A DNA stretch of 64,000 bases from Maribacter stanieri. GTDB lineage: Bacteria; Bacteroidota; Bacteroidia; Flavobacteriales; Flavobacteriaceae. The DNA lies in assembly GCF_900112245.1 (NCBI RefSeq), contig NZ_FOYX01000001.1:1599856-1663855 (forward strand), in the 5' to 3' direction. Below are positions 1-64,000 of this stretch, piece by piece (within the stretch, counting starts at the first letter, position 1; each line of letters starts with the position of its first letter). The position numbers and the translations under genes are program-made. The notes below the pieces were generated by a model. It made no database searches and was not told where the DNA came from. It worked only from the letters and a program-made list of their open reading frames with translations.

Positions 1-2
1 AA

Positions 3-776
3 GCGTTAATAAAAGCTCGCGAAGATGAAAATGTTAAAGCTATAGTTTTACGCGTAAATTCACCTGGTGGTAGCGCTTTAACCTCAGATATTATATGGAG
101 AGAAGTAGCTCTTGCTAAAAAAGTGAAGCCTGTTATAGTATCTATGGGTAACGTTGCTGCATCTGGTGGTTATTATATTGCTGCTGGTGCAGATAAGATT
201 TTTGCTGAGCCAACCACCATAACTGGCTCTATAGGAGTTTTTGGGACCGTACCTAATATGACCGAATTAGCAGATAATATTGGTATAAATGCGGAGCAGG
301 TAGGTACCAATAAAAATGCTGTAGAGTATTCATTGTTTGAGCCTATGCAAGATAGTTTTAAGAATCAAATACAGGAGAGTATAGAAGAAACATATCAAAC
401 ATTTCTTCAACGTGTGTCCGAGGGTAGAAATATGACTATGGCACAAGTAGATAGTGTTGCACAAGGTAGAGTTTGGAGTGGAACAGAAGCTTTAGAAGTC
501 GGTTTGGTAGATGAATTGGGTAATTTAGATGATGCTATTGCTGCAGCTGCTGAAATTGCGTCATTAGGTTCTTACGGAGTCAAAAAATTTCCAAAGTACA
601 AAAGTGGATTTGAACGAATTATGGAAGATTTGGAAGGAGCAAGTCTTCAGCTTAAAGAGAATTTGTTGAAAGATGAAATAGGTGACGAGGCATACAAAGT
701 GCTTAAAGAATTACAGTCTTTTAAAAAACAACAAGGTATACAGGCTAGAATGCCGTTTGCCTTAGATATTAAATAA
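3..776 (+). CDS. sppA: Signal peptide peptidase SppA (67K type), C-terminal part, cut by the window start
   Basis: Membrane-bound serine protease that cleaves signal peptides left in the membrane after secretion. The reading frame is open from the first bases, so the gene begins outside the window; an internal GTG at 123 is not the real start. The visible part carries the ClpP/crotonase-like S49 fold: a VNSPGGSA motif, then NVAASGGYYIA with the nucleophilic Ser, then the TGSIGVFG strand. In tandem-domain SppA the general-base Lys lies in the first domain, which is missing here, so the dyad cannot be checked. The end is followed after 4 bases by the queuosine-precursor transporter gene, so the two may be cotranscribed. 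Family assignment is firm from the motifs. Confidence 0.93.
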   Translation, partial: ALIKAREDENVKAIVLRVNSPGGSALTSDIIWREVALAKKVKPVIVSMGNVAASGGYYIAAGADKIFAEPTTITGSIGVFGTVPNMTELADNIGINAEQVGTNKNAVEYSLFEPMQDSFKNQIQESIEETYQTFLQRVSEGRNMTMAQVDSVAQGRVWSGTEALEVGLVDELGNLDDAIAAAAEIASLGSYGVKKFPKYKSGFERIMEDLEGASLQLKENLLKDEIGDEAYKVLKELQSFKKQQGIQARMPFALDIK

Positions 777-780
777 TTTT

Positions 781-1494
781 ATGACCTTAAAGGACAGAAA
801 ACTTGCCCAGCGTATTTATCTGTATTTGGGAGCTTTGTTTATCACTTCTTTAGTGGTTTCTAACCTCATATTTCAAAAGTTTTTTTATTGGAATCCCTTC
901 GGGGATTTCACTGTTTTTGGGGTTTCACTTTTTGTGGTTTCCGTAGGTATCTTACCTTACCCAATAACTTTTTTGATCACGGATCTTATTTCAGAAATCT
1001 ATGGAAGAAAAATGGCAAATCAGATAGTGACTGCTGGTATTTTTGCGTCATTCTTTTCCATGGGTATTATATTATTGGCGGAAACGGTACCCGCAATATC
1101 TTCATCACCAATAAATGACGAGACTTTTACTCAGGTTTTTGCGCTTTCACCAATTGCGGTTTTAGCTTCTATGATAGCCTATTTACTTGCGCAATACGTT
1201 GATGTTGCCATTTATCATTTTTGGAAAAAATTGACCAATGGAAAATATTTATGGCTACGAAATAATTTTTCGACATTTTTATCACAATTTCTAGATACGT
1301 TTACCGTTGTGGGACTGTTATGTGTCTTTAAAGTTCTGCCGTGGGACCTATTTTTTGGTCTCGTAGTAAGCGGATTTATTTTTAAGATTTTTATAGCATT
1401 TATCGACACCCCTTTTCTCTATTTCTTCGTATATATTATGAGAAAACGTTTTAATCTAAAGCCAAATGAAGAATTGGACTTAGATACATTATAA
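781..1494 (+). CDS. Queuosine precursor transporter (YhhQ/COG1738 family)
   Basis: Inner-membrane protein of 237 residues, a usual length for the family, which imports queuosine precursors (preQ0/preQ1) for tRNA modification. Six or so hydrophobic segments are visible, with the family pattern of a first helix after VVSNLIFQK, then ILPYPITFLITDLISEIYG with conserved acidic residues, and a C-terminal region containing LSQFLDTFTVVGLL. It starts 4 bases after the sppA stop and is followed 35 bases later by the AsmA gene. The likely translational coupling with sppA appears to be positional only; no functional link is known. Which precursor is taken up cannot be told from sequence. Confidence 0.9.
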   Translation: MTLKDRKLAQRIYLYLGALFITSLVVSNLIFQKFFYWNPFGDFTVFGVSLFVVSVGILPYPITFLITDLISEIYGRKMANQIVTAGIFASFFSMGIILLAETVPAISSSPINDETFTQVFALSPIAVLASMIAYLLAQYVDVAIYHFWKKLTNGKYLWLRNNFSTFLSQFLDTFTVVGLLCVFKVLPWDLFFGLVVSGFIFKIFIAFIDTPFLYFFVYIMRKRFNLKPNEELDLDTL

Positions 1495-1529
1495 TTAGAG
1501 CATTAAACAAAACAGTATAAAAATATACT

Positions 1530-4271
1530 ATGGGTAAGAAAATTTTGAAAATTGTAGGAGTTCTATTAATACTAATAATAGTAGTGTTAATTGCCGCTCC
1601 TTTTTTCTTGGAGGCAAAGATTGGGGATATTATTAAGAACAATGTCAATAAAAATGTAAATGCAACGCTAGACTTTTCTGAAGCTAATCTAAGTTTGGTT
1701 AGTAGTTTTCCAAATGCTGAGGTTGCTTTTAAAGATGTTGTGTTGATTAACAAAGCTCCGTTTGAAGGAGATACCTTGTTCAAGGCGACCAATTTAGAAT
1801 TGACCATGGGTATTATGCAGCTGTTTAAAGGTACGGGAGAATCAATAGCGATTAACAATATTTATCTAGACGATGCCTTGGTAAACGTTGTTGTCGATAA
1901 AGAAGAAAATGCAAATTATGATATTGCCATTGCTTCGGAAACGACTACAACAGTGGAGGAGCCAAGTACTACTGACGGATTTTCATTTGACTTACAGTCT
2001 TATGAAATTTCTAATTCTAGAATTTACTACACGGATAATTCAACGGGTATAACTTTTAAATTAGATGATTTTCAGCATAAAGGTACAGGAGATTTGTCTT
2101 TGGCTACTTCTGAATTAGATACCCACACAGACGCTTTTATTTCTTTAGAAATGGATAGCGTTAATTACCTAAATAAGAATAAGATTAAATTAGATGCTCT
2201 TATTGGTATAGATTTAAATGAGAACAAATATTCTTTCTTGAAGAATGAGGCTTTGCTCAATCAGTTACCATTAGTATTTGATGGTTTTATTAAATTAAAT
2301 GAGACCAGTCAAGAAATTGACTTAACCTTTAAGACGCCATCATCAGATTTTAAAAATTTCTTGGGAGTAATACCAGAAATTTATTCAAAGAATATTGAAG
2401 ATGTTACAACTACTGGAGATTTTACGGTGAATGGTAATTTTAATGGTATAGTTGATGAAACTCATATTCCTAAATTTCACATCGAAATTAAATCTGATAA
2501 TGCATCTTTCAAATATCCAGATTTACCTAAAGCGGTGCGTAATGTGAATTTTGATATTCAGTTGAACAATAAAACCGGAATCACCGAAGATACTTATGTA
2601 GATATTAATAAGGCCTCTTTTATGATTGATGAAGATAAATTCAACCTTACGTCACATATTACAGAGCTTATGGGTAATACCAAGGTTAAAGCTCATATGG
2701 ATGGTGCTATGAACTTAGCCAATATTTCAAAAGCATATCCTGTGCCGGCAGAGTATAATCTTAAGGGTATGTTGAAAGCAGATATTACTACCGCCTTCGA
2801 TATGCAGTCTGTTGAGAAAGAACAGTATGAAAAAACAAGTACTACGGGAGATTTGAGTGTTACCAATTTTGAGTATAATTCAGATGAATTGGCTAATCCT
2901 GTTAAATTTAATTCAGCACGGTTAACATTTAACCCTAAGACGGTTACGTTAAATAATCTGAACGGTACGACTGGTACCACAGACTTTGATGCAACAGGTA
3001 CAATCAATAACCTGTTGGGTTTTATGTTCAACGATGAGAAAGTTGAAGGTAACTTCAATTTAAAATCTAACACTTTTGCTCTTAATGATTTTATGGTGGC
3101 AGAAACCGATAATCCTGTAGAGACTGTTAATGGCGAAACGAATAGTGGCTCAACTACTGAGGAAGAGAAAATAAAAATACCATCATTTTTAGATGCAACT
3201 ATAAATGCCGATGCTAAGAAAGTTATATACGATAACATTACATTAAGCAATGTTACCGGAGTTTTAAGAATTAAAGAAGAAACAGCAACACTAAGCAATA
3301 TGAATGCGGGTATGTTTGGTGGTAATATAGCTTTTAATGGAGATGTGTCTACAAAAAATGATACGCCTACATTTAATATGAAGTTAGATTTAAATAAGTT
3401 GGGTATTCAAGAGACTTTTGCTTCTGTAGATTTATTCAAAACTATTGCACCAATTGCTAAGATGTTAAATGGTAAACTAACTTCAGATATTTCGCTCTCA
3501 GGTAATTTGACAGATGATTTGTTGCCAAATTTATTGTCCTTAAGTGGAGATTTGTTTGCGGATATAATGACAGAAGAAGTAAATACCGAATCTTCACCTG
3601 TATTAAATTCATTAGTTTCTAATTTGAATTTTATTGACCCAAAGCAACTAGACTTAAAAGACCTTAAAACATCCCTATCATTTAAAGATGGTATTGTAAC
3701 GGTTAAGCCATTTACGTTGAATTATAAGGATATTCAAATTAACGTGGACGGTAGTCATTCATTTGACCAAAAGCTTAATTATAAGGCAACATTGCAAGTG
3801 CCTGCAAAATACTTAGGTTCAGATGTCACAAAATTGATTGCTAAGATTGATGATACCTCGTTAAATGATTTAACTATCCCTGTAGTTGCAAATATTGGAG
3901 GTCTTTATAATAGCCCTCAAGTTACTACTGATTTAACTTCAGGTGTAAAACAATTAACCACAAAATTAATTGAGGTTGAAAAACAAAAGCTTATCAATAA
4001 AGGAACTGATAAGGCTAAAGATTTAATAGGAGGTTTAATATCGGGTGACAAAACTAAAACAGATTCTGTTAATAAAGATGCATCTTCTACTAAAACTAGT
4101 GCTAAAGACATTATAGGTGGAATATTATCCACTAAAAAAGATACGACTTCCACAACAGCAGTTAAAAAAGATTCTACTCCTGTAAATAAAGAGAAAGAAG
4201 CTGTTAAAGAAAAAGCGAAAGATATTTTAGGAGGCTTATTTGGTAATAAAAAAAAGGATTCAACTAACTAA
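1530..4271 (+). CDS. AsmA family protein with lysine/glycine-repeat tail
   Basis: Large 913-residue protein with one N-terminal transmembrane helix (residues about 5-28) and a long beta-rich periplasmic body, as in AsmA-like proteins, which are thought to form lipid-conducting or assembly-related bridges at the envelope. The start domain after the helix (AKIGDIIKNNVNKNVNATLD) and the repeated amphipathic beta segments fit the family. The C-terminus, about residues 830-913, is hydrophilic, rich in Lys, Thr and Ser, and holds three copies of an AKD(I/L)(I/L)GG(I/L) unit. It is convergent with the DUF2797 gene and overlaps its end by 8 bases. Exact cargo unknown; family call is confident, function inferred. 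Confidence 0.85.
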   Translation: MGKKILKIVGVLLILIIVVLIAAPFFLEAKIGDIIKNNVNKNVNATLDFSEANLSLVSSFPNAEVAFKDVVLINKAPFEGDTLFKATNLELTMGIMQLFKGTGESIAINNIYLDDALVNVVVDKEENANYDIAIASETTTTVEEPSTTDGFSFDLQSYEISNSRIYYTDNSTGITFKLDDFQHKGTGDLSLATSELDTHTDAFISLEMDSVNYLNKNKIKLDALIGIDLNENKYSFLKNEALLNQLPLVFDGFIKLNETSQEIDLTFKTPSSDFKNFLGVIPEIYSKNIEDVTTTGDFTVNGNFNGIVDETHIPKFHIEIKSDNASFKYPDLPKAVRNVNFDIQLNNKTGITEDTYVDINKASFMIDEDKFNLTSHITELMGNTKVKAHMDGAMNLANISKAYPVPAEYNLKGMLKADITTAFDMQSVEKEQYEKTSTTGDLSVTNFEYNSDELANPVKFNSARLTFNPKTVTLNNLNGTTGTTDFDATGTINNLLGFMFNDEKVEGNFNLKSNTFALNDFMVAETDNPVETVNGETNSGSTTEEEKIKIPSFLDATINADAKKVIYDNITLSNVTGVLRIKEETATLSNMNAGMFGGNIAFNGDVSTKNDTPTFNMKLDLNKLGIQETFASVDLFKTIAPIAKMLNGKLTSDISLSGNLTDDLLPNLLSLSGDLFADIMTEEVNTESSPVLNSLVSNLNFIDPKQLDLKDLKTSLSFKDGIVTVKPFTLNYKDIQINVDGSHSFDQKLNYKATLQVPAKYLGSDVTKLIAKIDDTSLNDLTIPVVANIGGLYNSPQVTTDLTSGVKQLTTKLIEVEKQKLINKGTDKAKDLIGGLISGDKTKTDSVNKDASSTKTSAKDIIGGILSTKKDTTSTTAVKKDSTPVNKEKEAVKEKAKDILGGLFGNKKKDSTN

Positions 4272-5058
4272 TAGTTATACCTACATAATAGCCTTCGCTG
4301 CCTCTAACATTAAAAACAGTATTATCGTCAAAAATTAGATACTGTCCCTTAATGCCTTTTAAGACTCCTTCAAAAGATGGTGTTTTAGTAAGGTTAAGGC
4401 TTTTTACTTTAGTTGGATATTGCAATACCGGAAACTCCATTTCAGTCTCTGATTTAGATTCCAAAAAATAAGGTAAGGCTTCTTCTGGAATATACTGTTT
4501 CAACTTGTCTCGCCATTCTTGTAGATTTTCGTCGACAACGTTATTTGTAAGCATGGTACGCCAGTTGGTCTTATCGCCAACATGGTCTTTAAGGGCTACT
4601 TCTGTAATACCAGCTAGGTATCTATTTGGTACCTCAACAATTTCAATAGCTTCATGAGCGCCTTGGTCAATCCACCTTGTGGGTACTTGACCTTTTCTGG
4701 TTACACCAACTTTTACATTGCTAGAATTTGCCAAATAAACAATATGGGGTTGTAATTGAACTTTTTTTTCATAAGCCAAATCTCTATCTTCTTGGTCTAA
4801 ATGAGCTTTGCTTAATTCAGGTCTCATAATCCAATCTCCTGCAGATGGTATTTCAAAAAAGCATGATTTACAGAAACCTTGTCTATAAATAGGCCTGTCA
4901 TTACCACAGTTAAGGCATTGAAATTTAATAAATTCAATTTTAAATGATTTGTTCAGAACTTGATTTACGTTTAAAAAATCAGATTCGAACAACATATAAT
5001 ATTGAATAGGGCTTCCTATTTCTGTCTGCATTTTTCTTAGTACTCCTTCGTATTGCAT
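4264..5058 (-). CDS. DUF2797 domain-containing protein
   Basis: Soluble protein of 264 residues of unknown function. A four-Cys zinc-binding knuckle is visible early (CLNCGNDRP, then GFCKSCF), followed by a conserved body with the segments HIVYLANSSNVKVGVTRKGQ and PTRWIDQGA, which recall GIY-YIG-like features in other DUF2797 proteins; that resemblance is my inference. It is divergent from the GH3 gene at 5139 and shares an 80-base spacer with it. The stop codon lies inside the end of the convergent AsmA gene. Length is normal for the family. The nucleic-acid-related role sometimes assumed for it cannot be shown here. Confidence 0.85.
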   Translation of the reverse strand: MQYEGVLRKMQTEIGSPIQYYMLFESDFLNVNQVLNKSFKIEFIKFQCLNCGNDRPIYRQGFCKSCFFEIPSAGDWIMRPELSKAHLDQEDRDLAYEKKVQLQPHIVYLANSSNVKVGVTRKGQVPTRWIDQGAHEAIEIVEVPNRYLAGITEVALKDHVGDKTNWRTMLTNNVVDENLQEWRDKLKQYIPEEALPYFLESKSETEMEFPVLQYPTKVKSLNLTKTPSFEGVLKGIKGQYLIFDDNTVFNVRGSEGYYVGITIS

Positions 5059-5123
5059 GTTAATTCAGCTTAATGATTTATCTATTTGAAAATGATAGCT
5101 AGATGCGCTATTTTTAGCAATAA

Positions 5124-5131
5124 CAAAGATA
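5124..5131 (-). promoter_or_regulatory. Bacteroidota -7 promoter box for the DUF2797 gene
   Basis: On the minus strand the sequence reads TATCTTTG, matching the TAnnTTTG consensus of Bacteroidota sigma-A promoters. It lies 66 bases before the DUF2797 start. No clear TTG element is seen at the -33 distance, so support rests on the -7 box alone. Confidence 0.4.
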
Positions 5132-5138
5132 CCTATAA

Positions 5139-6653
5139 ATGCCAATTACTCTATTTAATTCGATTGCCTCTTGGTTGCTGAAAAAACGATTTCATCAGAT
5201 AGAACTTTTTTTAAAATATCCGGAAGAAGTTCAGGAAGAGGTGCTATTGCAATTGCTGGAGTTTGCAGAAGATACCGAGGTAGGTAGAACATATGATTTT
5301 GAGTCGATTGAGTCTTATAAGGACTTTAAAGAACGTGTGCCTATTGTTTCTTATGAAGAGATTCAGCCAATAATAGAAAGGACAAGAAAAGGTGAACAAA
5401 ATTTATTTTGGCCTACTAAGGTGAAATTGTTTGCAAAAAGTAGTGGCACAACAAATGCAAAAAGTAAGTTTATTCCCGTAAGCGGAGAGGCGTTAGAGGA
5501 TTGTCATTATAAATCAAGTAAAGATTTATTGTGCCTCTATTTAAATAATAATGAAAATTCTCAATTATTTACTGGCAAGAGCCTTCGCTTGGGCGGTAGC
5601 AAAGAACTTTATGAAGATAACGGTTCTTTGTTTGGAGACTTGTCTGCAATTTTAATAGATAATATGCCTTTGTGGGCAGAGTATAGTAGCACGCCTAGTA
5701 ATAAGGTTTCCTTAATGAGCGAGTGGGAAAGTAAGCTAATGGCTATCATTCATGAAAGTGTTCAGGAAAACGTTACTAGTTTGGCCGGTGTGCCTTCGTG
5801 GATGTTGGTGTTATTAAATAAGGTACTTGAGGAAACAGGAAAGGAACATCTTTTTCAAGTTTGGGAAAATTTAGAAGTTTACTTTCATGGTGGCGTAAAT
5901 TTCAATCCTTATAAAGAACAATATAAAAAAATTCTTCCAAATAGTAATTTTAGGTACTATGAAATCTATAATGCTTCTGAAGGTTTTTTTGCTATTCAGG
6001 ATAGAAACGGTGCCGATGATCTTTTGTTAATGTTGGACTATGGAATATTCTATGAATTTATTCCGATGGATGTTTATGGAACCTTGGATGAAGAGGCAAT
6101 ACCCTTATGGGATATTCAACTTGGGAAAAACTACGCAATTGTAATTACCACTAATTCTGGATTGTGGAGATATAGAATAGGGGATACTGTTCGTTTTACA
6201 TCAAAGAGTCCGTATCGTATTAAGGTGACCGGACGTACTAAACATCACATTAATGTTTTTGGTGAAGAATTGATTATAGAAAATGCGGAAGAGGCCTTGA
6301 AAATAGCATGTGCCAAAACAGGTGCTGAAATTATTGATTATACCGCAGGACCTGTATTTATGGTGAATAAGGAAAAAGGAGCTCATGAATGGATTATGGA
6401 ATTTAGAACCATACCTGAGGATTTTAGCGCGTTTGTAGAGATTTTTGATAATGCTCTAAAATCTCTAAACTCAGATTACGAAGCTAAAAGGCTTAACAAT
6501 ATCACCTTAAACTCGCCGGTTGTACATATTGCCCGTGAGAACCTCTTTTATGATTGGTTGAAGAAGAATGATAAACTTGGTGGTCAACATAAGATACCAC
6601 GACTATCTAACAAAAGAGATTATTTAGAAGAGCTTTTGCCAATGAACAAGTAA
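5139..6653 (+). CDS. GH3 auxin-responsive promoter family protein (acyl-adenylate/amide synthetase fold)
   Basis: Protein of 504 residues of the GH3 family within the ANL adenylating superfamily. Plant members activate carboxylic acids such as indoleacetate or jasmonate with ATP and join them to amino acids; bacterial substrates are mostly unknown. The nucleotide-binding loop is visible as FAKSSGTTNAKSKFIPVS near residue 105. A later YNASEGFFAIQ segment corresponds to the second adenylate motif, and LWRYRIGDTVRF to the hinge region. Length matches bacterial GH3 proteins. It is divergent from the DUF2797 gene, and a 200-base gap separates it from the next gene. Biochemical role not predictable from context. 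Confidence 0.87.
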   Translation: MPITLFNSIASWLLKKRFHQIELFLKYPEEVQEEVLLQLLEFAEDTEVGRTYDFESIESYKDFKERVPIVSYEEIQPIIERTRKGEQNLFWPTKVKLFAKSSGTTNAKSKFIPVSGEALEDCHYKSSKDLLCLYLNNNENSQLFTGKSLRLGGSKELYEDNGSLFGDLSAILIDNMPLWAEYSSTPSNKVSLMSEWESKLMAIIHESVQENVTSLAGVPSWMLVLLNKVLEETGKEHLFQVWENLEVYFHGGVNFNPYKEQYKKILPNSNFRYYEIYNASEGFFAIQDRNGADDLLLMLDYGIFYEFIPMDVYGTLDEEAIPLWDIQLGKNYAIVITTNSGLWRYRIGDTVRFTSKSPYRIKVTGRTKHHINVFGEELIIENAEEALKIACAKTGAEIIDYTAGPVFMVNKEKGAHEWIMEFRTIPEDFSAFVEIFDNALKSLNSDYEAKRLNNITLNSPVVHIARENLFYDWLKKNDKLGGQHKIPRLSNKRDYLEELLPMNK

Positions 6654-6855
6654 TTTGCTCTATACACACTAAATATTAGCCTAATCACAACAAAATTTCA
6701 TATTTAATCGTTAGTTGCCATACATTTACCGTAGTAAAAGTAACTTTTGTCTTACAGCTTAATTGTAGGTTTTATAGTTCTAAATAGGATCAATAAAAGG
6801 AACTACATCGATAATTTGAGCGTGTAAACAATTAAATGATAGTAAGTAGGGTAAA

Positions 6856-6875
6856 TGTTTCAACTTGCTGAAACA
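6856..6875. repeat. Short perfect inverted repeat before the small hydrolase-like gene
   Basis: TGTTTCA and TGAAACA are perfect 7-base inverted arms around a 6-base centre. The element ends 30 bases before the preferred ATG at 6906, a position fitting an operator or a 5' leader hairpin. The upstream in-frame ATG at 6855 overlaps it, which argues against that ATG as the true start. Confidence 0.4.
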
Positions 6876-6905
6876 AAACTTAACCAAACTATAAATACAA
6901 TTATT

Positions 6906-7463
6906 ATGGCAGAGAAATTAGTGATCGTTTCCGATATGTGGGGCGCTAAGAAAGGTTTATGGATTACATCTTATTTAGGGTACCTTCAACAATATTTCGA
7001 TATAACATTTTACGATAGCCAACAATTGGCAAATCTGGATATTTTAATTCAGACTGAAGAGAATGTACATAATGCATTTATAGAAGGTGGTACTGAAACG
7101 GCTGTATCTCATTTATTAAAAAAAGAAACTGAACCTTGTTATTACCTTGCTTTCAGTACAGGTGCTACAATCGTTTGGGAAGCTGCTAAGAAAGGTTTGC
7201 TTGTTAAATCGTTATACGGTGTATCTCCTACCAGAATTCGTAAAAAGAACGATAGACCAAATGTACCGTTCCAATTAGTTTACGGTGCTAATGATGAATT
7301 TAAACCAAGTGAAGAATGGGCTAATAAATTAGGTGTAGATATGGAAGTAATACCTAATTATGGTCATACACTTTATACAGATGAGAAAATCATTCAAAAA
7401 GTGTGTTTAGAGTTACTTCAAGAAGTAACGCAAATTGCACCACAAATTAAAAAGGTGGTTTGA
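6906..7463 (+). CDS. Small alpha/beta-hydrolase-like protein
   Basis: Cytosolic protein of 185 residues resembling a minimal alpha/beta hydrolase. Visible elements are the N-terminal strand KLVIVSDMWGAKKG, a nucleophile-elbow-like AFSTGATI (the first Gly of GxSxG is replaced by Ala), an acid-turn candidate in YGANDEF and a late His in NYGHTLY. I chose ATG 6906 because the upstream in-frame ATG at 6855 lies on an inverted repeat and adds 17 residues that do not fit the fold. Substrate unknown. It is convergent with clpX, the two genes being separated by a long palindromic terminator. Hydrolase fold is likely; an active enzyme is less certain. Confidence 0.72.
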   Translation: MAEKLVIVSDMWGAKKGLWITSYLGYLQQYFDITFYDSQQLANLDILIQTEENVHNAFIEGGTETAVSHLLKKETEPCYYLAFSTGATIVWEAAKKGLLVKSLYGVSPTRIRKKNDRPNVPFQLVYGANDEFKPSEEWANKLGVDMEVIPNYGHTLYTDEKIIQKVCLELLQEVTQIAPQIKKVV

Positions 7464-7482
7464 AAAGAATATAAATAATAAG

Positions 7483-7528
7483 GCATATAAAAAAAGCGAA
7501 GATTTTAATCTTCGCTTTTTTTATATGC
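7483..7528. terminator. Bidirectional palindromic terminator between hydrolase-like gene and clpX
   Basis: A 46-base perfect palindrome with two 22-base arms and a 2-base centre. Its core AGCGAAGATT pairs with AATCTTCGCT and is flanked by A and T runs on both sides, so it can act as an intrinsic terminator for both convergent genes. Confidence 0.93.
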
Positions 7529-7544
7529 AATAATTATGTTGAAG

Positions 7545-8780
7545 TTATGAAACAGCCTTTAGCTTTTTAATGGTATCATGAGATAGCATTTCTTCAGCGT
7601 AAGGTTTAGTAACCTTAAAGTTTGTTTCACCAGAAGTTGGCATTTCAAACATGGCATCTGTAAATATAGCTTCACATAGAGATCTTAGTCCCCTAGCGCC
7701 AAGTTTATATTCTATTGCCTTATCTACAATATAATCTAAAGCTTGTTCTGTAATGGTGAAAGTAATGTCATCCATTGCAAACAACTTCTCATATTGTTTT
7801 ATAATCGCATTCTTAGGTTCTGTTAAAATGGCTCTTAACGTCTTCTTGTCTAACGGATTCATATGTGTAAGAACTGGAAGTCGACCAATAATTTCAGGTA
7901 TAAGTCCGAAATCTTTTAAATCTCTTGGAATAATGTATTGTAATAAATTACTCTCATCTAAAAAGCTATCAGATTTGGAAGCACTATACCCAACAGCTTG
8001 CATGTTTAAGCGTTTGGTAATAGCACGCTCAATACCATCAAAAGCTCCACCGGCAATAAATAAGATATTTTCGGTATTTACTTCTATAAATTTCTGGTCT
8101 GGATGCTTTCTTCCTCCTTTTGGTGGAACATTTACTACAGTACCCTCCAATAATTTTAAAAGACCCTGTTGAACACCTTCTCCAGATACATCTCTTGTAA
8201 TTGACGGGTTGTCACTTTTACGAGCAATCTTATCGATTTCATCAATAAAAACAATACCTCTTTCAGCTTTTTCAAGATTGTAATCTGCCGCTTGTAAAAG
8301 ACGGGTAAGAATACTTTCTACATCTTCACCAACATAACCGGCTTCTGTCAATACTGTTGCATCAACTATTGCCAATGGTACGTTTAATAGTTTGGCAATG
8401 GTTTTAGCCATAAGGGTTTTACCTGTGCCGGTTTGCCCTACCATAATGATGTTACTTTTCTGAATCTCTACATCGTCTTCTTTAGAAGAAGGTTGAAGTA
8501 ATCTTTTATAGTGGTTGTAAACCGCAACGGACATTACCTTTTTGGTACGCTCTTGTCCTATGATAAAAGTGTCTAAAAATTCCTTTATTTCTTGAGGTTT
8601 TTTTAGAACAAGTTCAGAAGAAAGATCGTTGGTCTTTGTCTGTTTTGATTCTTCGGCAACAATGCCATGAGCCTGCTCAATACAGCGATCACATATATGG
8701 GCATCTAGCCCAGCAATCAACAGATTGGTTTCTGGCTTTTTTCTGCCGCAAAATGAACACTCTAAATTTTCCTTTGCCAT
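7545..8780 (-). CDS. clpX: ATP-dependent Clp protease ATP-binding subunit ClpX
   Basis: AAA+ unfoldase that recognises and threads substrates into ClpP. The 411-residue protein has the N-terminal zinc-binding domain with Cys8, Cys11, Cys30 and Cys33, then a Walker A motif GQTGTGKT, pore-loop region [10 protein letters not shown], Walker [11 protein letters not shown] and a C-terminal small domain with [14 protein letters not shown] (sensor 2). All elements expected for an active protein are present. It is the third gene of a minus-strand tig-clpP-clpX series; the gap to clpP is 87 bases. The stop is followed by the shared palindromic terminator. Identity is certain. Confidence 0.98.
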
Positions 8781-8867
8781 TATCTATCTTCTCTATTCTA
8801 TTCCTTAACGATCAAAAATCGCTTTTGGTTTAAAAATCATTAATTTATTTGATTCAATTAGTCGGAC

Positions 8868-9548
8868 TTATTTCTTCTCCCTTACCAATATTTCATCAAT
8901 CATACCGTATTTTAAAGCTTCGTCAGCCTTCATCCAGTAATCACGGTCACTATCATCACGAACTTTTTCAATATCCATACCAGAATGCTCTGCTATAATT
9001 TCGTATAGTTCTTCTTTTAGTTTTAATATCTCTCTAGCGGTAATTTCAATATCACTTGCTTGACCTTGAGCACCGCCCATTGGCTGGTGAATCATAACAC
9101 GAGAGTGTTGTAGTCCACTACGTTTTCCTTTTTCACCTGCACATAATAATACAGCACCCATAGAGGCAGCCATGCCTGTACAAATAGTTGCAACATCTGG
9201 TGTAATAAATTGCATGGTATCATATATACCTAAACCAGCATAAACACTACCACCTGGAGAGTTAATGTAAATCTGAATATCTTTTTTGGCATCTACACTG
9301 GCTAAGAATAATAATTGAGCCTGTATTATGTTAGCAACTTGGTCATTAATACCTGTGCCCATAAATATGATGCGATCCATCATTAAACGCGAATAAACGT
9401 CCATTGCAACAATGTTCATTGATCTTTCTTCTATAATGTTCGGCGTCATGTTCGTTGGGTACATGCTGCTCATTATAGAATCGTAATATGTGCTGCTAAT
9501 GCCTTGATCGTTTATAGCGAAATTCTTGAATTCTTTTCCGTAATCCAT
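8868..9548 (-). CDS. clpP: ATP-dependent Clp protease proteolytic subunit ClpP
   Basis: Serine peptidase that forms the tetradecameric chamber served by ClpX. In 226 residues the nucleophile is Ser129 in GMAASMGA and the base is His154 in MIHQPMGG; the acid would lie in the [12 protein letters not shown] region. A slightly long N-terminal stretch of about 35 residues precedes the usual mature start and may be processed, as in other ClpP propeptides (inference). It lies between tig and clpX; a terminator hairpin sits between tig and clpP, so clpP expression may depend on partial readthrough or its own promoter. Identity certain. Confidence 0.98.
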
Positions 9549-9573
9549 AAATTGTATGTCTATATTTTAGAGT

Positions 9574-9608
9574 AAAAAAAGGTGCCGAAAATTTAATTTC
9601 CCGGCACC
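9574..9608 (-). terminator. Intrinsic terminator downstream of tig
   Basis: On the minus strand GGTGCCG pairs with CGGCACC across a 14-base loop, followed by a run of seven T. It lies between the tig stop and the clpP start, so it would end or attenuate tig transcripts before clpP. Confidence 0.87.
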
Positions 9609-9636
9609 GTAAAGATACTTAATTTATTGTTTGGAA

Positions 9637-10959
9637 TTATCCGTAAACTTCTTTCACGAAATTTTCATAGGTAACTTCCTTTGTCTTAAGGTTTGCCTTT
9701 TCTTTGTAAAGATTCAATAATTTTTGACTCATCAATTGTTCTGAAAGTCTTTTTACTTCATCTTGATTACCTAGTACACGTGCTGCAATATTATCCAATT
9801 CTTCTTCTTTTGGATCTAATTGACCAAATTGTGCCATTTGAGAACGTATGAAACCTTTTGAGAATTCTTTCAATTCATCAAACTGAACTTGTAATTCGTT
9901 ATCACGAATTATTTTCCCTTCAATTAATTGGTAACGAAGACCTTTTTCAGATTTAGCATATTCTTCAACAGCTTGCTCTTCAGATAATGGCTCTTCGCCT
10001 GTTGTCTGAATCCACTTTGTTAAGAAACCTGTAGGTAGCTCAAACTTAGTGTTGTCAATGAAGTATTCAGTTACGTCGTTCAGTAATTTTTGATCAGATT
10101 GTTGTTCAAATTGCTTTTCAGAATCTTCTTTAATACGCTCTTTTAATTCCTTTTCAGATTTTACACTGTCAGGTCCAAAAAGTTTATCAAATAATTCTTG
10201 ATTCAACTCAGCTGCTTCTCTTTCATTAATTTCAGAAATGGTAAAAGTTACCTCCGTATCCAAAGATTCTGCCTTTTGCTTATCTATGCCTAAAGCACTA
10301 GATAGCATATGGTCTTCATTGAATAAACCTTTAGTTTTTAATGTTACAACATCACCAACTTTCTTGCCTTTCAACGCATCTAAAGCTTTTTTGCTTTTCA
10401 ATTTGTCAGTTTCGATCATGGTCTTGCTGTCAATTTCTTCTTCTTCATTGAAGAAAGTACCGCTTACCTCATCATTTTTACTGACCTCGTCTTTACTTAC
10501 AAGCTTACCGTATTGTTTTTGAATACGCTCAACTTGCTCTTTTATCATTTTATCGTCAGCAACAATTTTGTACTGCGTAATAGGCTTTTTAGTTTTTAAT
10601 GAAACCTCAAAATTAGGTGCTAGACCCAATTCAAATTCAAAAGCTAATTCATCTTGATCCCAGTCAAAATTATCTTGCTGCTTAGGTAAAGGATTTCCAA
10701 GTACATCTAACTTCTCTTCTGTAAGATATTTGTTAAGATTATCTTGTAATAATTTGTTTACTTCATCAACCAATACAGCTTTACCATATTGCTTTTTTAT
10801 AAGACCCATAGGAACTTGGCCTTTTCTAAAACCAGGAATATTGGCTTGCTTCTTATAATCTCTTAAGATAGTGTCTACCTTATCTTGGTAATCTTCTTTT
10901 GTGATAGCAACTTTAACTACTGCATTTAAATCGTCTATCTGCTCTTTCGTAATATTCAT
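9637..10959 (-). CDS. tig: Trigger factor, ribosome-associated chaperone
   Basis: Ribosome-bound chaperone for nascent chains. The 440-residue protein begins with the ribosome-binding domain, whose signature GFRKGQVP occurs at about residues 43-50 (consensus GFRxGxxP). The middle part is a diverged FKBP-like domain, and a long helical C-terminal domain follows. The peptidyl-prolyl isomerase centre looks weakly conserved, as is common in Bacteroidota. It heads the tig-clpP-clpX group and has a well-formed promoter just upstream. Start at ATG 10959 gives the expected N-terminal beta strand. Identity is confident. Confidence 0.95.
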   Translation of the reverse strand: MNITKEQIDDLNAVVKVAITKEDYQDKVDTILRDYKKQANIPGFRKGQVPMGLIKKQYGKAVLVDEVNKLLQDNLNKYLTEEKLDVLGNPLPKQQDNFDWDQDELAFEFELGLAPNFEVSLKTKKPITQYKIVADDKMIKEQVERIQKQYGKLVSKDEVSKNDEVSGTFFNEEEEIDSKTMIETDKLKSKKALDALKGKKVGDVVTLKTKGLFNEDHMLSSALGIDKQKAESLDTEVTFTISEINEREAAELNQELFDKLFGPDSVKSEKELKERIKEDSEKQFEQQSDQKLLNDVTEYFIDNTKFELPTGFLTKWIQTTGEEPLSEEQAVEEYAKSEKGLRYQLIEGKIIRDNELQVQFDELKEFSKGFIRSQMAQFGQLDPKEEELDNIAARVLGNQDEVKRLSEQLMSQKLLNLYKEKANLKTKEVTYENFVKEVYG

Positions 10960-10994
10960 TCCTTAATATCTATTTGCATGTATAAAATGGGATG

Positions 10995-11021
10995 CAAAAA
11001 TACTACATTTTGCAAAGTCAA
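10995..11021 (-). promoter_or_regulatory. Promoter of tig (TTG / TAnnTTTG type)
   Basis: On the minus strand a TTG at 11021-11019 is followed, 16 bases further on, by TATTTTTG at 11002-10995. Both the sequence and the start-to-start spacing of 19 fit the Bacteroidota -33/-7 consensus. It lies 35 bases before the tig start codon. Confidence 0.7.
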
Positions 11022-11059
11022 CCAATTTTTTAAAGTATTGAATTTCAAATCACAAGCAA

Positions 11060-11407
11060 CTATGACTTGTCGTCTTTTAGCAATGAAAAAAAGATTGATT
11101 GTAAAAAAGATAGCAAGAGGCTAAAAATCAATGCCCACCATATATTGCCAACTGCAAAACCATCTATTAGTTTATCTGCTAAAAGAATGATTACTGCATT
11201 AATTATTAGTAGAAAAAGACCGAATGTAATTACTGTAACAGGTAAGGTGAAAATGACCAAAATTGGTTTTACAAGCAGGTTTAATATGCTTAGTACCACG
11301 GCAACGATAACGGCAGTCATAAAATTGTCTACAGATACATTCGGTATTACGTTTGCCAATATAATTACAGCAAGGGCGCTTAACAGTATTCTTAAAATTA
11401 ATTTCAT
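11060..11407 (-). CDS. Phage-holin-family small membrane protein (YvlD-like, COG1950)
   Basis: Integral membrane protein of 115 residues with four closely packed hydrophobic helices and very short loops, the layout of the COG1950 family. The name is historical; chromosomal members are not known to act as holins, and there is no phage context here. Visible family features are LSILNLLVKPILVIFTLPVTVITFGLF and the closing helix. It lies 28 bases downstream of the alpha/beta hydrolase gene on the same strand, so pdxJ, hydrolase and this gene may form one transcript. Role unknown, perhaps envelope-stress related as proposed for relatives. Confidence 0.82.
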   Translation of the reverse strand: MKLILRILLSALAVIILANVIPNVSVDNFMTAVIVAVVLSILNLLVKPILVIFTLPVTVITFGLFLLIINAVIILLADKLIDGFAVGNIWWALIFSLLLSFLQSIFFSLLKDDKS

Positions 11408-11435
11408 AGTATTTGTTTTAAATTGTATTTAATAA

Positions 11436-12212
11436 TTAGCCTTTGTTGAAAAAGGCGAGTGATTTTTCAAAAAATTGCTCCGGATTTTCTGCATGTAACC
11501 AATGTCCAGCATTATCTATGGTCTCAACAGTTGCCGTTGGAAAATGTCGTTGAATAATTTCAATATCGTTTTTAGTAACATATTCAGACTTGTCGCCTCT
11601 TAAAAATAAAGTGGGTCCGTCAAAGCTGTCGGTGCTACTGATATTATCCCCAATTTCTTCCATTTTCTCGCTTAAGACTGCTAAATTGAATTTGAAGCAT
11701 AATTTTTTATCCTCATCCCTATCTAAGTTTTTTAATAAAAACTGTCGTATACCAGGGTTTGATAAATGCTTTTTTAATTGCTCATCTGCATCTTTTCTGG
11801 ATTTTAGATTTGATGTGTCAATAGAGTTTAATCCATTGATTATTTCTTGATGATGAGGTGGGTAATATTTTGGTGCAATATCCGCCACTAGCAATTTATG
11901 TACACGTTCAGGATATGAGCATGCAAACTGCATAGCTGTTTTACCACCCATTGAATGACCAATTACATCTGTCTTTTCAATATTGTGATTGTCTAGATAG
12001 TTTAGAAGGTCGTCCGCTAAAATATCATAATTGAAATCTGGCGAATGAAAACTTTTACCATGATTTCTTTGGTCTATTAAATGAACACAAAATCCATTAT
12101 CGGCAAATAACGAACCTATTGTTTTCCAATTATCTAACATGCCTAAGAACCCATGTAAAATACACAAAGGTTTGCCTTCTCCTAAAATTACTGAATGTAA
12201 TGTTTGTTTCAT
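11436..12212 (-). CDS. Alpha/beta-fold hydrolase (YbfF/esterase-like)
   Basis: Soluble 258-residue hydrolase with the complete catalytic set: oxyanion-hole HGFLG near residue 20, nucleophile elbow GHSMGGKT near residue 90, an acid candidate in [10 protein letters not shown] and catalytic His in [11 protein letters not shown]. The pattern is that of YbfF-type acyl-ester or thioester hydrolases, but the substrate is not set by sequence. Its ATG overlaps the pdxJ stop by 4 bases (ATGA type), which implies translational coupling. The shared transcript with pdxJ does not by itself indicate a role in vitamin B6 metabolism. Confidence 0.87.
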
Positions 12213-12922
12213 TTTAAACGGTGTAAATACATGTTTACTGCATTGTCCAAGCCTAAATAAAGTGCTTCGCTAATCAATGCATGACCTATAGATACTTCTA
12301 ATAAGTTAGGGATGTTTTGGGCAAAAAACTGAATGTTGTCCAAACTTAGATCATGGCCTGCATTTATTCCCAATCCTAATTCATTGGCTCTTTTTGCAGC
12401 TTCAATAAATGGTTTTATAGCGTTTTCTTTGTTCAGGAAATATCCCGTAGCGTAACTTTCGGTGTATAATTCAATACGGTCGGTGCCAACTGCCTTTGCA
12501 CCATCAATTATTTTTGTATTGGCATCAACAAAAATAGACGTTCTAATACCAGCATTTTTAAAAGTGTTGATTACATCTGTCAAAAACTCTTTGTGTTTTA
12601 TGGTGTCCCATCCAGCATTGGAAGTGATAGCATCAACGGAATCTGGTACAAGTGTAACCTGTTCCGGTTTTACTTCAAGAACCAAATCAATAAATTTTTG
12701 AACCGGATTTCCTTCTATATTGAACTCTGATTTTACAATTTTTTTTAAGTCTCTGGCATCCTGGTATCTAATATGACGTTCGTCTGGTCTAGGGTGTATG
12801 GTAATGCCTTGTGCGCCAAACCCTTCTAAATCGGTAGCAACCTTAAGCAAATCTGGAACATTGCCGCCACGGGCATTTCTAAGAGTTGCAATTTTATTTA
12901 CATTAACGCTAAGCTTTGTCAT
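12209..12922 (-). CDS. pdxJ: Pyridoxine 5'-phosphate synthase PdxJ
   Basis: Catalyses the closing step of the DXP-dependent vitamin B6 pathway, joining 3-amino-1-hydroxyacetone phosphate and deoxyxylulose 5-phosphate to pyridoxine 5'-phosphate. The 237-residue TIM barrel shows the family motifs [17 protein letters not shown] at the N-terminus, [15 protein letters not shown] with the catalytic His/Glu region, and [12 protein letters not shown] near the C-terminus with the phosphate-binding Gly-His. Length is normal. It is divergent from the CBS-domain gene and overlaps the downstream hydrolase by 4 bases. Identity certain. Confidence 0.97.
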
Positions 12923-12949
12923 TATGTCTTATTTACCTTTTAAGAGCTT

Positions 12950-12957
12950 CAAAAATA
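12950..12957 (-). promoter_or_regulatory. -7 promoter box for pdxJ
   Basis: TATTTTTG on the minus strand, matching TAnnTTTG, 27 bases before the pdxJ ATG. No convincing TTG at the -33 position, so only the -7 element is claimed. Confidence 0.45.
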
Positions 12958-13014
12958 CAAATAAGGCACGCCTTTTGATATTATTAATTGTTATTTTGCG
13001 TTATAAATAGGCCT

Positions 13015-13671
13015 ATGCATATTCAAGAACATATCATTACGAACTTACCGGTATTCGATATTAAGGATACAACTGAAAAACTTTTAGAGTTTTTTCAAGA
13101 TACCACCTATTCTCATATTGCTATTTTAGAAGATGGACGATTTTTGGGACTTTTCTCTGAAATAGATGCCGACGGATTGCTTCCTGAGTCTAAAATTGAA
13201 GAGTTTAAGTATGAGCTGCAGAGCTTTTTTGCTCGTAGAGATACCAATTGGTTAGATGTTTTGGAGGTATTTGCCCGAAATGAAGCCAATCTTTTGCCTG
13301 TACTAAACGAGAAAGAAGAAGTTACTGGTTACTACTGTTTGACCGATATTGTAGCCGAATTTATTGACACTCCGTTTTTCACGGATCCTGGCAGTATTTT
13401 AGTAGTGGCAAAGGGTGTTAAAGATTATTCTTTTAGTGAAATTGCCCAGATAGTTGAAAGTAATAATGCAAAACTTTTTGGAGGTTTTATAACTGATACT
13501 CAAAATGACGTTATTCAGGTAACCTTAAAGATTACCGCCAATAACTATAATAAAGTTGTGCAAACTTTTAGACGTTATAATTATCATATTATTTTTGGTA
13601 ATAGCGATGATGAATTTCTTGAAGACTTAAAGAACCGTTCAGATTATTTAGAGAAATACCTTAATGTTTAG
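13015..13671 (+). CDS. CBS-domain protein (acetoin utilisation AcuB-like)
   Basis: Cytosolic protein of 218 residues. Two CBS motifs fill roughly residues 1-125: the first around HIAILEDGRFLGLFSEID, the second around LLPVLNEKEEVTGYYCLTDI. A C-terminal ACT-like segment follows (SILVVAKGVKDYSFSEIAQIVE). CBS pairs usually bind adenosine nucleotides, so a sensor role is plausible. I chose ATG 13015 over the upstream in-frame codon at 12988 because it gives the usual MHIQEHIITN start. It lies directly before nadK, almost overlapping it, an order common in Flavobacteriia and consistent with nucleotide-linked regulation of NAD kinase (inference). Confidence 0.88.
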   Translation: MHIQEHIITNLPVFDIKDTTEKLLEFFQDTTYSHIAILEDGRFLGLFSEIDADGLLPESKIEEFKYELQSFFARRDTNWLDVLEVFARNEANLLPVLNEKEEVTGYYCLTDIVAEFIDTPFFTDPGSILVVAKGVKDYSFSEIAQIVESNNAKLFGGFITDTQNDVIQVTLKITANNYNKVVQTFRRYNYHIIFGNSDDEFLEDLKNRSDYLEKYLNV

Positions 13672-13672
13672 A

Positions 13673-14554
13673 ATGAAAGTAGCAATCTACGGTCAAACAT
13701 ATCAAGACAGTGCCATTGAATATCTCATTGAATTATTAGATGAGCTTAATAAGGTGTCCGCAGAAGTTTTTATTGAGAAAGATTTTTACGATTTGTATAA
13801 GGCTAAAGATGATACTCAATCATTTCCAGTTTTTACTATAGATAAAGGTTTGAATGCATCTTTTGACATGTTCGTCAGTTTTGGTGGAGATGGTACTATA
13901 TTAAGGGCTACTACATTTGTAAAAGATTTAGGTATTCCTATAGTGGGTGTAAATACCGGCAGGTTAGGATTTCTTTCTACATTCAAAAAGGAAGACGTTC
14001 GTAAAGTAGTTCAAGAATTTAAGCAAGGTGCCTATACGGTTGTAGAGCGTAGTTTGGTTCAATTAGATACAAAGGAGTTGGATGTGGAGTTTGGTGATCT
14101 TAATTTTGCATTAAACGAAATAACCGTAAGTAGAAAAGATACTACGTCTATGATTACGGTTGAAACCTATTTAAATAATGAGTATTTAACATCTTATTGG
14201 GCAGACGGATTAATTATCTCGACACCTACAGGTTCAACTGGGTATTCTTTAAGCTGTGGAGGTCCTGTTATAGTGCCAACGGCAAAATCTTTAGTTTTAA
14301 CTCCTATTGCTCCGCATAACTTAAATGCAAGACCACTTGTGATTTCTGATGATACCGTAATTCGTTTAAAGGTTTCGGGGAGAGAAGAAAATCATTTAGT
14401 TTCTTTAGATTCTAGAATAGCATCATTAGAAAATGGAGAAGAGATTACAATAAGTAAAGCTCCATTTACTATCAAAATGATCGAGTACACTTCAGAAAGT
14501 TTTTTAAAGACCTTAAGGAATAAGCTACTTTGGGGTGAGGACAGGCGAAATTGA
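13673..14554 (+). CDS. nadK: NAD kinase
   Basis: Phosphorylates NAD to NADP with ATP or polyphosphate. The 293-residue protein has the GGDGT motif (FVSFGGDGTIL, residues about 62-72) with the catalytic Asp, and the second family motif TPTGSTGYSLS near residue 180. I prefer ATG 13673 (MKVAIYGQ), which starts just after the CBS-gene stop; an in-frame ATG at 13664 would overlap that gene by 8 bases. The two genes are almost certainly cotranscribed. All expected catalytic residues are present, so the identity is firm. Confidence 0.96.
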   Translation: MKVAIYGQTYQDSAIEYLIELLDELNKVSAEVFIEKDFYDLYKAKDDTQSFPVFTIDKGLNASFDMFVSFGGDGTILRATTFVKDLGIPIVGVNTGRLGFLSTFKKEDVRKVVQEFKQGAYTVVERSLVQLDTKELDVEFGDLNFALNEITVSRKDTTSMITVETYLNNEYLTSYWADGLIISTPTGSTGYSLSCGGPVIVPTAKSLVLTPIAPHNLNARPLVISDDTVIRLKVSGREENHLVSLDSRIASLENGEEITISKAPFTIKMIEYTSESFLKTLRNKLLWGEDRRN

Positions 14555-14667
14555 GCTTCCTTTTAAACAATAAATGACCTTAATCGCTGTTTATCTTTTG
14601 AGAACATAAAAATTATTTCAACATCTACTTTGTGTATGGTGAATGTAATAGTTGTAAAATCTGGTTT

Positions 14668-15354
14668 ATGCGTTACATAACGTTATTAATATTACTTTTT
14701 TCATTTTCAGGTTTGCAGGCGCAGACTTATGAGGTAGGTATTTTTGCTGGTGGAGCCAATACCATAAGTGATGTGGGTAGAACAAATTATATTTTACCAT
14801 CTGATATTGCTTTTGGCGGATTGTTTAAATGGAACATTAGTAAAAGATACGCCTGGAGAGGAAGTTTAATTTATGGCAAGTTTACGGCAGATGATAATAA
14901 GTCAAGTTCATCGGCAAGACAACAAAGGGGTTATGTTGTTGATAATTCTATTTTAGAAGGGTCTGTTGGTCTAGAATTTAATTTTGTAGAATATAATTTG
15001 CATAAACTTGGTCCGGCATTTACACCTTATTTATATACGGGTCTAACTTATTTTAGGTACGATTATGCCTACTTTAATGGTGGAGTGCTTCAAGATATAA
15101 ATCAAAAAGAGGGTAGTTTTGCAGTACCAATGACCGTAGGTTTTAAGTATCGTATCAATCAGTTTCTTATTTTTGGGGGCGAAATAAGTGCTAGATATAC
15201 CTTTACAGATAACTTGGATGCTAGCAATCCTGTAGGTTCTAACTTTGAGGAGTTTCAATTTGGTAATATATTTAGTGATGATTGGTATGTTTTTTCCGGT
15301 CTAACCTTAACATATACCTTTGGTAGAAAGCCTTGTATGGATTGTTTTGAGTAA
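14668..15354 (+). CDS. DUF6089 family outer-membrane beta-barrel protein
   Basis: Exported protein of 228 residues. A clear signal peptide runs MRYITLLILLFSFSGLQAQ, cut after AQ as is typical for Bacteroidota. The mature part alternates short aromatic-rich beta strands and ends in LTYTFGRKPCMDCF, fitting a small outer-membrane barrel. ATG 14668 is preferred to an upstream in-frame codon at 14632, which would put an unlikely hydrophilic stretch before the signal peptide. It precedes uppS by 8 bases and stands at the head of the uppS-bamA-ompH run, a recurrent order in Flavobacteriia. Specific role unknown; outer-membrane biogenesis is suggested by context. Confidence 0.85.
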   Translation: MRYITLLILLFSFSGLQAQTYEVGIFAGGANTISDVGRTNYILPSDIAFGGLFKWNISKRYAWRGSLIYGKFTADDNKSSSSARQQRGYVVDNSILEGSVGLEFNFVEYNLHKLGPAFTPYLYTGLTYFRYDYAYFNGGVLQDINQKEGSFAVPMTVGFKYRINQFLIFGGEISARYTFTDNLDASNPVGSNFEEFQFGNIFSDDWYVFSGLTLTYTFGRKPCMDCFE

Positions 15355-15362
15355 ATAGAAAG

Positions 15363-16103
15363 ATGAGCGATATAAACGAAATTGACAAACTTAATGTTCC
15401 AAAGCACCTTGCTATTATCATGGATGGTAATGGTAGATGGGCAAAAGAACGAGGTAAACTAAGGGTTTTTGGTCATGAACATGGCGTAAAAACTGTTAGG
15501 ATAATTGTTGAACAATGCGCTCAATTGAAAATAGATTATCTAACATTATATACGTTTTCAACAGAAAATTGGAATAGACCTAAGATAGAAGTGCAGACAC
15601 TTATGCGCTTATTAGTGTCTTCATTAAAGAAAGAACTTAAAACTTTTAATAAAAATAATATACGTTTAAATACTATTGGAAATATAGATGCATTACCATC
15701 AAAAGCGTACAAGGAGTTGGTAGAGGTTATGGACCAAACAAAGCAAAATACAGGGATGACGTTGACCCTTGCTTTGAGTTATGGTGCTCGTGAAGAGCTG
15801 CAATCTATGGTAAAAGAGATAAGTACCAAAGTTAAAAATAATATAATTTCAATTGAAAACATTGACCAAACCATTATTAATAACCATCTTTACACGCATG
15901 ATTTGCCAGATGTAGACTTGCTTATCCGTACTAGTGGAGAACATCGGATCAGCAATTTTTTATTATGGCAAATAGCTTATGCAGAGTTATATTTTATTGA
16001 TGTATATTGGCCTGATTTTAGAGAGCATCACTTAGTAGAGGCCATAAAAAATTACCAGAACAGAGAACGAAGATTTGGAAAAACTAGCGAACAACTCACT
16101 TAA
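15363..16103 (+). CDS. uppS: Isoprenyl transferase (undecaprenyl diphosphate synthase)
   Basis: Cis-prenyltransferase that extends farnesyl diphosphate with isopentenyl diphosphate to the C55 carrier lipid for peptidoglycan and surface polysaccharides. In 246 residues the signature IMDGNGRWAKERG (catalytic Asp) is at about residues 19-31, with LYTFSTENWNRP in the middle and LLIRTSGEHRISNFLLWQ towards the end, all canonical. The stop is followed after 4 bases by the bamA start. An AGAAAG stretch ahead of the ATG may help ribosome binding. Identity certain. Confidence 0.97.
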   Translation: MSDINEIDKLNVPKHLAIIMDGNGRWAKERGKLRVFGHEHGVKTVRIIVEQCAQLKIDYLTLYTFSTENWNRPKIEVQTLMRLLVSSLKKELKTFNKNNIRLNTIGNIDALPSKAYKELVEVMDQTKQNTGMTLTLALSYGAREELQSMVKEISTKVKNNIISIENIDQTIINNHLYTHDLPDVDLLIRTSGEHRISNFLLWQIAYAELYFIDVYWPDFREHHLVEAIKNYQNRERRFGKTSEQLT

Positions 16104-16107
16104 AGAT

Positions 16108-18711
16108 ATGACTAGGTTCATATCTTTGAACCACTTTTTAACCACAATTTTATTTCTAACTACCTTTATTGCTGCCGCACAGGATAATTCCTATGAGGAC
16201 GGCAAAAGCTATATTTTAGGAGGTTTAGATGTAACTGGGCTGCAAAGCTATAATGAGCAAACGGTAAAAACGTATACCGGGCTTAGGGTAGGGCAACCTA
16301 TTACTTTGCCAGGAGAGCAAATTAGTGAAGTCATCAAGAAATTATGGGGCCTAGAGCTTTTTAGTGAAATTGAATTCTTCATTACCAATATTGAAGAGAA
16401 TACCGTTTTCTTAGAATTAAACATTATAGAACGTCCTACGTTAACTAATATTAAGTTTTATGGGGTTAAAAAAGGTAAGATTGAAGGTTTAATTAAAGAT
16501 ACCGATCTTAAGAAAGGTAAGAAAATTACCGAGAGTTTAATTTCAAATTCTAAGAATTACATTGTCAATAAGTATAAAAAACAGGGGTATTTAAATGCTG
16601 AGGTTGCTATTGCCACTTCTAAAGATACTCTTGACACCAATACTCAAAGCATGGTGGTCAATGTTAATAAGGGAGACAAAGTAAAGATCCGTGATATTAT
16701 ATTTGAGGGTAATGAGCAATTAGGTGATAAAAAATTGCGCAAAGCTTTAAAAAATACCAAGAAAAAGAAATTTGGTCGTTTTTGGAAAAAATCTAAATAT
16801 ATACAAGAGGACTACGAAGAAGATTTAGGTTTACTGATTGATAAATTTGCCGAAAATGGGTATCGTGATGCTAGGGTCATTTCTGATTCTGTTATTAAAG
16901 TCGATGAAAATAATATCGATTTAAAGATAAAAGTTGAAGAAGGTGATAAGTATTACTTTGGTAATATTGATTTTGTTGGTAATACAGTTTATACCGATCG
17001 TCAATTAAATCAAGTTTTAGGTATTAAAAAAGGTGATACTTATAACGGTGTATTATTAAGAGAAAGAATTGCCGATAATTCTAAGCCAGATCCATCTGAT
17101 GTAACAAGTTTATATCAAAACAATGGTTATTTGTTTTCAACTATCAACCCTGTAGAGATTTCTGCAGCGAATGATACTATTGATTTTGAAATTAGAATTA
17201 TAGAAGGTAAAGAAACCTTTTTAAGTCATGTTACCGTATCTGGTAATGATAAAACTAATGACCACGTAATTTATCGTGAACTACGTACACGACCTGGTCA
17301 AAAATATAATAAGGCAGATATTATTAGAAGTATTCGTGAATTAGGTCAACTTGGCTTTTTCGATGCGGAACAGATTACTCCAGATGTTTTAAATGCTAAC
17401 CCTAATGAGGGTACGGTAGATTTAGCTTGGAACTTGGTAGAGTCTGGGTCTAGCCAAATTGAATTACAAGGTGGTTATGGTGGCGGTGGTTTCATTGGTA
17501 CTTTAGGTCTATCTTTTAGTAACTTCTCTATTCAAAATTTATTTAAAGGAGAAAAGTACAAGCCAGTACCTATGGGTGATGGTCAAACCTTCGCACTTCG
17601 TTTACAAGCGAGTCAGACTTATAGAGTATATAGTTTAAATTTTGCAGAACCTTGGTTAGGTGGTAAAAAGCCGGTACGTTTTAACCTAAGTATGTCAAGA
17701 ACACAGCAGTTTGCAGCTTCTTATGATACCAGTGGTGATATTGATATTAATAAAGATCAGCAATTTTCTATAACCGGTATTACTGCAGGATTGGCGAAAC
17801 GAGTGCAATGGCCAGATGATTTCTTTACGATTTCTCACTCTCTAAGCTACCAGTTATATGATTTTAGAAATTACAATATTGGTCTATTCAACTTTGGTGA
17901 TGGTAAAGCAAATTCTTTAGCATATACTTTTGGTATCTCTAGAAACGCAACACAGGGTGGACGTATTTTTCCAAGAGGAGGTTCTAACTTTGAAGTAAGT
18001 GCTAAGTTTACACCACCATGGTCTTTGTTCAGTAATAAAGATTTCAGAGAGTTGAAGAATAGGTCAGAAGAATTGGAAGAAGAAAAGAATTCTGTTGGGT
18101 TAAGCGCAGCTGATCAATCAGAATTAGAAGATTTAGATCAAGAGAGATTTAGGTTATTAGAATACTATAAAGTAAAGTTTAAAGGAGATTGGTATACAAC
18201 CTTGGTAGATAAATTGGTGTTGCGTAGTAATGCTGAATTTGGTTTCTTAGGCAGTTATAATAGTGCTGTAGGTAATGTTCCTTTTGAGCGTTTTTATGTT
18301 GGAGGTGACGGTTTAGGTAACTTTACTTTAGATGGTAGAGATGTAGTTCAATTAAGAGGTTATGACGAGCAAGCAGTAACGCCATATTCTGATGGCGCAA
18401 CTTCACCAGATGGTGCATTAATTTATAATAAGTTCTCATTAGAATTGCGTTATCCATTAACATTGAAGCCTTCTGCATCTATCTACGGATTGGCATTTTT
18501 AGAAGGTGGTAATTCTTTCAACAATTTTCAAGACTTTAATCCGTTTGAATTAAAACGATCGGCCGGTGTGGGGCTGCGTATCTTTATGCCAGCATTTGGA
18601 TTGTTGGGTATTGATTTTGGTTACGGATTTGACGAAGATCTTGTGCCAACTTCTGCAGGGCAAGGGCCAAGCGGATGGCAAACACACTTCATCATTGGTC
18701 AACAGTTTTAA
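16108..18711 (+). CDS. bamA: Outer membrane protein assembly factor BamA
   Basis: Central barrel of the outer-membrane protein insertion machinery. The 867-residue protein has a signal peptide (MTRFISLNHFLTTILFLTTF, ending near AAAQ), about five POTRA domains over residues 25-420, and a C-terminal 16-strand Omp85 barrel ending in the aromatic residue Phe (IIGQQF). A charged insert rich in Glu and Asp occurs around residues 650-690 within the barrel part and probably forms an external or periplasmic loop. I take ATG 16108; a longer frame begins at a TTG inside uppS and is unlikely. Located between uppS and ompH, the normal Bacteroidota order. Confidence 0.96.
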   Translation: MTRFISLNHFLTTILFLTTFIAAAQDNSYEDGKSYILGGLDVTGLQSYNEQTVKTYTGLRVGQPITLPGEQISEVIKKLWGLELFSEIEFFITNIEENTVFLELNIIERPTLTNIKFYGVKKGKIEGLIKDTDLKKGKKITESLISNSKNYIVNKYKKQGYLNAEVAIATSKDTLDTNTQSMVVNVNKGDKVKIRDIIFEGNEQLGDKKLRKALKNTKKKKFGRFWKKSKYIQEDYEEDLGLLIDKFAENGYRDARVISDSVIKVDENNIDLKIKVEEGDKYYFGNIDFVGNTVYTDRQLNQVLGIKKGDTYNGVLLRERIADNSKPDPSDVTSLYQNNGYLFSTINPVEISAANDTIDFEIRIIEGKETFLSHVTVSGNDKTNDHVIYRELRTRPGQKYNKADIIRSIRELGQLGFFDAEQITPDVLNANPNEGTVDLAWNLVESGSSQIELQGGYGGGGFIGTLGLSFSNFSIQNLFKGEKYKPVPMGDGQTFALRLQASQTYRVYSLNFAEPWLGGKKPVRFNLSMSRTQQFAASYDTSGDIDINKDQQFSITGITAGLAKRVQWPDDFFTISHSLSYQLYDFRNYNIGLFNFGDGKANSLAYTFGISRNATQGGRIFPRGGSNFEVSAKFTPPWSLFSNKDFRELKNRSEELEEEKNSVGLSAADQSELEDLDQERFRLLEYYKVKFKGDWYTTLVDKLVLRSNAEFGFLGSYNSAVGNVPFERFYVGGDGLGNFTLDGRDVVQLRGYDEQAVTPYSDGATSPDGALIYNKFSLELRYPLTLKPSASIYGLAFLEGGNSFNNFQDFNPFELKRSAGVGLRIFMPAFGLLGIDFGYGFDEDLVPTSAGQGPSGWQTHFIIGQQF

Positions 18712-18770
18712 TTTTCTTTGAATAATAATAATCGTGCTTAGTGCTAATCCTTTAATTTTAAAAGATTTAG

Positions 18771-18778
18771 TAATTTTG
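18771..18778 (+). promoter_or_regulatory. -7 promoter box for the ompH pair
   Basis: TAATTTTG fits TAnnTTTG and lies 36 bases before the ATG of the first ompH gene, in the 103-base gap after bamA. No matching TTG is seen at -33. It suggests that the ompH genes can be transcribed apart from bamA. Confidence 0.4.
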
Positions 18779-18814
18779 GCACGATATTTTCTATAGGATT
18801 AAACGACATTAACA

Positions 18815-19648
18815 ATGAGTACAAAAACAAAAGTTCTTTTATTAGTTTCGGTCATCTTCATGACAATGCAAGGGTTTGCCCAAAGAGGGGTAAGAATGGC
18901 TTATGTGGATATGGAGTATATCTTAGAGAATGTTGAGGAGTACAGAGATGCTACTGAACAGTTAGAGACAAAAGTGCAACGTTGGAAGGTAGAAGTAGAG
19001 CAGAAGCAAAGTATTGTGGAGCAGATGAAGAAAGATTTAATGGCAGAGAAAGTGCTGTTAACTCCAGAGTTAATTTCTGAGCGTGAAGAGGAAATTCAAA
19101 TTTTGGAACGCGAAATGATCGAGTATCAACAAGATCGTTTTGGTCCACAAGGAGATTTGGTATTACAGAAAAGAAGGTTGATACAGCCTATACAAGATCA
19201 AGTGTTCAATGAAGTACAAAAAATTGGCACGAATAAAAAGTATGATTTTATTTTTGATAAATCTGCGGATGTTGTAATGTTGTATTCCGAAAAAAGACAC
19301 GATATTAGTGATTTGGTCTTAAGAGGTATTGCTAGAACAAGAAAAATTAGCAAACCTACAAAGAAAGCAAACGACCGTAATAGGTTAGATGATTTTGATG
19401 AAGAGGAGCCTGAAGTTATTAGTGAGGCTTTACAAGAGCGTTTAGATAAAGCGTCTGAAGCTGCTGAGACTAGAGAAAAAACTGTAGAGAATGCGAAAGC
19501 AGAACAATTAAAATTGCGAGAAGAGCGTAAGAAAGCGTACGAAGAAAGAAGAAAGAAGTTGTTAGAAGAACGCGAAGCTAAGAGGCAAGAAAAATTAAAG
19601 GAAAGAAATAGCGATACCGAAAAAGACGATAATAACGGTACTATTTAA
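18815..19648 (+). CDS. OmpH/Skp family periplasmic chaperone with long charged tail
   Basis: Periplasmic chaperone of 277 residues, longer than the usual 160-180. Signal peptide residues 1-22 (ending QGFAQ), then the Skp core starting RMAYVDMEYILEN, a long coiled coil (about residues 45-115) and the closing strand YDFIFDKSADVVMLY. An extra C-terminal region of about 90 residues is almost wholly charged (repeated REERKKAYEERRKK-type stretches) and predicted coiled coil. Skp proteins hold unfolded outer-membrane proteins on the way to BamA, which is encoded just upstream. A second, standard-length OmpH follows 52 bases later. Confidence 0.9.
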   Translation: MSTKTKVLLLVSVIFMTMQGFAQRGVRMAYVDMEYILENVEEYRDATEQLETKVQRWKVEVEQKQSIVEQMKKDLMAEKVLLTPELISEREEEIQILEREMIEYQQDRFGPQGDLVLQKRRLIQPIQDQVFNEVQKIGTNKKYDFIFDKSADVVMLYSEKRHDISDLVLRGIARTRKISKPTKKANDRNRLDDFDEEEPEVISEALQERLDKASEAAETREKTVENAKAEQLKLREERKKAYEERRKKLLEEREAKRQEKLKERNSDTEKDDNNGTI

Positions 19649-19700
19649 ATAGGTTTAACAACCGAAAATTAATACTCAAAATTGAATTAAAATTACACTC

Positions 19701-20210
19701 ATGAAACAAGTAAAACAAATTGTGGTAGCCTTATTGTTGTTCGTAGCAACGACAAGTTTTGTAAATGCCCAAAGTAAAGTAGCTCACATTGACGTTACTC
19801 AATTATTATCTGCAATGCCAGAAATGAAAGCGGCAGAAGCTGAGCTTAAAAAATTACAAGAAACTTACAATGCCGATATTCAGGCTTCAATGACAGAATT
19901 GCGTAACAAGTTTACACAATACCAAAACGAAGCTGCAGCGAAATCTAAAGAAGAAAACGATAAGAGAGCTGTAGAATTACAAGGTTATGAAAAGAATATT
20001 GGTGATGCACAACAAGCTGCTCAACAAGAATTCCAAAAGAAACAAGCAGAATTATTTGCTCCTATTTCTGAGAAAGCAAAAGCGGCTATTGAAAAGGTTG
20101 CTGCTGCACAAGGTTTTGACTACGTAATCGATGCGCAAGCAGGTGGTGGTTTAATCGTAGCGAAAGGAAAAGACCTTTTGGCAGATGTTAAGAAGCAATT
20201 AGGTTTCTAA
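19701..20210 (+). CDS. OmpH/Skp family periplasmic chaperone
   Basis: Standard-length Skp-like protein of 169 residues. Signal peptide ends around SFVNAQ; the mature part starts SKVAHIDVTQLLSAMPEMK, forms a helical hairpin rich in Glu, Lys and Ala over residues 40-130, and returns with FDYVIDAQAGGGLIVAKG, the C-terminal strand of the Skp core. It pairs with the longer paralogue upstream; such doublets behind bamA are usual in Flavobacteriia and may form mixed or separate trimers (inference). Its end is followed by a strong terminator that closes the whole uppS-bamA-ompH block. Confidence 0.93.
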   Translation: MKQVKQIVVALLLFVATTSFVNAQSKVAHIDVTQLLSAMPEMKAAEAELKKLQETYNADIQASMTELRNKFTQYQNEAAAKSKEENDKRAVELQGYEKNIGDAQQAAQQEFQKKQAELFAPISEKAKAAIEKVAAAQGFDYVIDAQAGGGLIVAKGKDLLADVKKQLGF

Positions 20211-20231
20211 ATAGAAACTAAGATTATAAAG

Positions 20232-20265
20232 AAAAAGCCATCTAATTATTAGATGGCTTTTTTTT
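20232..20265. terminator. Bidirectional terminator after ompH
   Basis: A 14-base stem (AAAAAGCCATCTAA with its complement) around a 3-base loop, followed by T on the plus strand and, read from the other side, preceded by A. It can serve both ompH and the convergent glycosyltransferase gene, whose stop codon touches it. Confidence 0.92.
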
Positions 20266-21118
20266 ATGTTTTAATTTTTCTTTTAATATTCGTCCATCGA
20301 AGGTTTCTAATAAATTCTCCTTCTTCTTTAGTTACTAAGTAGGTAGCGTTGCTCTTTGCAGCATTTAAATACCCTGTCATATTATTCCAGAAAGATGCTA
20401 CGGACTTATTTTTTAAAGCCATTTTTATTGAGGCAATACAAGTTATTAAAAATCCATAACGCATAGTATACATTGCTTTTCCTTGTAATCTTTTAGCATT
20501 GGGGTTATAAGCTTTACCAGTGGGTCTTAGATGCTTTATTTTAAGTGACGAATCCGTTTGTATTTGAAAGCCGTGGTACTTGGCTAAAAGCTCATCTACC
20601 GTATCCCATCCCATTGCGCTTTTTAATCCTCCTATGGCTTTAAAACAAGCTTTAGAGTATGCTTTGATAGCACCTCTTACGTGATCTTTGTCCATCGGGT
20701 GATTCATAACCCAGTCTCCAGATTCTGTTTGCTCATATATGAAACCTCCACAAATACCTAAATTTGGACTTGCTTTAAAATGTGTGCCAATAACCTCAAA
20801 GTAATTATTAGGCAAGATTAAATCGGCGTCTAGTTTTACTATGAAGTCAAAATTATCATCCAATATTTTAAGCCCCTTATTAAAGGCATCAACAACTTTG
20901 CTACCAGGCATGTGTTGTGTAGAGGAGACTGAATTAACTTTAGTGAATATAGGGTCCCTAGCAATGTATTCATCTATAATGTACTCAGTGTCATCAGTAG
21001 AATTATCATTGACCAGAATTACTCTTTTGGGCAATTTGGTTTGTAAAAGAATAGAATCTAAAGTGCTTTTTAGAAAAGCCTCTTCGTTATGTATAGGAAT
21101 AACTAAATAGTAATCCAT
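20264..21118 (-). CDS. Family 2 glycosyltransferase
   Basis: Protein of 284 residues with a GT-A fold. N-terminal strand YYLVIPIHNEEAFL, the NDNSTDDT nucleotide-binding turn, and the metal-binding DxD motif in FIVKLDADLILP near residue 92. A hydrophobic segment towards the C-terminus (YGFLITCIASIKMAL) may bind the membrane. The frame could begin at a TTG two codons earlier, but ATG 21118 is the natural start. It is last in a minus-strand cluster with a methyltransferase-like and a ketoacyl synthase III-like gene. Donor and acceptor sugars or lipids unknown. Confidence 0.9.
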   Translation of the reverse strand: MDYYLVIPIHNEEAFLKSTLDSILLQTKLPKRVILVNDNSTDDTEYIIDEYIARDPIFTKVNSVSSTQHMPGSKVVDAFNKGLKILDDNFDFIVKLDADLILPNNYFEVIGTHFKASPNLGICGGFIYEQTESGDWVMNHPMDKDHVRGAIKAYSKACFKAIGGLKSAMGWDTVDELLAKYHGFQIQTDSSLKIKHLRPTGKAYNPNAKRLQGKAMYTMRYGFLITCIASIKMALKNKSVASFWNNMTGYLNAAKSNATYLVTKEEGEFIRNLRWTNIKRKIKT

Positions 21119-21132
21119 AGTCAAGTGTTCTA

Positions 21133-21654
21133 TTATTTCCTAGTTGCGTAAACAATATAATACCGTGAAGTAAATAAACGTAATAAAGGTCTTAGTCCAA
21201 TTTTTTTGACAGGATTGGTCCATTTCATTGAATCTTGTATTTCCCATCCAGCTTTTTCTAATAACCAATCAAATTGCCAGTCTTCAAACTCATGATAATG
21301 TCTGTCCCATTTATCTGTTTTGCTTCTGTATGCAGGGGAAAACCATAGTTTTAAAGGAATACTTGCAACTAATTTTTTAGATTTAGAATTGGATAATAAA
21401 TGTAATGGGGCTAAAAGGTGTTCAAATATTTCGAAAGCCGTAAGTACATCAGCATCTGTATCAACAACAGCGCTAAAATCTACATCTAAATCTTCCCCTG
21501 ATGTATTGGTTACTTGGTAACCTTCCTGTTGCATTATTTTAGTAAACGGGTTATGTACACCTAAATCTAAAATAGATTCATTGGTATCAATGTGCTTACG
21601 TAAGAACTCAAGTGTATGTTTGTAACGTTTGTTTGGAAAGCTGTTTTCGTACAT
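21133..21654 (-). CDS. Class I SAM-dependent methyltransferase-like protein
   Basis: Protein of 173 residues with the start of a Rossmann methyltransferase fold: ESILDLGVHNPFTKIM stands where motif I normally reads LDxGxGxG, and VLTAFEIFEHLLAPLHLL is the typical D/EVxEHL motif after strand 4. Motif I is degenerate (GVHNPF rather than GCGxG), so SAM binding is not assured. The protein is short for the family (often 200-250). It begins 2 bases after the ketoacyl synthase gene ends and precedes the glycosyltransferase by 14 bases, so all three are one transcription unit. Substrate unknown. Confidence 0.75.
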   Translation of the reverse strand: MYENSFPNKRYKHTLEFLRKHIDTNESILDLGVHNPFTKIMQQEGYQVTNTSGEDLDVDFSAVVDTDADVLTAFEIFEHLLAPLHLLSNSKSKKLVASIPLKLWFSPAYRSKTDKWDRHYHEFEDWQFDWLLEKAGWEIQDSMKWTNPVKKIGLRPLLRLFTSRYYIVYATRK

Positions 21655-21656
21655 GT

Positions 21657-22715
21657 TTAGATTCTGTATACCATTGCATTGACGTTCATTCCGGCGCCAA
21701 CACTAGCAAAGATAACAACATCTCCCTTTTTAACTTCCTGATTTTCTAATTTACCGTCTTTTACGAGGTCAAATAATGTAGGTATAGTAGCTACAGAGCT
21801 GTTACCTAGTTTAGAAATACTCATGGGCATAATGCCTTCAGGCATTTCTTTGTCGTAAATTTTATAGAAGCGTTTTACTATGGCTTCGTCCATTTTCTCA
21901 TTTGCCTGATGTATAAAAATCTTTTTTACTTCGTCAATTGAAATACCACTATTATCTAGGCATGTTGCCATTGCAGATGGTACGTTGGTAACAGCAAATT
22001 CATAGATTTTTCTACCATGCATTTTAATGTAGAATTTCTTTTTCTCATCTTCCTTGTCATAAGCTTCTCCAAAAAATAGAAAATTAGCTTCATCATTTGC
22101 ATAAGTAGCAGACTCATGTGATAATATTTCTCCACCATCATTAGATGCTTCAACAATAGCAGCACCGGCACCATCAGAATATATCATAGAATCACGATCA
22201 TTATCGTCCACTATTCTAGATAGGGTTTCTGCACCAATGACCAAACATCTTTTTGCAATACCACTTTTAATGAATGCATTGGCTTGTATCATACCTTCTA
22301 GCCAACCTGGGCAACCAAAAATTAGATCGTAAGCAACACATTTCGGATTTTGTATCTGCAATTGATGTTTAACTCTAGTGGCTAAACTTGGTAAAGTGTC
22401 TCCTTGAATATATCCATCTTTTAAATCCCCAAAGTTATGGGCAACGATAATGTAGTCTATGGTTTCTTTATCTACCTGTGCGTTTTCTATAGCTTTCTCA
22501 GCTGCAAAAAAGGCTAAGTTAGATGTAGTATATTTTTTAGGTGCATATCTTCTTTCTTCAATGCCGGTTATAGCCTTGAATTTTTCAATGATTACCTCAT
22601 TATTATGTTTAAAAGAGGAACCATCTAAATTTAAAAAATGATGATTATTAAAATCTTTATTTGAAATTTTTAGGTCTGGGATATAGCTTCCTGTCCCTGT
22701 AATTGATACGCTCAT
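21657..22715 (-). CDS. Ketoacyl-ACP synthase III family protein (FabH-like)
   Basis: Thiolase-fold condensing enzyme of 352 residues. Catalytic Cys135 lies in LIFGCPGWLEGM, His in KIFIHQANEKMDEA and Asn in KLGNSSVATIP, completing the Cys-His-Asn triad of KAS III. It differs from primary-metabolism FabH around the active site (FGCPGW in place of the usual AACxG), suggesting a specialised acyl primer or product. The gene sits apart from other fatty-acid genes and leads a small unit with a methyltransferase-like gene and a glycosyltransferase, so a role in a modified lipid or glycolipid is a fair guess, not shown. Confidence 0.88.
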   Translation of the reverse strand: MSVSITGTGSYIPDLKISNKDFNNHHFLNLDGSSFKHNNEVIIEKFKAITGIEERRYAPKKYTTSNLAFFAAEKAIENAQVDKETIDYIIVAHNFGDLKDGYIQGDTLPSLATRVKHQLQIQNPKCVAYDLIFGCPGWLEGMIQANAFIKSGIAKRCLVIGAETLSRIVDDNDRDSMIYSDGAGAAIVEASNDGGEILSHESATYANDEANFLFFGEAYDKEDEKKKFYIKMHGRKIYEFAVTNVPSAMATCLDNSGISIDEVKKIFIHQANEKMDEAIVKRFYKIYDKEMPEGIMPMSISKLGNSSVATIPTLFDLVKDGKLENQEVKKGDVVIFASVGAGMNVNAMVYRI

Positions 22716-22825
22716 TTTAAAATATTGAATTGTAACCGAAATTTATGAAAAACGGGAAGATTATTTTATGCATGCATAGTAAATTTTACGATGGTCAATG
22801 TGCATTTCTTTAAATTGTCTTCATT

Positions 22826-22857
22826 AAAAAAGCCTTTTCGAATTGTCGAAAAGGCTT
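22826..22857 (-). terminator. Intrinsic terminator of gcvP
   Basis: A 12-base perfect stem AAGCCTTTTCGA with its complement around a 4-base loop, followed on the minus strand by T residues. It lies 22 bases after the gcvP stop. Confidence 0.9.
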
Positions 22858-22878
22858 GTTATTATAGGGTTGTGACGT

Positions 22879-25731
22879 TTATTCAGCTTCCATGTAAGCC
22901 TCAATTGGCGCGCATGTACAGATTAAATTACGGTCTCCATATGCGTCGTCTACTCTGCGTACCGATGGCCAAAATTTATTTTCAGCAATATAGGGTAGTG
23001 GGTAGGATGCTTTCTGTCTAGAGTATGGAAACTGCCAATCATCTGTAGTAGCCATTTCTAAAGTATGTGGAGCATTTTTAAGTACGTTGTTAGGTTCGTC
23101 TATATTAGATTCATCAATTTCTTCTCGTATAGCTGTCATTGCTTCACAGAATCTATCTAATTCTGCTAGACTTTCGCTTTCTGTTGGTTCTATCATTACA
23201 GTTCCTGCAACTGGAAAGGAAACCGTTGGTGCGTGAAAACCATAATCCATAAGACGTTTTGCAATGTCCGTAACCTCAATACCATTCTTTTTAAAAGGTC
23301 TGCAGTCTAAAATCATTTCATGCGCAGCTCTTCCCTTTTCACCAGTATATAAAACCTCGAATTTACCTTCAAGTTTATGCTTTATGTAATTAGCATTTAG
23401 AATAGCAATTTTTGTTGATTGTGTTAAGCCATATTCACCTAGCATTTTAATATAGCCATAGGATATTAGACAAACCAATGAGCTTCCCCATGGTGCTGCT
23501 GATATCGCAGTAATGGCATCTTTGCCACCGGTTGAAATTACCGGGTTGCTTGGTAGAAAAGGAACGAGCTGGGGAGCAACACATATTGGACCAACACCTG
23601 GGCCGCCACCTCCATGAGGAATAGCGAATGTTTTGTGCAAGTTTAGGTGACATACATCTGCGCCAATGGTTGCAGGGTTGGTTAAACCAACTTGTGCGTT
23701 CATATTGGCGCCATCCATATAAACTTGACCACCATGGTCGTGAATTAATTTTGTAATCTGCTTAATTGATGATTCAAATACACCATGCGTAGATGGGTAT
23801 GTAACCATTAACGCCGCTAATTTATCTGAATGTAATTTTGCTTTTTCTTCAAGATCAGCAACATCAATATTTCCTTTTTCATCGGTTTTGGTAACTACAA
23901 CTTTCATTCCTGCCATAACAGCAGAAGCAGGGTTTGTACCGTGTGCAGATGAAGGAATTAAACAAATGTTTCTTTCTGATTCTCCTCTAGATTCATGGTA
24001 AGCTCTAATTACCATTAAACCTGCGTACTCTCCTTGTGCTCCAGAATTTGGCTGTAAAGAAGTATCTGCAAATCCTGTGATTATAGAAAGGTCTTTTGCA
24101 AGCTCACGCAATATAGTTTGATATCCTTCTGCTTGGTCTACTGGTACAAATGGGTGAATATTACCCCAGTTAGACGAGCTTAATGGTAGCATTTCACTAG
24201 CGGCATTTAATTTCATTGTACAACTTCCTAAAGAAATCATACTATGGTTTAATGCTAAATCTTTGCGTTCTAGTTTTTTAATGTAACGCATTAATTCCGT
24301 CTCAGAATGATAAGAATTAAAAACCTTATTCTCCATAAAGGCGCTAGTGCGCTCTATATTTCCAGATATAGTAGTTTTATTCAGTAGACTGGAAACTTCT
24401 TTGGAAGTTTTTCCAAGCGCTTCAGAAAATATGCTAATAATCTGATTAAGATCTTTCAATGAAGTGGCTTCATTTACAGCAATTGAAATAGTGTCATTGT
24501 CTACATAATAGAAATTGACTTCGTTTGCTTCTGCAATTGGGCGTACTTTGTTCGAATCTGCCTTAACGGTAATTGTATCAAAATAGGCGGAGTTAATTTG
24601 ATATAACCCTAAGTTTTCAAGCGCATCTACTAATGTTACTGCCGTAGAATGAATTTTTGAAGCTATATATTTTAATCCTTTCGGACCATGATAAACACCA
24701 TACATTCCTGCCATTACTGCTAATAAAACCTGTGCAGTACAAATGTTAGAAGTTGCCTTGTCTCTTTTTATATGTTGCTCCCTAGTCTGCAAAGCCATTC
24801 TTAATGCAGGCTTTCCATCGGTGTCTTTTGTAACCCCAATAATTCTGCCAGGAATACTTCTTTTGAATTCTTCTTTGGTTGCAAAAAATGCAGCATGAGG
24901 ACCGCCATAACCTAAAGGAATACCAAAACGTTGAGTAGTACCTACAACTACATCTACCCCAAATTCCCCAGGAGGTGTTAATAAGACCAAACTCATGATG
25001 TCTGCAGCTACGGCTACTTTAATATCATTTTCTTTTGCCTTGGCTACGAATGCAGCATAGTCATATACTTGCCCGTATTTGCCAGGGTATTGCAATAAAG
25101 CACCGTAAAAATCAGCGCTATATTTAAATTCCTCGTGGTTACCTATTACCAATTCAATTCCTAAAGGAATAGAACGAGTCTTTAAAAGAGATAAGGTTTG
25201 AGGTAATATTTCTTCTGACACAAAGAATTTTAAAACATTGTTCTTCTTTTGGTCCCGACTTCTTACATCAAAAAGCATGGTCATAGCTTCCGCTGCTGCC
25301 GTACTTTCATCTAATAAGGATGCATTTGCCAATTCCATTCCCGTTAAATCGGAAATTATGGTTTGGAAATTAAGAAGTGCCTCTAACCTTCCTTGAGCTA
25401 TTTCAGCTTGATATGGAGTGTAAGCCGTGTACCATCCCGGATTTTCAAGAATATTCCTTTTAATCACCGACGGAATTAAACTTTCATGATAGCCTAAACC
25501 AATATATGTTCTAAATACCTTGTTCTTTTTAGATAAAGCTTCGGTGTGTGCAAGAAACTTATGCTCACTCATTGGCTCATCTAATTTCAAAGGCTCTTTT
25601 AGGCGAATATGTTGTGGAATGGTCTCAAAAATAAGTTGCTCGAGATTTTCAACACCTACCGTGTTAAACATGGTATTTAAATCTTCCTCCCTAATGCCGA
25701 TATGGCGTAGTGCAAACACGTCAGTCTTCAT
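22879..25731 (-). CDS. gcvP: Glycine dehydrogenase (aminomethyl-transferring), P-protein of the glycine cleavage system
   Basis: PLP enzyme that decarboxylates glycine and passes the aminomethyl group to the lipoyl H-protein. At 950 residues it is the fused, homodimeric type in which both halves of the two-subunit form are joined. The PLP-binding Lys700 lies in [19 protein letters not shown]-terminal and C-terminal halves both look intact ([11 protein letters not shown] in the first, [11 protein letters not shown] in the second). No other gcv gene is adjacent, as is common in this group. It ends in its own terminator and no glycine riboswitch is recognisable upstream. Identity certain. Confidence 0.97.
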
Positions 25732-25848
25732 AGATACTATTGTTATATAATGTGTAAAATTACCACTTTTATGTGTGTAATTTGGTGTAGAAGGGCTGCC
25801 ATATATTGAAAGTTTTTAACCAAAACAAAGGGTTATAAACACTTTAGC

Positions 25849-25856
25849 TATTTTTG
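25849..25856 (+). promoter_or_regulatory. -7 promoter box immediately before the UbiA-like gene
   Basis: TATTTTTG ends only 4 bases before the ATG at 25861. Transcription would begin at or next to the start codon, giving a leaderless or nearly leaderless mRNA. No TTG is seen at -33. Confidence 0.35.
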
Positions 25857-25860
25857 TTTA

Positions 25861-26694
25861 ATGACCATAGTCAAAAAGATTTTTAATTTTTATTTGGATG
25901 CTAGCATTCATGTTGCCTTGGGGGTATTTTGTTTGGTACATGTAACTGCGCTGACCTTAAACATTACAGTTCCTCAAGAGTTGTATTTTTTTATTTTTTT
26001 TGGGGCTATTAGTTGCTACAATTTTGTGAAATATGGTGTGGAAGCAGAGAAGTATATCTTGGTAGCTAACACGTATCAAAAGATTATTCAATTTTTTAGT
26101 TTTGGTTGTTTGCTTGTTGCTGGTTATCAGTTGTTTTTTCTGACGGAGAGAGTATTTGTAGGATTATTGGTTTTAGCCGCTATAACCGGTCTTTATGCAT
26201 TACCTGTATTACCTAAAAATAAGAATTTCAGGAGTTTTAGCGGATTGAAAATTTTAATAGTGGCAGCCGTGTGGGCAGGCACAACCGTAATTTTGCCAGT
26301 TATTTCTCAACTAGATGTTATTTCTTGGAACGTGAAGATTGAGACGGTTCAACGTTTTCTTTTTGTACTGATACTATTAGTTCCTTTTGAAATACGGGAT
26401 TTAAAATACGATAGTGCATCTCTTAAAACATTACCTCAAAGGGTGGGGGTAAAAGGGGCAAAAAGAATAGGGTATTGTTGGACAGTGCTTTTTTATGCAA
26501 TTACATTCTTAAAAACAGATTTAGATATTACTCACATAATGGTGAAAACAATTCTGTTTGTAGTTCTAATGTTGATGATATTTAAAACAGAACTAAATCA
26601 AAAGAAATATTTTTCTTCATTTTGGGTAGAAGCTATTCCTTTACTTTGGTGGGTGCTTTTTGTTATAAGTATAAAGTATTCTATTTTGCATTAG
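25861..26694 (+). CDS. UbiA-like prenyltransferase family membrane protein
   Basis: Integral membrane protein of 277 residues with about eight hydrophobic segments. The segment EIRDLKYDSASLKTLPQRVG (Asp180, Asp184, TLP) matches the second Asp-rich motif of UbiA prenyltransferases. The first motif, usually NDxxDxxxD, is reduced to CYNFVKYG (Asn54 kept, the Asp residues absent), so prenyl-diphosphate chemistry is doubtful. It could be a diverged UbiA enzyme or a related non-catalytic protein. The gene is convergent with the small zinc-binding anti-sigma-like gene, overlapping its end by 14 bases, and may be translated from a leaderless message. Confidence 0.65.
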   Translation: MTIVKKIFNFYLDASIHVALGVFCLVHVTALTLNITVPQELYFFIFFGAISCYNFVKYGVEAEKYILVANTYQKIIQFFSFGCLLVAGYQLFFLTERVFVGLLVLAAITGLYALPVLPKNKNFRSFSGLKILIVAAVWAGTTVILPVISQLDVISWNVKIETVQRFLFVLILLVPFEIRDLKYDSASLKTLPQRVGVKGAKRIGYCWTVLFYAITFLKTDLDITHIMVKTILFVVLMLMIFKTELNQKKYFSSFWVEAIPLLWWVLFVISIKYSILH

Positions 26695-26911
26695 AGAAAG
26701 TTTCTTTCATTTTTCTCTTTTCCTCATCAGATAATACCGTAAGTTTTGCTTGATTACAAAGCGATGTTAATTTTTCATTTTTTGCACTATGTTTAGCGCA
26801 TGTCTTACACATGGTAAGATGAAACTTTAACTGTATTTTTTCCCAAACAGTTGCTTCTCTATACTGGTGTCTGTTGCAAATATTTGCAGCTTTTTCACAA
26901 GAAATCATCAT
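26681..26911 (-). CDS. Small zinc-binding anti-sigma-like protein
   Basis: Soluble protein of 76 residues with the HxxxCxxC pattern (His31, Cys35, Cys38: HLTMCKTC) seen in zinc-binding anti-sigma factors, plus a further Cys5 and Cys12. There is no transmembrane helix. Start chosen at the first of two ATG codons 2 bases after the sigma-factor stop; a longer frame would begin inside the sigma gene. Position directly behind an ECF sigma gene supports an anti-sigma role. Homologues in Flavobacteriia are sometimes labelled as glycine dehydrogenase in databases, which I believe to be mislabelling. Anti-sigma function is inferred. Confidence 0.7.
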   Translation of the reverse strand: MMISCEKAANICNRHQYREATVWEKIQLKFHLTMCKTCAKHSAKNEKLTSLCNQAKLTVLSDEEKRKMKETFSNAK

Positions 26912-26913
26912 AA

Positions 26914-27468
26914 TTAAAACCAATTTTGATTTAAACAACCCATTAAGCCGGTTCTGGCCCTATGTATCATTACCCAAAGGTTAGACGCATTAATTCCTAA
27001 AGCATTACAAATATCTTCGGTTTCCATACCTTGAATTGTTTTCATGGTAAAAACCTGTGCTTGCTTTTTAGGTAGTTTAGATATGCAATTTTGAATGGCA
27101 AGACCTAATTCCTCGTTTTCAAGATTGTCATTTTCAAAATTGCTATTAGGATCTGCAATGCGTTCTTCCATCCAATCGCCTTCTGCATCGGTTTGCGAGC
27201 TATAGCTCATACGTACCTCTGCTTTGCCTTTTTTTGAATTAATTTTGCGGTAATGATCAATTACTTTTCGTTTTAGAATTGCAATTAACCATGTGCGTTC
27301 CGCTGCATCACCTTTAAAATTTTTGGCAGATTTTAATCCCGCTATAAAAGTGTCTTGTACAAGGTCTTTTGCAATTTCCGAATCACTAACTCTAGTAACC
27401 GCATAATTGAACAGGTAATCTGCATAGAGATCTACCCACTTATCTGGATTAAGTTTGTGTGTTTCCAT
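26914..27468 (-). CDS. ECF-type RNA polymerase sigma factor
   Basis: Sigma-70 family regulator of 184 residues. Region 2 spans about residues 12-75 (ISDSE-like core: RVSDSEIAKDLVQDTFIAG, then RTWLIAILKRKVIDHYRK) and region 4 about residues 125-178 (LPKKQAQVFTMKTIQGMETE followed by the helix-turn-helix NALGINASNLWVMIHRAR). A somewhat long linker of about 50 residues, rich in Asp and Glu, joins them. The gene overlaps nothing and is followed after 2 bases by the small zinc-binding protein gene. It is divergent from a secreted rhodanese gene, and the shared 75-base spacer carries a perfect inverted repeat. Confidence 0.92.
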   Translation of the reverse strand: METHKLNPDKWVDLYADYLFNYAVTRVSDSEIAKDLVQDTFIAGLKSAKNFKGDAAERTWLIAILKRKVIDHYRKINSKKGKAEVRMSYSSQTDAEGDWMEERIADPNSNFENDNLENEELGLAIQNCISKLPKKQAQVFTMKTIQGMETEDICNALGINASNLWVMIHRARTGLMGCLNQNWF

Positions 27469-27485
27469 TTATTTTTTCTGCATTT

Positions 27486-27523
27486 CAAAAGTAACTGAAT
27501 TTTGTTTATTATGGTTACTTTTG
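27486..27523. promoter_or_regulatory. Divergent regulatory region with perfect inverted repeat, sigma factor / rhodanese
   Basis: CAAAAGTAAC (27486-27495) and GTTACTTTTG (27514-27523) are perfect 10-base inverted copies separated by 18 bases. Each arm, read outward, also contains TACTTTTG, which fits the TAnnTTTG -7 box, so one element may provide promoters for both divergent genes; alternatively the GTAAC cores are sigma or repressor recognition sites. Confidence 0.55.
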
Positions 27524-27543
27524 GTAACGTAAACACTATAACT

Positions 27544-27897
27544 ATGAAGAATTTATTGTTTTTTGTTCTACTTATAAGCGCCCAATTTACACATGCGCAA
27601 ATGGAGTCGCAACCAATTACAGAATTTGCTGGGTTTGATTCATCAACAGAAATATTAATTGATGTAAGAACACCTGAAGAGTTTGCAGAAGGTTCTATTG
27701 ATGGTGCTTTAAATATTAATTGGCTTTCTGATGAATTCAATAATCAGGTTGCAGTGTTGGATAAAGATAAGAAGTTGTATGTGTACTGTAAAAAGGGAGG
27801 AAGAAGTCTAAAGTCTCAGGCTAAATTAAAAGAGCTGGGTTTTACCCATGTTATTGATTTAGAAGGAGGGTATGACGCATATTTTTCAAAAAAATAG
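27544..27897 (+). CDS. Secreted rhodanese-like domain protein
   Basis: Exported single-domain rhodanese of 117 residues. The signal peptide is MKNLLFFVLLISAQFTHAQ; ATG 27544 is chosen over an upstream in-frame ATG at 27502 that would spoil it and lie on the inverted repeat. The rhodanese fold is complete: ILIDVRTPEEFAEGSIDGALN at the start and the active-site loop YVYCKKGGRS with the catalytic Cys, then a closing GGYDAY. Such proteins carry a persulfide on the Cys and act in sulfur transfer or as stress proteins; the periplasmic substrate is unknown. It is divergent from the ECF sigma gene, and may be under its control (inference). Confidence 0.9.
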   Translation: MKNLLFFVLLISAQFTHAQMESQPITEFAGFDSSTEILIDVRTPEEFAEGSIDGALNINWLSDEFNNQVAVLDKDKKLYVYCKKGGRSLKSQAKLKELGFTHVIDLEGGYDAYFSKK

Positions 27898-27925
27898 CTA
27901 AATGCTAAAGGATTAAAGCCTTAGT

Positions 27926-28330
27926 TCAATTTTTTATTTCTGACAGAATTTTTGTTAACTGATTTTCACGTATTGGTTTAATAATATAATCAGAGACTTC
28001 ACTTATTTTTTTCGTCTTTTCAAAATCTACCAGGTCAACAGATGATGATAGTACGTAAATGGTAATCTTCTTTTTAATTAGTGATATGGTTTTTAAGTAT
28101 TCATCCATAAAACGGTAACCATCCATTACTGGCATATTTATGTCAAGAAAAATGACATCTGGTAATTCTTTGGGGTTATCCATATTTGCCTTAATAAAGG
28201 TCATTGCTTCTGCCCCATCAGTAAAGGGTGTAATTTTTCCTACTGATGGTTGCGCCTCTAAGGTGTGAAGTATAGTGTATTGAAATACATCATCATCGTC
28301 TATAATACAAACACTTATATTATTATCCAT
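27926..28330 (-). CDS. Single-domain response regulator
   Basis: CheY-like receiver of 134 residues with no output domain. The acidic pocket is in CIIDDDDVFQ, the phospho-acceptor Asp in DVIFLDINMPVMDGY near residue 64, a conserved Ser/Thr in YVLSSS and the Lys in YIIKPI. It starts 8 bases after the histidine kinase gene ends, so the pair is a two-component system. Without a DNA-binding domain it must act through a protein partner or through phosphotransfer. This short type paired with multi-PAS kinases is frequent in Flavobacteriia. Confidence 0.92.
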   Translation of the reverse strand: MDNNISVCIIDDDDVFQYTILHTLEAQPSVGKITPFTDGAEAMTFIKANMDNPKELPDVIFLDINMPVMDGYRFMDEYLKTISLIKKKITIYVLSSSVDLVDFEKTKKISEVSDYIIKPIRENQLTKILSEIKN

Positions 28331-28338
28331 ATAATCTT

Positions 28339-31300
28339 TTAATTTAAGGTGATGATAAATGTAGAACCTACATTAACCTCACTTTTCACTGAAATTGAGC
28401 CACCCATTGCTACAATTTGCGCTTTTGTTAAAAATAAACCTATTCCCTTTGCATCTGGATGTTTGTGGAATACTTTGTTAAGTCCAAATAATTTGTCGCC
28501 GTGACTTTTCATGTCAATACCTATGCCATTGTCCTTGAACTCTAGTACTGTTTTTTTATTTACCAATTTAGAGGTAATGCAAATTTTAGGAGATCTGTCT
28601 GGAGATCTATATTTAATCGCATTGCTAACTAAATTAAGAAAAATACTTTCTAAATAAATAGGGTTGTACATTACATTTTTCGCTTCAGAAAATTTATGTT
28701 CTATAAAGGCACCTGTTTCTATTAATTCTGCAGCTAATATTTCTTTGGTTTTGTGTAATGTATGCTCAAAGGATAAATTTTCTCTTTTGTGAACTGCATT
28801 ATGTTTTATTGTTATAGTTTCAATTAGAGCATTCAATGTTTCTGTTAAGTGGTCTATTACAGTTTCGAACTTTTCAAAGATTTCTATTTTCTTAGTTTCA
28901 CTAGTTGTATTTTTATACATCCCTAAAAGCGCGTTCAAATTACTTACAGGAGATCTTAGGTTATGTGATGTTATATGATTGAACTCTGCTAATTGTTTGT
29001 TTTTGGAAGTTAAAACCATTGCAGAGGCTTCTAGGCTTTTATTTGTTTCTAGAATTTTTTGTTGTGCCTCTACTTGCTCCGTAATATCTTGGCTAGAGCC
29101 CATTAATTCTACAACATCGCCATCGTTATTAAGTAGCACCGCACCAATAATTTCTATGGTTCTAACTTTGCCGTTATTTTTTATAATGCGGTGTTGAAAC
29201 TTGTTGAACTTTTTCGTTCTAGAAATTTCTTGACTTATGGCAATAACTTTTTTTCTATCCTCTGGGTGTACCCTTTTTAAATATGTGCTAAAATTAGGGG
29301 ATGTTTCTGGGTCAAAATCTAGAATCTTTAGAAGATTTACTGATTTTTCCATCACATCATTTACAACATCCCATTTCCAATGACCTATGCTTGAAAGCTG
29401 TTCTGCAAAATTTAAAAGTTGGTTTTTCTCTAGTAAATCTTGTTCTCTTTGAATGCGATATGTTACATCTTGTGTTGTCCCAACTAATTCAATTATATTT
29501 TCATCATCATCCATAATAATTTCAGCCATGAGTTCTATGGAGCGAATATCACCGTTGTTCATTAAAATGCGATACGATAAAACGGAGTCGCTATTTTTTG
29601 TTGCGATAATATTTTCAATTTGAGCAACGACTTCGGCAGAATCATCTGGGTGTATTCTAGATAAAAATAAATCTATATCTATGGGGGAATTTGGATCTAG
29701 ATCGTAGATTTTATAAAGATTGTCTGACCATTTGGAGACGCTTGTATTTGGATTCCATTGCCACGACCCCATCATTGCCATTTTTTCTGTGAAGGAAAGT
29801 AAATGGTTTTTGTCTTTTATTTCCTGTTCAGTCTTTACACGATACGTAATATCCTGTTCAATGCCTTTTAAAGAGGTGATTTCCCCATTTTTATCCGTAA
29901 AAACCTCTCCTACAACTTCTAATGTTTTTATTTCTCCACTACGTAATTGTATCCGATATTGGGCTTTTGCAATATTTTTATCCCTTAAGATCCTTTCCTT
30001 AAAATCTTCAGTAAAACCTAAATCATCTGGGTGTACGTAAGATGAAATTAATTCTATATCGATAGGGGATCCAATTTCTATTCCGTAAATCCTATAATGA
30101 TTGTCTGACCAATTTATTTCACCGGTATTGGGGTTCCATTCCCAAGAACCGATATTTGCTATTTTCTCAGCATTATTATATTGTTGATTTTTTTCTAATA
30201 GTTGTATTTCTTTCTTCTTAATTTCCGAAACATCTTGGCAGGTGCCAGACATTTCTAAAACCTCACCCTTTTTATTGCGAATTATTTTACCAATAGATTT
30301 AATGGTTTTTATACTGCCGTCGTTTAATTGAATTTTATAAGTTGATTCAGGAAAAACACCGGTTTGCATAGCGTTTTCCAAATTTGAAATAACTCTATTT
30401 CTGTCATCTTCGTGAACAAAGTTTATATAGGTTTCAAAAGTTAATGGCTTTTCTTTGTCATGGCCATAAATTGCGTGAAGATTATCTGACCAAAAAACTT
30501 TATTGGTGGGTGTATCCCATTGCCAATACCCAATCATTGCCAATTTTTCTGCAATATTTAATTGTTGGTTTTTCTCTAAGAGTTCTTTTTCTTTTTTTTC
30601 TCTGTCAGTAATATCTTGGCAAGTGCCAATCATTTTTATGGGTTCTCCGAAATCATTGGTAATTACCATGCCAATAGAGCGAAGAGTTTTTATCGTACCA
30701 TTTTTTAATTGAATGCGATAGTTAGATTCTGGAAACTCTGTCGTTTTTAAAGCATGATCAAACTTTGAAATTGTTTTTTCTTTATCATCCTTGTGAACAT
30801 AATCTAAATAAACGTTGAACGATATAGGAGAATCTTTCTCATGCTCAAATATGTTATAGAAATTGTCTGACCATTTTACGGTATCCGTCGGAATGTCCCA
30901 ATCCCAAGACCCTGATTTTGCTATTTTTTCTGCATAATTAAGCTGCTGTACTTTTTGAACTATATCAGATTTTGCACTATTGGGTTCAGTTATATCATAA
31001 GTTGCTCCATAAAGTATTATAGAGTTTTCATCTTTCTGAAAAGGTTGTACTGATGTTCTTAAATTTCGAACATTACCTTTTACTGTTATAATTTCATATT
31101 CTAATTCAAATGGCGCGCCATTTTCGATAGCTTTTTTATGGGATACTAAAAGTTGATTTCTAGATTCAACATCTTTAAATTGACCATACATGTTTTCCGT
31201 AGTTGGAATGTAATCATTAGAAGCTTCATGTATTTCTTTTAGAACATAGTTCCAGCTTATATTATTGGAATTTACATCATATTGAAACATTCCAATTTTA

Positions 31301-31383
31301 GCCACACAACCTGTGTTTGCTAAATCTTTATCTGTAGGGGAAAGAGTTTTCTCTTTACTCATTTCAATTAAGAGTTTGTACAT
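28339..31383 (-). CDS. Hybrid-free sensor histidine kinase with six PAS domains
   Basis: Cytosolic sensor kinase of 1014 residues with no transmembrane segment. Six PAS domains run in tandem from residue 25 to about 790; copies two to six each open with a near-identical linker, AExxAxxGxWxW, followed by WSDNLYxIY, and end in a PAC motif such as GTCQDIT. The kinase part has the phospho-acceptor His near residue 806 in SHNLRSPVSN, then an ATPase domain with NLVSNAIKYRSP (N box), KDNGIGID and GIGLFLTKAQI. Start may also be the ATG seven codons later. The signal sensed is unknown; the partner is the adjacent response regulator. Confidence 0.93.
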   Translation of the reverse strand: MYKLLIEMSKEKTLSPTDKDLANTGCVAKIGMFQYDVNSNNISWNYVLKEIHEASNDYIPTTENMYGQFKDVESRNQLLVSHKKAIENGAPFELEYEIITVKGNVRNLRTSVQPFQKDENSIILYGATYDITEPNSAKSDIVQKVQQLNYAEKIAKSGSWDWDIPTDTVKWSDNFYNIFEHEKDSPISFNVYLDYVHKDDKEKTISKFDHALKTTEFPESNYRIQLKNGTIKTLRSIGMVITNDFGEPIKMIGTCQDITDREKKEKELLEKNQQLNIAEKLAMIGYWQWDTPTNKVFWSDNLHAIYGHDKEKPLTFETYINFVHEDDRNRVISNLENAMQTGVFPESTYKIQLNDGSIKTIKSIGKIIRNKKGEVLEMSGTCQDVSEIKKKEIQLLEKNQQYNNAEKIANIGSWEWNPNTGEINWSDNHYRIYGIEIGSPIDIELISSYVHPDDLGFTEDFKERILRDKNIAKAQYRIQLRSGEIKTLEVVGEVFTDKNGEITSLKGIEQDITYRVKTEQEIKDKNHLLSFTEKMAMMGSWQWNPNTSVSKWSDNLYKIYDLDPNSPIDIDLFLSRIHPDDSAEVVAQIENIIATKNSDSVLSYRILMNNGDIRSIELMAEIIMDDDENIIELVGTTQDVTYRIQREQDLLEKNQLLNFAEQLSSIGHWKWDVVNDVMEKSVNLLKILDFDPETSPNFSTYLKRVHPEDRKKVIAISQEISRTKKFNKFQHRIIKNNGKVRTIEIIGAVLLNNDGDVVELMGSSQDITEQVEAQQKILETNKSLEASAMVLTSKNKQLAEFNHITSHNLRSPVSNLNALLGMYKNTTSETKKIEIFEKFETVIDHLTETLNALIETITIKHNAVHKRENLSFEHTLHKTKEILAAELIETGAFIEHKFSEAKNVMYNPIYLESIFLNLVSNAIKYRSPDRSPKICITSKLVNKKTVLEFKDNGIGIDMKSHGDKLFGLNKVFHKHPDAKGIGLFLTKAQIVAMGGSISVKSEVNVGSTFIITLN

Positions 31384-31824
31384 CAGCGAATAACACTAAA
31401 ATAGAAATGGGGAACGTGTAAAATAAAAGTGTAGCTAATTGGCTACAATATAATTAATAATTATTTGATTTGCAGAAGGTTTGTGAGTTAATTGAATTCT
31501 ATAGTCAGATATTCCAATGTCTATACATTTAATCTTAGTTGCGGGTATAGAGATAATATGAAGGTGAGACTTAGGGTTAACCTATGGAGTGATTTTTTAT
31601 TTGTTCTCCGTAGATGTTTAACCACATAAATTTCAGTGATTTTAGAGTTTATTTATGAAAAGGAGTTTAATCTGAATACACCTTTTTAATATTTTAATGA
31701 ATTAGGTAGTTTTTTATGTCTTGTACTAAATTAACCTGATATCGATTCTGAATTGTATTCATAAGCCAATATCAGGTTGTTTTTTAATTTTTATTCAGAG
31801 ATGTTAGATAATTATACAATTGTA
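31384..31824. other. 440-base intergenic stretch with two hairpins, no protein gene seen
   Basis: Separates the histidine kinase and M3 peptidase genes, both on the minus strand. It holds the perfect inverted repeat TGTAGC/GCTACA at 31430-31447, 47 bases before the kinase start, and a hairpin of AACCTGATAT with ATATCAGGTT (31733-31742 and 31769-31778) followed by G and six T on the plus strand. I found no convincing open frame. The second hairpin looks like a plus-strand terminator, although no plus-strand gene lies upstream. Confidence 0.5.
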
Positions 31825-33846
31825 CTAGTCCAATAACCCAGCTCTTTCTAGCAATGCCTCAACCTTTGGTTCTGCTCCTCTAAATCTTTTGTAAAGTTTC
31901 ATTGGGTTTTCGGTACCGCCTTGCGAAAGAACGTTGTCCTTAAATTTAGTGGCAACTTCTTTATTGAAAATTCCCTCTTCTTTAAAGTATGCAAAAGCAT
32001 CTGCATCTAAAACTTCAGCCCATTTATAGCTATAATATCCAGATGAATATCCTCCTTGAAAAATATGGGAGAATGCTGTACTCATACAAGTTTCCGGTGT
32101 TTCAGGGTAAAGGCTCGTATCTTTAAAAGCTTCATCTTCATGAGCTTTAACGTTGGTTATGCCTGTAGGGTCAACACCATGCCAAGACATATCTAATAAT
32201 CCGAAGCTTAATTGACGCAAGGTTTGCATTCCTTCTTGGAATGTGGCGGACTCTTTTATTTTCTGAACCAATTCCATTGGTATAGTTTCTCCTGTTTCGT
32301 AATGTTTGGCAAATAACTCTAATGCTTCCTTCTCATAACACCAGTTTTCTAAAACCTGACTAGGTAATTCTACAAAATCCCAAAATACAGATGTTCCGGA
32401 AAGACTAGGGTAGGTCGTATTAGCAAGCATACCATGTAAACCGTGACCAAATTCGTGAAACAAGGTGGTTACTTCATTAAAAGTCAGTAATGATGGCTTA
32501 CTTTTTGTTGACGGAGTAAAGTTGCACACGTTAGATATATGCGGACGCACATTTTCGCCGTTTCTTTTCCATTGGCTTTTAAAGGAAGTCATCCATGCGC
32601 CACCTCTTTTACCTGCTCTTGGGTGAAAATCTGCATAAAACAATGAAATGAAATTTTTATCGGTATCGTAAACTTTATAGGTTTTTACCTCGTCATGATA
32701 TTTTTCAATGTCGTGTACTTCTTCGAACTGTAAATCGAATAAGTTTTCGGCTACTTTAAAAACACCGTTGATTACATTCTCTAGTTTAAAGTAAGGTTTC
32801 AGTTTCTCATCATCTAAATTGAATAGCTCTTGCTTTAATTTTTCAGAATAATAACTGCTATCCCATTTTTCTAAACGGTCAATATTATCTAGTTTTTTTG
32901 CAAAATCTTCTAATTGCTTAAACTCACGCTCTGCAGCAGGTTTGGCTTTTGCCAGTAATTCATTTAAGAAAGAATGCACTTTCTCTGGTGTCTGTGCCAT
33001 ACGCTCTTCAAGAACAAAATTAGCGTGTGTTTTGTAGCCTAATAAATTGGCTCTTTCAAAACGTAATTTTGCAATTTCAAGAACATTTTCTTGATTGTCT
33101 AATTCGTCATTATGAAATGCTTTACTTCCAAATGCCATAGAAAGCTCTTTGCGTAACTCCCTATTTTTAGCATATTTCATAAAGGGAATGTAGCTAGGGT
33201 AATCTAAAGTGATCATCCAGCCATCTTCTTTACCTTTTGAAATGGCTAATTGTGCTGCGGCTTCTTTTTCTCCTTCTGGCAACCCGTCTAAATCAGCTTC
33301 ATCTGTTAGGTGCAATTGATATTTATTGGTTTCAGCAAGTACATTCTCGCCAAAAGTCAATTTCAATTTGGCAAGCTTTGCATCTATAGCTCTTAAGCGT
33401 GTTTTCTTTTCTTCGGATAAATTGGCTCCGTTTCTACTAAAGCTCTTGTATTTTTTATCTAAAAGTGTGTTTTGTTCTACCGTAAGGTCTAAACTATCTT
33501 TTTGATCGTAAACGGCTTTTACTCTTTTGAATAACGCTTCGTTTAATGTGATATCATTACCAAATTCTGAAAGTAAGGGAGAAACCTCTTGCGCTATTTT
33601 CTGAATCTCCTCATTTGTTTCTGCGGAATTCAAGTTGAAAAATACACTTGATATTCTGTCTAATTGTTGACCAGAAAACTCTAAGGCTTCTATGGTGTTT
33701 TTAAAAGTAGGAGCATCTGTATTTTCTGTAATGGCATCAATTTCTGCTCTTGCATCTTCAATAGATTTTAAGAAAGCAGGCTTAAAGTGCTCATTTTTTA
33801 TTTGTGAAAAAGGAGCGGTATCAAAAGGGGATAATAATGGATTCAT
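31825..33846 (-). CDS. M3 family metallopeptidase (oligopeptidase A / peptidyl-dipeptidase type)
   Basis: Zinc peptidase of 673 residues that clears short peptides. The zinc site HEFGH (His464, Glu465, His468) lies in LFHEFGHGLHGML, with the third ligand expected in the ENWCYEKEAL region some 28 residues later. The N-terminal helical half and substrate-shielding domain have normal length. No signal peptide is present, so it is probably cytosolic. It stands alone, with a 160-base gap to purE upstream containing a nested inverted repeat. Dipeptidyl carboxypeptidase versus oligopeptidase A activity cannot be separated from sequence here. Confidence 0.94.
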   Translation of the reverse strand: MNPLLSPFDTAPFSQIKNEHFKPAFLKSIEDARAEIDAITENTDAPTFKNTIEALEFSGQQLDRISSVFFNLNSAETNEEIQKIAQEVSPLLSEFGNDITLNEALFKRVKAVYDQKDSLDLTVEQNTLLDKKYKSFSRNGANLSEEKKTRLRAIDAKLAKLKLTFGENVLAETNKYQLHLTDEADLDGLPEGEKEAAAQLAISKGKEDGWMITLDYPSYIPFMKYAKNRELRKELSMAFGSKAFHNDELDNQENVLEIAKLRFERANLLGYKTHANFVLEERMAQTPEKVHSFLNELLAKAKPAAEREFKQLEDFAKKLDNIDRLEKWDSSYYSEKLKQELFNLDDEKLKPYFKLENVINGVFKVAENLFDLQFEEVHDIEKYHDEVKTYKVYDTDKNFISLFYADFHPRAGKRGGAWMTSFKSQWKRNGENVRPHISNVCNFTPSTKSKPSLLTFNEVTTLFHEFGHGLHGMLANTTYPSLSGTSVFWDFVELPSQVLENWCYEKEALELFAKHYETGETIPMELVQKIKESATFQEGMQTLRQLSFGLLDMSWHGVDPTGITNVKAHEDEAFKDTSLYPETPETCMSTAFSHIFQGGYSSGYYSYKWAEVLDADAFAYFKEEGIFNKEVATKFKDNVLSQGGTENPMKLYKRFRGAEPKVEALLERAGLLD

Positions 33847-33908
33847 ATTTCAAGTTCAAGTTTAAGGGTCAAATTCAAGACCGCTTAAATAAATTAAAAT
33901 CAGTTTTA

Positions 33909-33953
33909 CTCGATAATCGAGATTTAAATGCTCCGACGTTTCAGTCGAAATCT
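33909..33953. repeat. Nested inverted repeats in the purE-M3 peptidase gap
   Basis: CTCGAT/ATCGAG (33909-33921) is followed by AGATTT...CGAC...GTCG AAATCT (33920-33953), in which an inner and an outer stem share one axis. The 11-base string TCAGTCGAAAT from it recurs at 43465-43475, so this looks like a worn member of a dispersed intergenic repeat. Confidence 0.45.
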
Positions 33954-34006
33954 AAATAGAATTTTCAATTCAATGCTTCGTGGATTGCTCCGAGGTTGTT
34001 TACTAA

Positions 34007-34495
34007 CTATTTACCGTTAACAGCCTTTGCGCCTTCAATTACTTTTTGCTTCAGACCTTCTTTATAAAATATAATTTTATCTAAAACGCATTTATCTGAA
34101 CTGCCGATAATCTGCGCAGCTAAAATTCCTGCATTTTTAGCTCCGTTCAGCGCAACTGTTGCTACTGGTACGCCACCTGGCATTTGAAGTATAGATAAGA
34201 TAGAGTCCCAGCCATCAATAGAATTACTGCTTTTTACAGGAACTCCAATTACTGGTAATGGAGACATAGACGCAACCATACCTGGTAAGTGAGCAGCGCC
34301 ACCGGCACCTGCTATAATAACAGCATAACCGTTTGTGTGTGCATTTTTACTGAAATCGAATAATTTTTCTGGTGTTCTGTGGGCAGATACAATATCAACA
34401 TCTACCTCTATATCAAAACCTCTTAAAATATCTATGGCTTCCTGCATTACGGGCATGTCACTTGTACTTCCCATTACTACGGCTACTTTACTCAT
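34007..34495 (-). CDS. purE: 5-(carboxyamino)imidazole ribonucleotide mutase PurE
   Basis: Class I PurE of 162 residues, converting N5-CAIR to CAIR in purine synthesis. Motifs visible are VVMGSTSDMPVM at the N-terminus, VSAHRTPEKL with the catalytic His, and IIAGAGGAAHLPGMVAS. The presence of purK upstream confirms the bacterial two-enzyme route rather than direct AIR carboxylation. It starts 5 bases after the purK stop and is doubtless cotranscribed. Identity certain. Confidence 0.97.
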   Translation of the reverse strand: MSKVAVVMGSTSDMPVMQEAIDILRGFDIEVDVDIVSAHRTPEKLFDFSKNAHTNGYAVIIAGAGGAAHLPGMVASMSPLPVIGVPVKSSNSIDGWDSILSILQMPGGVPVATVALNGAKNAGILAAQIIGSSDKCVLDKIIFYKEGLKQKVIEGAKAVNGK

Positions 34496-34500
34496 GTTTT

Positions 34501-35655
34501 TTATTTTGAAATCACTTGAATTGTTTCCTTTACTTTTTCGGCAATAGCTCTTGCCTTTTCCAAATCACTATTGACTATGGTTACATGACCCATTTTTCTG
34601 AACGGTCTTGTTTGTGCTTTGCCATAAATATGAGGCGTTACTCCTTCCATGGCTAAAATCTCTTCTATATTTTTATAAACGACATCACCTGTATGGCCTT
34701 CTGCACCTACTAAATTGACCATAACACCTGCTACTTTGCTATCGGTGTTTCCTAAAGGTAAACCTAGAATACTGCGAATGTGTTGTTCAAATTGATTGGT
34801 GTAGCTGGCTTCAATACTGTAGTGCCCGCTGTTATGTGGTCTTGGGGCTACTTCGTTCACCAATATTTTATCATCTTCGGTTTGGAACATTTCAACAGCC
34901 AGCAATCCGGTAAGTCCTATTTTATTTGCTACTTTTAATGCTAATGCTCTTGCCTTTTCAGCAACTTTATCATCAATACGTGCAGGACAAATTACATACT
35001 CCACTTGGTTGGCTTCTGGATGAAATTCCATCTCTACCACTGGATATGTTTTAATTTCACCTTCAGAATTTCTAGAGACAATTACAGCTAATTCGTTTTT
35101 AAACGGAATCATAACCTCTGTAATACATTCACCTGTAGGTAACCCTTTTAAATCTGCTAAACTTCTAACGACTTTTACTCCTTGTCCGTCATAACCAAAT
35201 TGAGCTACCTTCCAAACAAACGGAAATTGTAATCCTCCGTTTTCAATACTATCTTCAATTTCACTTAAGTATGCAAAACGCTGAAAATCTGCTGTAGGTA
35301 TTTCATTGTCAACGTAGAATAATTTCTGTTTTGCCTTATTTTGAATAATACGCAACGCTTTTGGTTGCGGATATACTTTTACTCCTTCATCTTCTAATTT
35401 CTCTAAAGCATCAAGATTTACGTTTTCTATCTCTATGGTTAGCACATCTACGTCTTTACCAAAATTGTATACCGTATCAAAATCTAATAGACTGCCTTGT
35501 GCAAATTCATTACACGACATTCTACTTGGTGCTTCAGAAGAAGCATCTAGAACTTTGGTGTAAATATCCCATTTTCGTGTTTCGTACAACATCATTTTAC
35601 CTAGTTGACCACCACCTAAAATGCCTAATTTAAAACCTGAAGAAAAATAATCCAT
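34501..35655 (-). CDS. purK: 5-(carboxyamino)imidazole ribonucleotide synthase PurK
   Basis: ATP-grasp enzyme of 384 residues that makes N5-CAIR from AIR, bicarbonate and ATP. The N-terminal GILGGGQLGKMM Rossmann motif, the central ATP-grasp region (VWKVAQFGYDGQGVKVV) and the metal-binding EVAPRPHNSGHYSIEA segment are complete. It leads the purK-purE unit, and a TTG/TATTTTTG promoter lies 44 bases upstream of its ATG. On the other side of that promoter region the HPRT-Adk gene is divergent, so two purine genes share one control region. Confidence 0.97.
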   Translation of the reverse strand: MDYFSSGFKLGILGGGQLGKMMLYETRKWDIYTKVLDASSEAPSRMSCNEFAQGSLLDFDTVYNFGKDVDVLTIEIENVNLDALEKLEDEGVKVYPQPKALRIIQNKAKQKLFYVDNEIPTADFQRFAYLSEIEDSIENGGLQFPFVWKVAQFGYDGQGVKVVRSLADLKGLPTGECITEVMIPFKNELAVIVSRNSEGEIKTYPVVEMEFHPEANQVEYVICPARIDDKVAEKARALALKVANKIGLTGLLAVEMFQTEDDKILVNEVAPRPHNSGHYSIEASYTNQFEQHIRSILGLPLGNTDSKVAGVMVNLVGAEGHTGDVVYKNIEEILAMEGVTPHIYGKAQTRPFRKMGHVTIVNSDLEKARAIAEKVKETIQVISK

Positions 35656-35698
35656 ATAATTGTTGCTTTGGGCAGTTGAAAAAACGCCTTAAGTACTA

Positions 35699-35727
35699 CA
35701 AAAATACGGTTAAATCTTAGAAACCAA
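35699..35727 (-). promoter_or_regulatory. Promoter of purK-purE
   Basis: On the minus strand TTG (35727-35725) and TATTTTTG (35706-35699) start 21 bases apart, fitting the Bacteroidota -33/-7 pattern. The -7 box ends 43 bases before the purK ATG. Confidence 0.65.
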
Positions 35728-35760
35728 TTCCTTTCTAATCAAAAACACAAGGCAATACCT

Positions 35761-35768
35761 TATCTTTG
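35761..35768 (+). promoter_or_regulatory. -7 promoter box for the HPRT-adenylate kinase gene
   Basis: TATCTTTG matches TAnnTTTG and lies 23 bases before the TTG start codon, which leaves a leader of roughly 17 bases. No TTG is seen at -33. Confidence 0.5.
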
Positions 35769-35791
35769 CAAACCTTGATAATTTATGAAAA

Positions 35792-36901
35792 TTGATACAA
35801 ATTCACGACAAGTTTTTTAAACCTTTTCTAAGCGAATCTGAAATTCAGCAGGCCATTAAAACGGTTGCCGACCAAATTGCAGCGGATTATAAAGACGAGA
35901 CTCCCATTTTTGTGGGTGTCTTAAACGGGTCTTTTATGTTCGTTTCTGATTTGATGAAAGCTTACCAACACCCTTGTGAAGTTTCTTTCGTAAGACTAAG
36001 TTCTTACCAAGGCTTAACATCTACGGGTATTGTTGAAACGTTATTAGATGTACCAGAAAATATAGAAGGGCGCAGTGTTATTATTTTAGAAGATATAATC
36101 GATACAGGGCGTACCTTGCAGAAATTAGTTCATTTATTTTCAAAGACAAAAGTTAAAGAGTTTAAAATTGCAAGTCTTTTTTATAAGCCAGATGTGTACA
36201 AAGGCGAATACGCCATTGATTATTTTGGCTTGGCTATACCTGATAATTTTATTGTAGGTTATGGTCTTGATTATAAAGAGCAAGGAAGAAATTTAAAAGA
36301 AGTATACCAACTAAACCAGAAACATATGATTAATCTTGTACTCTTTGGTAAACCAGGAGCCGGCAAGGGCACGCAAGCACAATTCCTAAAAGAAAAATAC
36401 AATTTAATGCATATCTCTACCGGAGATGTTTTTAGATTTAATATCAAAAACGGAACGGAGTTAGGTACTTTGGCAAAGTCATATATCGACAAAGGTGAAT
36501 TGGTGCCAGATGAAGTAACAATTAAAATGTTACAGGAGGAAGTAGAGAAAAACTCAGATGCTGACGGATTTATTTTTGACGGTTTTCCAAGAACGGCTGC
36601 TCAGGCAGAAGCTTTGGATAATTTCTTGGAATCTAAGGATATGAGTGTAAATGCTACCATTGCACTAGAAGCAAATGATGAAATTTTAATAGAGCGTCTT
36701 TTAGAGAGAGGTAAGGTTAGTGGTAGAACTGATGATCAAGATGTCGTTAAGATTAGAAATCGTTTCGATGAATACAACGAAAAGACAACACCCGTAAAAG
36801 AATTTTACGAAGCTCAAGGTAAGTTTCATAGCGTAAACGGTATTGGTACTATTACTGATATCACTGAACGCTTAACGAAAGTAATCGAAGGCTTAAAATA
36901 A
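35792..36901 (+). CDS. Hypoxanthine phosphoribosyltransferase-adenylate kinase fusion
   Basis: A 369-residue two-enzyme fusion. Residues 1-178 are a purine phosphoribosyltransferase with the PRPP-binding loop VIILEDIIDTGRT; it salvages hypoxanthine or guanine. Residues 179-369 are a complete adenylate kinase with P-loop GKPGAGKGTQ, the NMP-binding HISTGDVFR segment and LLERGKVSGRTDD lid region. Both parts have normal full length. The only in-frame start is TTG 35792, two codons after an in-frame stop; an ATG at 35785 is out of frame by one base. Met179 (36326) could also give free adenylate kinase by internal initiation. Divergent from purK-purE. Confidence 0.9.
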   Translation: MIQIHDKFFKPFLSESEIQQAIKTVADQIAADYKDETPIFVGVLNGSFMFVSDLMKAYQHPCEVSFVRLSSYQGLTSTGIVETLLDVPENIEGRSVIILEDIIDTGRTLQKLVHLFSKTKVKEFKIASLFYKPDVYKGEYAIDYFGLAIPDNFIVGYGLDYKEQGRNLKEVYQLNQKHMINLVLFGKPGAGKGTQAQFLKEKYNLMHISTGDVFRFNIKNGTELGTLAKSYIDKGELVPDEVTIKMLQEEVEKNSDADGFIFDGFPRTAAQAEALDNFLESKDMSVNATIALEANDEILIERLLERGKVSGRTDDQDVVKIRNRFDEYNEKTTPVKEFYEAQGKFHSVNGIGTITDITERLTKVIEGLK

Positions 36902-36960
36902 TATAGAAACTCTTATGTCAACCATAGGTTTGATGAAGATTTTGAACTGAAAGAATAGCA

Positions 36961-37962
36961 ATGACCGAAGGTAATTTTGTTGACTACGTAAAAGTGGGTT
37001 TGACTTCTGGTAAAGGAGGCAAGGGATCTGTGCATTTGCATCGTGAAAAATTTATTACCAAAGGTGGTCCTGATGGTGGTGATGGTGGTCGTGGAGGTCA
37101 CATTATTGTTCGAGGCAACGAAAACCTTTGGACATTAATAAATTTTAAATACACGAAACATTTTAAAGCCGGTCATGGTGCCCACGGTAGTAAAAGCCGT
37201 AGTACAGGAGCAGATGGTGAAGATGTGTATTTAGATGTGCCGTTGGGTACAGTGGTTAAAGATTTTGAAACCAAGGATGTCCTTTTTGAAATTACTGAAC
37301 ATGGTGAGGAGAAAATTCTGCTACAAGGTGGTATGGGCGGTCGTGGTAACTGGCATTTTAGAACATCTACAAACCAGACGCCAAGATATGCCCAACCGGG
37401 TATGGATGGTTTAGAAGGTGAATTTTTGTTAGAACTTAAGGTTCTTGCTGATGTAGGTCTAGTAGGTTTCCCAAATGCTGGTAAGTCTACTTTATTATCT
37501 GTAATAACATCTGCAAAGCCAAAAATTGCCGATTATGAGTTTACTACTTTAAAACCTAACTTAGGTATTGTAGAATATCGCGACTTTAAGAGTTTTGTAA
37601 TGGCAGATATTCCTGGTATTATAGAAGGTGCTGCAGAAGGTAAAGGTTTAGGACATTATTTTCTAAGACATATTGAACGTAACGCCAACTTGCTATTTTT
37701 AATACCTGCGGATAGTAAAGACATCAGTAAAGAATACGAGATTTTACTTGATGAGTTAAGACGCTACAATCCTGAGTTGTTAGATAAAGAACGACTTATT
37801 TGTATCTCTAAAAGCGATATGCTAGATGAGGAACTTATGGATGAAATGAGAGAAGAACTCAATAAAGATTTAAACGGCACTCCGTTTATGTTTATATCAT
37901 CTGTAGCACAAATGGGTATTGTGGAATTAAAGGATAAGCTTTGGGCAATGCTTAATTCATAA
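36961..37962 (+). CDS. obgE: GTPase ObgE/CgtA
   Basis: Essential ribosome-assembly and stress GTPase of 333 residues. The glycine-rich Obg fold fills residues 1-158 ([20 protein letters not shown], then [12 protein letters not shown]). The G domain follows with G1 GFPNAGKST, switch region [13 protein letters not shown]3 DIPGIIEGA and G4 SKSD. The extra C-terminal OCT domain of some Gram-positive relatives is absent, as expected here. It follows the adenylate-kinase fusion gene by 59 bases on the same strand, a neighbourhood seen widely in this phylum, and precedes the ion-channel gene by 12 bases. Confidence 0.97.
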
Positions 37963-37974
37963 TAATTAGATAGG

Positions 37975-38685
37975 ATGAAACAGTATTTAAAAAATATTGT
38001 TGAAATTAATGACAATAGGAAAAGTAGAATTTTCGCCTATTTTATTCAAATTTTAATCTTTGTTTCAATACTATCTTTTTCATTTGAAACCGTTCCGGAT
38101 CTTGAACCATCAACCAGAAAAATTTTAAGGATAATTGAGGTTTTCTCCGTTATCATCTTTACAATTGAGTATGTATTACGTATTTACGTTTCAGACAAGA
38201 AAAGTAAATTCATATTCAGCTTTTTTGGAATTATCGATTTTCTGGCAATTCTTCCATTTTACTTATCATTAGGTGTAGATTTAAGATCACTTAGAGCCCT
38301 AAGGTTTTTGAGGTTGTTCCGTATACTTAAATTAATGCGCTACAATAAAGCTATTGAGCGTTTTTCCAGAGCTATTAGTTTAGCAAAAGAGGAAGTGTTG
38401 TTATTCTTAATCGTTACGTTAATCTTAATATATTTTTCGGCTGTAGGTATTTACTACTTTGAACATGAGGTTCAACCAGAAAATTTCGCTTCTATTTTTG
38501 ATAGCCTTTGGTGGGCAATTATAACACTTACTACAGTTGGGTATGGCGATGTTTACCCTATAACCGTTGGTGGTAAAGTTTTCACTTTCTTTATTTTAAT
38601 GATAGGGTTAGGTATTGTAGCAATACCTACAGGTATTATTTCTTCTGCGCTAACAAAATCTGTTGATAAAACAGAAGAGAAATAA
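37975..38685 (+). CDS. Voltage-gated potassium channel-like ion transporter
   Basis: Six-helix membrane channel of 236 residues. The S4-like voltage sensor has Arg spaced every third residue (RSLRALRFLRLFRILKLMR), and the pore loop carries the K+ selectivity filter TTVGYGD. Helix S6 follows, ending with a short Lys-rich tail and no cytoplasmic ligand-binding domain. It would form a tetramer in the inner membrane and conduct K+ in response to voltage. It begins 12 bases after obgE, so it may be cotranscribed, with no evident functional link. Family is certain, gating properties are not. Confidence 0.93.
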   Translation: MKQYLKNIVEINDNRKSRIFAYFIQILIFVSILSFSFETVPDLEPSTRKILRIIEVFSVIIFTIEYVLRIYVSDKKSKFIFSFFGIIDFLAILPFYLSLGVDLRSLRALRFLRLFRILKLMRYNKAIERFSRAISLAKEEVLLFLIVTLILIYFSAVGIYYFEHEVQPENFASIFDSLWWAIITLTTVGYGDVYPITVGGKVFTFFILMIGLGIVAIPTGIISSALTKSVDKTEEK

Positions 38686-38805
38686 TAATTAGTGAGATGT
38701 TTGGCTATAGAAAAGCATAGTTCAATGCTTAACGCTTAATCGAATACCTTCTTAAAAATATATTTTACGATTTTATTTTCTTTAATTTTAAGAAAATCCA
38801 ATTTC

Positions 38806-39324
38806 ATGAGAATTTTTCTATTTAGTATAATATTAATCGTTTTGACCTCTTGCGGAGCTGCAAAAGTTGATTATGATTACGACAGTCAGACAGATTTTAC
38901 TTCTTACGCTACTTATAATTATTTTAATGACATGGAAACTGGCTTGAGCGAGTTAGATGAGAAAAGGTTAATGGAGGCAATGGATGCAACGCTTGGTGAA
39001 AAAGGATACATGTTTGCAGAAGAACCAGATGTTTTTATTAATATAAAAAGCACTGTCTTTAAATCTCAACAAGGGAATAATGTTGGCGTAGGTTTAGGTG
39101 GTGGTAACCGTGGTATCGGTGGTGGAGTTTCTATTGGTATTCCTGTTGGCGGACCAAAGCTTACTCGTGAGCTACAGATAGATTTTGTAGATTCTAATAA
39201 AGATATGCTTATTTGGCAAGCAATAAGTGAAAGCCCTTTTCGTGAAGGTGATACTCCTGCAGAAAAAGCAGAAAAGCTACAAGCTGTTGTAGATAAGATA
39301 TTCAGTAATTACCCGCCAGAATGA
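38806..39324 (+). CDS. DUF4136 domain-containing lipoprotein
   Basis: Exported lipoprotein of 172 residues. The signal peptide ends in a lipobox, LTSC with lipidated Cys16. The mature body starts with the DUF4136 pattern VDYDYDSQTDFTSYATYNYF, has a Gly-rich stretch in the middle (VGLGGGNRGIGGGVSIGIPVGG within about residues 85-110), and ends with the AEKLQAVVDKIFSNYPP segment typical of the family. Function unknown; usually outer-membrane anchored. It is convergent with the transglutaminase-like gene, the ends lying 2 bases apart, with no terminator hairpin between them. Confidence 0.88.
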   Translation: MRIFLFSIILIVLTSCGAAKVDYDYDSQTDFTSYATYNYFNDMETGLSELDEKRLMEAMDATLGEKGYMFAEEPDVFINIKSTVFKSQQGNNVGVGLGGGNRGIGGGVSIGIPVGGPKLTRELQIDFVDSNKDMLIWQAISESPFREGDTPAEKAEKLQAVVDKIFSNYPPE

Positions 39325-39326
39325 AG

Positions 39327-40331
39327 TTATTTTACTTTAACAACATAGGTTGCAATTAAGTTATTGTCAGTAGAAACATGTACATCATACAAGCCTTTCT
39401 TTTCAAAATTCTGAACTAAACTTATTTCATTTGCGTTTCTAATTATTGTAGGGTTACTTTCTTTTTGAATACCGCCTCTGTTGAGTGACAGTTGTATTTT
39501 CCCATTAAAATTATCTGATACATATAATTTAAAGGTTATGGATTCTCCCTTTTTTATCTGATTATGCATTGCTAGAGGTGATACTGGTGTTATTGATTCA
39601 AGAAAAGCCTCTTTATAAATAACAGGTCCTTCCATAAAAGTGGTTAAAGCGTTATCATCTACTAGCGCTATTTCTCTTTTTGTAATTGGAAAATGATTTT
39701 TTGCGAACAATATTGGGTCAGCAAGAAAATAACCATCGAAATAATCAGGTTGAAAAAGAGGCGTCCCATTTATTAGCATAGTTTGTCCTGCAGACCACGT
39801 GGCATCGCACAAATACCGCTTGCCATTTATCTCAATACTATTCCATGAGTGGTTGGGCATACTTTCCGCATCTAATAGCAACGTTGGTGTACGCCCATAT
39901 CCATTAATAATATTACATTTAAAACCTGCTAGGGTAGCCATTTCCTTAATCAAATATGCATATCCTGTACAAGCTGTTTTTTGTTCTTTTAACAACTTTT
40001 CAAAGACTTTTGGAGTTATGCTAGTATTCCAATTTAAAAAGGCCTGTGTGTCATCGGCAAACTTTTTGCGTTTATGACTTATTTTTAAATAGGAAGAATA
40101 ATCATTCTCAATGTTTGAACTTACCCATGTGTAAATAGCTCTAAACTTTTCTACATCGGTATTTAATGATGTCGTCAAATTATGAGTTAGCACTGGTAAA
40201 TTCTTTAGACTGGCTTCTTTGTAATATGTAGCAATGCTATCTGCCTTCTTAAAATCTATAGGATTAAAGTCTGAGCGTTGCGCAAAGCAGGCTAATGAAA
40301 AAAATAAAGTAATTAATACAATGATTTTCAT
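39327..40331 (-). CDS. Secreted transglutaminase-like protein
   Basis: Exported protein of 334 residues; signal peptide MKIIVLITLFFSLACFAQ. The transglutaminase-like core (residues about 55-190) keeps the Cys-His-Asp triad: Cys in KTACTGYAYL, His in PNHSWNSIE and Asp in YLCDATWSAG. The C-terminal 100 residues form a beta-rich domain (TFKLYVSDNFNGKIQLSL). Such bacterial proteins are thought to act as peptidases or in peptide crosslinking; the substrate is unknown. Its ATG overlaps the stop of the upstream CarboxypepD_reg gene by one base (TAATG), which indicates coupled translation and a linked role in the envelope. Confidence 0.87.
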   Translation of the reverse strand: MKIIVLITLFFSLACFAQRSDFNPIDFKKADSIATYYKEASLKNLPVLTHNLTTSLNTDVEKFRAIYTWVSSNIENDYSSYLKISHKRKKFADDTQAFLNWNTSITPKVFEKLLKEQKTACTGYAYLIKEMATLAGFKCNIINGYGRTPTLLLDAESMPNHSWNSIEINGKRYLCDATWSAGQTMLINGTPLFQPDYFDGYFLADPILFAKNHFPITKREIALVDDNALTTFMEGPVIYKEAFLESITPVSPLAMHNQIKKGESITFKLYVSDNFNGKIQLSLNRGGIQKESNPTIIRNANEISLVQNFEKKGLYDVHVSTDNNLIATYVVKVK

Positions 40332-41062
40332 TATTTAAAAATGTCTCCAATCTTTTGAAAAATATTTCTTTTGCTTTTATAAGCACCGCCAATTACGATA
40401 TCTCCCATTAATTCAACATCATAGGTGTCAAACGTAATATTGATATCAATGGTAGAAGAAACACTAGGTAATACCTTGTATGTTTTAGTTTCATAACCAA
40501 TAAAACTAAAAACCAAAATATCATTTTCTTTTAATTGTTGAGGGAATTCAAACTTACCATCAAAATCTGTTTGTGTGCCTACCGTAGTTCCTTTTAAAAT
40601 AACATTTACACCTGGTAGGGGTTCATTTGCTTCATCTAATATGGTGCCGCCTAACGTATATTTTTCTTGATACTTTACCATCATGCCCATGACATTCTCT
40701 TGTTGATTAGAAACAATTTCAATTGGTGGTTCTATACTTGCAGTTTCTTGTGCTTTAACCTCTGTTGTGCACAATGCTAATAGGGATAAACCCATCATAC
40801 CTATTCCTTTTGTTAGTATTGAATTGTTCATAGTGTAATGCGTATTTGTTTCATAAGATTTTAGTTGCGATGATTTGAACTTGCCACAGGTTTTTTTACT
40901 TGTTGAATTTAGATATCGTACAAGTTCTTGATCCGAAAAGTTGGTGAAATCAATGACTTCTTTTTGGCAACTAGCACAAAATCCGCCTTTATCGGTTTTA
41001 CTAAAATTAGCGAAATTTTCTTTACATGGTTCTTTTACGTCAATTGTTAATGAGCTTTTCAT
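40331..41062 (-). CDS. CarboxypepD_reg-like domain protein with N-terminal Cys cluster
   Basis: Protein of 243 residues. The N-terminus has a Cys-rich segment (CKENF, FCASCQKEV, KTCGKF) that looks like a metal-binding knob ahead of a transmembrane helix at about residues 83-100 (GIGMMGLSLLALCTTEV). The C-terminal half is a CarboxypepD_reg-like beta domain, GTILDEANEPLPGVNVILKG, of the type found at the start of TonB-dependent receptors. No barrel follows, so it is not a transporter. The topology (Cys part inside, beta domain outside) is inferred. It is translationally coupled to the transglutaminase-like gene. Function unknown. Confidence 0.8.
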   Translation of the reverse strand: MKSSLTIDVKEPCKENFANFSKTDKGGFCASCQKEVIDFTNFSDQELVRYLNSTSKKTCGKFKSSQLKSYETNTHYTMNNSILTKGIGMMGLSLLALCTTEVKAQETASIEPPIEIVSNQQENVMGMMVKYQEKYTLGGTILDEANEPLPGVNVILKGTTVGTQTDFDGKFEFPQQLKENDILVFSFIGYETKTYKVLPSVSSTIDINITFDTYDVELMGDIVIGGAYKSKRNIFQKIGDIFK

Positions 41063-41277
41063 AATACAGTGGTTTTATATTTATAGGTCTAAAGTATTAT
41101 GGACCGTATTCTTATAAAACTAGTAATGAGTGTAAGGGCTCTTTGGGTGAGTTAACTTCAACTAACCATTTATTTTAAAGTTTTTAAATAATCTTTTCAT
41201 TAGGTAAATGGGTCGTAATCAAATGTTAATGTTGTTAAATGGTTGTGTAAATAAATGTATAGAAATTAAAATCCTGT

Positions 41278-41285
41278 TATTTTTG
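41278..41285 (+). promoter_or_regulatory. -7 promoter box for the M13 peptidase
   Basis: TATTTTTG fits TAnnTTTG, 56 bases before the ATG of the M13 peptidase gene. No TTG lies at the expected -33 spacing, so confidence is limited. Confidence 0.38.
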
Positions 41286-41341
41286 TAACAAAAATCAATA
41301 TAAGCGTCTTATTGATTTAGACGTTTAAACTAACTCACAAA

Positions 41342-43390
41342 ATGAAAAAGATTTATTTATTTGCTGCCGGTTTGGTAGCCTTGGCTTCTTGTAAAGAGGA
41401 AGCAAAACCTACTCCTGAAGTAGAAAAAATTCCGGGTATTGTTCTAGCGAACATGGATACGACCCAAAATCCAAAATCAGATTTCTATAATTATGTGAAT
41501 GGAAATTGGATGAAGTATACTGAAATTCCTGACGATAGAACTAGTTGGGGTGGTTTTAGTGTGCTTCGTAAATCTACCGATGACGATGTGCTAAAAATTT
41601 TAGCGACAGCTAAAGAAAGTGGAAATTATGCTGCCGAAACGGATCAAGCAAAAGCTCTGGCAATTTTTGATACAAAGTTAGATTCTGCTGCTAGAAACAA
41701 AGCAGGTATTACTCCGTTACAACCAGCATTGGATGCAATTGCTTCGGTTTCTAATTTAAAGGACTTACAAACAGTATTGGCGACCAATGCTGCCGTGTCT
41801 TCTCCTTTTATAAATATTGGGGCTGGTGCAGACTTAAATAATAGTAGCATGAATGCTGTTTATTTAGGTGCTAACGGTTTAGGTCTTCCTGATCGTGATT
41901 TTTACTTAGAAGAAGATGAGAAATCTGTAGAAATTCGTGAAGAATATAAGAAGCACGTATCTAAAATGTTACAAAGATTAGGGGATTCTGAAGCGGATGC
42001 AACTAAAGCTGCCGAGAAAATTCTTGCTATGGAGACGCAATTAGCGGAACCTCGTTTAAATAAAGTAGAGCGTAGAGATGCTAGAAACTATAACAACCCT
42101 AGAACAATTGCAGAGGTTGATAAGATGTTATCGACCATTGATGTAAATAAATTTATTAGCGATTTAGGTATTACTAAAAAGTTCGATACGCTTTTGGTAA
42201 CTCAGTTGAGGTATACCGAAGCTTTGGATAAGTTTTTAAAAACAACTCATATCGAAGATATTAAGACTTTAGTACGATGGGATACATTTAATAGTGCTGC
42301 CGGAAAATTAACGATTGATATTGAAACTGCAGATTGGGAATTTTATAGCAAATACCTAAGAGGAGCAAAAGAACAACGTGCTGCAGACGAGCGTGCACTT
42401 GCAACTGTAAATGGTACAGTAGGTGAAGCACTGGGTCAATTATATGTTGATGCAAAATTTCCGCCTGAAGCAAAGGCTAAAGCTGAATTAATGATTGCGA
42501 ATGTAATCGATGCTTTCAAAGAACGTATCTCTGTTTTAGATTGGATGAGCGATTCTACAAAAACAAAAGCTATTGAGAAGCTAGATAAGTTTACCGTTAA
42601 GATTGCTTACCCAAATAAGTGGGAAGATTATTCTACTATGGAAGTTTCTGCAGATAAATCATACTTTGAGAATATGACTGCGGTTAACAAATGGGGAGAA
42701 TTGAAGAATTACTCAGAAATTGGTGAGCCTGTTGATAAAACAGAATGGGGAATGTCTCCACAGACTGTAAATGCATACTTCAATCCATTGAACAATGAGA
42801 TTGTTTTTCCGGCTGCGATTTTACAACCACCTTTCTATAACTATACTGCTGATGAAGCTGTAAATTATGGAGGAATTGGTGCTGTTATCGGACATGAAAT
42901 TTCTCATGCTTTTGATGATAGTGGTTCTCGTTTTGATGCTGATGGTAATCTTAAGAACTGGTGGACAGAAGCAGATTTAAAAGCCTTTACAGAAAGAGCT
43001 GATGCTTTAGCGGTACAGTATGATAGCGTTATGGTATTACCAGATGTTTATGTAAACGGAAAATTTACTCTTGGGGAGAATATTGGAGATTTAGGTGGAT
43101 TGTTGGGTGCTTATGACGGACTTCAGAAATACTATGCTGAAAATGGTCGTCCTGAAGATATAGATGGCTTTACGGCTGAACAACGTTTCTTTATGTCTTG
43201 GGCTACAGTTTGGAGAACTAAGAGTAGAGATGAAGCTTTAAGAACTCAGATTAAAACTGACCCACACTCTCCTGGTATGGTAAGAGCAACACAACCTTTA
43301 TTGAATATTCAAGAGTTTTACGATGCTTTTGATATTAAAGAAGGTGACGCTATGTATTTAGCTCCTGAAAAGAGAGTTAGTATTTGGTAG
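41342..43390 (+). CDS. M13 family metallopeptidase (neprilysin-like), lipoprotein
   Basis: Zinc endopeptidase of 682 residues. The signal peptide ends in a lipobox (LASC, Cys17). The zinc site HEISH (His518, Glu519, His522) lies in IGHEISHAFDD, the third ligand Glu in LGENIGDLGG, and the NAYFNPLNNEIVFPA segment matches the family substrate-binding NAYY motif. Both the N-terminal cap domain and the catalytic C-terminal half are complete. Located at a membrane surface facing outward from the cytoplasm, it probably breaks down peptides. A strong terminator follows. Identity confident, substrate unknown. Confidence 0.95.
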   Translation: MKKIYLFAAGLVALASCKEEAKPTPEVEKIPGIVLANMDTTQNPKSDFYNYVNGNWMKYTEIPDDRTSWGGFSVLRKSTDDDVLKILATAKESGNYAAETDQAKALAIFDTKLDSAARNKAGITPLQPALDAIASVSNLKDLQTVLATNAAVSSPFINIGAGADLNNSSMNAVYLGANGLGLPDRDFYLEEDEKSVEIREEYKKHVSKMLQRLGDSEADATKAAEKILAMETQLAEPRLNKVERRDARNYNNPRTIAEVDKMLSTIDVNKFISDLGITKKFDTLLVTQLRYTEALDKFLKTTHIEDIKTLVRWDTFNSAAGKLTIDIETADWEFYSKYLRGAKEQRAADERALATVNGTVGEALGQLYVDAKFPPEAKAKAELMIANVIDAFKERISVLDWMSDSTKTKAIEKLDKFTVKIAYPNKWEDYSTMEVSADKSYFENMTAVNKWGELKNYSEIGEPVDKTEWGMSPQTVNAYFNPLNNEIVFPAAILQPPFYNYTADEAVNYGGIGAVIGHEISHAFDDSGSRFDADGNLKNWWTEADLKAFTERADALAVQYDSVMVLPDVYVNGKFTLGENIGDLGGLLGAYDGLQKYYAENGRPEDIDGFTAEQRFFMSWATVWRTKSRDEALRTQIKTDPHSPGMVRATQPLLNIQEFYDAFDIKEGDAMYLAPEKRVSIW

Positions 43391-43410
43391 ATTATTTTTT
43401 ATTAAAGACG

Positions 43411-43442
43411 AAAAGGGCGCTACTATGTAGCGCCTTTTTTTT
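43411..43442 (+). terminator. Intrinsic terminator of the M13 peptidase gene
   Basis: GGCGCTAC and GTAGCGCC form an 8-base stem on a TAT loop, preceded by A and followed by eight T. Confidence 0.93.
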
Positions 43443-43464
43443 GTATTCAGATGTTAAATTGAGC

Positions 43465-43645
43465 TCAGTCGAAATGCTTTGATATCTAGTATGCTAAAGT
43501 TATCTACTAAGCTCGTAATGACAATCTGTCTATTTTAAATCGTCTTTGAGAGGAGCTTTTCGCGACGTGGTAATCTGTTTGTCATTAGTAGCATGGGGGT
43601 TTAAGTCAACCAATAATCAGATTACTTCACTTTGTTCGTAATGAC
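43465..43645. repeat. Degenerate dispersed intergenic repeat
   Basis: Between the M13 terminator and the macroglobulin gene lie fragments such as CGTAATGACAATCTG (43514-43528), GACGTGGTAATCTG (43564-43577) and, in inverted orientation, CAGATTACTTCAC (43618-43630) followed by CGTAATGAC. They resemble the common element in Bacteroidota built on TCATTGCGAGG...GCAATCTG, here worn. The 11-mer TCAGTCGAAAT at 43465 also occurs at 33941. Confidence 0.5.
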
Positions 43646-43646
43646 G

Positions 43647-46600
43647 TTAGTTTTCAACCGAAACTCTTACTCCTTCACTATGGCTACTAAATTCTGGAGC
43701 ATACATACTTTCAATGGTAGTAATGCCATTACTGAAATTACCGGCATTGTTTACACGAATATCATACTCAAAAACATAAACACCTTTTGGTACATAGTCA
43801 AAGAAGAAATTTGTGCTCGCATCTTTGGTACTTTCATAATACCCTAAGCCGTCTTGCCATTTGTATCTAGAAATAACATTTACAGGTTCAAAACCTGCAG
43901 CTCTCATATCTTTCATATGAATGAATTCCATATCTCGGTCAGACCTTAATTCGATACGAATTCGAACTAAATCGCCAACTTTTAAAGTAGTGTCATCCGT
44001 GATTTCTGAAATTACCTCACCTGTAGCTGTATTCTTTTTTAAGAAGAGTTTCTTCTTTAATTGAAGCGGAGTCTTGGCACTGGTGATTTTATCCAAGTCT
44101 TCAAAATATTGCCAGTATAAAGCTCCCCAAGCAATTCCGTTTCCTTTTTTACTGATTTGAATTTCACTCATTTTTGGAGTTACTTCGTTGCCATTCCAAG
44201 AGGTTTTAAAGTACCCGGTGCCAGCTTCTATTTTTACATTTTCTAAAGTAGAAGGGTCTAGTTGTTTTCCGCCCACCAAAACCTCAACAGCATCGGTAAC
44301 GGATAACCAATCGCTACCCTGTAATAGCAATGCGTAGACCGCTTCGGTAGTTGCTTTAGTTGTGCTCCATTGATTGGTCTGCTTATTTTTAAGTAACCAT
44401 ATTTTAAGGTTGTCAACTGTTTCAATATCTGCTGGTTTAATTTCAGAAAAAGCTTCAATCAGTATAGATTGAGTTTCAATAGGCGCTTGGTGCCAAAACC
44501 ATGAACTCGTATTACTTTTCCAGTACATACCCAATTCATCGCTGGTGATACTATTTTCTTCTAACCCTCGTAAAATCTTAGAAGCTGTATTTGGGTCTTC
44601 CATACGATGCAAGGTTAATGCCAGCATGCCTTGAGCATATAAGCCTCGAGATTTCCAATACTTTTGAGCTTGTTTTATATAGTACGTTGTAATTTCTTCT
44701 ACTTTCTTAGAGGTTTTAATATCAGGAAAAAAGCTACGCATATATAGATAATGAACTTGATATGCGCTCAAGTGATCATCATTTATGTTCGTAGTATGTT
44801 TTTTCATTTCCTCATATTCTTTCACAAACTCATTGTCCAAGTATTTCATGGCTTTCGAAACCATTTGTGCTTGTTTATCAGCTGTAGGCGATGCAATATT
44901 TAAATGATTTAAATGTCCCATACCGGTAACGATATGTTGTGTTATGTACCGGTTGTCTGGACCACCATTAAACCATGCCCATGCACCATTAGAGTTTTGA
45001 TTTTGACTTAATTTATTTAAAGCAGACAATTGCTCGTTCTTCATCTTGTTCAAATTGAACAATAAGCCTATTCGTTTCTTTTGCTCGGTTTCAGATTGTG
45101 CGTCACGTAACCAAGGAGTTTCTTGAATTAAAAGTGATTTCAATTCTTGATTCTTTTCTAGATTACTGAGCAATGCATCTGAATTTGTCCACTGTTTAAA
45201 TACGGCTTGAATTCTTGGGTTGCTATTGGTTATGTGGCTAGCCAAGCTATTTGCGTAATATCTAGAGAACGTTTGCTCATTGCAATCGTATGGATACTCC
45301 ATTAGGTATGGAAGAGCCTGCACAGCGTACCAAGCAGGGTTAGAAGTCATTTCTAATGTTAGTTTATGATGTTTTAAACTGGTTGAAGAAACATTCTTTA
45401 GCTTATCTAGCGTAAATGTCTTTGATTGATTGCTTCTAATCCACATTGGTAGCGTTTCTGTTACCAAAGTTCTGTTAGAAAGTACGGGTAGCATATTTTG
45501 TTCCCCATCAGAGAAATCACCTGCCTTTGCTATGATCTTATATTGAACGGACTGTAATCCTTCAGGAATTATCAATCTCCATGACACTTGGGTGTTACCA
45601 AGAGAATCAACGGTAAATGAAGTTTGTTCATTGACTGAGGTCAACAACTGACCTGAAATATCATCTCCCGTTAAAGCATCGGTCAATTCTAATTTTGCCT
45701 GACCAGAAAGATTTTTCTCCGTTAGATTAGCAATTTTAGTGCTTATGGTAATTTCGTCTCCTTCCCTTAAAAATCTTGGAGCATTGGGTGTTACCATTAA
45801 CTCCTTTTGGGTGACCGTTGTTAAGTTGGTTATAGCACTTTCTAATTCTTTGGTATGTGCCAACAGTTGTAGGTTCCAGCGTGTTAATGCTTCAGGTGTG
45901 GTAAAATTAAAAGATACGTTCCCTTCCTTGTCCGTTTGTAATTTTGGAAAGAAAAAAGCAGTTTCTTGAAGATTTTTTCGAATGATTACCGAATCGAAAT
46001 CTTGAGGTTCTTCATCTTTCTCTGGTTCTGTAATTTCAATGCCAGCTGCGTTCCCTTCTAATTTGCTTTCTATTTCAGTTGCTGCATATCCAACAACTAC
46101 ATTTTCTTCTAGTTCAAGATCATCCGCCATCATTCTATTGGCAACTGGTGCGGCAGTCTTATATAATCTACGGGATGAATTAAACATTCCTCCAGAAACA
46201 AAATTAAGACCAAACCAATCGAATGAATCAAAATTTAGCATTGGATAACTCAAATTATTGGAGTGTGGAAATGTATAGAAATTACTTATCGTAAAACTAT
46301 GCTGTGCGTTTGTTCTTATTTGTGAATAATAATTGGGTTTACTCAGCGGATAAAAACTCCAATAGTGTGGTCTAAATTGATCTAGAGACGCATCGTACAT
46401 ATTGGCTAAAAGCTCTGCACTTACTTTTTCCCCTCTTGTACCTTTAACTTTAAAAGACCAAGTTTCATCAATGCCAGGAGCTATTTTATCTCTAAACGTC
46501 ATTGTTTCTATTTGTAAATCTGTTGCAGGGTAGGGTACAAGTATAGAATGTCTATTAGATTTAAAATTATTAGCAAAAGCATAGCTGTAGTTAACAACAA

Positions 46601-49600
46601 ATCCGCCCAAATCATTTTCTGTAACCGGTATTGAAATGGATTTAGAATTATTATTTAATGTAATTACCATAGCATCTGCTACTTTATGGTCTTTTTCGAC
46701 AACTACGGTAATGTTTACATTTTTAGCGCTAGAAAGAAATGTTACCTGCGCGGTATCGCCTATTTTATATTTTGCTTTGTCAGTTTTAATATGAAATAAT
46801 TGATTATCGGCTAAGGTATTCTCATTACCTGTAAATGTGATAATGGCAACATCTTTTACCTTTTGTCCAAATTTATCTTTAGAACTTAACTCTAATCTGT
46901 ATTTTCCAGATTGCCAGTTTTTAGTCTTTCCGAAACTTAATTCTTTAGATTTACCCGTGTCAAAATTAGACTGCCACACTATTTTACCTTTCTCCCAATG
47001 GTTTGGGTCGTCTTCATTTTTAAAAGCATCATGAGGGTAAAATGTTTTGAATTCTTCTTTTGTAAAGCCTGCATAATCTGGGGCTGGCCATGGTCTAGTA
47101 CGTAATACGTATTCTGGAGCTTGTAATTTATATAACTTTACTTCACCTGTAGCGGCAACAAATTCACCATTTAAATTGGTGGAGTTTATATTGAGAATAT
47201 TATCCTTAACTGTTTTATCAATTGTTTCAGGTAGTATTAAATTGACATTTAGGGCGTGATAGCCTACTGCAACATTGGTAACCGTGCTTCTAGTTTCGCC
47301 ATTTAAATCGGTTACATCTGCAGAAACTTCATAATTAAATGTGGGTAAACTTTCTTTGTCTAGACTGGTGTTTGGTATGGCTTTAAAAGTGATTTCAAAA
47401 TTACCATTAGAATCGGTAGTAGTTTCCCCTTGGGTTATTTCTTGCGGCGAGCCGTTGTAATAAGATCTAGACCAATAATACCATCTTGGTAAATTCACTA
47501 TTCTTTTTACACGGTATACAACTTTTGCATCAGAAATGGCACTACCTGCATATGCGGTAGCTTTCCCGGTAACCAAAACACTATCATTAACCTTGTAAGT
47601 CTGGGTAACAGGTTCAAAATTGGTTTCGAACTTAGGGCGTTTGTATTCCTCTACCGAAATACTAGTGTAGCCATTTAAACTAACCTCGTCTGAATAGGTG
47701 TGTAGTGAAAACTGACCTGTGAGTCCGGAATTTGGGAGCATAAATTCTCCGGAAACAGAACCGTATTCATTTGTGGTCAAATAAAGTGACTCTATTTCTT
47801 GTCCGTTAACATCGTTTAGGTCTATCTGTATTTTTTTATTTGCTAAAACTTGCGATACTCCATCATCTTGGCGAATGGCAATAGCTTTAAAATATACAGG
47901 TTGCCCTGGTCTATAAATACTTCGGTCAGTAAATAAAAAACAAGTATAGTTAACATTCTTCTGGTTTTGGTTATAGCTTCTATTAATGTAATAGTTGTCA
48001 AAATAGGCGGTTTCTTTGTCTTTTTTTACTGTAATGTCTACACTGCTCCAGCTATCTTTAGTTTTTGCAATGGTGATAGAACCGTTCTTGCCAGTGCTAT
48101 AAGTTTTGTTTTTTAAGGCATCATTATAATTTTTTCGGTAGGTAAAAATAACTTCTGCACCAGATATTGGTTTTCCGTTATTACGGTCAATGACTTGGTA
48201 ATATTGATGCGAATTGGTTTGCGTTTCTACCAAGGCTAAATCTGTTATTTCAACAGAGGTGTAACTTAATATGTCCCTTTTACCATCTTTAGCTTCGGCA
48301 ACTATAATATAGTCTCCATTTTCTAAAGCTGGCATAGAAACTTCTGTACTATGCGATTGATAATCGTTTTCAGTTTTTAATGTTGCCGACCAAGATTTAA
48401 CTACAGGCAAATCTTTAATGAAAGTTTCTTTCTTAGAATCGTTGTAAAGCTCTTCTAGCTGTTTTATTTGCTTTCTATTGATTTTACGAGCGCTAAAATT
48501 AAGATTTACAATATTTTTATAATTGACTAGAATACGGCTCAAGGTATTTGTAGAAATGTACTTTTCAGCAGTCAGGTAAATGTTCGGTTCTGTTATTTGA
48601 GATTTTAGAACTACACATTTTTCCGCTCCTAAACTGTCAGGATATCTTGCAATTACAATATCACAAAGAGCAATTGCTTTTTTCAATTTCCATTGCTGCT
48701 CAGTATTGGTTTCTGGGGAATAGGTATTTCCCAGTTGTTGATACCGTTGGGCTATTTCATATGTGTATAATCCAGAGAGCGGACTATGCTTTATATTTTC
48801 TGCTGAATTTTGAAGTACCTCTAAAAATAATGCATCCTTACTGGAGAACGTAGCATTTTTATGAATGAAGCGTAGTCGCTCAATATCAACCAACACTAAT
48901 GGGTGAATATTTGGGTTGCCAAAATGAAATGCTACAAGTTCTTGGTAAATACTTAGAGCCTTAGCTTGAAGAGATGTTGTTTCTTGAGCTTTAAAATCAA
49001 TAAAACTAGAAGTATATGCCTCGCATAAAATAGATGGGTCATCAATTTCAAAAGCGTCTACCGGTTTGTTGATGGAGTTTTCGCTAGTTGTATAAAAACT
49101 CAGTGCAGTATGTGCCAATAGGTCAAAAAGGGATGGTCTATAAATTCGGTTTTCCTCTTTTATGTGCAGAATATATTCGAAATCGGAAATAGGTTGGTTC
49201 TGAGTTTCGCTTGAATATTCTAGCGAAGCTGAGAAATGTTGGTCTATTTCTTTGAATAGCGTATCTAGGTCCCATGTTCTAAAGTCTACTGAATCTACTT
49301 TGGTTTCAGTAGTTGTTCTATTGTAAAATTGATATCTATTATATTGATAGTACTGCCAGTATAGGTTCGCTAAATAACTGTGTAATATGCTTTTGGTAAC
49401 ATTATCTGCGGATGCAATTTCTAGCTTAAAATCATTTACAATGCTCAATTCGGCATCCTCTTCAAGCGTTTTTATAAATTTTGATTTATAAAGGAGCGAT
49501 TTTATGACTTGCGTATCGTCGCCTTCTTTTTTTGCCTTTGTAGAAATAATTTCAACCAATTTTAACGCCGATTTGGTTTGGTTTTCAAACTCATAATCAT

Positions 49601-49697
49601 CAACCTGTTTCCAAAGTTGATCGAATGAATTATTTTCTTGGGCATTACCAAATTGTAAAAACATAAATACGGTTAGAATTAGATATAGCTTTTTCAT
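43647..49697 (-). CDS. Alpha-2-macroglobulin family protein with thioester motif and plug-like insert
   Basis: Giant exported protein of about 2016 residues. Signal peptide KKLYLILTVFMFLQFGNAQ, with no lipobox. After a helical region of about 400 residues come MG-type domains (MG2 segment FLFTDRSIYRPGQPVYFKA near residue 600), a middle domain opening DSVIIRKNLQETAFFFP, and a thioester motif CNEQ in EYPYDCNEQTFSRYY near residue 1470, followed by the alpha-helical toroid. Bacterial macroglobulins trap proteases or aid envelope defence. Between MG domains lies a stretch (ENVVVGYAATEIE, then GNAAGIEIT) resembling a TonB-receptor plug start. ATG 49697 or 49700 is likely; a frame from 49718 adds an unlikely leader. 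Downstream partner pbpC is absent. Confidence 0.9.
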   Translation of the reverse strand: MKKLYLILTVFMFLQFGNAQENNSFDQLWKQVDDYEFENQTKSALKLVEIISTKAKKEGDDTQVIKSLLYKSKFIKTLEEDAELSIVNDFKLEIASADNVTKSILHSYLANLYWQYYQYNRYQFYNRTTTETKVDSVDFRTWDLDTLFKEIDQHFSASLEYSSETQNQPISDFEYILHIKEENRIYRPSLFDLLAHTALSFYTTSENSINKPVDAFEIDDPSILCEAYTSSFIDFKAQETTSLQAKALSIYQELVAFHFGNPNIHPLVLVDIERLRFIHKNATFSSKDALFLEVLQNSAENIKHSPLSGLYTYEIAQRYQQLGNTYSPETNTEQQWKLKKAIALCDIVIARYPDSLGAEKCVVLKSQITEPNIYLTAEKYISTNTLSRILVNYKNIVNLNFSARKINRKQIKQLEELYNDSKKETFIKDLPVVKSWSATLKTENDYQSHSTEVSMPALENGDYIIVAEAKDGKRDILSYTSVEITDLALVETQTNSHQYYQVIDRNNGKPISGAEVIFTYRKNYNDALKNKTYSTGKNGSITIAKTKDSWSSVDITVKKDKETAYFDNYYINRSYNQNQKNVNYTCFLFTDRSIYRPGQPVYFKAIAIRQDDGVSQVLANKKIQIDLNDVNGQEIESLYLTTNEYGSVSGEFMLPNSGLTGQFSLHTYSDEVSLNGYTSISVEEYKRPKFETNFEPVTQTYKVNDSVLVTGKATAYAGSAISDAKVVYRVKRIVNLPRWYYWSRSYYNGSPQEITQGETTTDSNGNFEITFKAIPNTSLDKESLPTFNYEVSADVTDLNGETRSTVTNVAVGYHALNVNLILPETIDKTVKDNILNINSTNLNGEFVAATGEVKLYKLQAPEYVLRTRPWPAPDYAGFTKEEFKTFYPHDAFKNEDDPNHWEKGKIVWQSNFDTGKSKELSFGKTKNWQSGKYRLELSSKDKFGQKVKDVAIITFTGNENTLADNQLFHIKTDKAKYKIGDTAQVTFLSSAKNVNITVVVEKDHKVADAMVITLNNNSKSISIPVTENDLGGFVVNYSYAFANNFKSNRHSILVPYPATDLQIETMTFRDKIAPGIDETWSFKVKGTRGEKVSAELLANMYDASLDQFRPHYWSFYPLSKPNYYSQIRTNAQHSFTISNFYTFPHSNNLSYPMLNFDSFDWFGLNFVSGGMFNSSRRLYKTAAPVANRMMADDLELEENVVVGYAATEIESKLEGNAAGIEITEPEKDEEPQDFDSVIIRKNLQETAFFFPKLQTDKEGNVSFNFTTPEALTRWNLQLLAHTKELESAITNLTTVTQKELMVTPNAPRFLREGDEITISTKIANLTEKNLSGQAKLELTDALTGDDISGQLLTSVNEQTSFTVDSLGNTQVSWRLIIPEGLQSVQYKIIAKAGDFSDGEQNMLPVLSNRTLVTETLPMWIRSNQSKTFTLDKLKNVSSTSLKHHKLTLEMTSNPAWYAVQALPYLMEYPYDCNEQTFSRYYANSLASHITNSNPRIQAVFKQWTNSDALLSNLEKNQELKSLLIQETPWLRDAQSETEQKKRIGLLFNLNKMKNEQLSALNKLSQNQNSNGAWAWFNGGPDNRYITQHIVTGMGHLNHLNIASPTADKQAQMVSKAMKYLDNEFVKEYEEMKKHTTNINDDHLSAYQVHYLYMRSFFPDIKTSKKVEEITTYYIKQAQKYWKSRGLYAQGMLALTLHRMEDPNTASKILRGLEENSITSDELGMYWKSNTSSWFWHQAPIETQSILIEAFSEIKPADIETVDNLKIWLLKNKQTNQWSTTKATTEAVYALLLQGSDWLSVTDAVEVLVGGKQLDPSTLENVKIEAGTGYFKTSWNGNEVTPKMSEIQISKKGNGIAWGALYWQYFEDLDKITSAKTPLQLKKKLFLKKNTATGEVISEITDDTTLKVGDLVRIRIELRSDRDMEFIHMKDMRAAGFEPVNVISRYKWQDGLGYYESTKDASTNFFFDYVPKGVYVFEYDIRVNNAGNFSNGITTIESMYAPEFSSHSEGVRVSVEN

Positions 49698-49867
49698 CAT
49701 AGTAAAATTACAATACAAAACTGTGCCAAATAAATAATAGGAACAATGAATAATGAGGGAACTGTGGTTTTGGGTTAGTTATGTGAACAAACGGTTATAA
49801 TTCTTAAAAATAAAATTATTTAGATTCTTTTACTACAGTTTAGATGTTATAGGTTGGTTGCAAATTC

Positions 49868-49911
49868 AAAAAAAACACCCCATTTTGCTAATTAGCAAAA
49901 TGGGGTGTTTT
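49868..49911 (-). terminator. Intrinsic terminator of the histidine decarboxylase gene
   Basis: A 40-base perfect palindrome (49872-49911) with core ACACCCCATTTTGC and its complement, followed on the minus strand by an unbroken T run to 49868. It lies 22 bases after the stop. Confidence 0.94.
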
Positions 49912-49933
49912 ATAAATGTTTAAAACCTTTAAA

Positions 49934-51076
49934 TTAATCTTGAAGCTCCAATTCGTTAAGATTAGGTATTGCTTCAGGTTTATTTTCTTTCACTAAATCT
50001 TTTATGAATTCATCAATTTGAGACTTGTTAACGTTAGGCATACAAATAACATGTGTTATATCATCTGTAGCCAATTGCCATTTCTTTTTAATAGCATCAG
50101 ATACTTTAGGAAGTACAACGGTAATAGCACCTTTATTGGTCCAGGCGTTAATTCCTATTTTTTGTAATTCTTCTTTACAATACTCTGCTGTCTCTAAACT
50201 ATGACGGTACCGTGCTTCTAGACCTTTTACGCCCATTTTCTTAATGGCATACCATAAAAATAACGGACTGTGTCCATTTCTAGAACCTGTAATGGTGGTA
50301 TCTAAAGAACCTATATAAGAAATACCTCTTGCAATTCTATCTCGTAAAGAACGCTTAGCTATAATAACGCCCGATGGAAAAGGAGAACCAATAAATTTAT
50401 GACCACTAATAGAAATACTATCGGCTCCGTCTTGAAAATCAAAAGGAATGCGTGGTTCTATAAATGGACCATACGAACCAGCTAACGCAGCATCACAATG
50501 AATGTAATGATTTTGAATGGCTAGCTTTTTCAGAATTTTTTTCACTTTAGAAACATCATCCTTCGCCTCGGTCATGGTAGTGCCGAATGTGGTAAGGATA
50601 ATTGCCGGTTTGTCTCGGTTTAATTGTAAGGTGTTTTCAAGATCTTCATAATCTAACTCCCCATTTTCTTGAGCTCTAATAGTAATGCTAGGCAAGTTTA
50701 ATAAATGAATATTCTTCTTAACGCTATAATGTGTAGATTCAGAAAAATACACCATTGCCTTAGGGTGAGATTCCCTAGCCAAATACAATCCGTAAAGATT
50801 ACTTTCAGAACCACCATTGGTAACATAGCCCCAAAAATCAGTAGGGTCTGCTCTAAATAATTTAGCGAAAAAGTCAACTACTTCTCGCTCCATTTCATGT
50901 GTTTGAACCTTATAGGTATTATCCTCATATGGGTCACCAACATTGTTTATGGGGTGCTTTAAAAATTCGTATAATCTTGAATAATCAAAATCCTTTGCTA
51001 CTGGGTAACCTATAACTTTATCCTTCTCTTGAATTAGTTTGGTTAACAGCTCATCTATCTGTTGATCGTTATTCAT
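49934..51076 (-). CDS. hdc: Pyridoxal-dependent histidine decarboxylase
   Basis: PLP enzyme of 380 residues of the group II decarboxylase family, closest in pattern to bacterial histidine decarboxylase, which forms histamine. The PLP Lys227 is in SISGHKFIGSPFPSG; the YVTNGGSESNLYGLYLARE and HYIHCDAALAGSYG motifs (cofactor-stacking and Asp-pyridine contacts) are present. N-terminal segment VIGYPVAKDFDY is characteristic of histidine decarboxylases. No histidine/histamine antiporter is adjacent, which is unlike acid-resistance clusters. It is divergent from an Lrp/AsnC gene with inverted repeats in between, so local control by amino-acid level is likely (inference). Confidence 0.87.
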   Translation of the reverse strand: MNNDQQIDELLTKLIQEKDKVIGYPVAKDFDYSRLYEFLKHPINNVGDPYEDNTYKVQTHEMEREVVDFFAKLFRADPTDFWGYVTNGGSESNLYGLYLARESHPKAMVYFSESTHYSVKKNIHLLNLPSITIRAQENGELDYEDLENTLQLNRDKPAIILTTFGTTMTEAKDDVSKVKKILKKLAIQNHYIHCDAALAGSYGPFIEPRIPFDFQDGADSISISGHKFIGSPFPSGVIIAKRSLRDRIARGISYIGSLDTTITGSRNGHSPLFLWYAIKKMGVKGLEARYRHSLETAEYCKEELQKIGINAWTNKGAITVVLPKVSDAIKKKWQLATDDITHVICMPNVNKSQIDEFIKDLVKENKPEAIPNLNELELQD

Positions 51077-51108
51077 ATTCTTTGTATTTATATGCGTATT
51101 TTAATATG

Positions 51109-51138
51109 GTAAAATTACAATTACTCGTAATATTTTAC
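51109..51138. promoter_or_regulatory. Imperfect inverted repeat, candidate Lrp operator between hdc and lrp
   Basis: GTAAAATTAC (51109-51118) faces GTAATATTTTAC (51127-51138); the arms match except for a two-base insertion. AT-rich dyads of this type are typical Lrp/AsnC sites. Nearby AACTGTTA (51164-51171) and AACTGTT (51197-51203) form direct repeats that could add half-sites. Confidence 0.45.
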
Positions 51139-51243
51139 TTTATTTAATCATAATACAGAATATTGAACTGTTATATTTATTTTTACAGTAATTAATAACT
51201 GTTTGATGTAGGTTTAATTTAGATAACAGAAAAATAAACTAGT

Positions 51244-51696
51244 ATGGATAGTATCGATAGTAAGATTTTGATGCAATTGCAAGAAAATGCAAAGCAAAAC
51301 ACCAAAGAAATAGCAGCTAAAGTCGGACTTAGTGTTACCCCTACTTATGAAAGAATTCGGAAATTGGAACAAGCAGAGGTTATAAAATCTTATGTTGCCT
51401 TACTTGACAGAACCAAAATAGGAAAAGAGCTTATTGCTTATTGCCACGTGACACTATCTAAGCAGCAGAAAAAATTAGCGGATAGCTTTAAAAAGGAAAT
51501 ATTGTTACTGCCAGATATTATGGAATGCCATCAAGTATCCGGTAATTTTGATTACCTATTAAAAATTGCTGTAGATGATATAGCTGGGTTTCATGAATTT
51601 ATAAATGAGAAGCTATCTATAATTAATGGTATTTCTACCATACACAGTTCATTCGTATTAAACTCGGTAAAAGATAGTACTGCTTATAATATTTAG
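51244..51696 (+). CDS. Lrp/AsnC family transcriptional regulator
   Basis: Feast/famine regulator of 150 residues. The winged helix-turn-helix fills residues 1-60 (DSIDSKILMQLQENAKQNTK, recognition region VTPTYERIRKLE), and the RAM effector-binding domain residues 65-145 (VTLSKQQKKLADSFKKE, then PDIMECHQVSGNFDYLLKI, the usual ligand loop). It is divergent from the histidine decarboxylase gene across a 167-base region with inverted repeats, the arrangement expected for a local regulator. Likely ligand is an amino acid, histidine being the obvious candidate (inference). Confidence 0.95.
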   Translation: MDSIDSKILMQLQENAKQNTKEIAAKVGLSVTPTYERIRKLEQAEVIKSYVALLDRTKIGKELIAYCHVTLSKQQKKLADSFKKEILLLPDIMECHQVSGNFDYLLKIAVDDIAGFHEFINEKLSIINGISTIHSSFVLNSVKDSTAYNI

Positions 51697-51767
51697 ACGA
51701 TTTTCTCTTTTACTGGTTTATGCCAGTATATAATCAGAACTTTTTGGGTAAAGTGTTATAGGGTTGA

Positions 51768-52268
51768 TTATGGAACTGCTATAAAGTACTTTCCTTCTAG
51801 TGGTTCATCTTGCCAAAACGCTTGTTCAAAAGTCCAATAGGGATTGTCCTCGTACAATACATGGTAATCTCCCCAAGTACATTGAAAGGCATACGTTTCT
51901 TGTGTATCAATATTAATAACTTTTCCGAAAAGATACGCACTTGTGGTACCACTTACTTTACCGGTATGTAGTTCTGCTTTATCAATTGTTACTTCTGTGC
52001 CAATAGGTAGTTCAGCAAGAACTTCTAAATCAGAGTTCATTCCAAAACTATTCCCATCCTCTAAATGAAATGTGTAGTTTCCCTTTATAGGAATACCTGG
52101 ATACTTCAAAATTAAAGTAGGTTTCTTGGTAACGATTTTCTTATTTACAATTTCTAAAAATGGTTTTTCACTAGAAACATCTCGGTATTTAGGTCTAAAA
52201 ACTAAATAGAATATAACAGCCAAAGCCCCTATACCTAGCACCAAAAATATTCCACAGCCTATTGCCAT
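51768..52268 (-). CDS. Membrane-anchored protein of unknown function
   Basis: I do not recognise this 166-residue protein. A single N-terminal helix (MAIGCGIFLVLGIGALAVIF) followed by FRPKYRD suggests an inner-membrane anchor with the rest outside the cytoplasm, or an uncleaved signal. The body is beta-rich and includes YTFHLEDGNSFGMNSDL, a bounded-strand region VSGTTSAYLFGKV and Trp-rich CTWGDYHVLYEDNPYWTFEQ near the end, with no catalytic motif apparent. A TTG three codons earlier could give an alternative start. It follows the DUF4272 gene by 68 bases on the same strand. Confidence 0.7.
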   Translation of the reverse strand: MAIGCGIFLVLGIGALAVIFYLVFRPKYRDVSSEKPFLEIVNKKIVTKKPTLILKYPGIPIKGNYTFHLEDGNSFGMNSDLEVLAELPIGTEVTIDKAELHTGKVSGTTSAYLFGKVINIDTQETYAFQCTWGDYHVLYEDNPYWTFEQAFWQDEPLEGKYFIAVP

Positions 52269-52336
52269 TTTTTTCAAACCTTTAAATTTTAAGTCGTTGG
52301 TAGCTACTAAATATAAGATATGTAGATTATATGCGC

Positions 52337-53098
52337 TTAAGTGCTCAAATCAGTATTTTCCCAGCTATCACCATTAGATACCATAAATGTTAAAGAATGT
52401 CTGCGTTCATGAATTACTCCACCATTACCCATTGGGTCAAAACCATTTGGTACGGTGTCGCTTCCCATTTGGGCACTTCGTACCGCATTATGTAAACAAT
52501 AGAACAAATCTTCTTTTTGCATCAGTTTTTCTTCTGAAACTGTTTCTTGGTTTTTAATCCAATCTGCAATATTTTCATCTAACGGGCAGGTAAAATCAGA
52601 AAGAATCTCTTGCATTTGTTCACCAGTCATCATTTGCCCTGATATCTCTGGTTCCTTATATCCAAAGTACCATGCTAATGGCCAGGCATTTTCAAATTTC
52701 CATCCAATGGCGTTTCTTGCTTGTTCATCGTCTCTTGCAACATTTAAAATTGAAGTTTCTTCTTCGGTCATTGCATCGGTAAGACCGTTTCGTTGTATGA
52801 AGTCGAGAATTCTTTCGTCCGATAAATTTTCTGGTGGTACCATTAACCAAAGCACTAAAGCCTTTATGGCATGTAACCGATTTGCTATTTCTAATGAAGG
52901 GCGTAGTGATCTTCCAAGTTCAGTTGGTAATGAACGTACAGGTGCAAACCCTGCAGCGGCAGATATGGCTAAATTGTTTCGTCTTAAATCGGTCATCCAA
53001 GCTACCTCCGCAGGTGTTTCTTGAACATTATCTTTTTTAGGTTCTGGTTTTTGTTCGTTACTTTCTTTTGAACCGAATAGTTTTTTGAATAAACTCAT
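52337..53098 (-). CDS. DUF4272 domain-containing protein
   Basis: Soluble protein of 253 residues. A charged, low-complexity leader of about 25 residues (KESNEQKPEPKKD) precedes the DUF4272 core, recognisable by RRNNLAISAAAGF, LRPSLEIANRLHAIKALVLW and, later, NAIGWKFENAWPLAWYFGY. Family members have no known activity. The final part (FYCLHNAVRSAQMG...VIHERRHSLTFM) is also typical of the family. It lies upstream of the membrane-anchored unknown gene on the same strand. Nothing in the neighbourhood tells its function. Confidence 0.82.
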   Translation of the reverse strand: MSLFKKLFGSKESNEQKPEPKKDNVQETPAEVAWMTDLRRNNLAISAAAGFAPVRSLPTELGRSLRPSLEIANRLHAIKALVLWLMVPPENLSDERILDFIQRNGLTDAMTEEETSILNVARDDEQARNAIGWKFENAWPLAWYFGYKEPEISGQMMTGEQMQEILSDFTCPLDENIADWIKNQETVSEEKLMQKEDLFYCLHNAVRSAQMGSDTVPNGFDPMGNGGVIHERRHSLTFMVSNGDSWENTDLST

Positions 53099-53380
53099 GC
53101 TATGCTAATTAATGTGATTTTAGTACAACGCTTTTGCTTCCATCAAATTGGATAGTGATTATAATTTTTTTCAGGGAAACTTTACGCGGTTATTTTGAAC
53201 ACTAAAAAACTGGACAAAAAATATAAAAATTTATTGTTGTCTTGTGCGCAAGTGTTTATGATTGGAGTATAGCACTGGAATATCAATTAGATTCAATTGC
53301 AAAAGCTCTGTTAAACACTATAGCATACCCTAAAAAAATCTATTTATTATGTACTTTCGAGCCGTCTTAAGGCAAATACT

Positions 53381-55225
53381 ATGGAAGCTGATAAAATGCT
53401 AGATTATATTAAAGATATTTTGGAAAATATGCCAGCTGATTGGTTGAGGTTAACAACTCATCGGTTAGATATTTACAATGAAGAATTGGCTAAAATTCAG
53501 TTTTTAGATCAGTTTGAAATTTTGGCAAATCAAAATAATTCTAGTTCTTCTGCTCTTAGTGAATTGCCTACTGCATACGATTATATTCGTTTAGGTCACC
53601 CATTGTCTTGTGTTTTAGAATGGGCAATTGCTAAACTGAATAATTTAGCGCCAGATCAGGTTATTAGTTTCTTGTCAAAGACAACGCCTATTTTATCTGT
53701 TTTAAGAAAGAATTTATTGAACCATAAAAACACGTTAATTGCTTATACGAACGAACTGCCCAGTTCTTTTGATACTGAAGTGTTAAAGACTGTTTATGGT
53801 TATACGTTTGAACTAAAAAAAGTAGAAAAAGCATCAGACGTATCGGAGTTTGACGGTAGTGTCATTTTTGTGTCACAGCAAGATGAAATTTCCCCTATTA
53901 ATCAAAATTCGAATATTGATTTTTATATACATCTTTATGCTGATTTTGGGAGTGTTCTTTTAGTTAATGGCGAACAGAATAAAGAGTATATTTCAGACAT
54001 ACAGCATGTAAGAAGAAGAGAAACCGTTGCAATGACTCCGAATAATTGTCTTGCTGCTTTAAAGTCTTTAGTAAACCAACCTACTTCAGATACGCAAAAG
54101 AATAATGTGGCCGAGAATAAGACTACGGTATTAGATGCTATTAAAGAGGTTAGTGGTGCCAATACTACGCCACTTGTTGCATCCAGCGGATTATCGGTAC
54201 AGTATGCCATTTTAATGGGGCTAGTGCATAATGCTATAGAAAACCATAAAGGAAAGGCAATTAAAATTGTTGTTCCGCCTAATTGTTATGGAGGTACCAA
54301 TGATCAAGCAAGGCGCGTTGCTGCTTGTAATGATGCTATTGAGATTGTCGATTTACCAGTAGACGGCGATAATGATATGGTACAAAGTATTGGTATCGTT
54401 TTAGATAAATTAGCTAAAGAAGATGCTATCCCTTATATCATTGCTGAAATACCTACAAACCCTAGGGTTGAGGTTCCTGATCTTCAAAAATTAAGAGATG
54501 TTTTAAGTGCTAAACGTAAAACTGCAAGTGGGAGCGAGGCTATAGATTCAGTTTTTATATTGGATCAAACGTTTTGCCCTAATGTTCACTTTTTGGGTGA
54601 AACGGATATTCTTTCATCAGTAAGAACTATTTCATTTGCTAGTGGTTCAAAATTCCCAAGCGGAGGTAAGTGCACAGCAGGTTATTGTGTAGCGAATAAA
54701 AAAGCTGAGGCTTTAATGGATAAAATTGCACTGCACCTTCAACTTTGCGATAATGAAGCTACAGACTTGCAAATGGAAATTTTGGCTAAACAAATGCCAT
54801 CGATGAAACAAAGAATTCATGATGCTTATTTGAACACGCTTGAATTTGTAAACTTTATCAAGGAAACTTTACCAGCCGCTAAGATCAATTTTGTATCAGA
54901 GGAATTGGCAAAAGAAGGTTTTACACCATCTGTTTTTTCTTTAGACCTACCTACAAAAGGAAATACTGCTCAAGAAAGAGAAACATACAAAAGGGAGCTC
55001 AATCATAAATTAATTAATTTAATGATTACGGAGATTCCTAATGAAAGCAAATACTGTGTAAGCTACGGACAGTTAAATGGCTGCTATTGGACGATACCGG
55101 CAACATCTACCCAAGGCACCACGAAAGAAGATGACAAGGATTATATAGCCCGTGTGTCACTTTCTCCAAATATGGATGTGGAACTGCACAAAAAAGTCTT
55201 TTTGAAGTTTGTGGAACTAATGTAA
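53381..55225 (+). CDS. Trans-sulfuration-type PLP enzyme with long N-terminal extension
   Basis: Protein of 614 residues. The C-terminal part (about residues 245-614) is a Cys/Met-metabolism PLP enzyme (cystathionine gamma-lyase/synthase fold): ATPLVASSGLSVQYAILMG-type N-terminus, FILDQTFCPN where the cofactor-binding Asp lies, and the PLP Lys424 in FASGSKFPSGG. The first 240 residues form an extra domain I do not recognise, with a helical start and mixed alpha/beta later. Normal family length is about 380-400. It is convergent (18 bases) with a cystathionine beta-synthase-like gene, so a role as cystathionine lyase in reverse transsulfuration is plausible but unproved. Confidence 0.78.
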   Translation: MEADKMLDYIKDILENMPADWLRLTTHRLDIYNEELAKIQFLDQFEILANQNNSSSSALSELPTAYDYIRLGHPLSCVLEWAIAKLNNLAPDQVISFLSKTTPILSVLRKNLLNHKNTLIAYTNELPSSFDTEVLKTVYGYTFELKKVEKASDVSEFDGSVIFVSQQDEISPINQNSNIDFYIHLYADFGSVLLVNGEQNKEYISDIQHVRRRETVAMTPNNCLAALKSLVNQPTSDTQKNNVAENKTTVLDAIKEVSGANTTPLVASSGLSVQYAILMGLVHNAIENHKGKAIKIVVPPNCYGGTNDQARRVAACNDAIEIVDLPVDGDNDMVQSIGIVLDKLAKEDAIPYIIAEIPTNPRVEVPDLQKLRDVLSAKRKTASGSEAIDSVFILDQTFCPNVHFLGETDILSSVRTISFASGSKFPSGGKCTAGYCVANKKAEALMDKIALHLQLCDNEATDLQMEILAKQMPSMKQRIHDAYLNTLEFVNFIKETLPAAKINFVSEELAKEGFTPSVFSLDLPTKGNTAQERETYKRELNHKLINLMITEIPNESKYCVSYGQLNGCYWTIPATSTQGTTKEDDKDYIARVSLSPNMDVELHKKVFLKFVELM

Positions 55226-55243
55226 TGGCTGCTATAAGAAATA

Positions 55244-56224
55244 CTAGTCTATATAACCTTGTTTACGCATCCAATCATCATTAAACATTTTGCCTATATA
55301 GCGGCTTCCGTGGTCATGGAACAATACCACGACGACATCGTCTTTTGTAAAATGCTCTTTTAGTTGCAATACACCTTTAATTGCAGAGCCTGCCGAATTC
55401 CCTAAGAACATACCTTCTTCTTTGGCTAAACGTTGCGTATACACAGCACCGTCTTTATCGGTTACTTTAGTGAAACCATCAATGATGCTGAAGTCAACAT
55501 TCTTTGGTAAAATATCTTCACCTATACCTTCGGTTACATAAGGGTAAATTTCCTTTTCATCGAAAATGCCCGTTTCATGATATTTTTTAAATACACTACC
55601 ATAGGTATCAACTCCCCAAATTTTAATATTTGGGTTTTGCTCTTTTAAATATTTACCAACGCCAGAAATTGTTCCTCCTGTTCCAACACCAACTACAAAA
55701 TGTGTAATTTTTCCATCGGTTTGCTTCCAAATTTCTGGTCCGGTACTTTCATAATGTGCTTTTGCATTACTGGGGTTATCATATTGGTTTACATACCAGC
55801 TGTTTGGTGTTTCTTTTGCTAATCGTTTAGAAACGGAGTAGTAGGATCTTGGGTCTTCTGGTTCAACGTCCGTAGGGCAAACAACAACTTCAGCACCTAC
55901 CGCTTTTAGAATATCGCACTTCTCTTTTGACTGCTTATCCGCCAGAACAAAAATACATTTATAGCCTTTTACAATGGCAGCCAATGCCAGTCCCATACCT
56001 GTATTTCCAGAAGTTCCTTCAATTATGGTTCCGCCAGGTTGTAGTCTTCCATCTGCCTCAGCATCTTCAATCATCTTCAACGCCATACGGTCCTTTACCG
56101 AGTTACCAGGATTAAAAGTTTCGTATTTGGCTAATACTAAACAAGGTAGTTCTTCCGTAAGTTTATTTATTTTAACTAGAGGAGTATTACCAATTGTTCC
56201 AAGTATATTTTCTGCGTATTCCAT
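55244..56224 (-). CDS. Cystathionine beta-synthase/cysteine synthase family enzyme
   Basis: Fold-type II PLP enzyme of 326 residues. The PLP Lys44 is in FNPGNSVKDR, the phosphate loop in IIEGTSGNTGMGL and GVGTGGTISGVG, all intact. The C-terminal segments YVTEGIGEDILPKNVDF and HDHGSRYIGKMFNDDWM resemble cystathionine beta-synthase more than O-acetylserine sulfhydrylase. The CBS regulatory domains of the eukaryotic enzyme are absent. Together with the convergent trans-sulfuration enzyme gene it suggests a homocysteine-to-cysteine route (inference); plain cysteine synthase activity cannot be excluded. Confidence 0.85.
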   Translation of the reverse strand: MEYAENILGTIGNTPLVKINKLTEELPCLVLAKYETFNPGNSVKDRMALKMIEDAEADGRLQPGGTIIEGTSGNTGMGLALAAIVKGYKCIFVLADKQSKEKCDILKAVGAEVVVCPTDVEPEDPRSYYSVSKRLAKETPNSWYVNQYDNPSNAKAHYESTGPEIWKQTDGKITHFVVGVGTGGTISGVGKYLKEQNPNIKIWGVDTYGSVFKKYHETGIFDEKEIYPYVTEGIGEDILPKNVDFSIIDGFTKVTDKDGAVYTQRLAKEEGMFLGNSAGSAIKGVLQLKEHFTKDDVVVVLFHDHGSRYIGKMFNDDWMRKQGYID

Positions 56225-56292
56225 AGCTGCTTTTAATGAGGGTCAAAAATATAAAACAAGATTGACTCAATACCAATATTGTTGCATATACA

Positions 56293-56514
56293 TCAATAAT
56301 TGTTGCGCTTTATGTCAATAAAACTAAGATTAAGTGTGGTTAGGAGAGAAGTTGTACTTATATATTTTCTGTTACCACCGCCCAGTTCTAAAACGACATC
56401 AAAATTATATTTACTTAAAGTTTCTATAGTAGCCTTTTTGTCTAAATCTCTTGTGTGGTTTTAGTTTGTGTCATATTGTTCTGCCTAACTATTATATGCT
56501 TTTTCTATGCTCAT
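56293..56514 (-). pseudogene. Decayed start of a SAM-dependent methyltransferase gene
   Basis: One minus-strand frame from ATG 56514 reads MSIEKAYNS, stop (TAG), AEQYDTN, stop (TAA), then NHTRDLDKKATIETLSKYNF and DVVLELGGGN before ending at TGA 56295-56293. This is recognisable as the N-terminus of a class I methyltransferase family (AYNSWAEQYD..., LELGCGTGKNT). The first stop replaces the expected Trp codon (TGG to TAG), and motif I has lost its GCGTG pattern. Only the first third or less of a gene of roughly 240 codons remains. It fills most of the 386-base gap between the cystathionine synthase-like and SMR genes. Confidence 0.65.
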
Positions 56515-56610
56515 GTTTTAGATTTCCCTATCAATGTAAATAGTCTTCTAAAACTTTAGTTACATTATTTAAAACTTAATTTAACGAATAAGGCTTAAAA
56601 AGTAAAGTAC

Positions 56611-56937
56611 TTAGTGTGATACTACTTTTAATCCAACTATAGAGATAATTAACGTGGTCATAAAAAATAGACGCATAAATGTAGCCGGTTCTTTAAAAAT
56701 GAATATCCCCACTAAAACTGTGCCCACAGCTCCAATGCCAGTCCAAACTGCATAAGCGGTACCAATGGGTAGTTCTTGTGTCACTTTTATAAGTAGAAGC
56801 ATACTAATCACCAAACAGGTTAAGAAACCCAAGTACCAATAGGTGGCTTCACTTCCTGTTGCTTCTTTGGCTTTTCCAAGACAAGCTGCAAACCCTACTT
56901 CAAAAAGTCCGGCAAGTACTAGTAATATCCAATTCAT
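56611..56937 (-). CDS. SMR family small multidrug/guanidinium exporter
   Basis: Four-helix membrane protein of 108 residues that works as an antiparallel dimer exchanging cations for protons. The essential Glu14 of helix 1 is present in LAGLFEVGFAACLGKAKE, and helix 3 begins with PIGTAYAVWTGIGAVGTVL, the usual signature. The helix 1 pattern resembles SugE/Gdx guanidinium exporters as much as EmrE, so substrate (guanidinium or quaternary ammonium) is open. No guanidine riboswitch is recognisable upstream. It is the last gene of a minus-strand run starting with the DJ-1-like lipoprotein and is 34 bases from the ACT gene. Confidence 0.9.
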   Translation of the reverse strand: MNWILLVLAGLFEVGFAACLGKAKEATGSEATYWYLGFLTCLVISMLLLIKVTQELPIGTAYAVWTGIGAVGTVLVGIFIFKEPATFMRLFFMTTLIISIVGLKVVSH

Positions 56938-56971
56938 TTTTAATTTTTATGTGTTATCTGTATTGACCGGT

Positions 56972-57364
56972 TTATTTAGAAAATTCATTCAAAATAGCCA
57001 TCGCCTTTTCTGTGTCTTTTTTATCTACAAAAATATGGTCGTGATAATATGCTGCAACGACATTGCAACTAATTCTATTTTCAGAAAGCGCTTTTGAAAA
57101 TGCGGCTGTTAAACCAACTGCTTCTAATGAAGAATGTACAGTAAGTGTAATCCAAGAAGCAATAAAAGAATAGTCTAAATCCAGTTTGTCCGCCACTGCC
57201 TTTTCTGCAATAATGGTGATACTTTCTTCTTCTTTAAAAGACATTATTATTTGGCTCAGGTTTATTTGCTCCAAATTTTCTGTTTTACAAAATACAAATT
57301 CGCCTACATTATGCTTAGGTTTCATTGATTTTAAAAGGGTATCTAAGTTCTTTTCTCCACTCAT
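56972..57364 (-). CDS. ACT-domain protein (DUF2241/CASTOR-like)
   Basis: Soluble 130-residue protein with tandem ACT-like modules: the first, residues 15-60 (GEFVFCKTENL, then VADK), and the second, residues 65-128 (SWITLTVHSSLEAVGLTAAF, SCNVVAAYYHDHIFV). The pattern is that of small amino-acid-sensing proteins of the DUF2241/ACT_7 group. Its start codon directly abuts the stop of the DJ-1-like gene (no spacer), so they are translated from one message. A ligand and partner are unknown. The context with an SMR exporter does not clarify its role. Confidence 0.82.
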   Translation of the reverse strand: MSGEKNLDTLLKSMKPKHNVGEFVFCKTENLEQINLSQIIMSFKEEESITIIAEKAVADKLDLDYSFIASWITLTVHSSLEAVGLTAAFSKALSENRISCNVVAAYYHDHIFVDKKDTEKAMAILNEFSK

Positions 57365-58174
57365 TTATTTTGTGTCTTTACTTATTTTCTGTAGCTCGTT
57401 TAAAGTTGCTTGTCCAACACTTTTGGCTGACTGTGGGTTTTGACCCGTCACCAATCTTTGGTCAGCAACAACATGATCGGTAAATGGTTCTGATTTTTCA
57501 AAAATAGCACCACGCTCAATTAATTGGTCTTCAAGTAAAAATGGAACGACATTCTCTAAATTAACCCTGATCTCTTCTTCGTTCGTAAACGAATTTACTT
57601 TTTTACCATCTACAAGATACGACCCATCATTTAATTTAATATTCACGAGTCCGGCAGGACCGTGGCAAACGGCGCTTACAACACCATTGTTTTCATATAT
57701 CTGTTGTGCAATTGCTGCTATTTCAGAATTGTCTGCAAAATCCCACATGGCTCCATGACCACCAGCATAGTGTATTGCAACATAATCATCGGGATTTACT
57801 TCGCTAGGTTTTTTAGTGTTTTCAATTTTGTTGCGATACAAATCATTATCCCAAAATTTCTTGTTGATAGCATCTTTCATGTCAAAAGCATCTACTGGCG
57901 CTTTTCCACCTTGTGGACTTACAAAATCTATTTCATAACCGGCAGAATGTAACACATCCCAAGGATGAGAAACCTCTCCTAGATAATAACCGGTTTTCTC
58001 TCCGGTATTTCCTTTTTCATCATGACTGGTAACTACAAATAATATCTTTTTTAATTCATGTGCTTTTGCATCTGCAGCTGAGTTACCTGATTTGCTTTTA
58101 TTTTTACAGCCCGATAGAAGTACAGCAGATAGGAATAAAAACAGAAATGATTTAATTTTAATGCTATTTGACAT
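57365..58174 (-). CDS. DJ-1/PfpI (Hsp31-like) lipoprotein
   Basis: Protein of 269 residues in the glutamine-amidotransferase-like DJ-1/PfpI superfamily. A lipobox (LLSGC, Cys23) marks it as a lipoprotein, unusual because most Hsp31-like glyoxalases or chaperones are cytosolic. The nucleophile Cys lies in VSAVCHGPAGL, the following His in the same motif, and YAGGHGAMWDF supplies the usual glycine-rich strand. Family members act as glyoxalases, deglycases or chaperones; which applies is unknown. It leads the run DJ-1-like, ACT, SMR and is 145 bases downstream of the Crp/Fnr gene. Confidence 0.88.
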   Translation of the reverse strand: MSNSIKIKSFLFLFLSAVLLSGCKNKSKSGNSAADAKAHELKKILFVVTSHDEKGNTGEKTGYYLGEVSHPWDVLHSAGYEIDFVSPQGGKAPVDAFDMKDAINKKFWDNDLYRNKIENTKKPSEVNPDDYVAIHYAGGHGAMWDFADNSEIAAIAQQIYENNGVVSAVCHGPAGLVNIKLNDGSYLVDGKKVNSFTNEEEIRVNLENVVPFLLEDQLIERGAIFEKSEPFTDHVVADQRLVTGQNPQSAKSVGQATLNELQKISKDTK

Positions 58175-58319
58175 ATCTAAATTTATTTTAAAATAAGTTT
58201 TAGATTATTCCCGATTCTAAGAAGGTTAAAACAGTTTTTCTGTTATCAGGGAATAATATTATATGGCAAAATTCATAAACATTGAGCAGAAATTATTTAA
58301 CAAATGATAAATAAGTAAT

Positions 58320-58883
58320 TTATTTTATGCTTGCTCTAATTCTGCTTAAACTAACTTGGGTAATGCCTAAATAAGATGCAATGTGCGTTAGTTGTACCCG
58401 CTGTATAATGCTCGGGTAATTTTCAAGAAGTGCTAAATACCTTTGGGTTGCGGTATTAAACTGTAAAGAAATAAGACGCTCTTCAGATTTAATAAGCTCG
58501 AATTCTGAAAATTTACGTCCCCAATTTGCAATGTGTATGTCTTCTAAAAATAACTGTTGAAGTTTTTCTGTTTTTAGTTCATAAAGTTCGCAATCTTCCA
58601 ATAACTCCACATCTTCATATCCTTTTTTATTGTTGACATAATTTTGCATGGAAACTATAGGATCACCTTCTTTACCGAACCAAAAAGTGATTTCATTTTC
58701 ATCTGAATAGGCGTATGCCCTTGCAATTCCTTTTTTGATGAAATAAATGCTTTTTTCAATTTTATTTGCTCTGAATAGAATATGCCCTTTTGGAAACTTA
58801 GTTTCAACTATTGACTTCTTTATCAAGTTTTTTGATGCCGAGGCTAATGGATAAATAGTATCTATAATTTGGTCTAGTTCCAT
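58320..58883 (-). CDS. Crp/Fnr family transcriptional regulator
   Basis: Regulator of 187 residues with a cyclic-nucleotide-binding-like beta roll (residues about 20-110: FPKGHILFRANKIEKSIYFI, AYSDENEITFWFG) and a short C-terminal helix-turn-helix (QLTHIASYLGITQVSLSRIRA). The residues that bind cAMP in Crp are not conserved, as in most Bacteroidota members, so the ligand is unknown. I start at ATG 58883; the frame extends to a TTG at 58919, giving 12 more residues. Upstream, 100 bases away, is a perfect 14-base palindrome that may be its site. It is likely to control the DJ-1-like gene run (inference). Confidence 0.9.
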   Translation of the reverse strand: MELDQIIDTIYPLASASKNLIKKSIVETKFPKGHILFRANKIEKSIYFIKKGIARAYAYSDENEITFWFGKEGDPIVSMQNYVNNKKGYEDVELLEDCELYELKTEKLQQLFLEDIHIANWGRKFSEFELIKSEERLISLQFNTATQRYLALLENYPSIIQRVQLTHIASYLGITQVSLSRIRASIK

Positions 58884-59197
58884 GTAATTGGGGGCTAACA
58901 ATTTTTTTATTTGAATCAAAGTAGGTTTAAAATCTTTCGGGATTATTTTAGATAAATAACACTGGTGTCTTTTGTATCTAAAAAGGGATATCCCTTATAT
59001 CTTAAATACGTTGTTGAACCTATCGTAATTCTAGACTTTATAAATTCTTTAATTCTTTAATTTTAAAATTTGATATTGTAAATATATCCAATTCAGTATC
59101 ATGTTTTCTAAAATGGGAACCTATGATTTCTTGTTTACAAGAGAAACCGTAATAGCTGTTGTGGTGTGTGTATAATGGACTTAATTATGGAGTAATC
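58884..59197. other. Intergenic stretch with a palindrome, no gene seen
   Basis: The 314 bases between the Crp/Fnr gene and the next minus-strand gene hold the perfect palindrome AAGGGATATCCCTT at 58983-58996. Apart from this and AT-rich DNA I see no coding frame, RNA gene or terminator. Confidence 0.5.
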
Positions 59198-59641
59198 TTA
59201 CTTACTTGGTCTGGAGACCTTTTTTCTCACTTTTACAATGCCCTTTTTTAATCTTGGACTTCTTGAGATAATTACAGAAAATCCCATGGATGATAATAGG
59301 GCTATAAAAGCCAATGCGCCAAGTGCACCACCATAGCCTTCAAAAAAATGAGCTTTGTTCACGTAGATAATACCAAATAAGCTAGCTGCAACCGCCAATC
59401 TAATATAGTTGCCCCTTGATAGTGGAGATACCATACCTATGAATGTGGCACCAATAAATACTAAAGGAATATTCTTCGATAGGTACGCGCCAAAAAGTTC
59501 TGGGAAACAATAGAAAAATAGACCTACAACAAGGGATAGTAGAGCAGAGGATCTTACTGGTCCTTGTTTTAATCGTTCACTGATGAAGAATGTAAGCCAA
59601 GCGGCTAATACTCCGGTTAAAATAAATATGAGATAGTTCAT
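59198..59641 (-). CDS. Small integral membrane protein, paralogous to the gene overlapping it
   Basis: I do not recognise this 147-residue protein. About five hydrophobic helices span almost the whole length, with a basic tail (SPRLKKGIVKVRKKVSRPSK). The stretch GATFIGMVS, then GGALGALAF, aligns with GVFVGMSS and GGKLGTVAF of its upstream neighbour at similar spacing. The start ATG overlaps the neighbour's stop by 4 bases, indicating coupled translation. A two-subunit membrane complex, perhaps a transporter, is a natural guess from the paralogy and coupling. No known family is claimed. Confidence 0.75.
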   Translation of the reverse strand: MNYLIFILTGVLAAWLTFFISERLKQGPVRSSALLSLVVGLFFYCFPELFGAYLSKNIPLVFIGATFIGMVSPLSRGNYIRLAVAASLFGIIYVNKAHFFEGYGGALGALAFIALLSSMGFSVIISRSPRLKKGIVKVRKKVSRPSK

Positions 59642-60201
59642 GTGGCTAATCCGTATATTAATGAAACAATAATAACCCCACCAAAGGCTACGGTACCCAG
59701 CTTACCGCCAACGCCTAAAAATAAGTTTTTTGATAACAGAAGAAATACGCCTGCCACCAAACCTGCCGTAGTTACAAAACCAATTGACGGTACAATCTCA
59801 GAGCTAGACATGCCCACAAAAACTCCGCAATATATAGCTGCTGGTAACTTCGCCAAATAGCTTGAATCTTTGTTGATTTCAGGTATAAACGAGGCCATGG
59901 TACCGGTAATACCAGCGGAAAGTACACTCCCTAATCCTCCATAAATATTTAATAGGTAGCAAATTACGGCACCAACGGGAACCCAAATGATGACACTTAT
60001 TTTTTCATATTCATATTTTGGGTGATGTAGGTCTATGTAGCGGTATCCAAAAAAGAGGGTCAATATTAAAAGAAGCATGGAAAGTATAGCTACAAAACTG
60101 CCGGTTTCATATTCCTCTTTTACAATGGTAGTCAAAAACGCTATTTGAATCAGTAATACAGTCAGCACCATAAAAACTCTTATGGCTTTATGTTTCCTCA
60201 T
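59638..60201 (-). CDS. Small integral membrane protein, first of a paralogous pair
   Basis: Unrecognised 187-residue protein with about six hydrophobic helices; a small hydrophilic segment (YIDLHHPKYEYEKIS) lies near residues 55-70 and TMASFIPEINKDSSYLAKLP in the middle. The C-terminal 60 residues align with the downstream gene's product (GxFxGMxS, then GGxLGxxAF). The two genes overlap by ATGA. The order of subunits and N-terminal extra helices suggest an unequal pair, as in two-component membrane transporters. Function unknown. No regulator or enzyme is adjacent that would hint at a substrate. Confidence 0.75.
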   Translation of the reverse strand: MRKHKAIRVFMVLTVLLIQIAFLTTIVKEEYETGSFVAILSMLLLILTLFFGYRYIDLHHPKYEYEKISVIIWVPVGAVICYLLNIYGGLGSVLSAGITGTMASFIPEINKDSSYLAKLPAAIYCGVFVGMSSSEIVPSIGFVTTAGLVAGVFLLLSKNLFLGVGGKLGTVAFGGVIIVSLIYGLAT

Positions 60202-60616
60202 CGAAAAAATATGTTTGCAAATTGTGCCGTATCTGTTTTGATAAAGGCTCCTTTTTAGGTTAAACTTCCTTGTAAGTAATTGAGGGTACTAAATTAAGAA
60301 TTACCACTCAATTGGTAAACTTAAAACAGGTCTTATATCTGTAATTTATTTTAGTTCATACTAATGAAATCGATACATTTCAGGAATTTGGAAGTGTCAA
60401 TTTATATTTGTTGTAACCAAAATTAAATAATGCTTGAACCATCAAATTTAGAATAATCGGAATCCAAATGAAGTTAATATTATAAGCATTCCGGTTTCTC
60501 CAGTTGGCTTAATGATCAATCCAAAAAGTATAAAAGGAAGAACATTAATGAAAACAGCCAATAATACATTCTAAGAGGAGTAAAGTATTAAAAAATCTAT
60601 TAATATGAACCTATCA
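60202..60616. other. Intergenic stretch holding a possible decayed membrane-protein gene
   Basis: In these 415 bases I find no intact gene. On the minus strand 60448-60570 reads a hydrophobic segment VLLAVFINVLPFILFGLIIK, then PTGETGMLIILTSFG, with no start codon; in another frame 60380-60513 reads WIPIILNLMVQALFNFGYNK before a stop. Together they look like the end of a small membrane protein broken by a frameshift. Rest of the stretch shows nothing. Confidence 0.4.
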
Positions 60617-61378
60617 TTATTGCTTTTTCTTACCTTTAGCAGCCCAATAGATTCCACCGAATAGATGGTCTAAATACATTTTATTTTTAAAAGCCTCTGG
60701 TTTATGACCCAGCGTTGTATAGAATGAACGGCCTCCGTCGTATATTTGATACCAAGCTATAGGGTGGTTATTGCCCATACCTTCAAGCGGTATTTGGTTA
60801 TACCCTTTTTGGTAATCATAGGTGCTTTCATCTACGGAAAGCAGTACTGTTATGTCATCGGACTTTAAGGATTTGAAATTATACCATTCCTCACTCCACA
60901 GCCACTTTTCCGGTAGGTGTAAGTTTGATGGAAAATTAGAATCATGATTGGTAAGCACAGCTGCCTGAAATTGGGGATGGTCTTTAAAAACTCCACCAAT
61001 AAGATCATCAAACCAAGTATTTCTAATCTCACTATCAGAAGTGGAATGGACTCCCACAAAGCCTTTACCATTATTTAGATGGGCTTTTAGAACTTCAATC
61101 TGTTCATTGGTTAAATTGTCTGCATTGGCATTTAAAAATACAACTACATCGTAAGACGGTAATTTTTTGGCGAGATCTTCCGGACTTTGCGTCCAATCAA
61201 ACTTAAACTGCTGTTCTGCCGCCATTTTATGGAAAGCATCTACCGCACTAGGTATGCACTCATAATGCCAAGTATCCTGTACCGTGAATAACAACACCTT
61301 AAATTGATCTTGGGCAAAAGCCATAGTATTGAAAGTTAAAATGATAAAACATAATAATTGTAAAATTCTGGTTTTCAT
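60617..61378 (-). CDS. Secreted ThuA-domain protein
   Basis: Exported protein of 253 residues; signal peptide ends MAFAQ. The whole mature part is a ThuA (trehalose-utilisation-like, glutamine-amidotransferase fold) domain: FKVLLFTVQDTWHYECIPSAV, DVVVFLNANADNLTNEQ, GKGFVGVHSTSDSE and GGRSFYTTLGHKPEAF. Secreted ThuA proteins in Bacteroidota are usually linked with sugar or polysaccharide use, though the chemistry is not established. It follows the two-domain TIM-barrel gene by 25 bases on the same strand, so both are one unit; ThuA and sugar isomerase/epimerase genes commonly occur together. Confidence 0.9.
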   Translation of the reverse strand: MKTRILQLLCFIILTFNTMAFAQDQFKVLLFTVQDTWHYECIPSAVDAFHKMAAEQQFKFDWTQSPEDLAKKLPSYDVVVFLNANADNLTNEQIEVLKAHLNNGKGFVGVHSTSDSEIRNTWFDDLIGGVFKDHPQFQAAVLTNHDSNFPSNLHLPEKWLWSEEWYNFKSLKSDDITVLLSVDESTYDYQKGYNQIPLEGMGNNHPIAWYQIYDGGRSFYTTLGHKPEAFKNKMYLDHLFGGIYWAAKGKKKQ

Positions 61379-61403
61379 AAAGTCAGGTGTTGCAAGTGAT
61401 TTG

Positions 61404-62708
61404 TTATAGTATATTAAAGTATAAATAGTTCCATGCAGAATTGATACTATACCATACCGGGTAATTAAAGGCTTCTACTTCTGCAACAGTGTATTTAAGA
61501 CCTGCGGCTTTTGCGTATGTAAAGTAAAGCTCAAAATCCATTTTGCCACTCTGTCCGAGTTCTTCATAATCCTTTACGTGCCAGCTTATAAATCGGTTTT
61601 CATACCTTTTGAAGTAATCAATTGGGTCAACTTTTGAAAAATGCATCCAATACAAATCGGCTTGAAAACTAACGTATTCCGGATCGGTGTTTTCTAAGAA
61701 ATAGTCATAAACGACCTTGTTCTCTATAGTCTTAAACTCATCTGAGTGATTGTGGTAGGCAAATCGAATCCCTCTTTCCTTACAAAGTTTACCAATAGCA
61801 TTGTAATACTCAGCATACCTTTTAAGTTCAGAAAGGGTAGTGATTTCTTTAATTTGATTGTTAGATATGGTAAGGTATTCAACACCTGCTTGTTTGTGGT
61901 CTTCTATACATTTTTGCCACCATTGCATCGCTTTTTCCCAAGCCTGTTTATCATCGGAAGGGAGATCGTAAAACGTCATGGATCCCGTAAATTTTAGGTT
62001 GTTATCTTCTACCAGTTTTTTAAAATCAAATGGAGATAATCCATAAAAAGAGCGGTCTTTGTACACAAAGGTTTCAATGTAACTATAGCCCATTCTATCA
62101 AGATACTTCAGTGTCTCTTTTGGGTTTTGCTGCATTTGTTCATGAACGGAAACCAGTTGAATACCAATATTTTTATCCTTTGGATTTTTCTTAATATATC
62201 GGGTTTGCCAAAGAATTTCGTTCTGTGGATTTACTCCCTTTAAATGAACATCGGTTTGATTTTTAAAATCAAAAGTAACCGTCATAGTTTCTTTACCTGT
62301 AAAGTCGCGATCTTTCATTATCCAATCCGTATCACTGGTAAACCCTCCTTTACCCAAGAACATATCACCTTGTGCACTTTTACCCAATGCGAAAATTGAA
62401 TCGGTCTTTGTGTCGTAACCAATAAGTTCTGTTAAAGTATGATTGTATGTTTTGCCATCTTTTTGAAATACATCAACTGACATTGCGGTATTATCTATTT
62501 TAGGATAATTGTTCATTTTTATAAGGGGTGTTTTGCCGATACTATCTGTTGTATGATCAATAGAACTGACCCAGAACCCTAAATACTGCTGTAACCTATC
62601 TGCTTGTTTTGGAATATTCGTTTGTGCGAAAACAGTACTTGTTCCTATTAAAATGAGTAGTAATATAATTTTATTGGTAAACCTTTGTATGCTGAAATAG
62701 TACGTCAT
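61404..62708 (-). CDS. Secreted sugar isomerase/epimerase-like TIM-barrel protein with N-terminal beta domain
   Basis: Exported protein of 434 residues. After a signal peptide (residues 1-29, ending VFAQ) comes a beta-rich domain of about 150 residues beginning GFWVSSIDHTTDS, which resembles a lipocalin or DUF1579-like barrel. From about residue 190 follows an AP-endonuclease-family 2 / xylose-isomerase-like TIM barrel: MGYSYIETFVYKDRSFYG, EYLTISNNQ, RFAYHNHSDEF (metal-binding His), FQADLYWMHFSKVDP and ISWHVKDYEE. Metal-ligand residues look present. Reaction unknown; probably acts on sugars in the periplasm. Cotranscribed with the ThuA gene downstream. Confidence 0.83.
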   Translation of the reverse strand: MTYYFSIQRFTNKIILLLILIGTSTVFAQTNIPKQADRLQQYLGFWVSSIDHTTDSIGKTPLIKMNNYPKIDNTAMSVDVFQKDGKTYNHTLTELIGYDTKTDSIFALGKSAQGDMFLGKGGFTSDTDWIMKDRDFTGKETMTVTFDFKNQTDVHLKGVNPQNEILWQTRYIKKNPKDKNIGIQLVSVHEQMQQNPKETLKYLDRMGYSYIETFVYKDRSFYGLSPFDFKKLVEDNNLKFTGSMTFYDLPSDDKQAWEKAMQWWQKCIEDHKQAGVEYLTISNNQIKEITTLSELKRYAEYYNAIGKLCKERGIRFAYHNHSDEFKTIENKVVYDYFLENTDPEYVSFQADLYWMHFSKVDPIDYFKRYENRFISWHVKDYEELGQSGKMDFELYFTYAKAAGLKYTVAEVEAFNYPVWYSINSAWNYLYFNIL

Positions 62709-63105
62709 TCTTTGGTATTTATGTTAGTAAATATAAACGAGATCCTAATCAAAAGACTATAATCAATGTAGCAATGAATGCTACTGGTGTTGCATATGGT
62801 CAATTATGTTTGTCTGAGTAAGACTTATAGTTATTAGAACTAATAAGCTTTATACACTTATAGTTGTTCTTAGTATTGTGAATTTTTTTACGGACTTGAT
62901 AGTTACATATGCAAAGAGGGAATGCCACATTTGTGATATACAACGCACAATTTATTATAGAATTCAGATAAGATAATAGTTACCTTCGGATGAAGCGAAA
63001 CTTAGTATTTAAGTAACTCTTTTCAGAAATAATGGAAAAAGAAGCAGTTTTAAAAATTATAAAATAGAAGAATCTATAACTTAATATTTTATACAAATAC
63101 ACCTT
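62709..63105. other. Divergent intergenic region, no gene seen
   Basis: These 397 bases separate the minus-strand TIM-barrel gene from the plus-strand secreted-protein gene. The only structure noticed is a small hairpin, GTAGCA/TGCTAC at 62768-62784. I recognise no promoter with both elements and no coding frame. Confidence 0.5.
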
Positions 63106-63516
63106 ATGAAAAATATACTTTTTGTCGCATTGGTTATGTTATGCATTTCAAATTTTACCCAAGCCCAATCTACTGTCAAGAACGATGGAAATAAAGAGGA
63201 TACGGAGAAAATGCTTTTAACCATTTTCTTAAAACATGATCAATCTATGAATCTAAGTGAGATTGAAGATGTTAGAAATAAACAAGGGTTTTACAAAAGC
63301 TTTCCTCCAGAAGGTGTATCGGTCGTTAATTGGTATGTAGTAATGGGTATAGGTCAAATGGTGGTATTGGAGTTACCGGCATCCAAACTTAGGGATGTGA
63401 ATTTGGCAATAGAAAAAACCGCTTGGAAAGCATTCAAATCTGAAATTTACCCTACGTATGATTTGTATCCGCTAATAGAAGAAAAGTTAGATAACAAGTC
63501 TAAAGTAAGCTATTAG
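63106..63516 (+). CDS. Small secreted protein of unknown function
   Basis: Exported protein of 136 residues with a clear signal peptide (NILFVALVMLCISNFTQAQ). The mature part looks like one small alpha/beta domain: a strand with TIFLKHDQSMN, a helix, GVSVVNWYVVMGIGQMVVL and a C-terminal helix before TYDLYPLIEEKL. The strand-helix order recalls ferredoxin-like dimeric barrels, but I recognise no active-site motif. It stands alone on the plus strand with a complex hairpin terminator after it. Relatives probably occur in Bacteroidota and Proteobacteria; no function can be assigned. Confidence 0.8.
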   Translation: MKNILFVALVMLCISNFTQAQSTVKNDGNKEDTEKMLLTIFLKHDQSMNLSEIEDVRNKQGFYKSFPPEGVSVVNWYVVMGIGQMVVLELPASKLRDVNLAIEKTAWKAFKSEIYPTYDLYPLIEEKLDNKSKVSY

Positions 63517-63528
63517 GTATTGTTCTAG

Positions 63529-63594
63529 CTCATCCAAATTTCTTTGTATAAATGTTTAAAGAGATTTGGATGAGTCCGTTGAACTCGGTTTTTT
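63529..63594 (+). terminator. Hairpin terminator after the small secreted protein gene
   Basis: CTCATCCAAATTTCTTT (63529-63545) pairs with AAAGAGATTTGGATGAG (63558-63574) with one mismatch over 17 bases. A second short hairpin and six T (63589-63594) follow. The unusually long stem may also be a processed RNA end. Confidence 0.75.
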
Positions 63595-63598
63595 AATA

Positions 63599-63757
63599 CT
63601 AGTTTATAAGGGGTACCGAATATATCTTTCCTGCCATCATATCAGGTACCAATAATCTGTCCTTTTCTTCTTCCAAATAAAAATCTGCGGCAGATTCTAA
63701 CCCTTCGATAAGTACGGTAGACGCTTCTGTTTTCAAATTGGTATTTGGTATTACTGA
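63599..63757 (-). pseudogene. C-terminal remnant of an SMP-30/NHL-type protein gene
   Basis: After an in-frame TAG (63760-63758) a minus-strand frame reads VIPNTNLKTEASTVLIEGLE, SAADFYLEEEKDRLLVPDMM, AGKIYSVPLIN and stops at TAG 63601-63599. The pattern, ending LLVPDMMAGxIYSVPL, is the closing beta blade of secreted SMP-30/gluconolactonase-like or NHL proteins. About 50 codons survive, with neither start codon nor signal peptide, so the gene is a broken remnant, perhaps from a deletion that removed the rest. Family assignment rests on pattern only. Confidence 0.55.
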
Positions 63758-63955
63758 CTACGTCTTAGTTATGAACAGTACGGGAGCAATCTAGCATTTA
63801 CTTTCCGCCACGCACATAACAAAATATTTATGTTTAAATTTTCTTTATCTCGCTAAAAAGTAAAATTTCAAAGGTTTTTCGATCACCATAAAAAATAAGC
63901 AAACCTTTAAATTAAACACTAAGCCCGCAATCCGTTTAGGTTTTGCTATACTCAA
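63758..63955. other. Non-coding stretch at the window end
   Basis: About 200 bases with no coding frame recognised. An inverted pair AAAGGTTT (63870-63877) and AAACCTTT (63901-63908) spans a 23-base spacer. It lies just after the end of the partial gene at the window edge and could be a weak transcript end. Confidence 0.4.
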
Positions 63956-64000
63956 TTATTCATGCTTAAGTGCTGGTAGTATTCTGTCTTGCAAAACTCT
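63956..64000 (-). CDS. C-terminal end of an unidentified gene, cut by the window end
   Basis: The last 14 codons of a minus-strand frame, reading RVLQDRILPALKHE and then TAA at 63958-63956. The amphipathic helix with a charged end is typical of a protein C-terminus, but too little is in view to name a family. The assignment as coding is likely but not proved. Confidence 0.45.
   Translation of the reverse strand, partial: RVLQDRILPALKHE

Follow-up and report, generated by a model that had tools for sequence, protein, structure and literature searches.

Does a perfect inverted repeat between two divergent genes mark a site at which both are controlled together? The repeat that raises this question lies in a 64,000-nt stretch of the Maribacter stanieri genome (the window), in the 75-nt spacer (27469-27543) between the ATG of an ECF sigma factor gene (27468, minus strand) and the ATG of a rhodanese gene (27544, plus strand). 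The rhodanese start was read as ATG 27544, where the ORF list gives an upstream TTG at 27502. An inverted-repeat search of the spacer recovered a left arm, CAAAAGTAAC (27486-27495), and a right arm, GTTACTTTTG (27514-27523), features without a strand, of 10 nt each, 100% complementary and with 18 nt between them. The preliminary description had reported exact inverted arms 18 bases apart in a 75-base divergent spacer and an outward-pointing box in each arm. Both observations were confirmed, as TACTTTTG is present in both arms and each copy faces outward to its own gene.

The sigma factor gene (26914-27468, minus strand) encodes a protein of 184 aa that matched Pfam Sigma70_r2 and Sigma70_r4_2 and also TIGR02937, all above cut-off. 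Matches to sigma-70 regions 2 and 4 without a match to region 3 identify it as an ECF factor, and 13 ECF-type matches were found in a search of solved structures. Within the best 80 of 570 relative loci, its nearest relative was the sigma gene of Maribacter sp. HyVt-319. Of 299 sampled genomes of the family, its own included, 241 gave a match to the gene. The partner gene (26681-26911, minus strand) encodes a small anti-sigma-like protein of 76 aa with the pattern C-x18-H-x3-C-x2-C. Its ATG at 26911, chosen by reading of the sequence (the ORF list starts at TTG 26938), lies 2 nt after the sigma stop. The protein matched NF052368 antisigmaE with 6.9e-11 and 41.8 bits, under the cut-off of 50. 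It matched no Pfam family, and the sequence search for solved-structure relatives returned a single chance-level match (E 0.94). Small size, a gene placed directly behind that of the sigma factor, an upstream C and H-x3-C-x2-C give it the sequence characters of a ZAS (zinc anti-sigma) protein. H-x3-C-x2-C was found in the partners of 78 out of 81 loci (best 80 of 570 plus the window), and three further cysteines were invariant in these 78 rows, which were selected by H-x3-C-x2-C. Zinc ligands were lost in L048, L051 and L067, with H replaced by Y in all three and more C losses in L048 and L051. Their partner ORFs were open, and none of them had an adjacent rhodanese.

The rhodanese-domain protein (27544-27897, plus strand, 117 aa) matched PF00581 at 6.7e-19 and possesses the CxxxxR active-site loop of rhodaneses, in the form CKKGGR, behind an N-terminal signal-like sequence. 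The signal peptides of several relatives contain a lipobox-like cysteine (for example FSCAQ in L020, NFGCSQ in L028 and L041). Since FTHAQ replaces it in the window rhodanese (27544-27600 region), the export route of this protein may differ from theirs. The Pfam and NCBIfam matches, together with the sequence, thus support the original assignment of an ECF sigma factor, a small C/H-C-C partner and an exported rhodanese.

How unusual the repeat is depends on the scale considered. Perfect inverted repeats with arms of at least 10 nt arose in 0.9% of dinucleotide-shuffled versions of the spacer, and with arms of at least 8 nt in 10.8%. A 10-nt repeat is mildly unusual for a single spacer and not rare across a genome. 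A control sample of 464 kb from this genome (the window and a further 400 kb) contained other 10-nt perfect repeats in two of 27 divergent spacers of up to 250 nt, a count which the window's spacer entered cut to 42 nt as the script took ATG 27511. The exact arm pair, with a loop of 10-30 nt and counted in its exact form only, occurred once in the 4.46-Mb genome. Read, as seems best, as two oppositely facing copies of the standard promoter box of the phylum, the repeat is ordinary, and not by itself evidence for a shared redox switch. The low figure of 0.9% would fit a chance repeat without function, whose boxes are not promoters. Against this, 75 of the 81 loci have TAnnTTTG almost equally far from the sigma start, and we regard pure chance as extremely improbable.

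The primary sigma factor of Bacteroidota recognises a -7 element, TAnnTTTG or TAHHTTTG, at -12 to -5, and transcription starts 4-5 nt downstream of this box; the -18 and -28 zones are AT-rich, a refinement from F. johnsoniae, and the -33 signal is weak (PMC6847099 and PMC9723704). The -33 TTTG belongs to an older consensus and is reported to be much less evident in F. johnsoniae (PMC6847099), for which reason it was not treated as a defining character. TACTTTTG is an exact TAnnTTTG match in both arms. It was annotated as a predicted sigma-A -7 element of the ECF sigma operon at 27486-27493 (minus strand) and of the rhodanese gene at 27516-27523 (plus strand), in both cases from the TAnnTTTG match and its conservation. 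The distance from box to ATG is 17 nt on the sigma side and 20 nt on the rhodanese side. With upstream columns renumbered to place the box at -12 to -5, the sigma side of 75 loci showed a conserved AAA(T/A)TC (-21 to -16) and a conserved T (-28/-27), and the rhodanese side was AT-rich upstream over 41 loci. No conserved -33 TTG was found at either promoter in the aligned columns (75 sigma-side and 41 rhodanese-side loci).

We consider it very probable that the inverted repeat represents two divergent, closely spaced housekeeping (sigma-A type) promoters whose boxes happen to match. Each arm would serve one gene as its -7 element, preceded by AT-rich DNA but by no clear -33 TTG, and the arms look perfectly repeated because both boxes happen to share their free and flanking bases. 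Given the published gap of 4-5 nt from box to start, primary-sigma polymerase would start the sigma/anti-sigma mRNA near 27481 (minus strand), leaving a leader of about 13 nt, and the rhodanese mRNA near 27528 (plus strand), with a leader of about 16 nt. Predicted leaders of 13-16 nt agree with the box-to-start-codon distance of Bacteroidota sigma-A promoters. The exact TAnnTTTG, the weak or missing -33 element and the AT-rich upstream DNA also resemble these promoters (SM1-3 in PMC9723704; PMC6847099). Unlike the usual sigma-A promoters of the phylum, the pair is back to back and should overlap. Since only 22 bp separate the boxes, polymerase at one promoter probably hinders the other. The sequence match and its conservation are what the data show; sigma-A use, the start sites and the mutual hindrance are inferred. 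The earlier suggestion that the boxes have a part in transcribing both genes is thereby supported. An E. coli type sigma-70 scan of 26600-28000 gave 8 matches, compared with 5.4 (sd 2.0) in shuffles. One of them lay within the spacer (27484-27512, plus strand, 9/12) and was disregarded, since promoters of this phylum are of a different type.

Genome-wide counts were taken from 216 called genes of the 464-kb sample with an upstream gap of at least 50 nt. TAnnTTTG was present in the last 100 nt upstream of 57 of these, as opposed to 16 of the 216 for the opposite orientation. Outward TAnnTTTG pairs were found in four of the 27 divergent spacers, and none had identical boxes; the window's own pair is missing from this count owing to the misplaced start.

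ECF factors often autoregulate. The TACTTTTG boxes might accordingly be recognised by the neighbouring ECF sigma factor, driving both its own operon and the rhodanese gene, which is its divergent neighbour in 58 of 80 loci (best 80 of 570). SM6, an ECF-type promoter, is listed for one ECF sigma/anti-sigma operon of Flavobacterium psychrophilum, and the SM6 list also includes the rhodanese-related YceA, by name a different protein from that of the window (PMC9723704). However, SM6 has a CGT -10 box instead (same source), whereas the box in our spacer equals the published sigma-A -7 consensus, a sequence enriched across the genome. The extended pattern AAAWTC-N3-TAnnTTTG, built from the promoter of the sigma gene, was not enriched in the genome either, with 8 matches (4 forward, 4 reverse; that of the window is among them) compared with 11 in the reversed control (4 and 7). 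Recognition of these boxes by the ECF factor is therefore very unlikely. If the F. psychrophilum ECF/anti-sigma operon that has SM6 is orthologous to ours, a second, ECF-type promoter might be present at this locus.

Conservation was assessed in the best 80 of 570 relative loci plus the window (81 loci). The sigma-side TAnnTTTG was found in 75 of the 81, against an expectation of 1.9% from mononucleotide shuffles of the regions upstream of the sigma gene, and in 68 of these it ended at a distance of 16-18 nt from the ATG. It was absent from L049, L053, L064, L069, L073 and L074. Of the 56 loci for which a rhodanese ORF was called, 41 had TAnnTTTG on the rhodanese side. This count is low because several starts were wrongly called: the caller took the first ATG, and the start was misplaced in the window, L001, L005, L019, L033, L036, L069 and L075. 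The sequence rows show the rhodanese-side TACTTTTG also in the window, L001, L003 and L005, and true departures from TAnnTTTG are found in L020, L028, L029 and others. The aligned sigma start codon was ATA in L052 (3001-3003) and in L112 (Kriegella aquimaris), so the aligned position may not be the true start in these two.

The palindrome behaved differently from the cores. The two free bases of the box vary among species (TACTTTTG, TATTTTTG, TATCTTTG, TAGCTTTG and others), and box-to-box spacing was 21-22, 26-27 or 66-71 bp, and once 147. Both boxes were present in 50 of the 81 loci. Among these, perfect arms measured 10 nt in three (the window, L012 and L036), 9 nt in eight and 8 nt in three, and only 4 or 5 nt in the other 36. 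The preliminary description had named conservation of the arms in related genomes as a check; the TAnnTTTG cores passed it (75/81 on the sigma side), and the palindrome did not (10-nt arms in 3/50). An operator for a dimeric regulator controlling both genes together would account for the perfect 10-nt arms with 18 nt between them, and for the recurrence of the 21-22 bp core spacing in Maribacter and in some rows outside it (L047, L054, L060, L061, L068, L077 and L079). Such an operator should be kept as a palindrome in relatives and recur in the genome. Neither was seen, as full arms were limited to the three loci above and the exact pair to its single genomic occurrence, and the right box varies between C and T already within 14 Maribacter-type sequences. 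In these 14 sequences the AT-rich stretches between the boxes are well kept; because of this and the recurring 21-22 bp spacing, a further protein site may lie between the boxes.

The sigma-side half of the repeat was also present where no neighbouring rhodanese was detected. A further sample comprised 20 loci from other genomes of the family, hand-picked among the matches listed, three of which repeat earlier loci. The sigma-side box was found in 18 of the 20 and in 15 of the 17 new ones, L113 and L118 being without it. A divergent rhodanese, sought by tblastn within about 1.2 kb using the window protein as query, was detected in four of the 20 and in one of the 17. Thus, the sigma box is kept where no rhodanese neighbour is detected. 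Together with the poor conservation of the palindrome and its single genomic occurrence, this makes a shared operator hardly credible. The original proposal of the repeat as a shared regulatory site is not supported, on two grounds. The free bases, the spacing and the palindrome drift while the sigma box persists also where no adjacent rhodanese was detected, and the boxes match a general TAnnTTTG that is enriched upstream of genes genome-wide (57/216 vs 16/216).

The genes themselves recur together. In the best 80 of 570 loci the sigma gene was found in 80, the partner in 80, the membrane protein in 79 and gcvP in 77. Some loci, such as L030 and L062, stop close to the sigma gene, so that a missing neighbour there means little. 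The membrane protein (25861-26694) is a hydrophobic protein of 277 aa that matched nothing in Pfam or NCBIfam, encoded convergently with the partner gene and adjoining gcvP. Beyond the rhodanese, at 27926-31383, lie a response regulator and a sensor kinase of 1014 aa whose repeated segments look PAS-like by eye, a pair found within the examined flanks of 15 of the 80 loci. The neighbourhood suggests a functional link of the sigma gene with the rhodanese and does not show shared control. The sole hint of shared control by this ECF factor is the same neighbourhood (58/80), without support from the sequence.

A redox or sulfide circuit, as the preliminary description had envisaged, is unproven and rests on the recurrent neighbourhood and the zinc-ligand pattern of the partner. 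As in SigR-RsrA and related ZAS systems of Streptomyces, Neisseria and Haemophilus, an ECF sigma gene is followed by a small H-x3-C-x2-C partner (PMC5472188 and PMC7907618), and a rhodanese neighbour would suit a theme of thiol or sulfur stress. Unlike in those systems, the partner here is a putative ZAS factor below the cut-off of its sole NCBIfam family, and an ECF-type promoter was not found in this spacer. No paper on this flavobacterial sigma/rhodanese pair was found among the listed titles and abstract openings of the open-licence literature.

Among the best 80 of 570 loci, 25 have a sigma ORF that continues in frame for 29-30 codons upstream, as far as an ATG. These loci fall between L014 and L070, and the extension occupies 87-90 nt upstream of the sigma ATG (e.g. 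2914-3000 in L042). They were picked by a script that required an NS/KS/NT-x2-F motif as well as an upstream Met at a distance of 24-34 codons; deviant forms in L036, L062, L069 and L080 were left out of the 25. The peptide is conserved, with the consensus MAALKY...VIKSNSxTFDxD..., and changes between close pairs fell on 62 third, 42 second and 23 first codon positions. The sigma-side box lies inside the extension in all 25, always in the same frame and at 17 nt from the internal ATG that follows it. The codon giving its first T always ends in T, and its amino acid is I, V, S, L, R or F; the F codon within the box is in part a product of selection, since the script required NS/KS/NT-x2-F. With the amino acids taken as fixed, about 28% of the extension loci would be expected to have the box, a figure which is no probability test because the loci are related and partly selected for F. 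There seems to be a DNA-level constraint on TAnnTTTG laid over the coding sequence, because the box survives while the encoded residues change. In 22 of the 25 loci, the 450 nt that precede the extension start contained no TAnnTTTG on the sigma strand. Eight among the matches listed in the family-genome search reached back to residue 1 of the query extension. Parsimony on the sigma-gene tree gave 6 changes for the extension, 3 of them forced by well-supported branches; one gain with several losses is our guess. AlphaFold2 modelled the long sigma form of L042 (25 rows) with a mean pLDDT of 48.8, the extension scoring below 50, values too low for the model to be informative.

The embedded box suggests an internal promoter in the extension-bearing relatives, and perhaps two sigma isoforms. 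Streptomyces SigR' is longer by 58 residues, its translation beginning at an upstream ATG of a transcript that is autoregulated (PMC5472188). The 25 relatives likewise have an in-frame upstream ATG and a promoter box between it and the short start. Their extension is only 29-30 residues long, unlike that of SigR', and is likened to it by arrangement; a TAnnTTTG upstream promoter was not found in the relatives (22/25), and the extension is absent in the window species. Tentatively, and with the balance against it, a long sigma form might be made in the relatives from an upstream non-sigma-A transcript and a short one from the embedded housekeeping promoter, in the manner of SigR/SigR'. In the window species the corresponding predicted promoter is present and the long form is absent.

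For Bacteroidota in general, divergent genes that both have a standard -7 box will mimic an inverted repeat. From squared box frequencies we estimate that about 1 in 8 such box pairs would match over all 8 bases. Reading the repeat as two housekeeping promoters removes a tempting but wrong signal, the inverted repeat of this kind. It points to a widespread sigma gene with a zinc-type partner (241/299 sampled family genomes), and to a possible two-isoform sigma design in part of the family.
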